From Planctomycetia bacterium (GTDB lineage: Bacteria; Planctomycetota; Planctomycetia; Gemmatales; Gemmataceae), in NCBI GenBank assembly GCA_005808665.1, contig SYLG01000091.1:1-53826 (forward strand): DNA of 53,826 nt. Direction: 5' to 3'. The position numbers were made by a program, and so were the translations under genes. The notes beneath the pieces were generated by a model. That model did not search any database. It saw only the letters and a program-made list of their open reading frames with translations, and was not told the origin of the DNA. Position 1 is the first letter of the stretch. The number at the start of each line of letters is the position of its first letter. This document shows positions 1 through 53,826 of the stretch, piece after piece.

Positions 1-117
1 AAATATCAAGTAACTTGGTCGGGACTACATGCCGTTTTGAACTCGACATACTCCAAATTCCCGGGAAAAACATCAATCAGGGTCCCAAAAAAGACCAAAA
101 AATCGTAAAAAATCACT

Positions 118-134
118 CCAACTGCGTAACTTGG
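118..134 (-). repeat. 17-bp dispersed repeat, copy 1
   Basis: The 17-mer ccaagttacgcagttgg reads on the minus strand here and occurs exactly once more that I noticed, on the plus strand at 49561-49577, directly after a stop codon. Its outer four bases are self-complementary (CCAA/TTGG). Flanking sequence is not shared. The rest of 1-257 holds no gene I can support. Confidence 0.6.
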
Positions 135-257
135 GTTAAACAAATTCCTTGAACCATAACAGAACAAAATTTCACAATGGTACCTGCGGGTCATGAACTT
201 AGGGCCCGGGGTTGGCCCAAATGAAAGAATTGGACCTGATAGAAGTTTGGATTTTGA

Positions 258-1106
258 TTATTTCCGGGTGATTAGGCCTTGACCATCGCCTTTCTTGGGT
301 GATTCAGGCGTTTTTAGGGGATCATTGGATTTAGGTTTTTCCGGAACAACGGGAACGATGGGTTTCAACAGCGGTTTTCCCTTTTGGGATTCCACCTTTG
401 GTTTCAAATAGTCCCATTCATCCTTTTGGTTATCCTTTCGTCCCGGCAAGGAGGAATTCAGATCGGGGTTTTCCTCCATGATTTGTTCCACCAGGTCATC
501 CAGCCTTTCTGTAATGAAAATGCGGGTGGCTTCGTTACTACAAGTGCTGGTACCGATGGACTCAGGGATAATTAGTGTTCCTTCCGCATAGTCCGTTTCC
601 AGGCAATTCTTGCCAGAAACGATGCAAATACTTTCTCCGACGATTTCAGGTGAAAATGCTCCCTCGGAAAAAGGAGGGGGATCCACCATCACTAACAAAT
701 CCATGACCCTACCACTTTTTGCCAAGCCCTTGGCCAAATGTTTGGAACCAATGGCACCCGCCCCGTGAGTGATTATTACAATCCTGCCAACATCGGAATC
801 ATTGGGTAGTTTTTTCATCCACTCGGCCAAGGTTTGGATATTCCATCCCCAACCGTAATAAGTGGAGGGGTAACCGGCCTCACGAATATGGTTGTGCAAA
901 TCCTGGAAATGGCCAGAATCAATGGGATCGAACCCATTCAGAAACACGACATGGACCTTGCTTCTGGCTTCCATTAAGCCATGACGGTCCGCATCCAGCT
1001 GAATACGGGTCAGTTCCTGAGGGTATTTGGTGGGAATTTGACAGGCAGGAATCACCATGCCACAAAAAACCCAAGCTGCCCAATTCCGGGGTACCAATCC
1101 ACTCAT
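258..1106 (-). CDS. putative lipoprotein with alpha/beta-hydrolase-like segment
   Basis: About 282 residues. I chose the ATG at 1106 over an upstream TTG at 1121 because a GGGGGA run lies just before it. The N-terminus is short, then hydrophobic (WAAWVFCGMVIPAC), and ends in a lipobox-like IPAC, so a lipid-anchored exported protein is likely. The middle contains VHVVFLNGF and IVIITHGAGAIGS, which look like the core strand and nucleophile elbow of an alpha/beta hydrolase. The usual G-H-S-x-G serine is replaced by glycine (H-G-A-G), so it may bind rather than hydrolyse. The C-terminal 60 residues are Pro/Lys-rich and probably disordered. The function is unknown. It lies 71 bp downstream of the oxidoreductase gene on the same strand. 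Confidence 0.7.
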   Translation of the reverse strand: MSGLVPRNWAAWVFCGMVIPACQIPTKYPQELTRIQLDADRHGLMEARSKVHVVFLNGFDPIDSGHFQDLHNHIREAGYPSTYYGWGWNIQTLAEWMKKLPNDSDVGRIVIITHGAGAIGSKHLAKGLAKSGRVMDLLVMVDPPPFSEGAFSPEIVGESICIVSGKNCLETDYAEGTLIIPESIGTSTCSNEATRIFITERLDDLVEQIMEENPDLNSSLPGRKDNQKDEWDYLKPKVESQKGKPLLKPIVPVVPEKPKSNDPLKTPESPKKGDGQGLITRK

Positions 1107-1177
1107 GCCAGATTCCCCCAAGGGAAAACCTTGAATCGACTTCTTGTTGGCTTTATCGGCTTTGTGGATTGTGCGGG

Positions 1178-2230
1178 TTAGTCAATCCTTTGCAAGGTGC
1201 GGCCTTTATACACGAGGGGTCTCCCTTGGAGGACGGATTGGCACTCCTGAAAACAAAGCCCGAGGGCTTCGCGAGCCAAAATGGGACAAAGTGCTTCGGG
1301 TGCTGCACCATTTTTTATACCTTGGATAGCACTTTGAATTTCCCTTGCAAAGGCATCCACCGGGTCAGCCGATTGAGTCAAGTTGGGTTGCTGAATTTTT
1401 CCTTCTTTGGTGAAAACGGTCAACGGTATTCCCGCCGAGGAATAGGCCACCGTGGCTTTTTCAAATTGGAGGTCAAAGCCATGTTGGAATGCTCTACCGG
1501 GCATGGCAATTGCACCACTCGTTGCACTTAGGGCCGGCCCATTATCGCCATAAATATAGTTGGTGGAAACATACTCTACCACATCCTGATTATTGGTTAA
1601 TCCGATCGAACTAAGCCTGCCCGGCAACCCGGATAAAAGACCTACAAAATGAGTGTCGTGGATATGAAGGTCAATTACCGGGCCACCTGTTTTACTGGCA
1701 TCCCCAATTTCTTTGGACCAATTCGGACGCGAAATTAGGCGTTCCAATCGCCCGGCAAGCAACCTGCCATAAGTATTTTTCCGGGCAATCCTGAGGACAA
1801 AATCAAACTCACCAAAAAAAGGAAGGACATGGGCAACCATTAAAATCTTGCCCGTTTTAAGGGATGTGCCTATCATCTTGTCCGCCTGGGCAGTCGATAG
1901 GGCTATGGCCTTTTCAACCAGGACATGTTTTCCCGCCTTAAGGGCGGCTATAGCCATGGGTGCATGCTGTTCGGTTGTGGTACAAATATCCACCATATCA
2001 ATATTGGGATCATCAAGCATTGCTTCAAACGAGGAATAAGATTTGACCCCTTTAAGGTCGGTATTATCACCCTTGGGACCAAAATTACCCTGAATGCCTC
2101 TCCAGTCGCCGTTGAGTTTTTTCGGATCCCTGCTGCAAATCGCCGAAACCCTTGCCCCTGATAGTTTTTTGGAGGCAAGGAAATGAATCATTCCCATGAA
2201 ACCGAGACCAACGATACCGATCCTGATCAT
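1178..2230 (-). CDS. Gfo/Idh/MocA family NAD(P)-dependent oxidoreductase
   Basis: About 350 residues. The start at 2230 is fixed by a strong Shine-Dalgarno (AAAGGAGA, about 8 nt upstream); a longer reading from 2302 lacks this. The N-terminal Rossmann fold shows MIRIGIVGLGFMGMIHF (G-x-G-x-x-G), followed by the family motif with EKA where EKP is typical (HVLVEKAIALS). The C-terminal sugar-binding half carries DLHIHDTHFVGLLSG, matching the family's catalytic Asp-x-x-x-His stretch. Such enzymes oxidise or reduce sugars, inositols or related polyols in the cytosol; the substrate cannot be read from sequence. No Tat signal is visible, unlike many planctomycete paralogues. Confidence 0.88.
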   Translation of the reverse strand: MIRIGIVGLGFMGMIHFLASKKLSGARVSAICSRDPKKLNGDWRGIQGNFGPKGDNTDLKGVKSYSSFEAMLDDPNIDMVDICTTTEQHAPMAIAALKAGKHVLVEKAIALSTAQADKMIGTSLKTGKILMVAHVLPFFGEFDFVLRIARKNTYGRLLAGRLERLISRPNWSKEIGDASKTGGPVIDLHIHDTHFVGLLSGLPGRLSSIGLTNNQDVVEYVSTNYIYGDNGPALSATSGAIAMPGRAFQHGFDLQFEKATVAYSSAGIPLTVFTKEGKIQQPNLTQSADPVDAFAREIQSAIQGIKNGAAPEALCPILAREALGLCFQECQSVLQGRPLVYKGRTLQRID

Positions 2231-2526
2231 AGTCGTATCTCCTTTAGGCCCATTAGCATTTGATTTGGAATGATTCCAGGGACCACCCTTTGTTTTGGGC
2301 ACCTATCGTGCATTGTTCCAAAAAAAATTCGCCTTAGCCATCGAAAAGTGCCTGATTTCAAGGGTATTCTACTGAGAATAACCATTCGGGCGACTGTTTG
2401 CTGGGTTGGAAGCCAATTGGCAAATGGATTCCTCCTGAATCAAAAACCGGGTCCATTGGTTTAGTGATTTCCCAATGTTTCAATATTTTGCAAAGGGGCC
2501 AAACAAAATGTTTTGGATCCTTTTAA

Positions 2527-3957
2527 TCAATGGGGAGTAAGCAGGAATTGCTGGATCTTACCGTCCGGGGTGCGGTAAAGGCTGGCTTTGAGGCTATTAC
2601 CTTCTTTGAACAGGATCCGAAGCATGGCAACCTCCATGCCACCCCTTTCGTAGGAGGATTCTACCAAAAACCCGGTTGGCAGGCCCAATTCCTTGAGGCG
2701 CCTGGCATAGGCTTCAAGCCTTTTTGGCGTCATATAAAGGGCAAATTCTTCCCCTAATTGTTTGGTTTCCAAAGTTCCACTACCCAGTTGAGCAACCAGA
2801 TTTTTGGCACATTCGATCGGTTTTGGCCCATTAATGACAGGTAGGCTGGAGGGTTCCTTCAGGAGCAAATTCAATATGTCCTGATGAATTTTGGAATCAT
2901 CAAGGTGTTCTGAATTGACCAAAAGTATTACAGCGGATTGTGTTCTTGGCATCATGGAGATGTTGGCGTGAAAACCGCTAACCGCGCCACCATGAGCCCA
3001 AATCACCTCTCCATCCCGTTCATTAACAGACAATCCACATCCATAATATCGTTTTTTACCGCTGTTCAAGATCCTGGCCCGGGTGAGCAATTCCATCGAT
3101 TTTTTATCCAGAATTTTGCCAGACATTAAGGCAATGGCCCATTTTCCCAAGTCATTCGCAGAGGCCCAAATCCCCCCTGCACCATGTAGCCAACCCATTC
3201 CCTCTGGTGGGGCCCATTCATGGGTTTCAATTCCAAGGGCCCTGTACCCTTTTACCAAACCAGGTAGGTCCTGGCGAGGATCCAAAGAAGCACTTTTCAT
3301 TCCCAACGGTACAAAAATCTTCTCTTTTAGGAATTCCCCCAAGGGTTTCCCGGAAGCTCTTTCTACCACCCGACCCAATATGGTAAATCCCGTATTGGAA
3401 TAGGAGAATTTTTCCCCTGGATCGAAATCCACTTTTCCGCCGGCATATTGTTGAATCAAATCATCCAGCACAATGGATTTAGCCATGCGGCGATCCAAAA
3501 AATCAAGGGGATAATAATCGCTGTACCCCGAGGTATGGTTCATTAAGTCCAAAAGGGTAATCCGGTTGGCGTTGGTTAATTTTGGGTACCAGCGCGAAAC
3601 CTTGTCCATCGGTGATAGTTTTCCTTCCTGGGCCAAAAGGAAAATCGCAGCACATGTGAATTGTTTACTCAGTGATCCTATGGCAAACGGAGTATCCTCC
3701 TGAATGGGGGCTTCCCCTTGAAATGATTTACAACCCGCCACAAGGGAAACCGATGGTTTACTTTTTTGAATTACCACCATTTCCATTCCGATAAATCCCT
3801 TGTTCCTGAATACGGCCTTAACATATTTTTCAATTTTGGCCGAATCATAGTCTGCCGGTAGTGCCGGAACAGAATCAATTATTTGTGGTTTGACGGAACC
3901 CATTTGGCCAAAGGGACTAAAAAGGATAAAAGGCAAAAAATTCAAAAAAATGAGCAC
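2527..3957 (-). CDS. exported serine hydrolase, class C beta-lactamase / DD-peptidase fold
   Basis: About 476 residues from a GTG start. Residues 1-20 (hydrophobic, Phe/Leu-rich) look like a signal peptide, so the protein is exported. All three motifs of the penicillin-binding/beta-lactamase fold are visible: S95-L-S-K98 (nucleophile SxxK), Y186-S-N188 (YxN) and H322-G-G (the KTG equivalent). The domain ends near residue 370, leaving about 100 residues of unassigned C-terminal domain, common in esterase/peptidase members of this family (Pfam Beta-lactamase). A role in cell-wall peptide or ester hydrolysis is possible, and the sequence does not argue for antibiotic resistance. The start is uncertain because the ribosome site is weak. 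The 204 bp upstream show nothing recognisable. Confidence 0.85.
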   Translation of the reverse strand: MLIFLNFLPFILFSPFGQMGSVKPQIIDSVPALPADYDSAKIEKYVKAVFRNKGFIGMEMVVIQKSKPSVSLVAGCKSFQGEAPIQEDTPFAIGSLSKQFTCAAIFLLAQEGKLSPMDKVSRWYPKLTNANRITLLDLMNHTSGYSDYYPLDFLDRRMAKSIVLDDLIQQYAGGKVDFDPGEKFSYSNTGFTILGRVVERASGKPLGEFLKEKIFVPLGMKSASLDPRQDLPGLVKGYRALGIETHEWAPPEGMGWLHGAGGIWASANDLGKWAIALMSGKILDKKSMELLTRARILNSGKKRYYGCGLSVNERDGEVIWAHGGAVSGFHANISMMPRTQSAVILLVNSEHLDDSKIHQDILNLLLKEPSSLPVINGPKPIECAKNLVAQLGSGTLETKQLGEEFALYMTPKRLEAYARRLKELGLPTGFLVESSYERGGMEVAMLRILFKEGNSLKASLYRTPDGKIQQFLLTPH

Positions 3958-4161
3958 CTTAGAACCCCACTTCTTTTAGGAAGAGCCAGATTAGTTAGGC
4001 CCCGGAAATTCCGACTATCCCTTTATGGTTATTTACAAAACGATGCAAAGTCATTGATCCGGGTGCCCCAATTGTTAGGCAATTATTATTTCCTCCCTTA
4101 TCAACGCCCCAACGAGGACCTATTATTGGTCGAAAAACATAAAACCAATTGGCAGGGATAC

Positions 4162-5445
4162 TTAGGTTAAGTCACCCTTGGCTAGCGATGTTCCCGCAGC
4201 CCAACCAGTACTCCAGGCTGCCTGAAAGTTGTATCCCCCAATGGGACCATCCAAATCCAGGATTTCTCCGGCCAAAAAGAGCCCAGGAACGATTTTGCTT
4301 TCCATTGTTTTGAAATTTACCTCTTTTATGCACACACCCCCCGATGTGACCTCGGCTTTTTCAAATCCCCCAGAACCATCCACCAGAAGCACTGATCCTT
4401 TGAGCAATTCCACCACTTTTTGCCTTTCGGCCCGCGACATTTCCAAAGCTTTTTTCAAGGGAAAAATCGTGGCTTGAGACACCAAAGCCTCTGCCCACCG
4501 TAAAGGAATGGCCTCCCCAAATGTTTGCGAAAGCAAACTTGCGATCGTTTTTTTTCCATGCAATGGGATAGTGGAGAGGATCCTATCTTCCACCTCCTTG
4601 GACTTTAAATCCGGCAAACTATCCAATCCAAGCCATCCCTTTTGATTGGAGGTGGTTAATAATCGGCTCAGGTTCATCGGAGCAGGCCCTGAAAACCCAA
4701 AATGGGTAAACAACCATGCGCCACGGTCCGTACCCAATGCTTTTGACCCGATTCCCGCCGTAACAAGTGTGTCCTTCAGGGTGATACCACTCAACTGCTT
4801 TACCCAAGACAAAGGCGTCGTTAACGGTACCAAGGAAGGACTGGTGGGTTTGATAGTATGGCCAAGGTTTTTGACCCATTCATAGCCCTCACCTGTAGTC
4901 CCACAACGAGGAAAGGATTTCCCACCGGAACAAAGTAGGACTTTAGATGTATCAATTGTCCCCATTGGTGTATTCAATTCAAACCTGCCATTAACCGACC
5001 TTAAATCCGTTACAGGACATTCATTCCATACCGTTCCACCGGCACGATGGAGGCGTCGAAGCAAAGCCTGAAGGACATCGCTGGCACGATTGGAAACCGG
5101 GAAAACTTTTCCGGTTGATTCAACTTTGGTTTGAACGCCCTCTGACTCGAAGAAGGCTACCGCATCCTCCACCCCAAAACCTGCCAACGCCGAGTGCAAA
5201 CATTCGCCATTTTTGCCAAATGCCTTGACAATGTCCCGGTTGGAACAATGGTGCGTAATGTTGCACCGAGTGCCCCCAGACATTAGGATTTTTACCCCGG
5301 CCTTTTTCCCCTTTTCCAAAAGGAGGACTTTCGCCCCCAACTCATTGGCACGGATCCCAGCCATCAGGCCCGCCGCCCCGGCCCCGATGATGACCGAGTC
5401 CCATTTCTTCGCATATCCAACCGGTTGAGGTTGGCTGGAGATCAT
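4162..5445 (-). CDS. BaiN/HI0933 (YhiN)-family NAD(P)/FAD-dependent oxidoreductase
   Basis: About 427 residues. The ATG at 5443-5445 overlaps the TGA of the upstream mutase gene in an ATGA junction, so translation is probably coupled and the longer reading to 5532 is unlikely. The protein begins with an FAD dinucleotide motif (VIIGAGAAGLMAG), followed by the family signature around MSGGTRCNITH and, near the C-terminus, a second FAD-contact stretch (GLFLAGEILDLDGPIGGYN). The family (Pfam HI0933_like) is a cytosolic flavoprotein group of mostly unknown substrate; some members reduce steroid or bile-acid double bonds. The length is normal for the family. Coupling to the phosphohexomutase is not functionally explained. 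Confidence 0.88.
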   Translation of the reverse strand: MISSQPQPVGYAKKWDSVIIGAGAAGLMAGIRANELGAKVLLLEKGKKAGVKILMSGGTRCNITHHCSNRDIVKAFGKNGECLHSALAGFGVEDAVAFFESEGVQTKVESTGKVFPVSNRASDVLQALLRRLHRAGGTVWNECPVTDLRSVNGRFELNTPMGTIDTSKVLLCSGGKSFPRCGTTGEGYEWVKNLGHTIKPTSPSLVPLTTPLSWVKQLSGITLKDTLVTAGIGSKALGTDRGAWLFTHFGFSGPAPMNLSRLLTTSNQKGWLGLDSLPDLKSKEVEDRILSTIPLHGKKTIASLLSQTFGEAIPLRWAEALVSQATIFPLKKALEMSRAERQKVVELLKGSVLLVDGSGGFEKAEVTSGGVCIKEVNFKTMESKIVPGLFLAGEILDLDGPIGGYNFQAAWSTGWAAGTSLAKGDLT

Positions 5446-7376
5446 AATCCAACCCTTCCAAGAGCTTGTTTGGTGAGATCCTTTCCAATTGCCTGGGCAA
5501 TCATATCCACTCCAGCCTTGGTATGAATCCATTCGGCATCAGTTTGGAAGGGAGTGCGAGGCAGGCTGGATGCCTCAACATAGATCTTGGCCTTTGGTTC
5601 CGTTCCACTTGGCCTAAGTATCGCTCGGGCATTTTCGCCAAGCTCAAAAACAAGCACATTCCTGGAGGAGGCATCAGTCGCACCTTTAATGGGCCCGAAT
5701 TTTCCCTTGGGATCCCGGAGGTCTTCAAATCGGGAAACAATCAAACCGGCAATACAATGGGGAGGATCAAGCCTAAGGCTGTCCAGCATTTTTTCCATCT
5801 TGATGCGCCCGTCCAAACCGGGAAGTTGTACATTGATGCCGATGTTATTGAAATAACCATATTTGCAAGCCAGTTCCTCAAGTTGCCGAAAAATACTTGA
5901 TCCGCAACGCTTGAGGTCAAGTGCACATTCTGCCAAAAGGAGTGCGGCCCCCCCGGCATCTTTATCCCGAATTTGGTGACTTACCATGGCCCCATGGCTT
6001 TCCTCCGTGCCAATGATATAGTCCGAAGGGACCGCATGAATATTGCCAAATTGGCCAGTCCCTTCCAATTGGTAAATAACATCGGCAATGTATTTGAAAC
6101 CTACCAACAGGTCACCCACCAGCTGAACATGAAAATCGGTCGTTATCCTGGAAATCTGCCGGGTTGTTACTTCCGTCTTAACCACCACCGCTTTGTTGGA
6201 GAGACGGCCCTGTTCTTGAAGCTTGGCCAACTTGAACCAAGTAATAAGGGCAGCCATTCGCTGGCCGTTAAGGAAATGCCAGGTTCCCTCCGGGCCGCAA
6301 TAGAGTCCCCCCAGACGATCCGCATCAGGATCTGTGGCAAGGACCAAATCCGCACCTTGAGAAATGGCAACCGATTCAGCCCGGTCGAGGGACTCGGGGA
6401 CTTCTGGGTTGGGACTTTTCGTAACATTTGGGAATTGGCCGTCAGGTGTCATTTGGTCCACCACGGGAATTACCTCAAAACCCCGTTCTATAAGAATCTC
6501 CATGGCAGTAAGCGAGCCCACTCCATGAAGTGGTGTAAAAACGATTTTTAAAGCATTTTGGCCGTTTGGCATTTTCTGAGGGGGATCAATGAGTGCACCT
6601 TTTAGACAAAGGTCGAGATAGGCTCGATGGGCACTTTCATCAAAAAAGCGAATCAGTCCCTGTTTTACAGCTTCAGTCCAATCCATTATCTTGATACGGT
6701 CAATATTCTCAACCAGGTCGGCCATGGCTTGATCTTCTGGAGGCACAGGTTGGGCTCCCCTTTCCTCATAAAATTTGCCGCCATTATCATCTGGAGGATT
6801 GTGAGAAGCAGAAATGTTAAGCCCCCCTTGGGCACCTAATCGTCGAATGACAAGGGATAACTCAGGTGTTGCATAAAATGCATTGCTATCAGGAGGAAGG
6901 ACAAACGAAACTATGCCATTGGCGGCATAGATTTTGGCAGCATGGTGGGCAAAATCCTTACTGGAAAGGCCCATGACGGGGTTGGGGATTTCTTTGGCAT
7001 ATCTTCCATTTTTGTCACGAAATTCTCGAACATCAAAGGCTAAACAAACGGTAATATCCTTTTTTCCAGGGAACTTTTGTTTGAGATAATCACTGTGCCC
7101 CTGGACCGAAGCACCCAAGGTCCAGAGATTCATTCGATTGGGGCCAATACCCACAGCTCCCCGCCTGCCTCCTGTCCCAAAGGGAAGAATCTGAAAAAAA
7201 CGATCCAAAAGTCCGGAAAAATCACCCCTTTGAATAAGCCAGGATAATTGAGACCGATAGGAAACAAATTCTTCCAAAGTTAGCCATTGTTCAAGGAAGT
7301 TTAATGCCTTCATCCGAATGGATTCACCAACCTCAAGTTTGAAAAAACCTTCCTTGGCACTTGCAATCAGATCCAT
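5442..7376 (-). CDS. phosphoglucomutase/phosphomannomutase family protein
   Basis: About 644 residues, starting at an ATG with GGAGAG about 6 nt upstream. It contains the alpha-D-phosphohexomutase landmarks in order: an early substrate loop (FGTGGRRG, near 66-73), the phosphoserine loop NISASHNP with catalytic Ser191, the metal loop DPDADRLGG, the sugar loop GTEESHG and the phosphate-binding RPSGTEPK near the C-terminus. These enzymes interconvert hexose 1- and 6-phosphates for glycogen and cell-surface sugars. The length fits the longer eukaryote-like/PgcA group rather than ManB, so glucose-1-phosphate is the best substrate guess. It is divergent from mnmG across a 96-bp gap that must contain both promoters. 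Confidence 0.9.
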   Translation of the reverse strand: MDLIASAKEGFFKLEVGESIRMKALNFLEQWLTLEEFVSYRSQLSWLIQRGDFSGLLDRFFQILPFGTGGRRGAVGIGPNRMNLWTLGASVQGHSDYLKQKFPGKKDITVCLAFDVREFRDKNGRYAKEIPNPVMGLSSKDFAHHAAKIYAANGIVSFVLPPDSNAFYATPELSLVIRRLGAQGGLNISASHNPPDDNGGKFYEERGAQPVPPEDQAMADLVENIDRIKIMDWTEAVKQGLIRFFDESAHRAYLDLCLKGALIDPPQKMPNGQNALKIVFTPLHGVGSLTAMEILIERGFEVIPVVDQMTPDGQFPNVTKSPNPEVPESLDRAESVAISQGADLVLATDPDADRLGGLYCGPEGTWHFLNGQRMAALITWFKLAKLQEQGRLSNKAVVVKTEVTTRQISRITTDFHVQLVGDLLVGFKYIADVIYQLEGTGQFGNIHAVPSDYIIGTEESHGAMVSHQIRDKDAGGAALLLAECALDLKRCGSSIFRQLEELACKYGYFNNIGINVQLPGLDGRIKMEKMLDSLRLDPPHCIAGLIVSRFEDLRDPKGKFGPIKGATDASSRNVLVFELGENARAILRPSGTEPKAKIYVEASSLPRTPFQTDAEWIHTKAGVDMIAQAIGKDLTKQALGRVGL

Positions 7377-7472
7377 ACCGCTCTCCAACCAAATCCTGTG
7401 AATTATGGGGCCTGGCACCCCCTTTGCCGTTATCCTATTTGTAGGGGAACCTTACAAAGGAAAGTTGATAAT

Positions 7473-9326
7473 ATGGCGGGCACTCCCAGGTTATGTTTCG
7501 AATTTGATGTAGTGGTGGTTGGTGGTGGCCATGCAGGTGTAGAGGCAGCATCGGCCTCCGCCAGAATGGGACTCAAAACCGCTCTTTTGACGATGAATGC
7601 CGATACTGTGGGCCTCATGAGTTGTAACCCGGCAATTGGTGGGATTGCCAAAGGTCAGATGGTTCGTGAGATTGATGCGCTAGGCGGCATAATGGGTAAA
7701 ACCATTGACCAAACGGCAATCCAGTTTCGGATGCTCAATCTGGGTAAGGGCCCTGCAATGCACTCCCCGCGAGCCCAAGCGGATAAAAAACTATATCAAC
7801 AGCAAATCAAATGGCTTATGGAAACCACTCCAAACCTGGTTTTAAGGCAAGAAATTGTGGAAGGTTTTCAGATTGAGGAGGCTCCTCGTGAAAATGAGGT
7901 GGGATCTCGGCAAATCATTCGAGGTGTTTGGGCCCAAGGGGATACGCTCTACAAAGCCAAAGCTGTGATCCTGACTACCGGGACTTTTCTAAAGGCCCTT
8001 ATGCACACTGGGGAAGCTAAAACTGCTGGGGGAAGGGCAGGGGATTCCACCACAGAAGGCATAAGCGATTCCTTGGCTCGGGAAGGTATCCAACTGGCAC
8101 GATTTAAAACGGGAACCCCATGTAGGTTGCTCGGAGAATCCATTGATTTTTCCAAACTTGAACCTCAACCTGGGGATGCAGTCCCCCGCCCCTTCAGCTT
8201 TGCCACCGAGCGAATTACCCAATCCCAAATCGATTGCCACATAACTTTTACTAACGAAAAAGTGCATGACCTGATAAGGAAAAACCTGCATAGATCACCC
8301 ATGTATTCCGGTCAAATTCAAAGTCGGGGACCACGGTATTGTCCGTCCATCGAAGATAAGGTTGTCCGTTTTGCCGACAAAGACCGGCATCAAATTTTCC
8401 TGGAACCAGAAGGGCGCCAAACAAGGGAATATTATTGCAATGGCATTAGCACGAGCCTTCCCAAGGATGTTCAATGGGATCTGGTTCGTTCCATTGTTGG
8501 GTTGGAAAATGCGGAAATCCTGAGGTGGGGGTATGCGGTTGAATATGACTTTGCCCCTCCCACCCAACTTTTTTCAACTTTCGAAACGAAAGCCATCCAA
8601 GCCCTCTATTTTGCCGGCCAACTCAACGGTACAACCGGGTATGAAGAGGCGGCCGGCCAAGGCCTCTACGCCGGGATAAATGCGGCGGGAAAAATTTTGG
8701 GAAAAGGATCCTTTCACCTGGACAGGAGCGAAGCTTACCTTGGGGTTATGGTGGATGATTTGGTTACCCGGGGGGTTGATGAACCCTATCGAATGTTTAC
8801 AAGCCGGGCAGAATATCGAATTGCCCTGCGCCAGGACAATGCCGACCAAAGGTTAATTCCAAAAGGTTTTGCCTATGGCATTGTTGACCAAACCGCCTTG
8901 GCCAGGCTAGAAATCAAAAACCGGAAAATTGCCAAAGCAAAGGCGTTTTTGCAAGAGAACCGGGTAGATAACCTAACCTACTGGCAGATTCTGAAAAGAC
9001 CTGAAATCAGATTCCGTGAATTAGGGGAAAATGCGGAAGAATACGAAAAAGAAGCAGGGGAGGGGTTTGGGGAGGTCATTGAACAGCTGGAGATTGAGGC
9101 AAAATACCAAGGATATGTCCAACGCCAAAATTCAGAAATCGAACGCTTTCAAAAGATGGAATCGCAACCCATACCAGAGTTCTTTGATTACCATCGAATC
9201 CGGCAACTCCGTGCGGAAGCACGGGAAAAACTAACCCAATATCGACCCAAAAGCCTTGGCCATGCCTCAAGAATCCCCGGAATTACACCAGCGGATATTA
9301 CGGTTGTTTTAATTCATTTGACCTAA
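7473..9326 (+). CDS. mnmG: tRNA uridine-5-carboxymethylaminomethyl modification enzyme MnmG (GidA)
   Basis: About 618 residues, full length for the family. The start ATG at 7473 gives the normal N-terminus, with the FAD motif VVVGGGHAGVEAASASARMG within the first 40 residues. Diagnostic MnmG sequence follows: CNPAIGGIAKGQMVREIDALGG, the PRAQADK stretch, FKTGTPCRL and the C-terminal MFTSRAEYRIALRQDNAD and GYVQRQ regions. With MnmE it installs the cmnm5 group on U34 of tRNAs reading purine-ending codons, in the cytosol. No mnmE or rsmG lies next to it here. An AAAGGA lies about 13 nt before the ATG, somewhat far. Confidence 0.96.
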   Translation: MAGTPRLCFEFDVVVVGGGHAGVEAASASARMGLKTALLTMNADTVGLMSCNPAIGGIAKGQMVREIDALGGIMGKTIDQTAIQFRMLNLGKGPAMHSPRAQADKKLYQQQIKWLMETTPNLVLRQEIVEGFQIEEAPRENEVGSRQIIRGVWAQGDTLYKAKAVILTTGTFLKALMHTGEAKTAGGRAGDSTTEGISDSLAREGIQLARFKTGTPCRLLGESIDFSKLEPQPGDAVPRPFSFATERITQSQIDCHITFTNEKVHDLIRKNLHRSPMYSGQIQSRGPRYCPSIEDKVVRFADKDRHQIFLEPEGRQTREYYCNGISTSLPKDVQWDLVRSIVGLENAEILRWGYAVEYDFAPPTQLFSTFETKAIQALYFAGQLNGTTGYEEAAGQGLYAGINAAGKILGKGSFHLDRSEAYLGVMVDDLVTRGVDEPYRMFTSRAEYRIALRQDNADQRLIPKGFAYGIVDQTALARLEIKNRKIAKAKAFLQENRVDNLTYWQILKRPEIRFRELGENAEEYEKEAGEGFGEVIEQLEIEAKYQGYVQRQNSEIERFQKMESQPIPEFFDYHRIRQLRAEAREKLTQYRPKSLGHASRIPGITPADITVVLIHLT

Positions 9327-9426
9327 GGTCGGTATTCCTTTCGTTCAAAAACACACTTTGGGACGAATTGCACGATAATACCGATCAGGAAAGATGGGGC
9401 GATCAGGAAGAAAATTTCACTAAGTA

Positions 9427-9440
9427 GACTTGTACAAGTC
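9427..9440. promoter_or_regulatory. 14-bp perfect palindrome, candidate operator
   Basis: gacttgtacaagtc is a perfect palindrome 82 bp upstream of the HTH-receiver gene, in a 196-bp gap after mnmG. Its symmetry fits a dimeric regulator; which one is unknown. An outer imperfect pair (ctaag / cttag) flanks it. Confidence 0.4.
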
Positions 9441-9522
9441 CCTAGAACTTAGGTAGGATAGCCATTGAATTGGACAGGCCTCTGCCCAAACCCCTCTTTT
9501 TGCCCCAACATGGAAGGATTGC

Positions 9523-10107
9523 GTGAACATGAAAACTGTCTTCACCACGGGCGAAGCTGCAAAAATTTGTAAAGTTAGCCAACAAACCATCATCCGTTGC
9601 TTTGACAATGGCCAACTCAAGGGCTTTCGTGTTCCGGGATCCCGATTTCGACGCATACCCCGAGAACAACTTTTCCGATTCATGAAAGATAATGGCATTC
9701 CAACCGATGCTTTGGTCAGCGGAAAACGCAAAATTCTACTTGTGGATGATGAATCCGACCTGATCGACCTCATGAAAAGTGCATTGGAAAGTGACGGCCG
9801 CTTTGAGGTGCGGTCCGCCGGCAATGGTTTTGATGCCGGAATGATGGTTAAGGAATACCGTCCCGACCTTATTGTCCTGGACCTGATGCTTCCCGATATT
9901 AACGGCCGGGAGGTTTGTCATAGGGTACGAGCCGATTCTAGTTTGGAGAATGTGCGCATTCTGTGCATCTCTGGAATGGTCGAAGACGACAAGATCCAAG
10001 AGCTTCGACTCTCTGGAGCGGATGACTTCCTTCAAAAGCCATTTGAAATGGATGCCCTTTTGAAACGATTGTGTCAACTCCTTGAAATGGAGCCTGCGAA
10101 AGCCTAA
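9523..10107 (+). CDS. response regulator with N-terminal excisionase/MerR-like HTH and C-terminal receiver
   Basis: About 194 residues. Residues 7-55 are a compact winged-helix DNA-binding domain of the excisionase/BldC type (FTTGEAAKICKVSQQTI, then GFRVPGSRFRRIP). Residues 69-185 form a CheY-like receiver: acidic pair D75/D76, phosphoacceptor D120 (LIVLDLMLPD), switch Ser150 and conserved Lys172 (LQKPF). The order, HTH first and receiver second, is the reverse of most response regulators. The start is GTG 9523 or ATG 9529; a GGAAGGA lies 4 or 10 nt before them, so it does not decide. The kinase gene follows after 69 bp and is the likely partner. A 14-bp palindrome upstream could be its operator. 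Confidence 0.88.
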   Translation: MNMKTVFTTGEAAKICKVSQQTIIRCFDNGQLKGFRVPGSRFRRIPREQLFRFMKDNGIPTDALVSGKRKILLVDDESDLIDLMKSALESDGRFEVRSAGNGFDAGMMVKEYRPDLIVLDLMLPDINGREVCHRVRADSSLENVRILCISGMVEDDKIQELRLSGADDFLQKPFEMDALLKRLCQLLEMEPAKA

Positions 10108-10176
10108 TTTTGGCAAAGGTGCCAAAGGCGCTGCCGCAGGAGACTTTGGGTCGAGTGCTCACACCAAGGATTTGGC

Positions 10177-11820
10177 GTGGCACCTGGAGTTTACAACCCA
10201 TCGAACTTGCTTGACGCGGGCACCGACCCGTGGCGGGTGGTGTATGATATCAACCTCCTTCCTTCGCGAAGTCAATGGCCCAATTTAGGGAATGTATCCT
10301 TCCTTGAATCCTGGGATTTTTTGTTTCTTCCTGAATGGGCTCATGGATTCCTCAAATGGGGTTCCCAAGTCGGTTTCACCCAATCGTGGCAAGAATTATG
10401 GCTGTCCGGGATCGGTCAGACTATTGCCAATCAAAACCATTTGCATCAATTGAATTGGCAAAACCCACAGGTTAGGACATTCCACCTCCAAAGCAGTCAA
10501 AGGGTAGCCCTACTAAAAACCTTTGCGGGGAAAATTCCCAACCCCTTTCCCATCGAATGTAAAATTCATTTAGCCTTGGCGACAATTCGCCAAACCGCAC
10601 AACATTTCATCCTCCATGGTAAACATTCAACGGATTTGGTCCCACCCAGAGTTTCCAAAAACTTTTTTGGCAAAATGCCAACACCAATAGGGTTTGTGGA
10701 AGGGGAAATTGGGGCCAAAGCCTTGCCTTCCCCATGGGATGCTGTAATACCCCTAACCCAATCCTGGGTTCTTCGTCCTTTTTCCGAACGGTTCTCCACC
10801 CGGGATGTAGAACTGTTGGCAAAGGAACTTGGCCGATTACCCTTCAAATGGGATCCCTCCTTTTTGGATGAAATTGTTTCCAACATAAGGTCAAAATATC
10901 CCAAACCACCTCTTTCCAAGCTTTGGAAACCCAGTGAAATTGCTCTGCTAAACCTTGGCAACTCATTAACCAAGCCCCGATCGGAAATATCCCAACCGAA
11001 AAAGCCTACAGTACCCTTGCGCACTCAAGAAATGGACCCATCTGCCCGCATTCAGGTGGCAGAAATGGCAGCCGGGGCCGGACATGAAATCAATAACCCA
11101 TTAGCCATCATTACCGGTACCATTCACCAACTACAAAAAATGTGGGTTTCGGAAAAATCACCCCAGGACGACAAAAATCCCCAAAAACCATTGGAATTAA
11201 TCCTACGCCAGGTTCAGCGGGTACGCAACCAAATTGATGAGCTGATGTGGTTTTCCCGTCCTCCAGAGCCTCGGTTATCCTCCAGGTCTTTCAGCGAGCT
11301 TAAGGCGGTTTGGAAAATGGGTATACTGGGCGACAACCCCTTTCATGAAGCCAAATCCTCACCCAATAAAAAGTTCCATGGCAAACCTATGGCAATTGAC
11401 CCAGTTCAATTTGGGAGAATTTCCCGATTGGTGGGAGAATTTTTCAGGAACCACCTGCCAAAAGGGAACGAACATACTTTGGATTTTTCCTTTCACCGGA
11501 AAGGAAAAACTCTGCATGCCATTGCCAAAGGATTACTTCCCGTTTGGAGTCCTTCCCAAATTCTTGGTTTATTTACACCGTTTTTTTGCCCTAAACGATT
11601 TGGCAGGAGTAGCGGCCTTCAATTACCGGCCGCCAGGGCTTTGGCAGAGAAATGTGGTTGGACCCTTTCACTTGACCAAAGCGTAAAAGGAAGCCTTGGA
11701 ACCATACTCCTGGAAATTCCCATCATTACGGTCGATCAAACAAATTCGCCTCCTAAACCAAAGCACCGACCAAAAACCAACATGAGTAGCCAAAAAATGG
11801 CCCTTCGTCCAGTTGCCTAA
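10177..11820 (+). CDS. histidine kinase-like protein with divergent ATP-binding domain
   Basis: About 547 residues from a GTG preceded by AAGGA at 6 nt. Residues 1-280 match nothing I recognise and show no clear membrane span, so it is probably cytosolic. Residues 290-345 are a dimerisation/phosphoacceptor helix pair with the H-box AGAGHEINNPLAII (His303), closest to NtrB-type kinases. The ATPase part is eroded: an N-box-like LVGEFFRNH and an F-box-like LFTPFF followed by a G2-like SSGLQLPAARAL are present, but the D-x-G-x-G of the G1 box is missing (AKGLLP). It may be weakly active, inactive, or act by phosphotransfer only. It follows the HTH-receiver gene and forms a likely two-component pair with it. 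Confidence 0.75.
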   Translation: MAPGVYNPSNLLDAGTDPWRVVYDINLLPSRSQWPNLGNVSFLESWDFLFLPEWAHGFLKWGSQVGFTQSWQELWLSGIGQTIANQNHLHQLNWQNPQVRTFHLQSSQRVALLKTFAGKIPNPFPIECKIHLALATIRQTAQHFILHGKHSTDLVPPRVSKNFFGKMPTPIGFVEGEIGAKALPSPWDAVIPLTQSWVLRPFSERFSTRDVELLAKELGRLPFKWDPSFLDEIVSNIRSKYPKPPLSKLWKPSEIALLNLGNSLTKPRSEISQPKKPTVPLRTQEMDPSARIQVAEMAAGAGHEINNPLAIITGTIHQLQKMWVSEKSPQDDKNPQKPLELILRQVQRVRNQIDELMWFSRPPEPRLSSRSFSELKAVWKMGILGDNPFHEAKSSPNKKFHGKPMAIDPVQFGRISRLVGEFFRNHLPKGNEHTLDFSFHRKGKTLHAIAKGLLPVWSPSQILGLFTPFFCPKRFGRSSGLQLPAARALAEKCGWTLSLDQSVKGSLGTILLEIPIITVDQTNSPPKPKHRPKTNMSSQKMALRPVA

Positions 11821-11866
11821 ACAAAAGGATTTCGCATCGAAAAAGGGCAATCGAAAGGAAAAATCC

Positions 11867-12631
11867 ATGGGATTCTGGGGCGATGGCCTTAGTGATCTTG
11901 TATTTCCGCCCAGGTGCCATGGCTGCAGAGAGTTGTTGTCGGCCGGGGGAAAACCCTTTTGCTTTTCCTGCATCCAAAAAATTCCGGGCATAAACCTTAT
12001 TCGTTGCCCGGGTTGTGGAACAAATAAACCTGACCAATCCATTCCAACCCAGGATACGGAATGTGGTAGGTGCACTAATTGCCAAAAAAATCCCCTTCCT
12101 TGGGAATTCCATTTTTCCCTTGGCTCTTACGAGGGCCAATTACGGAATTGGATATTGGGCCAAAAGGGAAGGGGAGGCGAATGGTTTGCGGAAATCCTTG
12201 GACGGTTTTGGGCGACTTGCCTTCCTCCCTCTTTCCCGAAATTAGGAAAAATGTATTTCGTTATTCCTGTGCCCCGCCACTGGACTAAAAGGTTGTGGTT
12301 TGGCCATAACCCTGCCGAAGGGTTGGCTCGCGGTTTATGTGCGATCAAGGGTGGTAACCTGGATCGTTTTTCCCTTTTTCGTACCCGATTCACGGCAAGG
12401 CAATCCGACCTTAATCCCATGCAAAGAAAATCGAATGTAAAGGGAGCATTTGCCTGGCGAGGGGGCCCTCAAAAACATGCCAGCGCCCTTTTGGTCGATG
12501 ATGTTTACACGACCGGAGCAACCATGGCGGAATGTACAAAAACCCTAAAAGCGGCTGGTTTTTCACATATTGCCATTGCCGCCCTTGCTCTTGGCAAAAC
12601 CCTTACAACTCACCCGGTCAAACGAGGATAA
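11867..12631 (+). CDS. ComF family phosphoribosyltransferase-like protein
   Basis: About 254 residues; the ATG at 11867 has AAAGGA upstream, and the longer TTG reading is unlikely. The N-terminal half carries four Cys pairs (CHGC, CFSC, CPGC, CGRCTNC), the double zinc finger of ComF proteins. The C-terminal half holds the type I phosphoribosyltransferase PRPP loop ALLVDDVYTTGATM. The family is tied to DNA uptake in competent bacteria (ComF) and to GntX-like roles elsewhere; its biochemistry is poorly known. No other competence gene is nearby. It is 46 bp downstream of the kinase gene and touches the next reading frame. Confidence 0.88.
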   Translation: MGFWGDGLSDLVFPPRCHGCRELLSAGGKPFCFSCIQKIPGINLIRCPGCGTNKPDQSIPTQDTECGRCTNCQKNPLPWEFHFSLGSYEGQLRNWILGQKGRGGEWFAEILGRFWATCLPPSFPKLGKMYFVIPVPRHWTKRLWFGHNPAEGLARGLCAIKGGNLDRFSLFRTRFTARQSDLNPMQRKSNVKGAFAWRGGPQKHASALLVDDVYTTGATMAECTKTLKAAGFSHIAIAALALGKTLTTHPVKRG

Positions 12632-12727
12632 TTGGCTCGGTGGCATGTAATCCAAGAGCAAAAAAGGCCCCAATCCGAAGGTAAAAGAAGGGCTTTGAAA
12701 ATCGCTTTTTTAGCCTTTGCGGGGACC

Positions 12728-13723
12728 ATGGCAATGAGCATCCTGAAATTTCTCCTGGTCCTCCTTTTGCATGGAATTGTTTCTGCTGGAATCCACGCAT
12801 CAAGTTCATGGGCTGACGGCTTGTTTAATGAGTTGTCCAAAGACTTTGGAATTGTTTCCCGAGGGGCCACCCTCGTCCAAAGTTTCCGCCTCAAAAATGA
12901 TTCTGGTCAACCGGTTGGTATTTCAGGTGTGCGGGTTTCCTGTGGTTGTGTAAGTGCCTCAGCATTGAAGACTTTTCTCCAACCCGGAGAAGAAACCGCC
13001 GTGGTTGCCCGAATGGATACAACCCGATTCCGTGGAGTAAAAACGGTAACTATTTATGTTCATTTCAATAAACCAAAAAGCGAGGAAGTCAGACTTTGGA
13101 TAAAAGCCAATGCCCGGGATGATTTCAGCCTCTCCCCTGAAAAGCTTGATTTGGGGGTAATCAAACAGGGTCAATCAGCTCAAGCAACCTCGAAAGTAAC
13201 TTTTCACGGCCAACCCGACCTAATTGTCGGGGAGGTTCACCCAGAATCCAACTATTTGGTTTGCAAAATTCGTGAAACCAGTCGATCGGATAATGAATCC
13301 ACCTACGAGCTCATTGTTTCCTTACAGAAGGATGTGCCCCCTGGGGTTTGGTTTAGTGATGTTTGGATTCGGACAGATTCCACTCAAATCCCCCAAGTTC
13401 GTGTGCCCGTTTCCCTTACCGTGGAAGCACCCCTGAACGCCACACCCGGACAAATCCAGCTCGGCAAGATTCAGGGAGAATCGGAAATTCAGCGGAGAAT
13501 GGTTATTCGTGGGCTAACCCCTTTTCATATTTCCAAAATTGAAGGGGTAGGGGGTAATGTCAACCTTCCAAATCCTCCCAAAGGGGCGAAATCAGTCCAT
13601 GTCCTTACTCTTTCCGTCCAACCCGATTCCAAAGGAAAAGTCCCAACGGCGGTTCGCATTCATACAGATGCAAAGGATCAACCAATCCTTGAAATTCCTG
13701 TTTTGGTTGAAATTCGGCCATAA
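12728..13723 (+). CDS. DUF1573 domain-containing exported protein
   Basis: About 331 residues from the ATG at 12728. A TTG at 12632, directly after the comF-like stop and preceded by GAGGA, would add 32 basic residues and is a real alternative. A hydrophobic segment (SILKFLLVLLLHGIVSAGI) serves as signal peptide or anchor. Next comes the DUF1573 hallmark, a beta-sandwich with FRLKNDSGQPVGISGVRVSCGCV, in which the CGC motif is conserved. At least two more immunoglobulin-like beta-rich repeats follow (LDLGVIKQG; IQLGKIQGES). DUF1573 proteins are abundant in planctomycetes and Bacteroidetes and are presumed to be envelope proteins of unknown role. Confidence 0.82.
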   Translation: MAMSILKFLLVLLLHGIVSAGIHASSSWADGLFNELSKDFGIVSRGATLVQSFRLKNDSGQPVGISGVRVSCGCVSASALKTFLQPGEETAVVARMDTTRFRGVKTVTIYVHFNKPKSEEVRLWIKANARDDFSLSPEKLDLGVIKQGQSAQATSKVTFHGQPDLIVGEVHPESNYLVCKIRETSRSDNESTYELIVSLQKDVPPGVWFSDVWIRTDSTQIPQVRVPVSLTVEAPLNATPGQIQLGKIQGESEIQRRMVIRGLTPFHISKIEGVGGNVNLPNPPKGAKSVHVLTLSVQPDSKGKVPTAVRIHTDAKDQPILEIPVLVEIRP

Positions 13724-13772
13724 TCCTGTTATCGGGAATTGAATCGGATAAAGCTCAGGTTGGTTTCCGGGT

Positions 13773-13782
13773 CCCCCCCCCC
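13773..13782 (+). repeat. C10 homopolymer tract upstream of pyruvate carboxylase
   Basis: Ten consecutive cytosines lie 49 bp before the pyc start, inside the likely promoter/leader. Runs of this length can change by slippage. This could alter promoter spacing, or it may simply be a sequencing-prone homopolymer. Confidence 0.5.
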
Positions 13783-13831
13783 TAAAATGGAGGTTTGAGC
13801 AATCCCTGATGCGATTTGGGCCCTTTACTCC

Positions 13832-16800
13832 ATGAAAAGTACTTTCCGGAAAATCCTGGTTGCCAATCGTAGCGAAATCGCCATTCGTGTTTTTCGAACT
13901 GCATCAGAAATGGGAATTCGAACTGTCGCCATTTACGCCCATGAGGATCGTTATGGACTGCACAGGTTCAAGGCGGATGAGGCTTACCAGATCGGCAAAG
14001 AAGGCGAGCCTCTTAGGTCGTATTTGAACATTGATGCCATTGTCGCCATTGCCAAGGCCAACGGAGTTGATGCGATTCACCCCGGTTACGGATTTCTTTC
14101 TGAAAACCCTCGCTTTGCCGAGGCGGTCCGCAATGCAGGCATCACCTTCATTGGTCCCAATATTGGAATCCTTGAAAACCTGGGGGACAAGGTTGCCGCA
14201 CGCCTTATTGCGGAAAGGGCGGGAGTTCCCATTCTGAGGGGCACAGAAACAGCTATCACCTCCATCACTGAAGCATTGGACCACGCCAATGCCATTGGAT
14301 TTCCCGTAATGGTAAAAGCCTCCATGGGTGGGGGAGGGCGGGGAATGCGGGTGGCCAATAATCCCGAAGAATTGCGTGATGGGATCGAACAGGCAAGTCG
14401 TGAGGCGGCGTCGGCTTTTGGAATTGGAGATGTGTTTCTTGAAAAATTGGTCCGTAAAGCCCGCCACATCGAGGTCCAACTTTTGGGAGACCACCATGGG
14501 GGATTGGTTCATCTTTTTGAAAGGGATTGTTCGGTTCAAAGGCGCCACCAAAAAATTGTGGAAATCGCACCCGCCCCAAACCTTAGGACATCTACACGCG
14601 ATGGCCTATTGGAAAGTGCTCTCAAGATTGGAAGGGCAGTCGGTCTTGACAATGCGGGAACCGTGGAATTTCTCGTCGATGATGAAACGGGAGAATACTA
14701 CTTTATCGAGGTTAATCCCCGGATCCAGGTTGAACACACCGTAACGGAAGAGGTAACAGGTCACGACATTGTCCGGGCTCAAATCCTTATCGCCTCAGGG
14801 ACAAGCCTGGCTTCGGATGAGATGGGGATGGGGAATCAGGAGGCAATCCGCGTCAATGGGTTTGCCATTCAATGCCGCATAACCTCCGAGGACCCAGTAA
14901 ATGGATTTCTGCCTGATTATGGGCGGGTTTCCAATTATCGCTCGGCGGGGGGCATGGGGATTCGCCTCGATGCAGGCAGTGCCTATAGCGGAGCAGTCAT
15001 TGTTCCCTATTATGATTCCCTTCTTGTCAAAGTTACCGCCAGGGGAAGTCGTTTTGAGGAAACCAGTAGGCGGATGTTACGCACTCTGAACGAATTTCGT
15101 GTTCGAGGTGTGAAAACCAACATTCCCTTCCTTATCAATTTGGTGAGTCATCCTTCCTTCCTTGCCGGGGAGTGTACCACTCGTTTTATTGACCAAACCC
15201 CCGGACTTTTCGACCTTTTGGCCCGAAAAGATAGAGCTACAAAACTGATCCGTTATATTGCCAATGTAATAGTTAACGGTCATCCCGATATTCCGAAATC
15301 CTCCCTTCGCCAGGGAAGGTATCGACCAGTGGAACCAAAGGTTCCACTTTTGACCAAGGCCACTGAAAATCCAACCGACTGGAGAGGCAGATTTTTGGCC
15401 ATTGGAGCCGAACAATTCGCCAAGGAAATTCGCCAACACCAGCCGCTTCTTTTCACCGACACTACCATGCGGGATGCCCACCAATCCCTGCTTGCAACCC
15501 GCATGCGCACCTACGATATGACCCGCATTTCCGAATTTTATGCCACAAAAATGAATTGGCTCTTTTCCCTGGAAATGTGGGGTGGGGCGACCTTCGACAC
15601 TTCCATGCGCTTTTTAAAGGAATCGCCCTGGGACCGACTGGATAAACTCCGAAAATCCATACCAAATATCCTGTTCCAAATGCTCCTTAGGTCGGCAAGT
15701 GCCGTTGGGTACACCAATTATCCAGACAATGTTGTTTATGCATTTGTGAAGGAGGCCCATCAGGCTGGCATTGACATTTTCCGCTGCTTTGATGCCTGTA
15801 ACGGCCTTCCTAACCTTACTCTTGGGATTGAGGCGGTTCGGGCTACCGGTGGCATTTGCGAGGCTGCGATTTGCTATTCTGGCGACATTGAAGACCCCTA
15901 TCGGACCAAATATTCGCTGGCCTATTATGTCAATTTGGCCCGTGAGCTGGAAAAACGGGGGGCCCATATCCTTGCGATCAAGGATATGGCAGGCATTTGC
16001 AAACCATCCGCTTCTGCCAAACTGGTTACCGCACTCAAACAGGAGGTGGGGCTGCCTATTCATTTCCATACTCATGATTGTGCCGGGGGCCAGGTAGCAT
16101 CACTCCTGTCCGCTGCCGAGGCCGGGGTTGATATTGTCGATGCAGCCGCTGCGTCCATGGCAGGGAATACCAGCCAACCCAGTCTTCATGCACTCATCGA
16201 AGCACTTCGGTTTCATGGCCGGGGTTCCAAACCACCAATCGACGACCTCCAGGCCATGGCGGACTATTGGGAGGGTGTCCGGAAACTCTATTACTCCTTT
16301 GAGTCTGGCCAGACATCCCCAGCCTCTGATATTTACCAAAATGAAATGCCCGGCGGCCAGGCCACAAATCTTATGCAACAGGCTACCGCGGTGGGATTGG
16401 GGGGGCGTTGGCGAGAAGTTTGCAAAACCTACACGGAGGTTAATCAACTATTTGGTGACATCATCAAAGTTACTCCCACTTCAAAAGTAGTGGGTGATAT
16501 GACTCTTTTCCTTTTGAGTAACAACCTGAAAACTACAGATGTCATGGACCCCAAACGGGAATTATCCTTTCCAGAATCGGTGGTTGAGTTTTTTGAAGGA
16601 CGATTGGGGGAGCCTCCAGGGGGCTTTCCTTTGGAGCTGCAAAAAAGGATACTTCGGGAGCGGAAACCCGTTCAAGGACGGCCTGGTGCCTCCTTGGTGC
16701 CCGCCAATTTCGAAGCGGCCCGCACATTTTTGGCCGGTCCCCTGGGTGGTATACCATCCAATAGGGAGGTTGTAACCCATTTCCTTTACCCAAAGGTGTT

Positions 16801-17296
16801 TGACGATTTATTGATTCACCAAGCCGATTATTCCGATACCAGCGTCCTACCATCGCTTGTGTTTTTTCAAGGGATGGAACCGGGTGATGAAACCAGCATT
16901 GAAATTGAACCGGGAAAAACCCTATTCCTTCGATTTCTCACCATTGGGGATGCCAGGGCCGATGGATCCCGGACTGTTTTTTTTGAACTTAACGGTCAAC
17001 CAAGGGAAGTGGTGGTTCCGGATAAGGCCCTTGCTGACAAAGCCCCAGCAAGGGTCAAGGCGGACCTGGGGGATACAACCCAATCCGGCTCCCCAATGTC
17101 TGGCCTGGTTAGCCAAATCCTGGTCTCCCCTGGGGACAAGGTCCAAATTGGCCAACCTTTGTTTGTACTTGAAGCCATGAAAATGGAGACAACCGTGAGG
17201 GCAGAATGCTCAGGAATTGTCCATTCCATTCTTGTAATGGCAGGGGCGCAAGTGGTTGGCCAAGATCTTGTCGTGAGGTTGACCAAGTCTTCCTAA
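13832..17296 (+). CDS. pyc: pyruvate carboxylase
   Basis: About 1,154 residues, the full single-chain length. Residues 1-455 are biotin carboxylase: N-terminal KILVANRSEIAIRVFRTA, ATP-grasp glycine loop MVKASMGGGGRGMRV and FIEVNPRIQVEHTVTE. Residues 535-820 are the carboxyltransferase barrel, opening with FTDTTMRDAHQSLLATRMRT and including AIKDMAG and HTHDCAG (metal site). The allosteric linker follows, and the C-terminal biotinyl domain carries VLEAMKMET, with Lys1117 as the biotin site. It makes oxaloacetate from pyruvate, bicarbonate and ATP. No strong ribosome site precedes the ATG. A C10 tract sits in the leader. Confidence 0.96.
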   Translation: MKSTFRKILVANRSEIAIRVFRTASEMGIRTVAIYAHEDRYGLHRFKADEAYQIGKEGEPLRSYLNIDAIVAIAKANGVDAIHPGYGFLSENPRFAEAVRNAGITFIGPNIGILENLGDKVAARLIAERAGVPILRGTETAITSITEALDHANAIGFPVMVKASMGGGGRGMRVANNPEELRDGIEQASREAASAFGIGDVFLEKLVRKARHIEVQLLGDHHGGLVHLFERDCSVQRRHQKIVEIAPAPNLRTSTRDGLLESALKIGRAVGLDNAGTVEFLVDDETGEYYFIEVNPRIQVEHTVTEEVTGHDIVRAQILIASGTSLASDEMGMGNQEAIRVNGFAIQCRITSEDPVNGFLPDYGRVSNYRSAGGMGIRLDAGSAYSGAVIVPYYDSLLVKVTARGSRFEETSRRMLRTLNEFRVRGVKTNIPFLINLVSHPSFLAGECTTRFIDQTPGLFDLLARKDRATKLIRYIANVIVNGHPDIPKSSLRQGRYRPVEPKVPLLTKATENPTDWRGRFLAIGAEQFAKEIRQHQPLLFTDTTMRDAHQSLLATRMRTYDMTRISEFYATKMNWLFSLEMWGGATFDTSMRFLKESPWDRLDKLRKSIPNILFQMLLRSASAVGYTNYPDNVVYAFVKEAHQAGIDIFRCFDACNGLPNLTLGIEAVRATGGICEAAICYSGDIEDPYRTKYSLAYYVNLARELEKRGAHILAIKDMAGICKPSASAKLVTALKQEVGLPIHFHTHDCAGGQVASLLSAAEAGVDIVDAAAASMAGNTSQPSLHALIEALRFHGRGSKPPIDDLQAMADYWEGVRKLYYSFESGQTSPASDIYQNEMPGGQATNLMQQATAVGLGGRWREVCKTYTEVNQLFGDIIKVTPTSKVVGDMTLFLLSNNLKTTDVMDPKRELSFPESVVEFFEGRLGEPPGGFPLELQKRILRERKPVQGRPGASLVPANFEAARTFLAGPLGGIPSNREVVTHFLYPKVFDDLLIHQADYSDTSVLPSLVFFQGMEPGDETSIEIEPGKTLFLRFLTIGDARADGSRTVFFELNGQPREVVVPDKALADKAPARVKADLGDTTQSGSPMSGLVSQILVSPGDKVQIGQPLFVLEAMKMETTVRAECSGIVHSILVMAGAQVVGQDLVVRLTKSS

Positions 17297-17372
17297 GATA
17301 ACTTCCAAGGGACCGCGGTTGGCTTGGGCTAGGATAACTTCGCTAAATAATGGCAAATCAAAGGGGGTCATT

Positions 17373-19070
17373 ATGTCCAAATTGACTATGGTAAAGGGCC
17401 CCGAAGAGGGTAGAGTTCATGAGTTGATAAAGGAGAGCGTGGTTTTTGGTCGTCAGGCCACCTGCGATGTTGTGATTCCTGTTACCTCTGTTAGTCGTGA
17501 ACATGCTTTTATGCAAAAAATAAATGGCCACTATCATTTAGTTGACAAAGGGAGCAGAAACGGTACCACTGTTAACGGGGAAAAAGTCCCTTGTGACGGG
17601 CAGGGTAGGCCTATTCGCCACCGGGACCTGATCCAAATATGCGAAGTGGAATATCTGTTTGAAGAGCCCTCAATTGAACCGATAGGCCCCCAGGAAACCG
17701 AAGCCATCGAAACCAGTTCGATTCCGGATGAAGACGAGAATACCTGTGTTAATGAAATTTTGAAGCAAACGACACAGCAAATTTTGGACACCCAGCCCGC
17801 AGAGAAATTGCGCCTTCTTCTGGATATAACGGGTGCATTCAGCAAAGCTCTGGAATTGGATACTCTCCTACCCAAAATCGCCGACCAAATGTTTCAACTT
17901 TTCAAACAGGCCGACCGCTGTTTCCTAATTATTGCGGATGATTCCACTCCCCCAAAATTGATGCCCAAATTGGTCAAATCCCGGAAACCCCAGGATGAGG
18001 CCAATGCCCGATTTTCCCGAACCATTGTTCGCAAGTGCATTGAATCCGGTCAGGCATTCTCGGCCGATGATGCGAGCCGGTCGGAAGAAGTTGGATTAAG
18101 CCAGTCCGTTGTCGATTTCCGTATTCGGTCCGTTATGTGCGTTCCCCTTGTTGGTGTAAATGGCAAGCCATTTGGTGTGGTGCAATTGGATACACAGGAC
18201 CGATCCAAAAGGTTTACCCAGGAGGATCTAAAACTCCTTTGGGGGGTTGCCACCCAAGCCGCTATTGCCCTCGACAATAGCCGCCTCCATGAACAATCCA
18301 TTACCGAGGAACGAAGTCGGGCAGCGATGGATTGTGACCTCCGACTGGCTCAACAGGTCCAATTCAGTTTCCTCCCCAGGGAAGAAGCGCAGGTCGATGG
18401 ATACGAATTTAAAGCTTATTACAAGGCAGCCAAAGAGGTGGGGGGAGATTATTACGGTTATATCCCGCTCTCGAATGGCAGGTTGGGGATAACCATCGGT
18501 GATGTGGCGGGAAAGGGAGTGGCGGCGGCCTTAATCATGGCAAAGGTTTCCTCGGAAACCCGGTATTCCTTGTCCACCGAACCTGACCTACACACAGCCG
18601 TGGCAAAACTCAATGATGAGCTTTACCCTTACCTGGATAACCTGCAAAAATTTGTAACTTTTGAGGCTTGTATTCTGGATCCTAAATCCCACCAATGGTC
18701 CATTTGTAATGCCGGGCATATGATTCCGCTCCTGATTCGAAAAGCCGGCGGGCCCATCGATGATGTGGTCCATGCTGACATTACTGGCATTCCCCTTGGG
18801 ATCATGGAAGGGATGACATTTGAAATTGCGACCTTTTCCCTTGAACCGGGTGATCAAATTCTCTTTTACAGTGATGGTGTAAGCGAATCCATGAGTGCCA
18901 ATGGAGTTGCGTTTGGCCTGGATAAAATGAAAGAGGTCATCCAATCCGTAAAAGATCCCACCCCAAAAACCGTGGTTGAAAGGCTTCTAGGAGCAATTAA
19001 CCAACACACCGTGGGTCGCCAGTATCCCCATGATGATATCACCATTGTCTGCTGTGGGAGAAAAGCCTAA
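17373..19070 (+). CDS. FHA-GAF-PP2C (SpoIIE/RsbU-type) serine phosphatase
   Basis: About 565 residues. The ATG at 17373 has AGGGGGT upstream. An N-terminal FHA domain (residues 5-95) shows VVFGRQATCDV, SVSREHA and the phosphothreonine-binding KGSRNGT. Residues 140-310 form a GAF domain (RFSRTIVRKCIESGQAF ... SVMCVPL). Residues 330-560 form a PP2C/SpoIIE phosphatase with metal-site motifs GGDYYGYI, IGDVAGKGVAAAL and FYSDGVSES, ending in HDDITIV. The protein has no membrane span. It likely reads phosphoproteins or a small ligand and dephosphorylates a regulator, perhaps an anti-sigma antagonist, though none is in the window. The clpS gene starts on the last base of its stop codon. Confidence 0.9.
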   Translation: MSKLTMVKGPEEGRVHELIKESVVFGRQATCDVVIPVTSVSREHAFMQKINGHYHLVDKGSRNGTTVNGEKVPCDGQGRPIRHRDLIQICEVEYLFEEPSIEPIGPQETEAIETSSIPDEDENTCVNEILKQTTQQILDTQPAEKLRLLLDITGAFSKALELDTLLPKIADQMFQLFKQADRCFLIIADDSTPPKLMPKLVKSRKPQDEANARFSRTIVRKCIESGQAFSADDASRSEEVGLSQSVVDFRIRSVMCVPLVGVNGKPFGVVQLDTQDRSKRFTQEDLKLLWGVATQAAIALDNSRLHEQSITEERSRAAMDCDLRLAQQVQFSFLPREEAQVDGYEFKAYYKAAKEVGGDYYGYIPLSNGRLGITIGDVAGKGVAAALIMAKVSSETRYSLSTEPDLHTAVAKLNDELYPYLDNLQKFVTFEACILDPKSHQWSICNAGHMIPLLIRKAGGPIDDVVHADITGIPLGIMEGMTFEIATFSLEPGDQILFYSDGVSESMSANGVAFGLDKMKEVIQSVKDPTPKTVVERLLGAINQHTVGRQYPHDDITIVCCGRKA

Positions 19071-19471
19071 TGGGCTTGCCGACTGATTTCGTACAATTCT
19101 CCGGGATCTCCCAACCGAGGCGACTTCGGATTTCAAATCTATCAAGGGCGTCTTCAGAGCCCGCAGTTGCCGATCCCGTCCTTGCTATACTTCCTCGAAT
19201 CCAACCACGATACCATGTAATCCTCCTCAATGATGATGATCACACCTACCGTTATGTGATCGAAATGATGCTGATTGTTTTCGGCCACCCACCGGAAAAA
19301 GGTTTCCTAATCGCAACCGAAGTGGACAAGCAGGGTAGGGCTATTTGCCTTACTACCTCTTTCGAGCATGCAGAATTCAAACAAGAACAGGTTCACGCTT
19401 TCGGAGCAGATCCTTATTTTGGTCCAAAATGCAAAGGCTCCATGACGGCAGTCATAGAGCCTGCCGAATAA
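19070..19471 (+). CDS. clpS: ATP-dependent Clp protease adaptor ClpS
   Basis: About 133 residues. The ATG shares its A with the TAA of the phosphatase gene (TAATG), so translation is probably coupled. The ClpS core spans residues 48-115: YHVILLNDDDHTYRYVIEMM, with the Asn-Asp-Asp loop that binds N-degron amino groups, then the acidic/aromatic second half ending in HAFGAD. ClpS delivers proteins with destabilising N-termini to ClpAP. The N-terminal 47 residues are longer than usual and have no known domain. No clpA or clpP is nearby; pairing with an FHA phosphatase is unexpected. Confidence 0.9.
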   Translation: MGLPTDFVQFSGISQPRRLRISNLSRASSEPAVADPVLAILPRIQPRYHVILLNDDDHTYRYVIEMMLIVFGHPPEKGFLIATEVDKQGRAICLTTSFEHAEFKQEQVHAFGADPYFGPKCKGSMTAVIEPAE

Positions 19472-19507
19472 GGTTGGCTTTTCCCAGTAAGAGTTGCAAA
19501 TCGTTTT

Positions 19508-20983
19508 TCAAGGGCGCTTAACCTTGGGTGGGATAGGCAGGTTTAAGGTTTTCTGCTTGTCAGCCTGTCCTTGGTGAATGGCGGCCATTTTTGAATCACC
19601 CAATTTTTTATAGGCCGTTGCCAAACCCTGATGAATGCTTGGGGTTGCTCCCATGTTGGATAATGCATATTCCAAATCCGTAATCGTTTCCTTCCATTGC
19701 CCTAAAAGGAGATGAATCTGTCCACGCGTTTCTCGAAAGTGTGGGTTCCCCGGGCTCATGGCAACCGCCTGGGCGGATATTTCCAATCCGCGCTTCAGGT
19801 CCCTTGGTGACTCGTTGGAAAGGTACCAAGCCAGGTTATTGCACACTTCGGGTAATTTGGGATTTGCCTGATAAGCCAGATCAAAATGAAGCCTGGCCAA
19901 ATCCGATCGCCCCTTGCGATGGGCTTCCGTTCCTAAAAGGAGGTGAACCATATCAGGCACCGTACCTTTGGAAAGAAGCTCTTCCAGGCGGGCATTAATA
20001 GCATTTTTCGTATCGGCCCCCAACCGCAATCCTTCCTCCATGCGTAAAAGGATCAAGGGATTGCCTGGATCCACAAGCAATCCCTTGCTAACCAATGCCA
20101 AATAAGCCCCAAAATCCGGATCCGGCTTGTTCAAGGCCTCTGACATTTGAAGTGCAAGTGTGGTTCCCAATTCTCGGCGGAGGATTTCCGAGGGTTTGCT
20201 TTGAAAGGCACCCGACAATAGGTCTGCAGCTTCCTGATATTTTCCCTGGAGGTTACTGATATCCGCCACTGCCCGAATGAGTTCCTCGTTGTCGCTGAAT
20301 TGCTTGAGCTTGGCTCGAAGCGGCGATTCCGCCAATTTGAGAAGATCCAAGGCTTTTTGCCTTTGGGTTGCAACCACTCCTCTGGCCAATCGAACGCAAA
20401 GTTCCGGTTGCAAAGAAACAACCGCCACGACAAACGGCTCTGCTTCATTCCATTGGTTGTTATCCAGCAACAATTTAGCCAAATCGGCACGAGCCTCAAG
20501 ATTTTTAGGGTTCCCGGAAATTGCCTTGGCCAAATGCTTAATTGCTTTACCCCGCCTTACGGGATCCTTGCCGGGGTCGAGTAGCTGTCGTTTGGCAAGC
20601 AACAAATGAGCATGATCGAAGCCTGGATGATCATCATCGAGGGGAGCTAATCCCTCTAGAATAGCAGCAGCTTCCGCAAAACGATTTTGCGCCTCCATCA
20701 ATAAGGCAAACCGGAACCGAATCATCGGGTCGTCCGGCTCGATCACCATTAGGGCATCAAGCGAAAGCTCTATCCTTTGGAGGTTGCCTTCCTTGATGGC
20801 TTTTTCTAAATGAGAGTAATAATATTGTGAGTCAACCACGGAGCTAAAAACAAAAAAGCCAATCAGCATAGCAGAGACCAAGAAAAACATTACAGCAATG
20901 GTTGCAAGCCAACGCGGAGCACTCGTGTAGACCATTTCTGAAACAAGGGACCAAAGTCCCGGTTCGTTTTTCATTTTGGTCAT
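19508..20983 (-). CDS. membrane-anchored TPR protein beside exosortase
   Basis: About 491 residues. One transmembrane helix (residues about 26-50, LATIAVMFFLVSAMLIGFFVF) follows a short cytosolic N-terminus. The rest is a solenoid of tetratricopeptide-like helices, clearest at NPKNLEARADLAKLLLDNNQWNEA, LPEVCNNLAWYLSNESPRDL and IHQGLATAYKKLGDSKMA. It starts 3 bp after the exosortase stop, in one operon. TPR proteins often accompany exosortase/EPS loci, where they may scaffold assembly or export in the periplasm. No enzymatic motif is visible. An ATG three codons further in is an alternative start. Confidence 0.82.
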   Translation of the reverse strand: MTKMKNEPGLWSLVSEMVYTSAPRWLATIAVMFFLVSAMLIGFFVFSSVVDSQYYYSHLEKAIKEGNLQRIELSLDALMVIEPDDPMIRFRFALLMEAQNRFAEAAAILEGLAPLDDDHPGFDHAHLLLAKRQLLDPGKDPVRRGKAIKHLAKAISGNPKNLEARADLAKLLLDNNQWNEAEPFVVAVVSLQPELCVRLARGVVATQRQKALDLLKLAESPLRAKLKQFSDNEELIRAVADISNLQGKYQEAADLLSGAFQSKPSEILRRELGTTLALQMSEALNKPDPDFGAYLALVSKGLLVDPGNPLILLRMEEGLRLGADTKNAINARLEELLSKGTVPDMVHLLLGTEAHRKGRSDLARLHFDLAYQANPKLPEVCNNLAWYLSNESPRDLKRGLEISAQAVAMSPGNPHFRETRGQIHLLLGQWKETITDLEYALSNMGATPSIHQGLATAYKKLGDSKMAAIHQGQADKQKTLNLPIPPKVKRP

Positions 20984-20986
20984 GGC

Positions 20987-22585
20987 TTAATTACCCCGGT
21001 TTATTGAAGGCCATTTTCCAATTGTTTCCCTTGCCGCTTCGAAAAGGTCCCGGAGGTCGGCTTTTTGTTGACTTGAAAGTTCGTGAATGGTTTGACAGCT
21101 CAATTGGATTTGATAGTTATCACCTCTTGCATTGGCTCCTCCAAGAGTAAAAAAGTTTTCTGAAATGCGAGCTTTTGCAGAACCCCAATATCGGGCCAGG
21201 GCGGTTTCAAAACGGAGCCAATTTCCCCTTGTATCCACATGACCAAAAAGGAGAAATAGTCGCCTATTGGGAGGTTTGAAATAATTTGCTTCGACACAAA
21301 ACCTCCCTTCCTTGGCAATGTTTTCCGTAAACCCCGTTTCATCCCAACCCACATTCCGGTAACAATAAGCGAGGTTATGAAAACCATGAAAAGGTTCATC
21401 AATGGCCAACCTTGCCACCAACCCGCTTTTGCTTAAAACCCAAAATTGCGACTGGACTCCCTGACCCAATAGTTTGCTGTCTTCCACAATTTCCGGTCCG
21501 GACAGGATTTTCCAACCATCCAGTTCGGCCTTGAACATATTCACCTGGAGACGAAGGTGCCCCACATCGTCTACACCTCCCAACATCCGAAAAGATTGGG
21601 AGGCAAGGATTTTTGCCTCCAGAAGCCCCAAAGGAACAAACAATATGGGGATCACCCAAACGAAAACTCCAAGCGAAGCCACTCTTTTTATTGGCCTGGT
21701 TTGTAACAATTTACCGGGACTAATCCCAATTGTTTCGGTTTCCGCCTGATTTTCATCATCGGAAAAGGGGACCTTCCTTTGGGGCACCAGCCAATCCCGC
21801 AACCCTTCAAAAAGCTGATCTGTGCCTAAAATTACGATTAATCCACTTGCAAATAAAGCAAATCCCAAAATCTCGTGTTTCAAGCCCATTGTAAAATCAA
21901 TTTTATGATAATGAATTACTAGAACTATAAATAAAATCCTAAAAACATTCAATATAGTTACAACAATAACAGACATGATAAAAATCCCTATTGCCCTTTG
22001 CCATGATCGCTCTTGAAATAAACTGTAGCAAACAGACAAGGCCGCAATGGAAACCAAGGACCTGATGCCGCTGCACGCTTCGGCAACCAGCAATGGGCGG
22101 TCCGGTAGGAGGATTACATTTCCGGTAACCCTGTGAAATAGGTCCATGGATAACAAAACTTGATGGCAAACTGACACCACCATGGTTTGCAGGTTACTGG
22201 TTAAGGATTCCAACAATCCCAACGGGGGTGGAATTACGACGAAACCCGCAAGGAGTACAGGAAGGATCCTTCCCAAAGAACCCGAATCTACCTGCAGCTT
22301 GACTACCAAAAGGAGTGAAAGCAGGAACCCAAAAAACGCACCACGGGGATAATTGAGTATGGTTGCCCCAGCACAAACCAGCCAAATCCCAATTACCAAA
22401 ATCCAATCCCAAAAAGAGGGCAGGGTGGTCCGAATTGTACCAGATTTGTATCTTTCCCATCCCAACCAACACAAACAGGCCAGATAGGGCAAACTGAATT
22501 GGTAGTTATCATCATTCAGCTGACCAAACAGGAAACCAATCGCCAAAGGGGTGGTTGCTAGGAGGAGGCAAATGAATGGAATCAT
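20987..22585 (-). CDS. exosortase (EpsH/Xrt family) with C-terminal extension
   Basis: About 532 residues; the ATG at 22585 is preferred over TTG 22591. The first 260 residues are a polytopic membrane domain of about eight helices with the three exosortase catalytic residues: Cys171 (VAEACSGIRSL), Arg216 (LNVFRILFIVL) and His237 (KHEILGF). Exosortases are proposed to cleave and anchor proteins with C-terminal PEP-CTERM-like tags and usually sit in exopolysaccharide loci. After a cytosolic linker and one more helix (near 310-330), a soluble domain of about 200 residues resembles the EpsI-type partner fused to some exosortases. I believe planctomycete XrtU-type proteins share this layout but cannot confirm the subtype. 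No PEP-CTERM target was seen in the window. Confidence 0.88.
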   Translation of the reverse strand: MIPFICLLLATTPLAIGFLFGQLNDDNYQFSLPYLACLCWLGWERYKSGTIRTTLPSFWDWILVIGIWLVCAGATILNYPRGAFFGFLLSLLLVVKLQVDSGSLGRILPVLLAGFVVIPPPLGLLESLTSNLQTMVVSVCHQVLLSMDLFHRVTGNVILLPDRPLLVAEACSGIRSLVSIAALSVCYSLFQERSWQRAIGIFIMSVIVVTILNVFRILFIVLVIHYHKIDFTMGLKHEILGFALFASGLIVILGTDQLFEGLRDWLVPQRKVPFSDDENQAETETIGISPGKLLQTRPIKRVASLGVFVWVIPILFVPLGLLEAKILASQSFRMLGGVDDVGHLRLQVNMFKAELDGWKILSGPEIVEDSKLLGQGVQSQFWVLSKSGLVARLAIDEPFHGFHNLAYCYRNVGWDETGFTENIAKEGRFCVEANYFKPPNRRLFLLFGHVDTRGNWLRFETALARYWGSAKARISENFFTLGGANARGDNYQIQLSCQTIHELSSQQKADLRDLFEAARETIGKWPSINRGN

Positions 22586-22591
22586 ACGCAA

Positions 22592-22597
22592 AGTATA
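22592..22597 (-). promoter_or_regulatory. candidate -10 element of exosortase gene
   Basis: Minus strand TATACT ends only 6 nt before the exosortase ATG, and no Shine-Dalgarno is present. If it is a -10 box, transcription would begin at or next to the start codon, giving a leaderless mRNA. The -35 region is poor. Confidence 0.3.
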
Positions 22598-22670
22598 GCG
22601 GTCAAAGCCCCATTTGCCGAATCCATTTCGTTTTTCTTAGACCCGACCGCATCCAGGGAATGAATTCGTA

Positions 22671-22698
22671 TTGACTCCCTTGGGAAATTGGTTATGAA
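22671..22698 (+). promoter_or_regulatory. candidate sigma-70-type promoter for lipoprotein gene
   Basis: TTGACT, a 16-bp spacer and TATGAA lie 47 bp upstream of the lipoprotein ATG. The match to the housekeeping consensus is 5/6 and 4/6 by eye. Confidence 0.35.
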
Positions 22699-22745
22699 CG
22701 GGGTAGTCAGAAAAACGAATGGCGGAACTCCCAAGGAAGGGACTT

Positions 22746-23294
22746 ATGTCTATTGCAAACAAGATGATTGTTTCCGTAATTGCGGGCTCGGCCCTCATGG
22801 GAATGGCTTGTTCGAATAAGTGTTTTCTAAGTAAAACGACGAATGACCCACTCAACTCAGGTTCGGTCAAAAAAACCATTCCAAGCCCGGCAACCTGGCC
22901 GCCTGCCTCTGAATCACCGGTGCCTTCAAAAACCATTTCCCCATCAAGCAATCCAAAAGTGGAAACAGCCTCAGGCCTTGATATTACCCCAACTGGTAAA
23001 TCGGCAATTCAGCCTATTGGGGGCCAATTTCCTCCTCCAGCTCCTGTGGCAGATCTTAATCCAAACGGTGTAGTTCAGGCTCAACGGTTGGAAACCGTCC
23101 CTGCGGGAAAAAGGCAATTGCCACAAACATTTCCCCAATCCCAAGACACACCTTCCAATATCCCTCCTTTGACACCCTTCCCTGGGAACACAGGGAATTC
23201 TCTTGTGGTTCCGCCTCCCCCCCCAGGATCACCCTTAAGCGATTCCGCACCCTTGGGAATTCCATCGCCACCAAACAGCTCTCCAAATCGTTAA
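22746..23294 (+). CDS. proline-rich lipoprotein
   Basis: About 182 residues. The ATG at 22746 follows GGAAGGG at good spacing. A short basic N-terminus and hydrophobic stretch end in the lipobox LMGMAC, predicting lipid modification at Cys22. The mature part is low complexity: Pro, Ser, Thr, Asn and Gln dominate, with a PPPPPG run near the end, and no folded domain is visible. Such proteins can span or decorate the envelope; the function is unknown. It is followed after 9 bp by the MprF/AglD-type gene and is divergent from the exosortase gene. Confidence 0.75.
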   Translation: MSIANKMIVSVIAGSALMGMACSNKCFLSKTTNDPLNSGSVKKTIPSPATWPPASESPVPSKTISPSSNPKVETASGLDITPTGKSAIQPIGGQFPPPAPVADLNPNGVVQAQRLETVPAGKRQLPQTFPQSQDTPSNIPPLTPFPGNTGNSLVVPPPPPGSPLSDSAPLGIPSPPNSSPNR

Positions 23295-23303
23295 TAGGAA
23301 AGC

Positions 23304-24332
23304 ATGGCCGTCAATTCGTTAATGGCCGGATGGGCATGGCTAAAAAACCGCCTTTGGCTTATCCGGTTTTTGGTTTTTTTGGTGGTGGTGTTAGCCGTTG
23401 GATGGCAATTCCACCGAATCCTGAATTCCGATGCCCTCGCCCAAGGTCATCCCGGGGTGAGTCCCTTCATCATCCTTTTGGATTTCGCAAAAGGAATGGG
23501 TTGGATTCGATCCGGTTTAACGATTGGCTTTTATGTTATTGGGATTGGTTGTTCCTATTCCTTTTGGCACATTTGTGTAAGGAATTTGGGAAATCAAATG
23601 TCCCTAAGGCATGGAGCCATGGCGTTTTATTACAGCCAATGGGGAAAATATGCGCCAGGTAAAGGGCTTGCCCTATTGATGAGGGTAGGGGGGGCTGTCA
23701 AGGCTGGAGCCACCATTCCGATTGCTGCGGTAGCCGCCCTTTTTGAGGTCCTCGTTACTATGGTTTCAGGAGCATTACTCGGGCTCCTTTTGGGGATAGG
23801 CTTCCTTTGTTCGGCACCGATAGGGAATTCTGGAACCCTACTTTTCCATGCCGCAATCATTCTTGGAGTTGTTTTGTTTCCCGTTTTACCACCAATATTT
23901 AACCAACTTGTTTACCGCCTTGCCAAGCGTTTTATTAACCCCAAACAACAGGCCGTAAAACCTGGTTGGTCCGATTTGGGAAACGGGATTTTGATTACAT
24001 GCGGAACCTGGATTTTTTTGGGAAGTTCGCTTTGGGTTTTGATTTCAGGAATCGGGGACAACGGGTTAACCGGGGTTTCGGGTTGTTTGAGATGTGTTAT
24101 GTTTGTTTGCCTGGCGAGTGTTGGTGGATTCATTGCCTCCACCCCGGGCGGGCTTGGGGTAAGGGAATTCCTACTCCAGCAATACCTTGAACCGTTTTTG
24201 GGACCTAAAGCAGTGGTTGTTGTGCTTTTGCTGAGGCTTCTTTGGACAGCGGCAGAAGTTATCGCCGTCGGGATCCTCTGGATCGTTTCCCGTCGAAATT
24301 GTAAAATGAAGGTGTCAACCGCAATGGGTTAG
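23304..24332 (+). CDS. lysylphosphatidylglycerol synthase TM-region/UPF0104 family membrane protein
   Basis: About 342 residues with AGGAAAG before the ATG. Roughly eight hydrophobic helices span the protein. The family signatures are YYSQWGKYAPGKG near residue 110 and the C-terminal STPGGLGVREFLL, typical of the membrane domain shared by MprF flippases and AglD-like proteins. There is no aminoacyl-transferase domain, so lysyl-PG synthesis is not implied. A role in moving lipid-linked intermediates across the membrane is plausible, given the GT2 gene 10 bp downstream. Confidence 0.83.
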   Translation: MAVNSLMAGWAWLKNRLWLIRFLVFLVVVLAVGWQFHRILNSDALAQGHPGVSPFIILLDFAKGMGWIRSGLTIGFYVIGIGCSYSFWHICVRNLGNQMSLRHGAMAFYYSQWGKYAPGKGLALLMRVGGAVKAGATIPIAAVAALFEVLVTMVSGALLGLLLGIGFLCSAPIGNSGTLLFHAAIILGVVLFPVLPPIFNQLVYRLAKRFINPKQQAVKPGWSDLGNGILITCGTWIFLGSSLWVLISGIGDNGLTGVSGCLRCVMFVCLASVGGFIASTPGGLGVREFLLQQYLEPFLGPKAVVVVLLLRLLWTAAEVIAVGILWIVSRRNCKMKVSTAMG

Positions 24333-24342
24333 GAAGGCATTG

Positions 24343-25317
24343 ATGCGACTTTTGAGTATCGTTGTTCCCGTTTTCAATGAGGAGGAGAGCCTAAAAGAGT
24401 TGGCTGGTCAAATCCGAACCACCATGGAGAACGCCAACCTTTCCTTTGAAGTCCGATTCATTGACGATGGTAGTCAAGATTCCTCCTGGTTACAAATTCT
24501 GGAAATATCAAAAACCGACCCCCGATTTCATGGAACCAGATTTCGCCGAAACTTTGGCAAAGCTGCCGCCTTGGGGCACGGATTTCTTCAGTGCAAAGGC
24601 GATTGGATTGCCACGATGGATGCAGACCTTCAGGACGATCCTTCGGAACTGCCATCGTTGATTGCCATGTTGGATGGTGGATTCGATTTGGTTAGCGGGT
24701 GGAAACGAAAACGCAATGATCCTTGGCACAAGGTATTTCCCAGCCGGGTGTTCAATGGAATGATCTCGTTTTTGACCGGAGTTAAACTCCACGATCACAA
24801 TTGTGGGATTAAAGTCTGTAAGGCCGAGGTGGCAATGGAAATACCACTGTATGGGGAACTTCATCGGTTTATACCAGTCTTGGCAGCATCAAGAGGGTTC
24901 AGAATCGGCGAGAAAGTAGTGGCCCATCGCGCCCGTCCCTATGGCATTTCCAAATATGGGGCATCACGATTCATTCGCGGTTTCCTTGACCTGCTTACAG
25001 TGACTTTCATGACCAGATATAGCCGCCGACCCCAACATTTTCTGGGCGGGATAGGATTGGGTTGCTTTCTCAGTGGCTTGGCGGTCCTTGGTTATCTTGG
25101 TTTTACCTGGGTTGTCCGTTTTTGGGATCCCGGGGCTTATTTACCTTTACATGAACGCCCATTGTTGATTTACGGGTTAGCTGCCTTACTTTTGGGAGCC
25201 CAATTTTTGTCCATTGGTTTTTTAGCCGAAATGATTGCTGCAGGGCAATTTGCACCCAACCAAAGTCCATCCATCCGTGAAACCAGCAACCTCCAAACGG
25301 AGCGGACCAAGCCCTAA
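24343..25317 (+). CDS. GT2 glycosyltransferase, DPM1/ArnC-like
   Basis: About 324 residues. The ATG at 24343 has AGGAAGG upstream. The N-terminal GT-A domain starts LSIVVPVFNEEESLKEL, has the nucleotide stretch FIDDGSQDSS, the metal-binding D93-A-D95 (MDADLQDDP) and HDHNCGIKVCK, typical of polyprenyl-phosphate glycosyltransferases. Two C-terminal helices (about 225-250 and 270-295) anchor it in the membrane. It likely loads a sugar onto undecaprenyl phosphate for use at the outer membrane face. It pairs naturally with the preceding flippase-like gene and with the PMT-like transferase at 30917. Confidence 0.9.
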   Translation: MRLLSIVVPVFNEEESLKELAGQIRTTMENANLSFEVRFIDDGSQDSSWLQILEISKTDPRFHGTRFRRNFGKAAALGHGFLQCKGDWIATMDADLQDDPSELPSLIAMLDGGFDLVSGWKRKRNDPWHKVFPSRVFNGMISFLTGVKLHDHNCGIKVCKAEVAMEIPLYGELHRFIPVLAASRGFRIGEKVVAHRARPYGISKYGASRFIRGFLDLLTVTFMTRYSRRPQHFLGGIGLGCFLSGLAVLGYLGFTWVVRFWDPGAYLPLHERPLLIYGLAALLLGAQFLSIGFLAEMIAAGQFAPNQSPSIRETSNLQTERTKP

Positions 25318-25362
25318 GTTCATCGGTTTTTCCCCTGTGTTTTTTTTCCAAAAGGTAATGAA

Positions 25363-27051
25363 ATGACTATTGAAAATGCAAAACCCAAAAGCAGCCTAAC
25401 CACGGTTGGACCCGAACGGGCCCCAAACCGGGCCATGCTTCGTGCAGTTGGTTTTGTGGATGGCGATTTTGAAAACCCAATGGTCGGAATCGCCTCACTT
25501 TTTAGCGATATAACCCCATGTAACTCGCATTTGGATCGATTGGCTCGCAAAGGAGTGGAGGGTGTTCGGTCGGGGGGTGGTGTACCCCAAATATTTGGTG
25601 CACCGACGGCATCCGACGGAATCATGATGGGCCACCGTGGAATGCGTTATAGTTTGGTTTCACGGGAAGTAATCGCTGACAGCATCGAGGTCGTTGCCGG
25701 AGGAATGAACCATGACGGGCTCCTGGCATTTGGCGGTTGCGACAAGAATATGCCCGGGTGTGTCATGGCGATGGCACGACTCAACATACCTTCCATTTTT
25801 GTCTACGGTGGAAGCATTTTGCCTGGAACCGGGCCCCAGGGCAACGACATTGATATCGTTAGCATTTTTGAAGCGGTGGGACAACAACAGGCAGGCAACC
25901 TTTCCCAATCGGGGGTCCATAAAATCGAATGCGAAGCCTGTCCGGGGGCGGGATCTTGCGGGGGAATGTATACGGCCAATACGATGAGTAGTGCCATTGA
26001 AGCCATGGGCCTTTCGTTACCCTATGGTGCGTCCAATCCTGCCGTTTCAGCCGCCAAAGAAAGGGAATCTTTTCTTGCAGGTAAATTACTTGTAAACCTG
26101 ATCCATAAAAACATTCGCCCAAGGGACATTATCACTCGTAAATCTCTGGAAAATGCCTATACTCTGGTATTGGCCCTAGGGGGATCCACAAATGCTATCC
26201 TGCACCTAATGGCAATTGCCAATGAAGCGGAGGTTGACTGGACCTTGGCTGATTTTGATCGCCTTAATAAGAAAGTTCCTCACCTTGCGGACCTCAAGCC
26301 GGGCGGCAAATATGTAATGAACGATTTGCACAGGGTTGGAGGTACACCCGCTGTACTCAAGGCCCTGCTTGAACTGGGTTTTCTTCATGGAGATTGTATC
26401 ACGGTAACAGGAAAAACCTTGGCGGAAAACCTGGCCACCATTTCGAATGTTTACACAAAACCCCAGGATGTCATTCGACCCATTCAGGCACCCATGCACA
26501 AAACCGGGCATCTTGTAATCCTTCACGGAAATCTGGCACCCAATGGTGCGGTTGCAAAAGTGGCGGGATTGAAAAGCACCACCATAACAGGGCCGGCCAA
26601 AGTATTCGATGGGGAAGAAGCATGCGCCAAAGCCATTGCCGAACGAAAAATCAAGCCAGGTGATGTAGTTATCATCCGTGGTGAAGGACCGGTAGGCGGT
26701 CCCGGAATGCGGGAAATGCTTTCCGTTACAGCAGCCCTGGTTGGTCAAGGTCTTGGGGAAAGCATTGGCCTCATTACTGACGGAAGGTTTTCGGGCGGAA
26801 CCCACGGTTTGGTGGTAGGGCATGTTTCACCGGAAGCATTTTGTGGTGGAACCATTGCCTTGGTTCATGAAGGGGATTCAATCACCATTGATGCCGAGGG
26901 ATCCCAAACCATTACTCTAAATGTACCTGAAACGGAAATTGCCAAACGAAGGCAGGCCTGGGTTAAACCTGAACCTCTAGAACGAAAAGGGGTCCTGGCA
27001 AAATATGCCAGAACGGTAGGTTCTGCATCGGAAGGTGCGGTTACCTGTTAG
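25363..27051 (+). CDS. ilvD: dihydroxy-acid dehydratase
   Basis: About 562 residues, full length, with AAAAGGT upstream. Three conserved cysteines suited to an iron-sulfur cluster are visible: Cys53 (TPCNSH), Cys126 ([10 protein letters not shown]) and Cys199 ([15 protein letters not shown]). The C-terminal half carries [14 protein letters not shown] and [11 protein letters not shown]. It dehydrates 2,3-dihydroxy-isovalerate and its methyl homologue in valine, leucine and isoleucine synthesis. It appears monocistronic, ending in a strong terminator 27 bp after the stop. Confidence 0.96.
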
Positions 27052-27078
27052 TAACCAAACTTGGATTCGGAAATCCCA

Positions 27079-27117
27079 GGCACGGGAGTCACCTCAATGA
27101 CTCCCGTGCCTTTTTTT
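27079..27117 (+). terminator. intrinsic terminator after ilvD
   Basis: A perfect 13-bp stem (ggcacgggagtca / tgactcccgtgcc) with a 6-nt loop is followed directly by seven T. This is the clearest terminator in the window. Confidence 0.93.
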
Positions 27118-27836
27118 ATCGCCACCTTCAATTTATTTTTTTCCGTCTTTGGAATCGTTTGGCCCGAGTCCATTCGGTTCAAACAGAAATCAATCCGAAT
27201 GAAATGGCAAACCTTGGGTGTAATTTTGAAATGGTATTTGGGATTCCTTGGACAGGCAAAATTGGGCTCCAGGCAACCTTGGGTGAAATTTTACATAAGA
27301 TAGATTATCGGACCTTGGCAGTTATGGCTGGGTCTCGCCTCCCAACGGGCCCAAATCCTATAGTCCGATAATCAATGTTATGTTGAAATTGGCTTTTGTT
27401 TTCTAAACAGCTTGTTTTACCGCCATTTTTCCCCATTTACCCTTAGGGTTTGAGTGACCAAGGAAAATGAATATGACCCCAAACCCTACATTTTTCTCTG
27501 ATCGTCCGCCAACCAAAAGCCCTTTCATCGTAGCAAGGTGAGGAACAAATTGGGATCCTGTTCAGCCGGATCACATTCCCCTAACAGGTCGTTTCATTTT
27601 CCTTTTCCAATCCGATTACAAGGTAAAGGTTCAGCGGGGCTGAGTATTCTCCGCCTCCCAATTCCCCTGCAAACCTAAGGGTTGAGGAAAGGGGTTCATT
27701 GGATTTCCACCACTACCCCTCTCCCTTCTCAAAAGGAGGAGATAATTGGCTTGTTTAGGGGTTTCGCTTTGTGGTAGCTAAAGGTGCCAATACCCAAATG
27801 GTGGCTTGTTTGACAATGGGTTTTTGGTTTAACGGT
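27118..27836. other. non-coding gap between ilvD and accA
   Basis: About 720 bp between converging genes without a supported reading frame. It contains the long rod-like inverted repeat listed separately (27286-27389). The remainder, including C-rich and T-rich stretches from 27400 to 27836, shows no tRNA, tmRNA or RNase P signature that I can recognise. Confidence 0.6.
27286..27389. other. long rod-like inverted repeat, candidate structured RNA
   Basis: Arms gattatcggac (27303-27313) and gtccgataatc (27363-27373) pair perfectly over 11 bp. Below them acataa (27293-27298) pairs with ttatgt (27378-27383), and the A/T-rich flanks partly extend the helix. The 49-nt interior can form a further TGGGTC/GGCCCA hairpin. 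No T-run follows, so this is not a simple terminator. The direction is unknown. Confidence 0.45.
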
Positions 27837-28832
27837 CTAAGCAACAACCTGGGTTGTGGGAGCCGGTTGCATTTTTTGGTATTCCCCCATATTTCGAAAT
27901 TTGGCATACCGGGCATCCAATAACTCGGAAGTGTTTTTTGATTGGAGTTCCCGCAAGGATCGGGCAAGGTACGATTTTAAGGTTGCAGCCATTCCTTTCG
28001 GATCCCGATGGGCCCCACCTAATGGCTCTGGCAGGACTTCATCAACAATTCCGAATTTTGCCAAATCCCGAGCTGTAAACTTCAATGCTGCCGCAGCCAA
28101 GGGTTTGGTTTGTTCGTTTGCAACCTTCCATAAAATCCCGGCACATCCTTCAGGGCTAATCACGGAATAATAGGCGTGTTCCAGGATGGCCACTTTGTCC
28201 CCAATGCCAATTCCCAAAGCACCCCCCGATCCGCCTTCCCCAATAACCACACAAATTATGGGAGTAGGGAGTTGTGACATTTCCAAAAGTGCGGTTGCGA
28301 TGAGCTGGGCCACCCCTCGTTCCTCCGATCCGATGCCCGGAAATGCTCCTGGGGTGTCAATGAGACTTACAATGGGAAGTTTGTATTTGGCTGCCAACCG
28401 CATATTCTTGATTGCCTTCCGGTACCCTTCGGGGTGGGCACAACCATACATGCATTCGCGTCGTTCGTTTAAGGTGTGACCTTTTTGATGCCCTACCAAC
28501 AGGAATCTCTGGTCGTCCATTTGGGCAAATCCACTTCGAAGCGCCCGGTCGTCACCAAAAGCCCGATCTCCATGGAGTTCTACAAATTCGTCAAGCACCA
28601 ATTTGACATAGTCCATCGTTTGGGGTCGATCTGGGTGCCTGGAAACCAATACGGTTTCCCAGGGGGAAAGGTTACTGTATTTGTGCTTTCTTAGTTGCGC
28701 CAATTCCTTCCTGATCCTCCGGATTTTTTCCGTTGGATCAGGTTGACCATCCGTCTCCAGCTCCAGTTTTAGAAGAAGATCTTCAAGCTCGTAAATATCC
28801 GTTTCAAAGGGCAATCTTACCGTGGTAGCCAT
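27837..28832 (-). CDS. accA: acetyl-CoA carboxylase carboxyltransferase subunit alpha
   Basis: About 331 residues. The ATG at 28832 has GAGG at 8 nt; another ATG four codons upstream (28844) lacks a site. The coiled N-terminal region (IYELEDLLLKLELE) is followed by the crotonase-fold core with DYVKLVLDEFVELHGDR, VSLIDTPGAFPGIGSEERG and GEGGSGGALGIGIGDKVAI, all diagnostic of AccA. With AccD and biotinylated AccB it makes malonyl-CoA, the first step of fatty acid synthesis. accB, accC and accD are not in the window. It lies 36 bp downstream of the kinase gene. Confidence 0.95.
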   Translation of the reverse strand: MATTVRLPFETDIYELEDLLLKLELETDGQPDPTEKIRRIRKELAQLRKHKYSNLSPWETVLVSRHPDRPQTMDYVKLVLDEFVELHGDRAFGDDRALRSGFAQMDDQRFLLVGHQKGHTLNERRECMYGCAHPEGYRKAIKNMRLAAKYKLPIVSLIDTPGAFPGIGSEERGVAQLIATALLEMSQLPTPIICVVIGEGGSGGALGIGIGDKVAILEHAYYSVISPEGCAGILWKVANEQTKPLAAAALKFTARDLAKFGIVDEVLPEPLGGAHRDPKGMAATLKSYLARSLRELQSKNTSELLDARYAKFRNMGEYQKMQPAPTTQVVA

Positions 28833-28868
28833 AACTCGCCTCATGTGATTTCTGATTCCCGGAAAAGC

Positions 28869-29723
28869 CTAGGATTTTTTTTCCGGTACTTCTGCTTCCA
28901 TCAAAGCCATTGATTTTAGAGCCATTAGGACTTCATGAAAATCCCTTGGACGATCTTCCCGTTTTTTAGAAAGCATTCTCAAAACCAGATCGCCGAATGA
29001 TTTGCTTACCCGGGGGTTGGTTAATTTCGGGCTGACAGCCTTTTCCTTGAGGTGTTTGGCGAGGATATCGTTGGCGGTTGCTCCCCGAAATGGTGTTCGG
29101 CCGGTGACAAGTTCAAAGGCAAGGCAACCAAAGCTGTAGACATCCGCCCTTTCATCAAGGGTTTCACACCGGATTTGTTCCGGGGACATATAACTTCGGG
29201 TTCCTTGCGGTTTTTGTTTGGCCCCGAAAAAGCTTGAGAAAAAGCTCGGTTTCTGGTAGGCAAGGGCGAAATCAATGATCTTTACCTCACCGGACGCATT
29301 CGCCAATATGTTATCCGGTTTAAGATCGCGATGAATGTACCCTGCGGCGTTCATAAATGCCATTCCAGTAGCCGTTTGCTTGAGGATGTCCTTGGTTTTT
29401 TCCTCGAAAAATTGCGTGTCCTTCCGTTGCAATCGAAGCCGAATACTGCCTGCGGGGAAAAACTCCATGACAAAATAGGGGTTCGTTTTTCTTCGATTCA
29501 GTTTGAAAATCCGGATTACATTGGGGTGGGCAATTTTCAATCCGACCTCGGCCTCATGAACCAAAAAGTTGAAATTATCCCCATCATCCATTTTTTCAGG
29601 GAGTAATAATTTCATGGCTAAATGACGACTGCTCCCAATCTCAACCACTTCCCAAACTTGGGACGATTGGCCAGTGGATATGTGCTTTATTAGCTTGTAG
29701 TCGTCAATAATTTCTTCAGACAT
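28869..29723 (-). CDS. cytosolic Ser/Thr protein kinase, DFA variant
   Basis: About 284 residues; an ATG start at 29723 is preferred to TTG 29753. This is a bare Hanks-type kinase domain with no transmembrane or sensor part. Lys38 (AMKLL), Glu57, HRDLKPDN (131-138) and the activation-segment end YMSPEQ are present. The glycine-rich loop is degenerate (ISTGQSSQVW), and the Mg-binding DFG is DFA (151-153). The catalytic Asp and metal Asp remain, so activity is likely but not certain. It sits between ferredoxin-NADP reductase and accA on the same strand; the target is unknown. Confidence 0.87.
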   Translation of the reverse strand: MSEEIIDDYKLIKHISTGQSSQVWEVVEIGSSRHLAMKLLLPEKMDDGDNFNFLVHEAEVGLKIAHPNVIRIFKLNRRKTNPYFVMEFFPAGSIRLRLQRKDTQFFEEKTKDILKQTATGMAFMNAAGYIHRDLKPDNILANASGEVKIIDFALAYQKPSFFSSFFGAKQKPQGTRSYMSPEQIRCETLDERADVYSFGCLAFELVTGRTPFRGATANDILAKHLKEKAVSPKLTNPRVSKSFGDLVLRMLSKKREDRPRDFHEVLMALKSMALMEAEVPEKKS

Positions 29724-29816
29724 AAACCGGGCACCATTTTCCTGATGGGCCAATTTGACCTGAATGAGCCCAACAAATCAAGTCCATGGTTGATTCCATC
29801 AAACTATGGTCCAATT

Positions 29817-30755
29817 CTAGGACCAATATTCCTCGAAATGGATGTTTCCCGAATCCTGGTGGCCCCGGTCTGCCCGAAACCCCCGCTTCTCGAGAATTTC
29901 TATGATGCCTTCTATTGGGGGATAAGTATACTCCCCGGTCTCCCGATCCTTGTTCGGAACCCCAATCATGGCGGGATTTCCACAAAGGAAAACATGCGTT
30001 TTTTCGGGGTTCAGAGGTTCTCCGTTGGCTTTGTCAATATCTCCATCCTTTAAAAGATCCTGAATGTAGCGCTTGCGACCGGATTCATCCAGGTCCCTGG
30101 TGCTAAGTGGGAAATAGTGGTAATTGCCTAGCTTTTTCGCCAAGGATTGATGAAGATCCAGAAACCCGAGATCCATTTTTTGGCGCACACAACAAGCCGC
30201 TATGATCATTCCCTTGTGGCCTTGGAACAAAAGCTGCTGAAGCATATAGTTGTGGGGCGCCTCTCCCGTTCCGGTTGAAAGCAGAACCACGGTATCTTCG
30301 GGTTTCACCTTATCGAGGTTATAGGCACCTGTAATTTTTTCCCCCATGAATAATCGGTCCCCCTCGCGAAGCATGAATAATCTGGGGGTTAATGCTGGGG
30401 CCTTATCGCTGTTTGTTTTTCGAACCAGGACAATATAAAATTCCAGCCATTCTTTGTGTTGGGGCTCGCCTACCTCATTGTTTTCATCAAGGACCGAGCT
30501 ACTAATGGAATAGGACCTGCGAGCCAATTTGGATTCCTCGACGGATCCCGGGATTTCGTCTTGGGTTCCGGGAAAGCGAGGCTCCCAATTTCCCAAACCC
30601 AAAAGGGTATATTGGCCAGGCTTGTGGGTTTTTAACGGGAGGTCTGGTTTGACCCGCAAAATCATCAGGTCGGAATGTATTTTGACCAGTTTGCAAACGG
30701 TGGCATTGTACCGTTGGGTTCGCAAACCGGATACCTCTTCAGGATTTAGCGCCAT
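29817..30755 (-). CDS. ferredoxin-NADP+ reductase
   Basis: About 312 residues with GGAG upstream of the ATG. The FAD domain has the pattern HKPGQYTLLGL and RRSYSISSS. The NADP domain has STGTGEAPHNYML, then FLCGNPAMIG and a C-terminal aromatic tail (HFEEYWS), all typical of Fpr-type reductases. It exchanges electrons between NADPH and ferredoxin or flavodoxin in the cytosol. It has an insertion around residues 60-75 and 88-100 relative to E. coli Fpr. A 93-bp gap separates it from the kinase gene. Confidence 0.92.
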   Translation of the reverse strand: MALNPEEVSGLRTQRYNATVCKLVKIHSDLMILRVKPDLPLKTHKPGQYTLLGLGNWEPRFPGTQDEIPGSVEESKLARRSYSISSSVLDENNEVGEPQHKEWLEFYIVLVRKTNSDKAPALTPRLFMLREGDRLFMGEKITGAYNLDKVKPEDTVVLLSTGTGEAPHNYMLQQLLFQGHKGMIIAACCVRQKMDLGFLDLHQSLAKKLGNYHYFPLSTRDLDESGRKRYIQDLLKDGDIDKANGEPLNPEKTHVFLCGNPAMIGVPNKDRETGEYTYPPIEGIIEILEKRGFRADRGHQDSGNIHFEEYWS

Positions 30756-30916
30756 AGTATCAACTCCATTTGGAATTTTTTCGGAACCATCCTACCAGAC
30801 CACCAATTTTTTGCGAATCACTTTGCTTTCAAATCTTCTTTCAAATCTTTTTACTGTGGGTGAGGGTTTTGTCGAGGTTTTTCAACCACCTATCACTTCA
30901 CAATGCAGGTAGCTCA

Positions 30917-32596
30917 TTATTCATTTCCTGTCTTCCACCACGGAAAGGAATAAATGGTAAAGCAACCCAATTGTTGATCTGGAACCTGGTTTCGAAAATA
31001 TTTTCTCACCACTTCGTACGGCGGAGGCAACGGCGGACCGTTCAGGACGGTTGCACTTACCGCAATGGATCGCCCACTTAACCATTTTGTCAGGGTTTCT
31101 TCCGAAGATATTCCCTGATCGATGGGAACCAGCCGCCTTAAGGGAAAATGGTTTACCCTTGGATCTGCTCCCCAATAAAGGACCCAAACCGGCTGGCCCT
31201 CCCTTGCTATAGGGATGCTTTTTTCGGCCAATTCGAGGAGGCCCTGCCCCCAATCATAATTGGAATCACTTACCAGATTTTGAGGTCCTGGTTTCTGACC
31301 CCAAAAATCGTTGGTATACCTGAGTCCATCCGGAAACTGAAAGGCAATGGTTCCCCCTGCCGCCACAAAAAAAGCAATCGTTCCAACGGTTGGGCCCAAA
31401 TACCTAAAACCGCAGGTTTGCCACCAAGCATAAAGGGATATTCCAAACACCACCATTAGCATTACAACCAAAGGAAAAATAAGCCTTAATCCGATTTGCA
31501 CGCGACAATTGATACTAAAAACCAGCAAAAAACAACAGGCAATCAACCCCGGAATCCACGGTTTTTTCCGTTGTTTCCAAAGGAGCACAGGGAATATTAC
31601 AAAAAACCAGGTAGGCAATTTAATCAAAAGGAGCACAGGAAAATGGTACCACACAGCACTTTCATGGGAATTTCCCAACAAATAGGAAGGATGTCCCCTC
31701 AAGTTGTGTTTAATCTGCTGGGCAAACCCCTCCCCCGCATTGGTAAATATCCTCAAGTTTTCGGATATCCAAACCATGGTATCGGCCAAGGGTCCAGGAT
31801 TTAACCCTTTTGACCAGGAAACGAAAGTGCTTTCTTGCTTAAAATCCGATCCACAAAAGAGAAATACCAAGGCCAAAGCACTAAAGCCCATTTGCATCCA
31901 AAGCCGGAGGGATTTGCGAAGGGTTACCCAAAATACCCCCCTGCCCTGAAATTGACAAAAAGCAGTCCAAAGGATTGGTAGTTCCGCCGAAAATATCAAA
32001 ATGGGGACAAAAACCAAAGCAGACGCTTTTGCAAAAAGCGATAAAGCCCACCAAGCAACCGTTTCCCACCAATTCCATCGGCTGGGGGTTCGTTGGTATT
32101 TAAGGCACGCCACAAAAGTGGCAATCAGGCATCCAGTCACCGCGATATCGGTTGTGGCCAGGGCAGCATGGCCTATCAAATTTGGTTCTAGTCCAACCAC
32201 AGAAAGGACAAAAAAACCACACCACCCACCTCCAATGAATAAACCAAGCCTGAAACATTGGAGTAATAAATTCCACCAAAACACCAGGGCCGTTGTTCTT
32301 GCGACAGCCAACATCCACCCAAAATCCACCTCCCAATCCGGGGTATTTCCTGACCACAAAAACCAAAGATGTAGGGGAAAAGTTACCACATCCACGGGAA
32401 GGGGCATGGATCCCAATCGCATAAGGGGTTTGTGGGTGTGGTTTGCCCAACAATCCAATCCGCATTTCAGATAAACGGGTTCATCAAAAGTGGCACTAAG
32501 CTGGCGGGAAGCCCCCACAATCCAAAGGGATGTCAGGGCCACCAAAAGTATCGAAAAAGCCCACGGCAAATCGGGTTTCGGCACCAACCCCTCCAT
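30917..32596 (-). CDS. PMT/ArnT-like membrane glycosyltransferase
   Basis: About 559 residues with roughly eleven hydrophobic helices. The first external loop holds the acidic pair typical of GT-C enzymes (ATFDEPVYLKCG), and the C-terminal soluble part begins with SDSNYDWGQGLLELAEK, a motif I associate with planctomycete members of this family. The enzyme probably transfers a sugar from a polyprenyl-phosphate donor to protein or lipid on the outer face of the membrane. It follows the anti-sigma gene after 26 bp and may share its operon. The GT2 gene at 24343 could supply its donor. Confidence 0.85.
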   Translation of the reverse strand: MEGLVPKPDLPWAFSILLVALTSLWIVGASRQLSATFDEPVYLKCGLDCWANHTHKPLMRLGSMPLPVDVVTFPLHLWFLWSGNTPDWEVDFGWMLAVARTTALVFWWNLLLQCFRLGLFIGGGWCGFFVLSVVGLEPNLIGHAALATTDIAVTGCLIATFVACLKYQRTPSRWNWWETVAWWALSLFAKASALVFVPILIFSAELPILWTAFCQFQGRGVFWVTLRKSLRLWMQMGFSALALVFLFCGSDFKQESTFVSWSKGLNPGPLADTMVWISENLRIFTNAGEGFAQQIKHNLRGHPSYLLGNSHESAVWYHFPVLLLIKLPTWFFVIFPVLLWKQRKKPWIPGLIACCFLLVFSINCRVQIGLRLIFPLVVMLMVVFGISLYAWWQTCGFRYLGPTVGTIAFFVAAGGTIAFQFPDGLRYTNDFWGQKPGPQNLVSDSNYDWGQGLLELAEKSIPIAREGQPVWVLYWGADPRVNHFPLRRLVPIDQGISSEETLTKWLSGRSIAVSATVLNGPPLPPPYEVVRKYFRNQVPDQQLGCFTIYSFPWWKTGNE

Positions 32597-32622
32597 GGGT
32601 TTTTAAAGTCCAAAAAAGGCAA

Positions 32623-33867
32623 CTACCTTAGAGGAACAATATTTATAACTATCGGGTTTCTAGCATTGTCCAAGAGGGATTTGGTGCCTTTTCGAGGTTG
32701 AACTGCCCCTGGTATCCGCAATGCTGAAGCAGAAGAAATGGTGGCGAAAACAAAGGGGCTGAAACCGTTAGGGCCAGCCTTTTTACCATTTTCACTATCC
32801 ACACCTTTGAAAGGGGGAACCAATGCCCGGTTGGCCGGCGAGAACAGCATACTGGCCATGGCTTCCCCCTCTTTGGGTCCCATATTCCCAACGATAACTT
32901 CATCAAAAACACTGGCTGGGTGGTTTGGTGCGTTTTTCGAAAATATATTTTTTGAGGTCCCCTGGATTGCCTGACATACTTTTGAGGAATCCAAACCATG
33001 AATCACAATAATCACTGGTCCAACGGGATTGTTCCGTTTGATTTTTTCCTCGGTTACAGGATCCATGTAACTGGCACAGCCTTCCGTTTTAAGCGTTTGG
33101 ACCAAACGCTTTACGGCCTCATTTTCCTGATAGGTAGGCAGATCCAACCGGACAATCCCCTTAAGTTCCCAATCCAAAAGAAAAGATGCCTCCAGCCGTT
33201 TTGCCTTTAGGACCGAGGGGAGTACAAGGTCGATTTTCTTCAAAGATTGGGAAGGGCCAATTGGGGATGCCAATATTTCAGACGGGGTGGGAGAGGGCTC
33301 CTGGTTGACCTGGATTGGGTTTTCTTCCCACGGCCTTTCTGGCAGGGTTACCAATTCAACACCATGCCCTATTTTCATTTTGGTGGGAACTGATTCCGAG
33401 GGATTTACACCAGCCGTTACCGTTCCACTATTGGGAGTATCCGGGGGAACATTTTGGGGTAAAGCGACCTTTTTGGCTAACCTCGGTTCCAGGGAAATAT
33501 TTTCTTGTTCCTTGGGGATATTTGATTGGAAGGGGATCCATCCCCCAAATCCCACCCAAATGACCAATCCAAATGCCAGGGCGAAACACCCCATGACGGG
33601 TTGACCAGGAATGGTGGATTTTGGTTTTGTAACCGGAAAAGGGCGGTCTAATATCTCCCGAAGGACTGCCCCAGGCTCAATAGGGGGAACTGGCTTTTCC
33701 GTACGAATGGCTTGCCTTAACCGTCTGGCAACATGCAATTGGCCTTGGAAATAGTCCTTTGCCGATTTGGAGTTTGCTAACAACTCACGAACAATCGCCG
33801 TATCAACAGGGTTTGTTTCCCCATCAATATACGAAGATATCAAAAGTTTGTGTTTTTCGGTTATCAT
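32623..33867 (-). CDS. membrane anti-sigma factor-like protein
   Basis: About 414 residues starting 15 bp after the ECF sigma stop. Residues 1-75 form a small helical domain (LLISSYIDGE ... RQAIRTE), the usual sigma-binding position, but without the HxxxCxxC zinc motif. One transmembrane helix follows (about 91-111). The extracytoplasmic part (112-414) has Pro/Glu-rich spacers and a folded region with strands such as LKGIVRLDLPTYQENEAVKRL; no known sensor domain is recognised. Position and layout support an anti-sigma role. Confidence 0.78.
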   Translation of the reverse strand: MITEKHKLLISSYIDGETNPVDTAIVRELLANSKSAKDYFQGQLHVARRLRQAIRTEKPVPPIEPGAVLREILDRPFPVTKPKSTIPGQPVMGCFALAFGLVIWVGFGGWIPFQSNIPKEQENISLEPRLAKKVALPQNVPPDTPNSGTVTAGVNPSESVPTKMKIGHGVELVTLPERPWEENPIQVNQEPSPTPSEILASPIGPSQSLKKIDLVLPSVLKAKRLEASFLLDWELKGIVRLDLPTYQENEAVKRLVQTLKTEGCASYMDPVTEEKIKRNNPVGPVIIVIHGLDSSKVCQAIQGTSKNIFSKNAPNHPASVFDEVIVGNMGPKEGEAMASMLFSPANRALVPPFKGVDSENGKKAGPNGFSPFVFATISSASALRIPGAVQPRKGTKSLLDNARNPIVINIVPLR

Positions 33868-33882
33868 TGATTTTTTGGCACT

Positions 33883-34506
33883 TTACTCATTTCCAAATGA
33901 CTTACCCACGCTTATTTGAGTCGAATGCGTATCCCAATGTTCCAATATCCACCGTAATTCTTGGCGAGCCCTATGTAATCGACTTCTTACCGTCCCAAGG
34001 GGAATGTCAAGCAATTCGGAAATAGTATGGTAATCCATTTCCTCAAATTCCTTAAGGATGAGCACCTGTCTGTAGTCCGATCCCAGTAATTCCAAGCCTT
34101 TACGAACCCGTAATATTTCGTCCTGGACCTCCGCATTTTTCTCGGGGTTTTCGGACATGCATTCCAATTCGGTATTCATGTCAGGAAATGCCAACGGGCA
34201 TCCCGATCGGGGATGGTGTTTCTTGCTGTTTCGCCGAATGGAAAAGGCACAATTGATGGCAATTTTGTATAGCCAAGTATAGAATTGGGACCTGTTTTGA
34301 AATTTGTGCACCGCCCGAAACACTTGCAAAAACGCCTCTTGGGTGGCGTCTTTCGCATCCTCAGGATTCCTCAGAATCCTTAACATCCCTTGGAAAAGAC
34401 GGTTGTAATACTTATCCACCAGCCGGGTCGCCGCCCAATTATCCCCTTTGGCCGAGGCGGTCACCAAAGCCAAATCTTCATCCTGAGGTTGGGCCTTAAA
34501 GGTCAT
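33883..34506 (-). CDS. ECF-type RNA polymerase sigma factor
   Basis: About 207 residues; the ATG at 34506 is preceded by GGGGGGAG. Region 2 includes YYNRLFQGMLRILRNPEDAKD and DATQEAFLQVFRAVHKF, and region 4 ends with DIPLGTVRSRLHRARQEL, the -35 recognition helix. Between them is a longer than usual linker with CPLAFPDMNTELECMSE. It is likely held inactive by the membrane protein encoded just downstream. It is divergent from uvrA; the intergenic region may carry an autoregulated promoter, though I could not define one. Confidence 0.93.
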   Translation of the reverse strand: MTFKAQPQDEDLALVTASAKGDNWAATRLVDKYYNRLFQGMLRILRNPEDAKDATQEAFLQVFRAVHKFQNRSQFYTWLYKIAINCAFSIRRNSKKHHPRSGCPLAFPDMNTELECMSENPEKNAEVQDEILRVRKGLELLGSDYRQVLILKEFEEMDYHTISELLDIPLGTVRSRLHRARQELRWILEHWDTHSTQISVGKSFGNE

Positions 34507-34682
34507 TGCTCCCCCCTTCGATGAAATTATTATCCACCATATCGACCTTTTAATCAACCCTTTTGACAAAAGTCAGCCAGAAGATTTCCAAATCGCAAAT
34601 CATTGGGAAATTCACCCTCCAAAGCAGAATTCCTATTATGTAAAGGTCAAGAGGTTCCTTGTTTTTGAAGGTAATAACTCGC

Positions 34683-37600
34683 GTGGCCAAGAAGATTCCA
34701 GGGATTGCCAAAATCCAAAAACCAACACCCAAACCTTTTTTTCAACCCAACCAGGATAGGATCATTGTCCGGGGAGCCCAGGAACATAACCTTCAATCCA
34801 TCAACCTCGAAATTCCAAAAAACCAATTGGTGGTCTTTTCAGGTGTTAGCGGTTCCGGCAAAAGTTCACTCGCTTTTGACACGATTTTTGCGGAAGGGCA
34901 ACGCCGGTATATCGAATCCCTCTCCAGTTATGCCCGACAATTTTTGGGCCAAATGCCAAAACCCGTTGTCGAATCCATTCAAGGCTTGGCCCCCACGATT
35001 AGCATCCAGCAAAAATCGGCAAGCAAAAACCCTCGATCCACTGTTGGAACCATAACTGAAATTCACGATTTTCTCCGTGTTCTTTATGCGCGAATTGGGC
35101 AGGGACATTGTCCCACATGCAAACGCCCAATCGAAGCCCAAACAAGGGAACAAATTGTAGAAAGGCTAAAAGCCTGGGGGCAGTCGGATCAGCTATTGAT
35201 TCTGGCACCTTTGGCAAAGTCCCAAAAAGGCGAATTCAAAGATCTATTTTTGGAATTATTAAAAAATGGCTTCCTGAGAGCCCGGGTGGATGGAAAAATT
35301 GTCAGGTTGGACGAAGAACTTGGCCTCGACAAACGCATTCGCCACAACATTGAACTGGTCCTGGACCGTATTCAGGGAAATGGCGACAGGTCCCGGCTTG
35401 CCGAATCCGTGGAAAACGCCCTGCATCACGGCAAAGGGGAACTCATTGTAATAAAGGAGAGCAAAGGTGAAAAAGAATCAGTCACCCAAAGTGAACTGAC
35501 CCTTTCCAGCAAATATGCTTGCATCCCCTGTCAAATTAGCTTTGCCGAACCTACCCCCCAAATGTTCAGCTTCAACAGCCCCAAAGGAATGTGTCCGTCC
35601 TGTGAAGGCTTGGGCCAGACCTTTACTATCTCGCCAGAACTTCTCATTCCTGACCAATCTTTAAGTTTTTTCAAAGGTGCCGTGGTTCTTGCGGGACCGA
35701 TGGCTTCCATGGGTCGGTGGCGCAAGCATATTTTTGAAGGAATTGCCGAGGCTGTTGGGATGGACCTAAAGGCTCCCTGGCAAGCAATGCCCGATAACCA
35801 CAAATTCGCCCTGCTTTTTGGCACGGGAGACCGTCATATCACCTACACCTGGAAACAACGCGGAGGGACTGTTTGGAAACATGGCGGCATTTGGGAAGGG
35901 ATCATTCCCCAACTTATGACCAATTTCAAAAAGGTAGCCGCTGGGCCAAGGAAGGTGCAGCTACAAAAATATATGAGCATACTCCCCTGCCCCGCCTGTG
36001 CGGGCCTTAGGTTAAATCCCCAAGCCCGTGCGGTCAAGGTTGGTGGTCAAACAATTTGCGAGTTGGAATCCCTTTCAATCGGTATGGTCCAAGCTTGGAT
36101 TCAACCCGGTCATGGTTCGTTGGAGTCGCTTTTGGGCCCTGTGGAAAGGCTCATTGCCGCGGAATTATTAAAGGAAATCCGCACCCGGATTGGATTCCTG
36201 ATGGATGTGGGGCTCCATTACCTTTCCCTCAACCGCTCGGCCCCCACACTTTCCGGGGGTGAAACCCAACGGATCCGGCTTGCAAGCCAAATCGGTTGTG
36301 GCTTGGTAGGGGTCCTTTATATCCTTGACGAACCTTCGATTGGGTTACATCCTCGAGACAATGAACGACTCCTTGGAAGCCTTAAAAAACTGAGAGATCA
36401 AGGCAATTCGGTCATCGTGGTGGAACATGACGAGGATACGATGCTTGCCGCGGATCACCTTATCGATTTTGGTCCAGGACCAGGCCTTCGCGGTGGTCAA
36501 GTTGTAGCCCAAGGCCCCTTGGCCAAAATCCTGAACTCCAAAGAAAGCCTCACAGGCCAATTCTTAAGCGGGGCCCGGTCCATTCCCCTTCCCAAATTGC
36601 GACGCATTGGAAACGGGAAAACATTGAGGGTGGTTGGTGCCCGGCAAAACAACCTCAAAAACCTATCCATCCAATTCCCACTGGGGAAATTCCTTTGCGT
36701 TACTGGCGCAAGTGGATCCGGCAAAAGTTCCCTGATAAACGAGATCCTCCTGGAAGGTCTCAAGCGAATTCACCACTCCATTCCTGATGAAGAGGAAGGA
36801 GAACCGGTTTTAGGCCGAGTGGGCCTTCATGACCGAATTGAGGGGGCCGAGCATATCGACAAGGTTATTGCAATCGACCAATCCTCCATTGGGCGGACTC
36901 CCCGTTCCAACCCAGGAACCTACATCAAGGTGTTTGACGAGATTCGCAAACTCTTTTCGGTCGCACCCGAAGCTAAAATTCGCGGTTGGAAACCTGGTCG
37001 ATTCAGTTTTAATCGACCAGGTGGGCGCTGTGAAACCTGTGAAGGCAATGGCAGCAATCGGCTGGAAATGGACTTTTTGGCAGATGTTTGGGTCACCTGC
37101 CCAGTCTGTGAAGGCAAACGATTCAACCATGAAACCTTGCTTGTCCGGTGGCGAGGAAAAAACATCCACGAGGTTCTCGAATTGAACATTGAGGATGCCC
37201 TTATGCACTTTGCGAACATCCCCAAAATTCGGGATATGTTGACAACAATGGTTTCCGTGGGAATGGACTATGTCAAAATTGGCCAGCCCGCACCAACCCT
37301 TTCTGGCGGGGAAGCACAACGCATAAAACTGGCAAAAGAGCTTTGCAAAAAGTCCACTGGAAAGACCCTCTATATTCTGGATGAACCCACCACTGGTCTC
37401 CATTTCGAAGATGTTCGCAAACTCCTCGAGGTCCTCCATGCCTTGGTAGATTTGGGAAACACGGTCCTTGTGATCGAACACAATATGGATGTTATAAAAA
37501 CCGCCGATTGGGTAATTGATATGGGACCGGATGGCGGATCAGGGGGCGGAGAATTGGTCATTGAGGGGACACCCGAAACGGTTGCGAAATCCAATACATC

Positions 37601-40600
37601 CCACACAGGTATGGCACTCAAAGCGTTTTTTGATCCGGATCGGGTTACCACGACCCTTGCCCTTCATGATAAAAAGAAAAAAATTGACCTACTGACGGAT
37701 CCGGGTTTTATCAGGGTTGAAGGTGCTTCCCAACACAACCTCCGGGAGGTCAATCTCGAAATCCCAAGGGGGGCAATTACCGTTTTTTGTGGTCCAAGTG
37801 GTTCTGGTAAATCAAGCTTGGCCTTTGACACCATTTATGCTGAAGGTCAAAGGCGCTATATTGAATCCCTTTCCAGCTACGCCCGCCAATTTTTGGGACA
37901 AATGGAAAAACCCCGCATATCAAAGATTGTCGGTCTCAGTCCTGCCATTTGCATCGAGCAAAAATCGACTCCACGCAGCCCCCGAAGCACCGTAGGGACC
38001 GTGACGGAAATACATGATTACCTTCGCGTTTTGTATAGCCGGATGGGCACTCCCCATTGTCCGTATTGTGAAATTGCCATCGGTACCCAGTCACGCGAGG
38101 AAATTGTCCGCCGGTTGGGCTCTTTAACAGAAGGAACCAAACTTTACATTCTTGCTCCGCTCCAGAAAAAAGGCCAGGAAAAATACAGCCAATTGGTCGA
38201 GGAGGTGAGCCGCCTTGGCTATTCCAGAGTCCGGATCGACGGAACTACCCACGAAATCCAGAACCTTCCTGAAATTGACCCGAAACGCCGCCACCAGATT
38301 GAGGCGGTGGTTGACCGGGTTATGGTCCGCAAGGCGCAGTTGTCCAGGCTTGCCGAATCCGTTGAGGCTGCATTGCACCTGGGCCAGGGAACCCTTTTGG
38401 TGGCGTGGGTGGATTCCGGAATAGCCGAAAAGAATTGGCGGGTTGAACGCTTTAGCCAACTCCTTTCCTGCCAACAGTGCGGCAAAGGATTTGAACCTCT
38501 GAACCCCCATCATTTCTCATTCAACAGCCCATTGGGATGGTGCCAATCCTGTGAGGGGCTTGGCTATCGCGAAGGCTTTGACCTATCGTTCGCGGTCCGA
38601 AATCCATCATTAACACTCCGGGAAGGGGTATTGAGCTTTTGGCCACCGCTTACTCCTCAAAACAAAAATGTTCCCAGTCCATTTCTGGGCTGGGCAACCG
38701 CAATTGTTCATTTTCTGGATATCTCCCTGGATACCCCTTATGCGAAATTGCCCGAAAAAGTAAAGCATTTGCTCCTCCATGGTTTTGGAGAGAAGGAACT
38801 ATCCACCGAACCTCCTTCCCTAGCCAGATTTCAATACCAGGGTTTCCTTGGTTCCCTTGCAGAACAACTTCGCCATGATCCAAACCGAAAAGAGGAAATT
38901 GAGTCCCTTAAAGGCCATATTGCCTGTCCAAAGTGTAAAGGTGCCCGGTTGAAGCCCGAATCCGCTTCCGTTCGATTGAACCTTGGGCAAAACCGTTTCC
39001 CTACGCTCCATGATCTTTGTTCCCAGCGAATTGCCGTTATCCACGAATGGTTTTCCGACTTTGAACCGTTGGGGGAATGGAAAAAGGTCACCCATGACCT
39101 ACTCAATGAGGTTCGTGGGCGACTTGGTTTTTTGGTACAGGTTGGATTGGATTATGTTTCGCTTGCCCGTTCTGCGCCCACCCTTTCCGGGGGAGAATCC
39201 CAACGCATTCGCCTTGCCAGTCAGATTGGAAGCGGCTTGACCGGGGTGCTCTATGTTTTGGATGAACCCACCATTGGACTGCATCCCCGGGACAACCATA
39301 GACTATTGGATGCCCTGATCCAACTTCGCAACCTTGGCAACACCCTTGTTATTGTGGAACACGACAGGGATGTTATTGCCTCAGCCGACAAGGTGGTGGA
39401 TTTTGGTCCAGGTGCGGGCGATTTTGGGGGCCAGGTCGTTGGTCAGGGAACTCTTGCCGCATTGTGCAAAATCAAGGAATCACTTACCGGTCAATATATA
39501 GCCGGGAAGCGGGTTATCCCCATTCCAAAACAGCGGCGTTTTCCCATCAAAAAAGGGCGCATTTATCCCATTTCATTCATTGAGGTTTGTGGAGCAAGGA
39601 AAAACAATTTACAAAACATTACCGTCCGGATTCCCTTGGGGGGGGTCATTGCCGTCACTGGGGTTAGCGGTTCCGGGAAAAGCTCCCTTGTGGATGATGT
39701 CCTTCGCGAGGCCTTGCTCAAACAATTAAACCGCACGAAAGTTGCACCTGCCATGGTGGACGAAATTCGTGGATTGCAAGCCCTTGACAAATTGATTCAC
39801 ATCGATCAGAATCCAATAGGGAACACCCCTCAATCCAACCCGGCCACCTTTACCGGCTTATTCGATCATATCCGTGATTTTTTTGCCCGCCTCCCGGAAT
39901 CAAAAATCCGGGGATGGTTACCCAAGCGGTTTAGTTTCAACAAGCCAGGTGGTCGTTGTGAGGCTTGCGAAGGAAATGGGCAGCGCAAGATTGAAATGCA
40001 TTTCCTTGCGGACATCTGGGTAACCTGTGAAGTGTGTGCCGGCAAGAGGTACGCCCCTGAAACCCTGTTGATTAGTTATAAGGGTAAAACCATCTCGGAT
40101 ATCCTTCATTTGCGGGTTTCGGAGGCCCTTGCCCTATTTTCATCTTTCCCCAGAATACGCCGAATTCTTCAAACTTTGGAAGAGGTCGGCTTGGGATACA
40201 TCACCCTTGGACAATCCTCTCCCACTCTTTCGGGGGGCGAAGCCCAACGGGTGAAACTGGCTGCGGAACTTGCCAAAACATCGAGCGGACGGACCCTGTA
40301 TTTGCTTGATGAACCGACAACCGGCCTGCATTTCGAGGATGTGGCCCGCCTGGTTGAGGTAATCCATCGACTATGTGATGGAGGCAATACAGTTGTTTTG
40401 GTGGAACACAACCTCGATATTATCAAGAACGCCGATTGGGTCATTGACCTTGGTCCCGATGCGGGACCAAGTGGTGGAGAGGTGGTTATCCAAGGCCCGC
40501 CAGAGGCAATTGTCGATGGAAAATGGATTGGCGTTGGTGACGAGATTCTTCCATCCTCACCGGAAAAACACCAAAGCCACACTGCCAATTTCCTCGCCCC

Positions 40601-41225
40601 GATATTGTCCCAAGCGATAAAAATCGAACGGGATTCCAAAGCCCCACCCATTTGGCAAGTTCCCTTGGAGGAGGAAGATGAAGCCCCATTGGAAAATGTT
40701 CAAACTCCCTGGGAGGCAAACGGCAGGGAATGGCACCTTGTTAACCGGCTCGACCATGTTGGGAAACCCTGCCAGTGGGAAAGTGGGGCGCTTGAATGGA
40801 TTGAAGAGCAATTCCAGTCCATTAAGGAAATAGATCCTGACCAACTGTTTGAGCCATGGGACTGGAACCAAAGGCATGTGGTTGAAGTCCGTGCGGAAAA
40901 TAATCCCACCTGGTTCCTGCATGCCATGACTTGCCAAGGGTGGCTCTTGCGCCTTGTTTTTCGACTACCCCCCAGGACCTTTGACCAGGAAACCCTGGAT
41001 GCCCAATTGGGGATTCCATCGCTCAATGATACCGTAGGAATCCCAAAATACAGCGGTGAATCCCGGGTGAAATGCCGCAAATTTCCATTTCAAGGCAAGG
41101 CAATGCAGGTTGTTACTATCCAGGTTTTTCGAAAATCGGAGATTGCGACACCTGCCTTTCGTAAATTTCTAATGGATGCAAGTTTAGCCTATCTGGGTTC
41201 ATCCAAACCAAAAGGATCGAAGTAA
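34683..41225 (+). CDS. uvrA: double-length excinuclease ABC subunit A with C-terminal extension
   Basis: About 2,180 residues, twice the normal 940. The protein is two complete UvrA units in tandem. Walker A loops of the G-x-S-G-S-G-K-S-S type lie near 34842, 36705, 37791 and 39661, and ABC signatures (LSGGE-x-QR) near 36249, 37302, 39184 and 40228. Each unit also has its CxxC zinc modules (CPTC, CPSCEG, CETCEGNG; CPYC, CQSCEG, CEACEGNG). The last 215 residues (from about 40575) are unlike UvrA. UvrA dimers load UvrB on damaged DNA; here one chain could form the dimer. The start may be GTG 34683 or TTG 34659 (GAGG upstream of the latter). Confidence 0.93.
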   Translation: MAKKIPGIAKIQKPTPKPFFQPNQDRIIVRGAQEHNLQSINLEIPKNQLVVFSGVSGSGKSSLAFDTIFAEGQRRYIESLSSYARQFLGQMPKPVVESIQGLAPTISIQQKSASKNPRSTVGTITEIHDFLRVLYARIGQGHCPTCKRPIEAQTREQIVERLKAWGQSDQLLILAPLAKSQKGEFKDLFLELLKNGFLRARVDGKIVRLDEELGLDKRIRHNIELVLDRIQGNGDRSRLAESVENALHHGKGELIVIKESKGEKESVTQSELTLSSKYACIPCQISFAEPTPQMFSFNSPKGMCPSCEGLGQTFTISPELLIPDQSLSFFKGAVVLAGPMASMGRWRKHIFEGIAEAVGMDLKAPWQAMPDNHKFALLFGTGDRHITYTWKQRGGTVWKHGGIWEGIIPQLMTNFKKVAAGPRKVQLQKYMSILPCPACAGLRLNPQARAVKVGGQTICELESLSIGMVQAWIQPGHGSLESLLGPVERLIAAELLKEIRTRIGFLMDVGLHYLSLNRSAPTLSGGETQRIRLASQIGCGLVGVLYILDEPSIGLHPRDNERLLGSLKKLRDQGNSVIVVEHDEDTMLAADHLIDFGPGPGLRGGQVVAQGPLAKILNSKESLTGQFLSGARSIPLPKLRRIGNGKTLRVVGARQNNLKNLSIQFPLGKFLCVTGASGSGKSSLINEILLEGLKRIHHSIPDEEEGEPVLGRVGLHDRIEGAEHIDKVIAIDQSSIGRTPRSNPGTYIKVFDEIRKLFSVAPEAKIRGWKPGRFSFNRPGGRCETCEGNGSNRLEMDFLADVWVTCPVCEGKRFNHETLLVRWRGKNIHEVLELNIEDALMHFANIPKIRDMLTTMVSVGMDYVKIGQPAPTLSGGEAQRIKLAKELCKKSTGKTLYILDEPTTGLHFEDVRKLLEVLHALVDLGNTVLVIEHNMDVIKTADWVIDMGPDGGSGGGELVIEGTPETVAKSNTSHTGMALKAFFDPDRVTTTLALHDKKKKIDLLTDPGFIRVEGASQHNLREVNLEIPRGAITVFCGPSGSGKSSLAFDTIYAEGQRRYIESLSSYARQFLGQMEKPRISKIVGLSPAICIEQKSTPRSPRSTVGTVTEIHDYLRVLYSRMGTPHCPYCEIAIGTQSREEIVRRLGSLTEGTKLYILAPLQKKGQEKYSQLVEEVSRLGYSRVRIDGTTHEIQNLPEIDPKRRHQIEAVVDRVMVRKAQLSRLAESVEAALHLGQGTLLVAWVDSGIAEKNWRVERFSQLLSCQQCGKGFEPLNPHHFSFNSPLGWCQSCEGLGYREGFDLSFAVRNPSLTLREGVLSFWPPLTPQNKNVPSPFLGWATAIVHFLDISLDTPYAKLPEKVKHLLLHGFGEKELSTEPPSLARFQYQGFLGSLAEQLRHDPNRKEEIESLKGHIACPKCKGARLKPESASVRLNLGQNRFPTLHDLCSQRIAVIHEWFSDFEPLGEWKKVTHDLLNEVRGRLGFLVQVGLDYVSLARSAPTLSGGESQRIRLASQIGSGLTGVLYVLDEPTIGLHPRDNHRLLDALIQLRNLGNTLVIVEHDRDVIASADKVVDFGPGAGDFGGQVVGQGTLAALCKIKESLTGQYIAGKRVIPIPKQRRFPIKKGRIYPISFIEVCGARKNNLQNITVRIPLGGVIAVTGVSGSGKSSLVDDVLREALLKQLNRTKVAPAMVDEIRGLQALDKLIHIDQNPIGNTPQSNPATFTGLFDHIRDFFARLPESKIRGWLPKRFSFNKPGGRCEACEGNGQRKIEMHFLADIWVTCEVCAGKRYAPETLLISYKGKTISDILHLRVSEALALFSSFPRIRRILQTLEEVGLGYITLGQSSPTLSGGEAQRVKLAAELAKTSSGRTLYLLDEPTTGLHFEDVARLVEVIHRLCDGGNTVVLVEHNLDIIKNADWVIDLGPDAGPSGGEVVIQGPPEAIVDGKWIGVGDEILPSSPEKHQSHTANFLAPILSQAIKIERDSKAPPIWQVPLEEEDEAPLENVQTPWEANGREWHLVNRLDHVGKPCQWESGALEWIEEQFQSIKEIDPDQLFEPWDWNQRHVVEVRAENNPTWFLHAMTCQGWLLRLVFRLPPRTFDQETLDAQLGIPSLNDTVGIPKYSGESRVKCRKFPFQGKAMQVVTIQVFRKSEIATPAFRKFLMDASLAYLGSSKPKGSK

Positions 41226-41227
41226 TC

Positions 41228-41965
41228 ATGCCCCTGGGAATTCTTTTTCGTTGGATTTTCCTCTTTGCAACGGTCTTTTTATGGACAGCCTCCGCACCTT
41301 GTCATTTTCCCGTTTTGACCTTGGAACAAAACGAAATCCAATTGGGTTCTCCTGGCCACATTCACCTTCGCTATGGGCACCCTTTTGAAGCGGAATGGGA
41401 AAATTGTCCAAAACCCTTGTCGCTGATGGCCCAAACCCCGGAAGGGACCTCCATCCCGCTTGACCTTAAAAAGGTGGAAGCAACCATCGGGGCACGAACC
41501 ATTGTTTCCTTTCGGGCACAATATGTTCCAACCACCAGAGGTGATCACAAAATTGTGGCAACCCTAGCCCCCAAAAAAACACAAGGCGATCAAACCCCAG
41601 TCCAGGAAATCGCCTCAACCTGGCTCCATGTCCAGCAAGAAAAAGGTTGGGACAAAAAAAATGACGGCTGGACTTCCATGACTCGCCCTTATGGGCTTTT
41701 TCCCGGAATGGTTTTTCAGGCCCGGCTACCCAAACCCGCAAGCTTTGAATTTGAATTGCTAAATGAACGGCCCCCCGCTCCCCTACCCAAACCTTCCTTG
41801 ATCACCTTTGCCGCCAAAACGGATGCCCAAGGAATTGCAACCCTTTCCTTACCCAAACCAGGTTGGTGGGCCCTGGCCGCAGGACAGGAATCCATCGACT
41901 CCAATGGCAAGCCTTTGCGATTCGTCCATGTCCTCTGGCTCAAATTGGATCCGCTTGACAAATGA
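41228..41965 (+). CDS. exported DUF4198-like protein, probable metal-uptake accessory
   Basis: About 245 residues, starting 2 bp after uvrA. An N-terminal signal peptide (ILFRWIFLFATVFLWTASA) precedes a beta-rich body with LGSPGHIHLRYGHPFE near the start and a carboxypeptidase-regulatory-like end (TFAAKTDAQGIATLSLPKPGWWALA), the usual pattern of DUF4198 proteins. These often accompany nickel/cobalt transport genes, and here the next gene is a CbiM-type permease whose ATG overlaps this stop (ATGA). The metal is not determined. The assignment rests on pattern and context. Confidence 0.65.
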   Translation: MPLGILFRWIFLFATVFLWTASAPCHFPVLTLEQNEIQLGSPGHIHLRYGHPFEAEWENCPKPLSLMAQTPEGTSIPLDLKKVEATIGARTIVSFRAQYVPTTRGDHKIVATLAPKKTQGDQTPVQEIASTWLHVQQEKGWDKKNDGWTSMTRPYGLFPGMVFQARLPKPASFEFELLNERPPAPLPKPSLITFAAKTDAQGIATLSLPKPGWWALAAGQESIDSNGKPLRFVHVLWLKLDPLDK

Positions 41966-43098
41966 TCTCCCTCATGGCAATTCACATCCCCGATCAAATC
42001 CTCAAACCCAATTGGTGGATTACCGGCTGGATTATTTGTGGCTTATGGGTCTTTTGGTCCTGTCGCAATATCGAGGATGAAGAGATTCCCCAGATCGGGC
42101 TTTTTAGCGCGGTGTTTTTTCTGGCCACCCTGTTTCATTTACCCTTTATGAATGTTCACCTTGTCCTCCCCGGGATCATGGGGATCTTTCTTGGCAATCG
42201 GGTCATCCTTTCGATTGTCACCGCCATGCTTTTGCAAGCTGGCATGGGTCATGGGGGATTTACCACCTTGGGAATCAATGCGGTTCTTCCGGCGGGAGTA
42301 GCCTCCCTTTCGGCCTGGATTGTCAAGCCTTGGCTCATTCATTACGCCACCAAACCCAAAGCCTTGGTGATTTTTGGGTTTTTTCTGGGCTTCGTTCCTG
42401 TATGCATTTTGATTGTTCTGAATTCGGTTGTCCTGGTTCTTGGTGGTGTCGAAAATTTCCAAATTCCCGCCCTTTTAGGGCTGGTTTTGCATCTGCCGGT
42501 CGCTATTGCAGAGGGAATATTCCTGACCAGTGCCCTACCCTTTCTAGCCAAGTCAAAAACAGGCCCATTTCGCCCCAGGGAGGCCACCCGGCTTGCCACC
42601 CTTACCTTTTTCTTTTTGCTCCTTCTGCCATGGAGCGCACCGGCCCACGCCAATACCCCGGATTTCCTTCCCCATAACCTCAAATTGGATTGGAAAATCG
42701 GAGCACACCAGGAATTATGGGTTGAAGTTTATTACGATCGGGGGGCAGATATTACCCATGCCGAATTGATCGTCAAAGATGCCTTGGGAAAGGTACTAAT
42801 TCGCGAATCCAACCATGTGGCAGGCCGGTTTGTGGTCAAAATCCCCGATATTCAATCCAAATTGGATCTTTTTGTTCAAGCGGATGACCATGTGGTTCAT
42901 GCCACGGTTCCCATCGACGCATGGACAAAAAACGAAGGATTGGATTTTAAACAGTCCAATTCGGCAACCAACGAGGCCAACCCTCGACCCGAGGGTGCGA
43001 TTCCATGGCAAAAAATCCTCGTTTGCCTGGCTATTATCCTTGGTTCGACCGCTGTTTGGATGGAATGGCGTGCCCTGCGCCCAACCAAATCCCGCTAG
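41962..43098 (+). CDS. CbiM/NikM-family substrate-specific permease with C-terminal domain
   Basis: About 378 residues. The N-terminus contains IHIPDQIL, matching the CbiM/NikM start motif MHIPDG-L, but preceded by MA (ATG 41974) or MISLMA (ATG 41962). In characterised members the first residues, Met1 and His2, coordinate the metal, so the shift is notable. Six hydrophobic helices follow, with HLPFMNVHLVLPGIMG corresponding to the second metal-site loop. After residue 215 comes an export-like stretch (LPWSAPAHA), then an extracytoplasmic beta-domain and a final helix. It probably imports nickel or cobalt with ECF ATPase partners, which are not in the window. Confidence 0.77.
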   Translation: MISLMAIHIPDQILKPNWWITGWIICGLWVFWSCRNIEDEEIPQIGLFSAVFFLATLFHLPFMNVHLVLPGIMGIFLGNRVILSIVTAMLLQAGMGHGGFTTLGINAVLPAGVASLSAWIVKPWLIHYATKPKALVIFGFFLGFVPVCILIVLNSVVLVLGGVENFQIPALLGLVLHLPVAIAEGIFLTSALPFLAKSKTGPFRPREATRLATLTFFFLLLLPWSAPAHANTPDFLPHNLKLDWKIGAHQELWVEVYYDRGADITHAELIVKDALGKVLIRESNHVAGRFVVKIPDIQSKLDLFVQADDHVVHATVPIDAWTKNEGLDFKQSNSATNEANPRPEGAIPWQKILVCLAIILGSTAVWMEWRALRPTKSR

Positions 43099-43184
43099 TC
43101 AACATCGCCAAATTTCCATGGAAATCCGATATCTATTACCTATAATCATTGTTTACCCATTTGAGTACACGGATTTCTTTCAAG

Positions 43185-44969
43185 ATGGCAATTCTGTTAC
43201 AAATCTCCAAAGCACACAAAAGTTATGGCGACCAAGTATTACTGGACGGGGCGGAAGCCACCCTTTCGGATAATGCGAAAGTTGGATTTATTGGCCGGAA
43301 TGGGGCCGGGAAAAGCACCCTTCTGCGGATTATTTTGGGAGAAGAAGAACTCGACAGTGGTGAAGTCATTCGGTATCCCAATTTACGATTGGGATACCTC
43401 AGGCAACATGATCCCTTTCAACCGGGCGAAACCTCCCTCGGATACCTTAAACGGGACAGCGGGCAACCCGACTGGAAATGTGGAGAAATTGCAGGCCAAT
43501 TTGAAATCAAAGGGGCCTACCTGGATGGGCCTGTTGCCAAACTTTCCGGAGGTTGGCAAACACGCTTGAAGATTGCGGCACTTCTCCTCCATGAACCCAA
43601 TTTGTTGCTCCTGGATGAGCCGACCAATTTTCTCGATTTACGGACCCAAATTTTGCTGGAACATTTTTTGCAAGGTTACCGGGGAGCCTGCCTGGTGGTT
43701 TCCCATGATCGGGCCTTTTTATCGGCCACATGCAACCATACTTTGGATCTATCCCATGGAAAGTTGATCAGTTTTCCCGGAAAAGTGGACGCCCATCTGG
43801 TGTTTCAAAAGGAAAAACGGGAACAGGATATTCGCACCAATGCCTCGGTTTTGGCAAAGATGCGACACCTCGAAGAGTTTATCGCGAAAAACAAAGCCCG
43901 GGCGGCCACTGCCACACTTGCCAGGTCAAAAAGCAAACAACTCGAGCGAATGGAACTGACCGCTTTGCCAACCACCTTGCCAACGGTCACCATGCGGGCT
44001 CCCCAAATCCAGGCCCGCAAGGGCCCTGCCCTGCGTTGCAAAAATTTGGCAATCGGCTACCCTGAAAGGGAAATCGCCTCGGATGTAAACCTGGAAATTG
44101 ACCATGGGACCCGTGCCGCCATCGTCGGGGATAACGGCCAGGGAAAAACCACCTTTTTGCGAACAGTGGTAAATTCCCTCACCCCCCTTTCCGGAGAAGT
44201 TCGGTGGGGCCACGGTTGCCAAATTGGGGTATATGCCCAACATGTTTATACAAGCCTTCCGGAAAATCAGACCGTTATTGATTTCTTGCACAGCAAAGCC
44301 GCCAGGGGCAAAAAAGACCAGGAAATCCTCGACATTGCCGGGGCTTTCCTATTTCGGGGTCCCCATACCCTAAAGCCCATTTCGGTGCTTTCCGGAGGCG
44401 AAAGAGCCCGCCTTTGCCTGGCTGCTTTACTTCTAAGCAACCACAACATCCTGATTCTTGACGAACCGGGCAACCACCTGGATGTGGATACCGTGGATGC
44501 CCTGGGAGATGCCCTGCTTGCCTACGAGGGTACTGTCATCTTCACCAGCCATGACCGCCATTTCGCACACAAAATCGCAACCTGCATTATTGAAGTCAGG
44601 GATGGCAGGGTGACAACCCATGGCGGCAATTACGATTCCTATGTTTACAAGGTCAACAAAGAGGTGGAGGCGGGTGAAAGGGAAAGGGCCAACGACCGGG
44701 TGAAATTACCTCCCGAAATAGAGAAAGCTCAAAAACCGGCCGGATTAGCCCGGGTAGATATGGAACCCCAAAAGGAAATCAAACTGGTTGAGAAAACCAT
44801 CGCCTCCCTGGACGGTCAACGCAAAGCCCTGCAAAACAGGCAGCTCAATACAAATAGTTCCAAAGAATTTGATACCCTTCAGGGGGAAATCGAAGCGGTT
44901 GCTGTTCAACTTTCCGAAGCGGAAGATCGGTGGAGCGAGTTATTCGCCATCGTTGAAGGATTTGCCTAG
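43185..44969 (+). CDS. ABC-F family ATP-binding protein
   Basis: About 594 residues from the ATG at 43185; the TTG at 43149 is less likely. Two ABC cassettes lie in tandem without membrane domains: the first with GRNGAGKST, LSGGWQTRLKIA and LLLDEPTNFLDL, the second with GDNGQGKTT, LSGGERARLCLA and LILDEPGNHLDV. A charged linker (EEFIAKNKARAATATLARSK) separates them, as in Uup/EttA-type factors, and a C-terminal coiled coil (from about 535) resembles the Uup DNA/ribosome-binding tail. ABC-F proteins act on ribosomes rather than in transport. The second cassette has EPGNHLD in place of EPTNHLD. It converges with mutS2. Confidence 0.92.
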   Translation: MAILLQISKAHKSYGDQVLLDGAEATLSDNAKVGFIGRNGAGKSTLLRIILGEEELDSGEVIRYPNLRLGYLRQHDPFQPGETSLGYLKRDSGQPDWKCGEIAGQFEIKGAYLDGPVAKLSGGWQTRLKIAALLLHEPNLLLLDEPTNFLDLRTQILLEHFLQGYRGACLVVSHDRAFLSATCNHTLDLSHGKLISFPGKVDAHLVFQKEKREQDIRTNASVLAKMRHLEEFIAKNKARAATATLARSKSKQLERMELTALPTTLPTVTMRAPQIQARKGPALRCKNLAIGYPEREIASDVNLEIDHGTRAAIVGDNGQGKTTFLRTVVNSLTPLSGEVRWGHGCQIGVYAQHVYTSLPENQTVIDFLHSKAARGKKDQEILDIAGAFLFRGPHTLKPISVLSGGERARLCLAALLLSNHNILILDEPGNHLDVDTVDALGDALLAYEGTVIFTSHDRHFAHKIATCIIEVRDGRVTTHGGNYDSYVYKVNKEVEAGERERANDRVKLPPEIEKAQKPAGLARVDMEPQKEIKLVEKTIASLDGQRKALQNRQLNTNSSKEFDTLQGEIEAVAVQLSEAEDRWSELFAIVEGFA

Positions 44970-45022
44970 TTACCACGGATTTTGAACCCACCCAAAGGCC
45001 AGGCCATAAACCCGGATGGGGT

Positions 45023-46999
45023 TCATTTTCCCCTGGATTTAGGCCAAACCTCGTCCAGGGTCATTTCCCATTGTCCCAATCCCACCTGGACCAAGGCAAG
45101 CCGTTTTCGTTGATCAATACGGCTGATTTGGCCTTGCTGCCCAAACTTGGGAATATCCACCCAATCGCCTATTTTCAATTGTGCCCTTGCCCAGGCGATT
45201 TTTTGACTTTGCTCCAACTCCCTTTGGGCTATCTCTTTGATAAGGCGGTCGTTTTCGTTGGCGGTTTCTTTGGCAAGGAACTCCTCCAAGTGGCTTGAAC
45301 CACCAACGGTTTCCAAACTGTTTGGCTGGTCAGGATCGAGTGGGGGAACAGGATTCGATGCCTTTTTCTGGCCTTTTTTACGGATTCCAAGGTAATACCT
45401 CGCCCGCATGATCAGGTTTTCAGGGAGGTTAAACCGGCGCGCAATTTTAAGCGCATTGCTTTTGCCCGGCCGGCCAAGGATCAATCGAAAAGTGGGGAGT
45501 AGGGTTTCGGGATCAAACTCAACCGCCGCATTGATCGCAACAGGGTTGCTTCTGGAATAGCGTTTCAGGTCCCCAAGGTGGGTGGTGACCATCGCAAGGC
45601 AATTTCGTTGACCCAGTTCATCCAAAATCGCCCGACCCATGGCGGCCCCTTCAGAGGGATCTGTTCCCGTTCCCAATTCATCCAACAGGACAAGCGCGCA
45701 TCGACCAATCCGGGGCAAAATCCAGCCTATCCTTGCAATATGGCTGCTAAAACTGCTAAGGGACTCCGTCAGATTTTGTTCCTCGCCTATATCCGCAAAA
45801 ATGCCATCCACCATGGGTATCGTCGATTCCCTGGCCGCCGGAATCGGAAGCCCGGAAAGAGCCATATAACACAACAAACCTGCGGTTTTCAAACTGGCCG
45901 TTTTTCCCCCGGTGTTAGGCCCGGTGATAATCATCAAACGGGCCGGTTGCCCCATTTGCAGGCTGATCGGCACTACCTCATTGGTCGCCTTGATGATTTC
46001 CGAACGCCCTTCGGAACTGGGGCAATTGGCCCCCCCTGTGGATTGATCCCCGCCGGATTGCAACTGCATTTCAATCAGCGGGTGCCTGGCATCCTTGAGT
46101 ACAAATAATCCCTTTTCGTTGATGTGCGGCCGAACCATTTTGAGATTTCGACCCCAACGGGCCTTGGCCAGGATCAGATCCAGTTTTGCCAGGATCCCCA
46201 TGGCGAATCCCAATGGCCCGGCAATCCTTGAAACCTCCGCACTCAGCCTTCGCAACACCCGAGCCACCTCTCTGGACTCTTCTTCACGGAGGATGCTTCG
46301 CTTGGTAGCAAGGCTTGCCACGGCGGTTGGTTCGATAAAAACGGTATCGCCGGTGGAACTCGACCGATGATGGACTCCCTGGATTTTATGGCGATGATTA
46401 AAAGAGACCGCCAATACCTGGTGTTCCCCAACAACCGATACTTGTTGGAAACGGAGGATGCGGCGGATTTCCGGATCCCTGAGCATCCGATTCAAAAGGG
46501 CCTTGACCTTTCCATCCACCTCCTGGATTTGACGCCGTACGGCCGCCAATTCCGGACTGGCCATATCCAGCACCTGACCTCTTTTGTCAATGGAACCATG
46601 AATGGATTTGGCGTGGGCTCCCAGGTCTTCCAGCGGTGCGAGGAATTCAATGAGCCTTAGGGAATCCCCCTCCAGCTTAACCTTAAAGCGATAGGTTTGG
46701 CCGGTACAATCCATGGTTCGGGCTATATCCAATAGCTCATCAATGGTTAATTGGGAACCCAGAACCGCCCGCCTTAAGGCAGGCCTTACATCCATCAGGT
46801 CCCCCAAATGAGGGGCAATGGATTGGGCCAATAACCCGGCCATTTCCTCCACCCGAAGCTGTTCCCGGGTAAGTTCCTTCAAATCAGGAAGGGGTTTCAA
46901 ATCCAGGGCCAGTTCCTTGGCCAGAAAACTGCGGCACTCCCGGGCAAGGTGTTCCCTGACTTGGTCAAATCCCACCAGGCTTATTGTCTTGGCATCCAT
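45023..46999 (-). CDS. mutS2: MutS2-type ATPase lacking the Smr domain
   Basis: About 658 residues, versus roughly 780 for typical MutS2. Residues 1-300 are the core/clamp region without a mismatch-recognition domain. The ATPase has Walker A GPNTGGKTASLKT, the ST box SLSSFSSHIARI, Walker B ALVLLDELGTGTDP and the switch His in VTTHLGDLK. A coiled coil follows, then a KOW-like end (IGDWVDIPKFGQQGQISRID), where the protein stops. The C-terminal Smr nuclease domain is absent. MutS2 suppresses recombination or rescues collided ribosomes; this form would need another nuclease. The ATG at 46999 is preferred to TTG 47005. Confidence 0.92.
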   Translation of the reverse strand: MDAKTISLVGFDQVREHLARECRSFLAKELALDLKPLPDLKELTREQLRVEEMAGLLAQSIAPHLGDLMDVRPALRRAVLGSQLTIDELLDIARTMDCTGQTYRFKVKLEGDSLRLIEFLAPLEDLGAHAKSIHGSIDKRGQVLDMASPELAAVRRQIQEVDGKVKALLNRMLRDPEIRRILRFQQVSVVGEHQVLAVSFNHRHKIQGVHHRSSSTGDTVFIEPTAVASLATKRSILREEESREVARVLRRLSAEVSRIAGPLGFAMGILAKLDLILAKARWGRNLKMVRPHINEKGLFVLKDARHPLIEMQLQSGGDQSTGGANCPSSEGRSEIIKATNEVVPISLQMGQPARLMIITGPNTGGKTASLKTAGLLCYMALSGLPIPAARESTIPMVDGIFADIGEEQNLTESLSSFSSHIARIGWILPRIGRCALVLLDELGTGTDPSEGAAMGRAILDELGQRNCLAMVTTHLGDLKRYSRSNPVAINAAVEFDPETLLPTFRLILGRPGKSNALKIARRFNLPENLIMRARYYLGIRKKGQKKASNPVPPLDPDQPNSLETVGGSSHLEEFLAKETANENDRLIKEIAQRELEQSQKIAWARAQLKIGDWVDIPKFGQQGQISRIDQRKRLALVQVGLGQWEMTLDEVWPKSRGK

Positions 47000-47078
47000 C
47001 CGCAATTGTTTCCCCGATTGATTGGGGAATTTTAGGCATTTTCCCCTGCACCACTAAGATCATCCCTGGAGGAATTTT

Positions 47079-48227
47079 GTGTCCAAAACTATCGTGGATG
47101 TGTTGGTTATAGGCGGAGGCGTAATCGGGCTTACTTCGGCTTGGTTTCTGGCAAAAAAAGGCCTTTCGGTTGCCGTTTTGGACATTGGTCCGTTGGGAAT
47201 GGGGGCGTCCTGGGCAGGGGCAGGTATCATACCCCCGGGAAATGCCTCCCTGGCCGAGGCCCCCAACGATAAACTCCGGGCCCGGGGTTCATTCCTTCAC
47301 CCAGGCCTCCATCAGGAGTTGCTTGACCAAACCTCGATCGACAACGGCTATCGGGTTTCAGGGGGGTTGGAGGTGTTTCCAGGCGAATCATTTCCCGAAC
47401 CGGGCCGGATTACAGGATGGACTCAGGAAGAAATTCCTTTTGAAATTGTGGACAATTTTGACCAACTGGATTGGCCAGGCTTGAACCTGGCCCGGCTGAA
47501 AAAGGCCGTGCGATTTCCAACCATGGCTCAGGTCCGAAATCCCCGCCACCTCCAGGCTTTGGTCAAAGCAAATGCGCAAAAGGGAGTTCAACTTTTCCCC
47601 AACACCACTATCTCCCAATGGGATTCCAAAGGCGACCGCATCCTTAAAGCCCATGACAAACAGGGAAACAGCTACCACCCCGGAAAGGTCCTTTTCGCCT
47701 CAGGAGCCTGGACCCGATTAGCCGATCCTTCCCTCCTGGGTCTGGATCCCATGATCCAACCCGTTCGCGGTCAAATGGCCCAGTTTTTTTGTCCCGAGTC
47801 ATCGGTTTGGCCGATTATTGAAGCGGGAAAACGCTACCTCGTTCCCCGTGGGGATGGCGTTTTGTTGGTTGGAAGCACCGAGGAATTTGTGGGGTTTGAC
47901 ACTTCGGTGACTCCCCAGGGACAACAGGAACTCATTGCCTTCGCCAGGGACTTGATCCCAGCCCTTTGCAATAAGGAACCTCAGAAATCCTGGGCGGGCC
48001 TTCGTCCCTTTGCTGATCGGGGCACCCCCCTGATTGGCCCCCTGCCCGGCCGCTCCAATGCCTACATGAACGCAGGTCATTTTCGCTGGGGATTCCAGTT
48101 TTCCCCCGCAGCAGCAGAAATCACCTGTGCCCAAATCCTTGGCCAACCATTGGCTTGGATCCCCTTGAACAGTTTTGACCCCGCCAACCCGCCCGTCAAA
48201 CAGGTATCCCAACTTTTCCTGTCCTGA
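47079..48227 (+). CDS. thiO: glycine oxidase-like FAD-dependent amine oxidase (ThiO)
   Basis: About 382 residues. A near-perfect ribosome site (GGAGGA) fixes the GTG start. The FAD motif VIGGGVIGLTSAWFLAKKG opens the protein, followed by MGASWAGAGIIPPG, typical of ThiO, and near the C-terminus WAGLRPFADRGTPLIGPLPG and NAGHFRWGFQFSPAAAE, the flavin-contact region of DAO-family oxidases. ThiO oxidises glycine to iminoglycine for thiazole formation in thiamine synthesis. No other thi gene is present here, so another D-amino-acid-type substrate is possible. Confidence 0.83.
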   Translation: MSKTIVDVLVIGGGVIGLTSAWFLAKKGLSVAVLDIGPLGMGASWAGAGIIPPGNASLAEAPNDKLRARGSFLHPGLHQELLDQTSIDNGYRVSGGLEVFPGESFPEPGRITGWTQEEIPFEIVDNFDQLDWPGLNLARLKKAVRFPTMAQVRNPRHLQALVKANAQKGVQLFPNTTISQWDSKGDRILKAHDKQGNSYHPGKVLFASGAWTRLADPSLLGLDPMIQPVRGQMAQFFCPESSVWPIIEAGKRYLVPRGDGVLLVGSTEEFVGFDTSVTPQGQQELIAFARDLIPALCNKEPQKSWAGLRPFADRGTPLIGPLPGRSNAYMNAGHFRWGFQFSPAAAEITCAQILGQPLAWIPLNSFDPANPPVKQVSQLFLS

Positions 48228-48251
48228 ATCCAACCGACCGGAGCCTCCCTC

Positions 48252-49559
48252 ATGAAATCCCCCTGGTTTTGTTTGGTGGGGGTTTTTGCCCTTACCCGGT
48301 GCCTGTTCCCAGCGGATGCTCTGACCCGCCTCGAAGAAAACCACTTGAAGGCGGTCCGGGCAGGGATTCAATCCCTTGCCAAAATGCGCAAAGATTTACC
48401 CCGGACCGGCCCCTACCAGGAATATCGGGCCAACCTTCATGTTCATTCGGCCTTTTCCCATGATAGCCGGGGAACGATCGAAGAGATTGTTGCCGCCGCC
48501 AAACGGGCCGGAACAGACATCCTTTTATTCACAGAACACCCCGCGCCCCATTACGATTTTTTCAAAAACGGGCACCAGGGAACCCGCGATCAGGTTTTGC
48601 TGATTCCCGGTGCCGAGATGAATGGCTTGTTGGTTTACCCAAACGAAAGCGTTTCTGGTGCCAACGGTTTGTCTACCACGGAGGTGTCCACCCTGGTGCA
48701 AAGAAAAGGTGGGCTAACTTTTCTATCCCATCTTGAGGAGCGGATGAACCTGGAGGTACCTGATCTTACCGGGGTCGAGATTTATAACATCCATGCCCTT
48801 TTCAAAGAACAAAAAAAATTGGTCTCCACCCTAAAAAACCCATTATGGCTGGCCAAAACCGGGCCGTTGATCAACCACTATCCCCAGGAAGCCTATTCTG
48901 CCCTTCACGAATACCCCGCCAATTACCTGGCAAGGTGGGATGAGCTTTGCCAACGCCGACCCCATACAGGCGTATCCGCCAATGATGCCCATCAAAATAT
49001 TGGCCTTAAAATCAGGATTACCGAGGGCAACAAGGCTCAGATAGAATCTGCCCTTGGGGAAAAATTGTTGGAGGTCAACGCTGCGTTATTGAGTGCCTTT
49101 CTTTCATTGCCCAAGGAAACAAAACCAGGTACGGAGGTCTTCCGCATGCAGTTGGATGGATACGAATACGCACTCAGGCACGCTGCCACGCATCTGCTCA
49201 TGAAAAACAAAAGCCGGGAGGAGACTTGGGATGCGTTGATAAAAGGCCGGGCTTTTGTCGCCTTTGATTGGATGGCCGATTCCCGCGGTTTTGATCTTTG
49301 CCTGGAACAAGGGAATAAAAGAGGGGAAATGGGCGAAAAAATGGCCTGGAAAGAGGGAATTATCCTCTCGGGAAAGGCTCCCCTGAAAGGGACCTGGAAG
49401 GTGATGCAAAATGGGAAACAGGTGAAGGAAACGATCGGTTCGGACCTCCGTTTCCCAATCACCCAACCGGGGGTGTATCGGGTGGAAGTGTGGCTTTCTA
49501 TTGCCGGAGAAAACCGGGTTTGGATCCTTTCCAATCCCCTCTATGTGGCAAATCCATAA
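48252..49559 (+). CDS. exported PHP-domain metal-dependent phosphoesterase-like protein
   Basis: About 435 residues with GGAG upstream of the ATG. A signal peptide covers residues 1-23. The PHP domain begins with NLHVHSAFSHDSRG (His63, His65, His70, Asp71), then LFTEHPAP and IPGAEMNG, and near the end of the domain GVSANDAHQNIG; these are the metal ligands of the family. The C-terminal 120 residues are beta-rich (WKVMQNGKQVKETIGS), perhaps an Ig-like domain. PHP proteins of this type hydrolyse phosphoesters; the substrate is unknown. It is 24 bp after thiO. The repeat island starts directly after its stop. Confidence 0.85.
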   Translation: MKSPWFCLVGVFALTRCLFPADALTRLEENHLKAVRAGIQSLAKMRKDLPRTGPYQEYRANLHVHSAFSHDSRGTIEEIVAAAKRAGTDILLFTEHPAPHYDFFKNGHQGTRDQVLLIPGAEMNGLLVYPNESVSGANGLSTTEVSTLVQRKGGLTFLSHLEERMNLEVPDLTGVEIYNIHALFKEQKKLVSTLKNPLWLAKTGPLINHYPQEAYSALHEYPANYLARWDELCQRRPHTGVSANDAHQNIGLKIRITEGNKAQIESALGEKLLEVNAALLSAFLSLPKETKPGTEVFRMQLDGYEYALRHAATHLLMKNKSREETWDALIKGRAFVAFDWMADSRGFDLCLEQGNKRGEMGEKMAWKEGIILSGKAPLKGTWKVMQNGKQVKETIGSDLRFPITQPGVYRVEVWLSIAGENRVWILSNPLYVANP

Positions 49560-49560
49560 A

Positions 49561-49577
49561 CCAAGTTACGCAGTTGG
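49561..49577 (+). repeat. 17-bp dispersed repeat, copy 2
   Basis: This is an exact copy of ccaagttacgcagttgg found inverted at 118-134. It begins one base after the TAA of the PHP-domain gene and marks the left border of the repeat island. Confidence 0.6.
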
Positions 49578-49643
49578 GACCATGAAATACCGGGGTTTTC
49601 CCAGGGAAAAAGTTAAGTCCTCCTTAAAAAGTCGGGACAACAA

Positions 49644-49702
49644 ATCCCCACTTTGGAGGGGTGCGCGTCAACCGAAGCCAATTTCACCAACCCTCTTCGC
49701 TT
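49644..49702 (+). repeat. 61-bp family repeat, copy A1
   Basis: This diverged copy of the unit has the core tgcgcgtcaaccgaagcc followed by aatttcacca and cttcgctt. It abuts the left end of the short element at 49703. Confidence 0.7.
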
Positions 49703-49834
49703 ATTCCCCTCTAGGGAGGGGTGCCCGTCAGGGCGGGGTGGTTCGTAAGGTGTGCCACCCCGTCTTCCCCATTTTGTGTTTCAAAAGGCACCACCCCGTC
49801 AGGCTTCGCCTGCCACCCCTCCCCAGAGGGGAAT
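49703..49834. mobile_element. internally deleted DUF559-linked element, copy B1 (MITE-like)
   Basis: 132 bp. The left end (attcccctctagggaggggtg, then cccgtcaggg and cggggtggt) and the right end (accaccccgtcaggcttcg through gaggggaat) are the same as the ends of the nuclease-bearing element at 49979-50443. Between them remain short edges of the same interior: a segment like the nuclease gene's 3' end (cttccccat) joined to one like its upstream region (ttttgtgttt). About 330 bp of gene are missing. Confidence 0.75.
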
Positions 49835-49859
49835 TCAATACAAAGGATTAACCCTGATT

Positions 49860-49980
49860 CCACTCCCTTGAAGGAGTGCGCGTCAACCGAAGCCAATTTC
49901 ACCAGCCTTCTTCGCTTATTCCCCTCCCTTGAAGGAGTGCGCGTCAACCGAAGCCAATTTCACCAGCCGTTTTCGCTGAT
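49860..49980 (+). repeat. tandem pair of 61-bp repeats, A2 and A3
   Basis: Two head-to-tail copies are offset by exactly 61 bp (gaaggagtgcgcgtcaaccg at 49870 and 49931) and differ mainly in the last 15 bp. A3 runs into the left end of the nuclease element. The minus-strand reading of A3 supplies the last codons of the nuclease frame. Confidence 0.85.
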
Positions 49981-50353
49981 TCCCCTCCCTTGGAGGTGTG
50001 CCCGTCAGGGCGGGGTGGTTCTTCAAAAGGGCCACCAGGCCTTCCCCATCCTGCAAAATATCTTTAACGGCTATACGGATCACCACCAGCCCTAACCCAT
50101 TCAGGTAGGTATCCCGATTTGCGTCGTCCTTTACCCGCCCGTCGTGCGAGGCACCATCGGCTTCGATCACAACTCCTTTTTCTGCGCAGAAAAAATCCAC
50201 AATGAAATTGCCAATGATTTTCTGCCGATCAAAATCCAAGCCGTTGAGTTTTTTCTGTTTGAGCTGATTCCACAACAAAGCCTCGTGCAGCATCCCGGCC
50301 TTGCGAAGCTCCCAGGCGTGTTCTTTCAATCCAGGGTTGAAGGGCAAGGACAT
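49916..50353 (-). CDS. DUF559 (Vsr/PD-(D/E)XK-like) endonuclease-domain protein
   Basis: About 145 residues. The ATG at 50353 has AAAGG close upstream. Residues 5-110 form a DUF559 domain: helical start (LKEHAWELRKAGMLHEALLW), QKIIGNFIVDFFCAEKGVVI with Asp in the VDF strand, then EADGASHDGR with the E-x-D of the PD-(D/E)XK fold, and a final strand GLVVIRIAVKDIL. It is probably a small DNA nuclease. The last 33 residues (KNHPALTGTPPREGN onward) are read from the element's left terminal repeat and the neighbouring 61-bp repeat. The gene lies inside its own inverted repeats and is flanked by deleted copies, which suggests it moves or maintains the family. Confidence 0.85.
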   Translation of the reverse strand: MSLPFNPGLKEHAWELRKAGMLHEALLWNQLKQKKLNGLDFDRQKIIGNFIVDFFCAEKGVVIEADGASHDGRVKDDANRDTYLNGLGLVVIRIAVKDILQDGEGLVALLKNHPALTGTPPREGNQRKRLVKLASVDAHSFKGGE

Positions 50354-50443
50354 GTAGCCTTTTGTGTTTCTCCTGGGACCGCTGGACTTGCCCACATCAC
50401 CACCCCGTCAGGCTTCGCCTGCCACCCCTCCCCAGAGGGGAAT
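49979..50443. mobile_element. complete DUF559-bearing element with terminal inverted repeats
   Basis: 465 bp. The left terminal repeat (49979-50019) and right terminal repeat (50399-50443, inverted) align as ATTCCCCTC, a GGAGG-containing arm, an internal hairpin (cccgtcaggg left; caggcgaagcctg right) and CGGGGTGGT. Each end is itself palindromic, as in REP elements. The only gene inside is the DUF559 nuclease. No IS200/IS605-type transposase is present. Mobility is inferred from the internally deleted copies at 49703 and 50597. Confidence 0.65.
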
Positions 50444-50450
50444 TAATAAC

Positions 50451-50486
50451 TCAGGCTTCGCCTGCCACCCCTCCCCAGAGGGGAAT
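50451..50486. repeat. solo right end of the DUF559-linked element
   Basis: 36 bp identical to the last part of the complete element's right terminal repeat (caggcttcgcctgccacccc through gaggggaat), located 8 bp after it in the same orientation. It could come from tandem duplication or an abortive insertion. Confidence 0.75.
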
Positions 50487-50596
50487 TCAATACCCCAGCC
50501 TACGCCATTCGGACCTTGTAAACCCGGTTTTCCTGAATGAAATCAAATCGTCCCTCAAAAATCGGGACTACAAATCCCCTCAAGAAATTAGCCATT

Positions 50597-50731
50597 ATTC
50601 CCCTCCTTTGGAGGGGTGCCCGTCAGGGCGGGGTGGTTCGTAAGGTGTGCCACCCCGTCTTCCCCATTTTGTGTTTCTCAAAAGGCACCACCCCGTCAGG
50701 CTTCGCCTGCCAAACCTCCCCAGAGGGGAAT
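50597..50731. mobile_element. internally deleted DUF559-linked element, copy B2 (MITE-like)
   Basis: 135 bp, nearly identical to copy B1 (two extra bases after ttttgtgttt and a few substitutions such as ccaaacc for ccacccc) and with the same ends as the complete element. It lies on the opposite side of the nuclease gene, in the same orientation. Confidence 0.75.
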
Positions 50732-50756
50732 TCAATACAAAGGATTAACCCTGATT

Positions 50757-50844
50757 CCACTCCCTTGAAGGAGTGCGCGTCAACCGAAGCCAATTTCACC
50801 AGCCTTCTTCGCTTATTCCCCTCCCTTGAAGGAGTGCGCGTCAA
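50757..50844 (+). repeat. 61-bp repeat A4 followed by truncated/hybrid copy A5
   Basis: A4 is identical to A2 over its core. A5 starts 61 bp later and switches after gcgcgtcaa to aaggcgggatggtt, which resembles the element's left terminal repeat (cagggcggggtggtt). A5 ends 23 bp from the holB stop. Together, 49715-49947 and 50610-50844 are a direct duplication of about 233 bp. Confidence 0.8.
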
Positions 50845-50867
50845 GGCGGGATGGTTCTTCTTGATCC

Positions 50868-51881
50868 TTACACCTCGGCCAATTGATGCAATTCCTCCGC
50901 AAACCACGCCATCCCAAGAGCAAGAGGAATGTATCGTTCGATCTGTTCGCCGGATTTTTCCAAGGTTTCCAAAAGTCGGAGGATCTTCGGTCTGGAAAGG
51001 GCTGGTTGAACCTCTTTCACCCAAGGAGGATGGGAATCCTCCAACGGATCACCCGGGAGCTTTGGTCCCAGGAAGTGGGAGCCTGTGCGGGAAAGGGCCC
51101 GGAGAAAATCGAGAAGCAAGGGCCTTTGCAAGGCGCCGGTATTCCCGGCCGATTCGGCCAGGTGGATCAAATCCTCCGCCAAGGTTGCATCAAGCTTTAC
51201 TTGCCTTGCGAGCAAACGGAATACCCTATCCACGAGTGCCCAGAACGGAGCGGTAGTCATGGCCCTGGCACTGGCAATGCTCCCCCCGGACGCCCATTTG
51301 GCCCATTTCCATTCGGGAGCAAAACGCAAAGCATCGCCTGAAATTCGGTCCATTTCTTCCGGAGACAAGGGCCCAAACGGGATTTGTTGACACCGGGACA
51401 AAATGGTTTGAAGCTGTTTTTCAGGGCGTTCCCCAATCAGGAAAACCACCATGCCTGGAGGCGGTTCCTCCAGGGTTTTGAGAAAACTGTTGGCGGATTC
51501 CGGATTCAAAAAATCGGCATCGTCGAGGATGGCAACCTTTTTTTGGGAAACCATTGGTTTGAGATAAAACAAATGACGGAATTCGTTCATTAATTTTACG
51601 GGAAATTCGCTTTTGTCCTCGGGTTTGGCAACAGTCAGGAGGTCAGGGTGGGAGTCCCTTTCGCAAAGGGCACAGGATTCACAGTCCCCACAAAGTCCCA
51701 ATTCCGGTTTGGCAGCATGTTTCAAACACAATAGAGAGGCACAAAATGTTTTTGCCAACCGTCTTTTTCCCACCCCCGCCGGGCCGGTAAAAAGGTAGGC
51801 CTGACCCAGCCTTCCTTTTTTGAGGAGCCTTTCGAATCCCTGTTTCTGGCTTTCATGGCCAATCAGGCCTTGCCAATTCAT
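50868..51881 (-). CDS. holB: DNA polymerase III subunit delta'
   Basis: About 337 residues. The ATG overlaps the tmk TGA (ATGA). The AAA+ domain opens with GQAYLFTGPAGVGKRRLAKT, has a four-Cys zinc module (CGDCESCALC), the Walker B-like VAILDDADFLNPESANSFLKTLEEPP and the arginine-finger SRCQ motif, all typical of clamp-loader delta'/DnaX proteins. It is shorter than DnaX and has no tau extension, so delta' is the better call. It helps load the sliding clamp. The order lipA-tmk-holB is a coupled run. Its stop lies 23 bp from the repeat island. Confidence 0.9.
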   Translation of the reverse strand: MNWQGLIGHESQKQGFERLLKKGRLGQAYLFTGPAGVGKRRLAKTFCASLLCLKHAAKPELGLCGDCESCALCERDSHPDLLTVAKPEDKSEFPVKLMNEFRHLFYLKPMVSQKKVAILDDADFLNPESANSFLKTLEEPPPGMVVFLIGERPEKQLQTILSRCQQIPFGPLSPEEMDRISGDALRFAPEWKWAKWASGGSIASARAMTTAPFWALVDRVFRLLARQVKLDATLAEDLIHLAESAGNTGALQRPLLLDFLRALSRTGSHFLGPKLPGDPLEDSHPPWVKEVQPALSRPKILRLLETLEKSGEQIERYIPLALGMAWFAEELHQLAEV

Positions 51882-52522
51882 GACAATATCCCCAAGTGGG
51901 CTTTCACCCGATCAAGAATTTTCTTGTGTAAAGGGAGGGGATCTTCCCGGGCATCCAAAACCAGGATGTTTCGCTTTGGCTTTTGAGCTTCGGTTAAAAA
52001 TCCATTCCGGACCGCATCATGAAAGGTTCGAGGTAGGCGCTCCATGTGATCCTCCGGTCGTACCCGGCGGGTAGAAGCTGTGTTGGTATCAAGGTCCAAA
52101 AGGAAACAAAGGGAGGGCTCCATTCCTGAGGTGGCCAGGTTGCTGGCAAGGTCCAGCTCGGCAAGGTTTAATCCCCCCGCATGACCCTGATAAACGAAGG
52201 TGGAAAGGGTGTAGCGATCGGTAAGAACAATTTCTCCCCTTTGGAGCGCGGGCCGGATCTGCTCCGAAACCAACTGGGCCCGACTCGCAAAAAACAGGAG
52301 GGCTTCCGCCCGTAGGTCAATAGCAACCGGTCGGTCCAGCAACAAGGAACGCAGGCGGTCCCCCAAGGGAGTTCCCCCTGGGTCGCGGACCTTGGTCACC
52401 TTTCGCCCCAATCCCTCGAGGGCAGTGGTCAAGAGTTGGATTTGGGTGGTTTTGCCCGCTCCATCTCCCCCTTCAATGGAAAGGAATCGCAAGCAATCCG
52501 GATCAGGGGAGGGAAAATTCAA
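51878..52522 (-). CDS. tmk: thymidylate kinase
   Basis: About 214 residues from a TTG whose last two bases begin the lipA TGA stop, so expression is probably coupled to lipA; no better start is near. It has the P-loop FLSIEGGDGAGKTTQ, the DR-x motif in VLTDRYTLSTFVYQG and a substrate loop DPGGTPLGDRLRSLLL (usually EPGGT). It phosphorylates dTMP to dTDP in the cytosol. The LID segment carries STRRVRPEDHMER. The length is standard. Confidence 0.94.
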   Translation of the reverse strand: MNFPSPDPDCLRFLSIEGGDGAGKTTQIQLLTTALEGLGRKVTKVRDPGGTPLGDRLRSLLLDRPVAIDLRAEALLFFASRAQLVSEQIRPALQRGEIVLTDRYTLSTFVYQGHAGGLNLAELDLASNLATSGMEPSLCFLLDLDTNTASTRRVRPEDHMERLPRTFHDAVRNGFLTEAQKPKRNILVLDAREDPLPLHKKILDRVKAHLGILS

Positions 52523-53418
52523 ACGGTCACCATCTCATCGGCATGATAGGACGAACGGACAAACGGTCCGGCAACCACGGTAGGAAATCCGAGGTTACGG
52601 GCATGGACGGCAATAGCGTCAAATTCCTGCGGAGGAACATACCTTTCCACCGGGATATGTTTAAGCGTTGGGGCCAAATACTGACCCAGGGTCAAGGTAT
52701 CACAGCCAATCCTTCTAAGATCTGAAAATACCTCCATCAATTCGTCCAATGTCTCCCCCAAACCCAACATCAAGCCCGTCTTGGAGGTGATCGTGGGGTG
52801 TTTCCGCTTGCAAGCCTCCAGGACAGCGAGTGAGTTTTCATATTTTGCCAGGCGTCCCCGAACCTTTCGGTAAAGCCTGGGCACTGTTTCCATGTTGTGA
52901 TTGAATACTTCCGGTTTGGCCGCAAGGACTGTTTCCAGTTGATCCAGGTTTCCTTGAAAATCAGGCGTGAGGACCTCCACCACCGCCCCGGTTCGTTCCC
53001 GGACAGCCTGAATGCACCGGGCAAAATGGCCGGATCCCCCGTCGGGCAAATCATCCCGGGTTACACTGGTGATGACTACATGGCGCAGGCCCAGCCGTTC
53101 GGCAGCCTCAGCCACCCGGGCGGGTTCATCCTCTTCCACATGAACCGGTTGTCCTTTGGGTACAGAGCAAAAACCACAAGGCCTGGTACAAACATTCCCC
53201 AGGATCATGAAAGTGGCGGTTCGCCTGCTGTAACAATCGGACCGATTGGGGCATTTGGCATTGTCACAAACGGTTTCCAGCTTTAGGTCTTCGAGCAACT
53301 TTTGGGTCAGAAAATTTTCATTTCCTCTGGGTAGCGTCTTTTTCATCCAGGGAGGGAGGCGCCTTCCCATGGACTTGGGCTTGGGTTCCAGCGGAGAAAC
53401 GGTCTGCAAACGGATCAT
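52519..53418 (-). CDS. lipA: lipoyl synthase
   Basis: About 299 residues. Both iron-sulfur cluster sites are visible: the auxiliary cluster CDNAKCPNRSDC and the radical-SAM motif CTRPCGFC (C-x3-C-x2-C). The C-terminal RSSYHADEM contains the conserved Arg-Ser-Ser-Tyr that ligates the auxiliary cluster. The enzyme inserts two sulfur atoms into protein-bound octanoyl groups to form lipoyl cofactors. It is the first gene of the lipA-tmk-holB run; a GGTGGA lies before the ATG. No lipB is in the window. Confidence 0.96.
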   Translation of the reverse strand: MIRLQTVSPLEPKPKSMGRRLPPWMKKTLPRGNENFLTQKLLEDLKLETVCDNAKCPNRSDCYSRRTATFMILGNVCTRPCGFCSVPKGQPVHVEEDEPARVAEAAERLGLRHVVITSVTRDDLPDGGSGHFARCIQAVRERTGAVVEVLTPDFQGNLDQLETVLAAKPEVFNHNMETVPRLYRKVRGRLAKYENSLAVLEACKRKHPTITSKTGLMLGLGETLDELMEVFSDLRRIGCDTLTLGQYLAPTLKHIPVERYVPPQEFDAIAVHARNLGFPTVVAGPFVRSSYHADEMVTV

Positions 53419-53606
53419 GGGAATCCACCCTTTCCAAGGTCGAACAAAATCATTTTAGGGGTGAAACGACAATTTTGTCATTTGGTCCGGGACTTGGACC
53501 CTGGTTCGCTTTGGCGGGGAGAACCGCTAGAATTTTCTACCAGCCTTTGATTTTGCGGGAAAGGATCCTGCTTGGCCGAATTGGGATGAGTTAAAGGGAA
53601 ATAATC

Positions 53607-53826
53607 ATGCGAATGATTCGGGCGTTTTTTGTGTTATGTTTGAGCATCGGTGGATTTGCCATGGCCCAGGATGCCAAGAACCCGCAAGTGGTATTGGAAA
53701 CCTCACAGGGCAAAATAACGATCGAACTCGATGCAGGAAAAGCCCCCGTCACCGTCAAAAACTTTATGGCTTATGTCAACAAGGGCCATTACGATGGCAC
53801 CATCTTTCATCGGGTTATTCCCACCT
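53607..53826 (+). CDS. cyclophilin-type peptidylprolyl isomerase (partial, cut by window end)
   Basis: The first 73 residues are visible, starting at an ATG with AAAGGGA at 7 nt. A signal peptide (MRMIRAFFVLCLSIGGFAMA) precedes VVLETSQGKITIELDAGKAP and FMAYVNKGHYDGTIFHRVIP, the opening of the cyclophilin fold including the FHRVI active-site stretch with its catalytic Arg. It is probably a periplasmic protein-folding isomerase. The 188 bp between it and lipA hold the divergent promoters; none is well defined. Confidence 0.9.
   Translation, partial: MRMIRAFFVLCLSIGGFAMAQDAKNPQVVLETSQGKITIELDAGKAPVTVKNFMAYVNKGHYDGTIFHRVIPT

Follow-up and report, generated by a model that had tools for sequence, protein, structure and literature searches.

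A DUF559 nuclease gene between inverted fold-back ends, a probable minimal mobile element with gene-less derivatives

A DUF559 gene and the two fold-back ends around it probably form a minimal mobile element, the only enzyme of which would be a nuclease of the Vsr/EDxHD fold. Comparison of the copies makes it very probable that the unit is mobile and that its small copies are derivatives of it. DUF559 itself is quite probably the enzyme responsible for moving the units. The evidence comes from the copies in one planctomycete genome, from the ends of DUF559 genes in other genomes and phyla, and from occupied and empty sites.

The element and its gene-less copies

We analyzed a stretch of 53,826 nucleotides (the window) from Planctomycetia bacterium GCA_005808665.1 (contig SYLG01000091.1, 1..53,826, + strand; genome of 4.48 Mb, labeled G000). 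The preliminary description had proposed a 145-residue DUF559 gene enclosed by its own inverted palindromic ends. Gene and ends are real, with ends of 41 nt on the left (L) and 46 nt on the right (R), and the DUF559 domain (PF04480, E=1e-27) lies wholly inside the L-R interval. The enclosure does not hold for the entire reading frame, as the preliminary description missed: the ORF does not stop at the L end but continues across it, so that the final ~20 codons and the stop codon are outside the element. This C-terminal tail is encoded by the two 61-nt direct repeats listed in Table 1. Between the L and R ends, no gene other than DUF559 was found, and hence no DDE, HUH, Ser or Tyr transposase.

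Table 1 Features of the DUF559 element and the surrounding array in the window
Feature	Position	Strand	
Gene-bearing DUF559 element, 465 nt	49979..50443	.	
L end, 41 nt: outer hairpin CCCCTCC..GGAGG(T/G)G, inner hairpin GCCCGTCAGGGC, third arm GGGGTGG	49979..50019	+	
R end, 46 nt, inverted: outer hairpin CCCCTC..GAGGGG, inner hairpin CAGGCTTCGCCTG, third arm GGGGTGG	50398..50443	-	
DUF559 (EDxHD/Vsr-like, PD-(D/E)XK) nuclease gene, 145 aa, ATG 50353 to TAA 49916	49916..50353	-	
Miniature copy 1, gene-less, 132 nt, L and R ends as in the gene-bearing element	49703..49834	+	
Miniature copy 2, gene-less, 135 nt; spacer retains CTTCCCCAT and TTTTGTGTTTCTC of the gene-bearing element	50597..50731	+	
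Solo R end	50451..50486	-	
Solo L end, decayed	50815..50860	+	
Two 61-nt direct repeats (CTCCCTTGAAGGAGTGCGCGTCAACCG..), decayed end-like units running into the L end	49861..49987	+	
Copy of a second repeat family, X (TTACGCAGTTGGGACC..GTCGGGACAACAAATCCCC), a frequent neighbor of the element	49560..49655	+	
Entire array (~1.3 kb), between convergent PHP and HolB genes	49560..50867	.	

Both ends follow a common plan, in which the outer hairpin CCCCTC..GAGGGG is outermost and is followed by TG, the inner hairpin and CGGGGTGGT. Each end also contains CGGGGTGG beside its outer and inner hairpins. The inner hairpins are unlike each other (CCCGTCAGGG on the left, CAGGCTTCGCCTG on the right), and the L end of the gene-bearing copy is one base away from the consensus (GGAGGTGTG instead of GGAGGGGTG). 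The array is made up of decayed and complete copies, namely the gene-bearing unit, two miniatures and solo ends. The 176 nt at 49772-49947 recur in direct orientation at 50669-50844, with 97% identity and an offset of 897 nt. Part of the array has thus been duplicated around the gene.

The preliminary description had looked to further copies in the genome, and these are present. The window genome contains 56 matches to the element sequence and one DUF559 gene. About 25-30 of its copies, two of them in the window, are gene-less, ~125-158 nt long, and retain the asymmetric L and R ends, which remain distinct from each other in all gene-less copies of this genome. The 132-nt gene-less form occurs in at least 16 places with 83-95% identity, beside partial copies and solo ends. 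The window end pattern has 34 matches in its own genome, and its mirror-image control has none. The gene-less copies are thus dispersed, paired inverted palindromes in intergenic DNA, the arrangement that characterizes REPINs.

Sequence from either terminus of the gene-bearing element is recognizable in the spacers of gene-less copies (L068, L053, L062). In L068 (158 nt), ~40 nt of the 3' coding end of the gene are retained together with the start-codon region. The left-side spacer matches exceed all 300 shuffles in 11 of 14 gene-less copies, and the right-side matches reach a shuffle p < 0.05 in 10 of the 14. As the spacers match both gene termini, the small copies look like internal deletions of a gene-bearing copy and would be true miniatures, as they are known from insertion sequences and their MITEs.

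When gene-less copies were compared in pairs, neither flank was common in 82 of 136 pairs. Both flanks were common in 13 of the 136, owing to the adjoining repeat family X. Repeat X (TAACCCAAGTTACGCAGTTGGGACC.. to ..GTCGGGACTACAAATCCC) is found alone after unrelated DNA and also on both sides of many element copies (L018, L064, L023 and others); a sequence related to it is present in the same-genus genome G001 (L188). In genomes G303 and G328 (L310-L328), 74-nt paired ends lie inside a larger unit of ~150 nt (TTAAATTAGGCTGCCTTTGGCAGC..GAAATTCCTGAACATTAAATTA). This unit is present in every copy, so a larger composite is copied there. Judging from these longer common flanks, other processes copy such units too.

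Ends of DUF559 genes in other genomes and phyla

For each DUF559 locus, the 400 nt on the left were compared by alignment with the reverse-complemented 400 nt on the right, and a score of at least 16 was taken as a matching end pair. In Planctomycetota, 79 of 101 standalone DUF559 genes (78%) reached this score, with a median of 22, vs 0.12% of the control positions in Planctomycetota loci (n=1710; median 9.5). Outside the phylum, matching inverted ends were found at 57% of the DUF559 loci (n=75) and at 0.29% of the controls. These 75 loci span Nitrospirae, Deltaproteobacteria, Omnitrophota, Chloroflexi, Rickettsiales, Gammaproteobacteria, Patescibacteria and others. In the gonococcus, the species from which the solved protein 3hrl comes, the DUF559 gene has inverted ends with a score of 15. 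Clear ends are absent from about a fifth of the standalone genes in the phylum and from 28-43% elsewhere. Two loci, L149 and L145, carry their DUF559 genes inside very long inverted repeats with local scores of 314 and 213, which are perhaps large inverted duplications.

The similarity of the ends follows the similarity of the proteins. Among 82 genes with ends, DUF559 protein identity and end similarity correlate with a Mantel r of 0.65; the maximum of 2000 permutations was 0.09. The best protein partner in another genome is also the best end partner in 231 of 282 comparisons, where 109 would be expected. In genomes with several DUF559 genes, the paralogues bear different ends. By these comparisons, the end type is seen to follow the protein clade and not the genome. 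The preliminary description had mentioned similar G/C-rich repeats near DUF559 genes of other bacteria and had proposed co-variation of DUF559 clades with their own ends as a test, next to further copies and empty sites; each of the three checks speaks for it.

Of 392 genomes of the phylum, 7 have matches to the end pattern of the window element, and none matches the mirror control. DUF559 lies between window-type ends in four of the seven (G000, G057, G071 and G423; L031, L157, L159 and L166), and three of these loci (L157, L159, L166), with a like DUF559, belong to three other families of the phylum. Genome G071 has 91 window-type ends. The protein at L159 is 54% identical to the window DUF559, and a gene-less copy adjoins it. 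For repeat type 1, which is another end type, DUF559 is present in 24 of 29 genomes with the repeat vs 39 of 363 without it (Fisher p 8e-17, kinship ignored). In each co-occurrence test, three to five repeat-bearing genomes had no DUF559. Cognate repeats without a DUF559 match were seen in G126 (10 copies), G390 (27) and G193 (5). This can be due to gene loss or to a missed gene, but another mobilizer fits too.

Could the ends be REPs that are moved in trans by RAYT (Y1 HUH) or by another transposase elsewhere, with DUF559 as a passenger? The window genome does contain one weak Y1_Tnp match, its sole Y1/RAYT-like gene (C137:11910-12113, L330), and a RAYT-type sequence was read near one f50 locus. 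However, no element ends are found within the 3.2 kb around the Y1 gene, which agrees with the contrast to RAYT drawn in the preliminary description. The co-variation of the ends with DUF559 clades across genomes and phyla is not expected of a passenger, and the ends are without the GTAG/CGTC tags of described REPs (PMC3733652). We therefore regard a passenger role as very improbable. The likeness to REPIN-RAYT systems lies in the anatomy: palindromic ends flank a single gene, intergenic DNA holds many paired-end copies without the gene, each enzyme clade has ends of its own, and no target duplication has been seen. The difference is that the enzyme here is DUF559, with a Vsr/EDxHD fold, and not a Y1 HUH transposase, that its ends consist of a hairpin and a third arm without a GTAG tag, and that the miniatures keep gene remnants.

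The third arm follows a rule. In 47 distinct ends of DUF559 loci, which also comprise a C-arm and a complementary purine arm, it is a mirror image of the purine arm in which T takes the place of A. The third-arm base facing A is T in 52 cases, A in 18 and another base in 3, so T or A in 70 of 73. T faces A in 71% of the observed pairings vs 47% of shuffled pairings; the G positions had to match by design in this test, so only the A positions are independent. Read from the sequence, the pattern is the reverse-Hoogsteen purine-triplex code (G*GC, T*AT or A*AT). The inner hairpins of window-type ends comprise 18 different stems with a mean of 5.7 bp vs 1.9 bp when shuffled. As far as these stems indicate, the ends are conserved in structure and not in sequence.

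Knowledge of BoxC/PIT repeats goes back to the 1990s, and genome instability has been linked to them. The exact BoxC motif is found at DUF559 genes, e.g., at L228, L095 and L110, and on this motif evidence the DUF559 ends are assigned to the known BoxC/PIT/TM_ECO "triplex motif" class, a membership that the preliminary description did not recognize. The class has been reported from >260 genomes, with inverted pairs of type A and type B in E. coli (Holder 2015, PMC4666352). It has been tied to unstable loci and is polymorphic between strains, TM_ECO folds as a triplex in vitro, and transposases or integrases were "never found" with it (PMC4666352). The DUF559 ends share with it the arm/arm/third-arm order GGGAGAGGG-TTA-GGGTGAGGG, the paired inverted A and B types and the polymorphism between strains. 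They differ in that BoxC/PIT/TM_ECO was described without a mobility gene, whereas in the present case such arms bound an element with a DUF559 gene. In E. coli, the DUF559 gene ycjD (present in ~3,333 of 5,426 genomes) ends inside a degenerate BoxC, and a second BoxC follows 190 bp on; both are on the 3' side, and no BoxC was found upstream of ycjD.

Occupied and empty sites

The preliminary description had suggested comparing occupied with empty sites, and such sites were found in relatives of the window genome as well as on a Synechocystis plasmid and in E. coli. Where the window has its 1.3-kb array, PHP and HolB are ~10-15 bp apart in both same-genus genomes. Element DNA had no match in 40 relatives, including these two, and was found in its own genome only. 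The array is derived in the window lineage, and its difference from the sister gap does not amount to a single clean insertion. A locus in genus g100 was considered as an empty site and set aside, as it adjoins another palindromic repeat and is rearranged.

On plasmid unnamed3 of Synechocystis sp. B12 (35299-35797), a 499-bp unit consisting of end, DUF559 and end interrupts a DUF1156 (putative methylase) gene. The DUF1156 halves on either side of the unit remain in one frame. Intact DUF1156 homologues from Planktothrix, Nostoc, Geminocystis and Calothrix have a variable linker at this position, which the unit replaces. In the Synechocystis unit, the third arms are outermost and the hairpins innermost, the reverse of the window type.

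Between hrpB and mrcB of E. coli, a BoxC pair is wholly present or wholly absent between strains. No target duplication was seen at this site, and the junction differs by ~15 nt between the two states. Two further hrpB-mrcB alleles are collapses of the BoxC pair. Neither here nor at the DUF1156 site was an exact target-duplication or excision footprint obtained. The alx-sstT site likewise has or lacks a BoxC pair depending on the strain, and in some strains (L366, strain PI24) another repeat-like insert of ~300 nt takes its place. The ycjD locus, at sapF-fabI, was rejected as a clean empty site, since it is occupied either by ycjD or, in strains without this gene, by the eefRABCD operon (PMC12817139); BoxC remnants are present on the ycjD allele.

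These sites bear on the idea that there is no mobile element at all and that DUF559 is a house-keeping, Vsr-like nuclease with neighboring terminator or triplex repeats as its substrate or regulator. A Caulobacter DUF559 protein, named VsrA, has been proposed for mismatch repair (PMC12907096), and some DUF559 genes have no ends. Such a role fits poorly with the miniature deletion derivatives, the insertion of a unit into the DUF1156 gene, the absence of the array from the sister species, and the rarity of such ends at control positions (0.12% in the phylum). Hence, we give a purely house-keeping role very little credence.

The nuclease and its proposed role in movement

The window DUF559 matches PF04480 above the cut-off and has the E, D, E-x-D, H and D residues of DUF559/EDxHD-like proteins. 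E24, D53, E64 and D77 are invariant among 48 DUF559 proteins, and D66 and H70 are found in at least 90%; all six are present in the window protein, and its catalytic residues are thus intact. The AlphaFold model has a pLDDT of 84. Its closest folds by VIA Z are 3hrl (13.9), the catalytic domain of I-Bth0305I (11.5), Vsr (9.8) and TnsA (6.5), and the model predicts a PD-(D/E)XK/Vsr-type fold. Compared with the mismatch-repair nickase Vsr, the fold is alike, but the active-site residues differ (ExD..H in DUF559), and no methyltransferase link was seen in the window. PADLOC gave no significant defense match. In the searchable literature, a scope outside which preprints and most subscription papers fall, no report tying DUF559 to palindromic or triplex repeats was found.

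After 3hrl, the closest fold is thus an EDxHD homing endonuclease, with which DUF559 also shares conserved E, D, H and D residues, and a DUF559 gene has been placed in the EDxHD homing family (PMC9403480). DUF559 may accordingly be thought of as a homing endonuclease that has invaded an older family of palindromic repeats, cutting gene-less members and being copied in by repair, the repeats having spread otherwise; the repeat-bearing genomes without DUF559 would agree with this. However, both gene termini have left remnants in the gene-less copies, which marks these as descendants of gene-bearing ones, and they far outnumber the gene copies, which is the opposite of efficient homing. In Synechocystis, DUF559 and both ends lie as a unit in an unrelated gene and not in a pre-existing repeat. 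I-Bth0305I is encoded by an intron and has one homing site, whereas DUF559 has cognate ends, miniatures and many sites. Homing would predict one cognate target in which only the gene is present; instead, many dispersed gene-less copies with the same ends were found. We consider homing unlikely, and both homing and a RAYT-moved repeat with a DUF559 passenger fit less well than a mobile element of DUF559 and its ends.

The mobile element proposed here resembles insertion sequences with MITEs in having an autonomous copy plus internally deleted copies with the same ends. It differs in that it is without a DDE, HUH, serine or tyrosine transposase; no target duplication was seen at the E. coli hrpB-mrcB site. 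As this anatomy comes without any known transposase class, the element would be of a new kind. Like the preliminary description, which had labeled movement an inference, we infer that DUF559 itself does the moving.

Movement could proceed as follows. In single-stranded DNA, the ends would fold according to the triplex code, each forming a hairpin to which a G-rich third arm is added. A clade-specific DUF559 would recognize its own folded ends and cut near them; nicking of the folded ends is an even call as the first step. Copying or gap repair would then carry the segment between the two ends to a new intergenic place without target duplication. In such a nick-and-copy route, a Vsr/EDxHD-type nuclease would hydrolyze DNA, so host polymerase and ligase would be needed. 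To our knowledge, hydrolytic PD-(D/E)XK nucleases alone do not join strands. Copies that lack the gene interior but keep both ends could spread in trans, which would explain why most copies are miniature. From cutting onwards, we infer these steps.

For the DUF559 family, which is very common and annotated as of "unknown function," the flanking ends provide a testable partner. DUF559 likely also makes the BoxC/triplex repeats of E. coli, which have long been orphans; previously, no gene had been tied to the spread of BoxC/PIT. The chances are about balanced that DUF559 represents a new class of transposition enzyme, with triplex-end recognition followed by nick and copy, and is the source of BoxC/PIT/triplex repeats across bacteria including E. 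coli. If this is true, a Vsr-type nuclease would drive a widespread family of mobile elements without a known transposase, and triplex-forming DNA would gain a biological function, as a site that is recognized by a specific protein.
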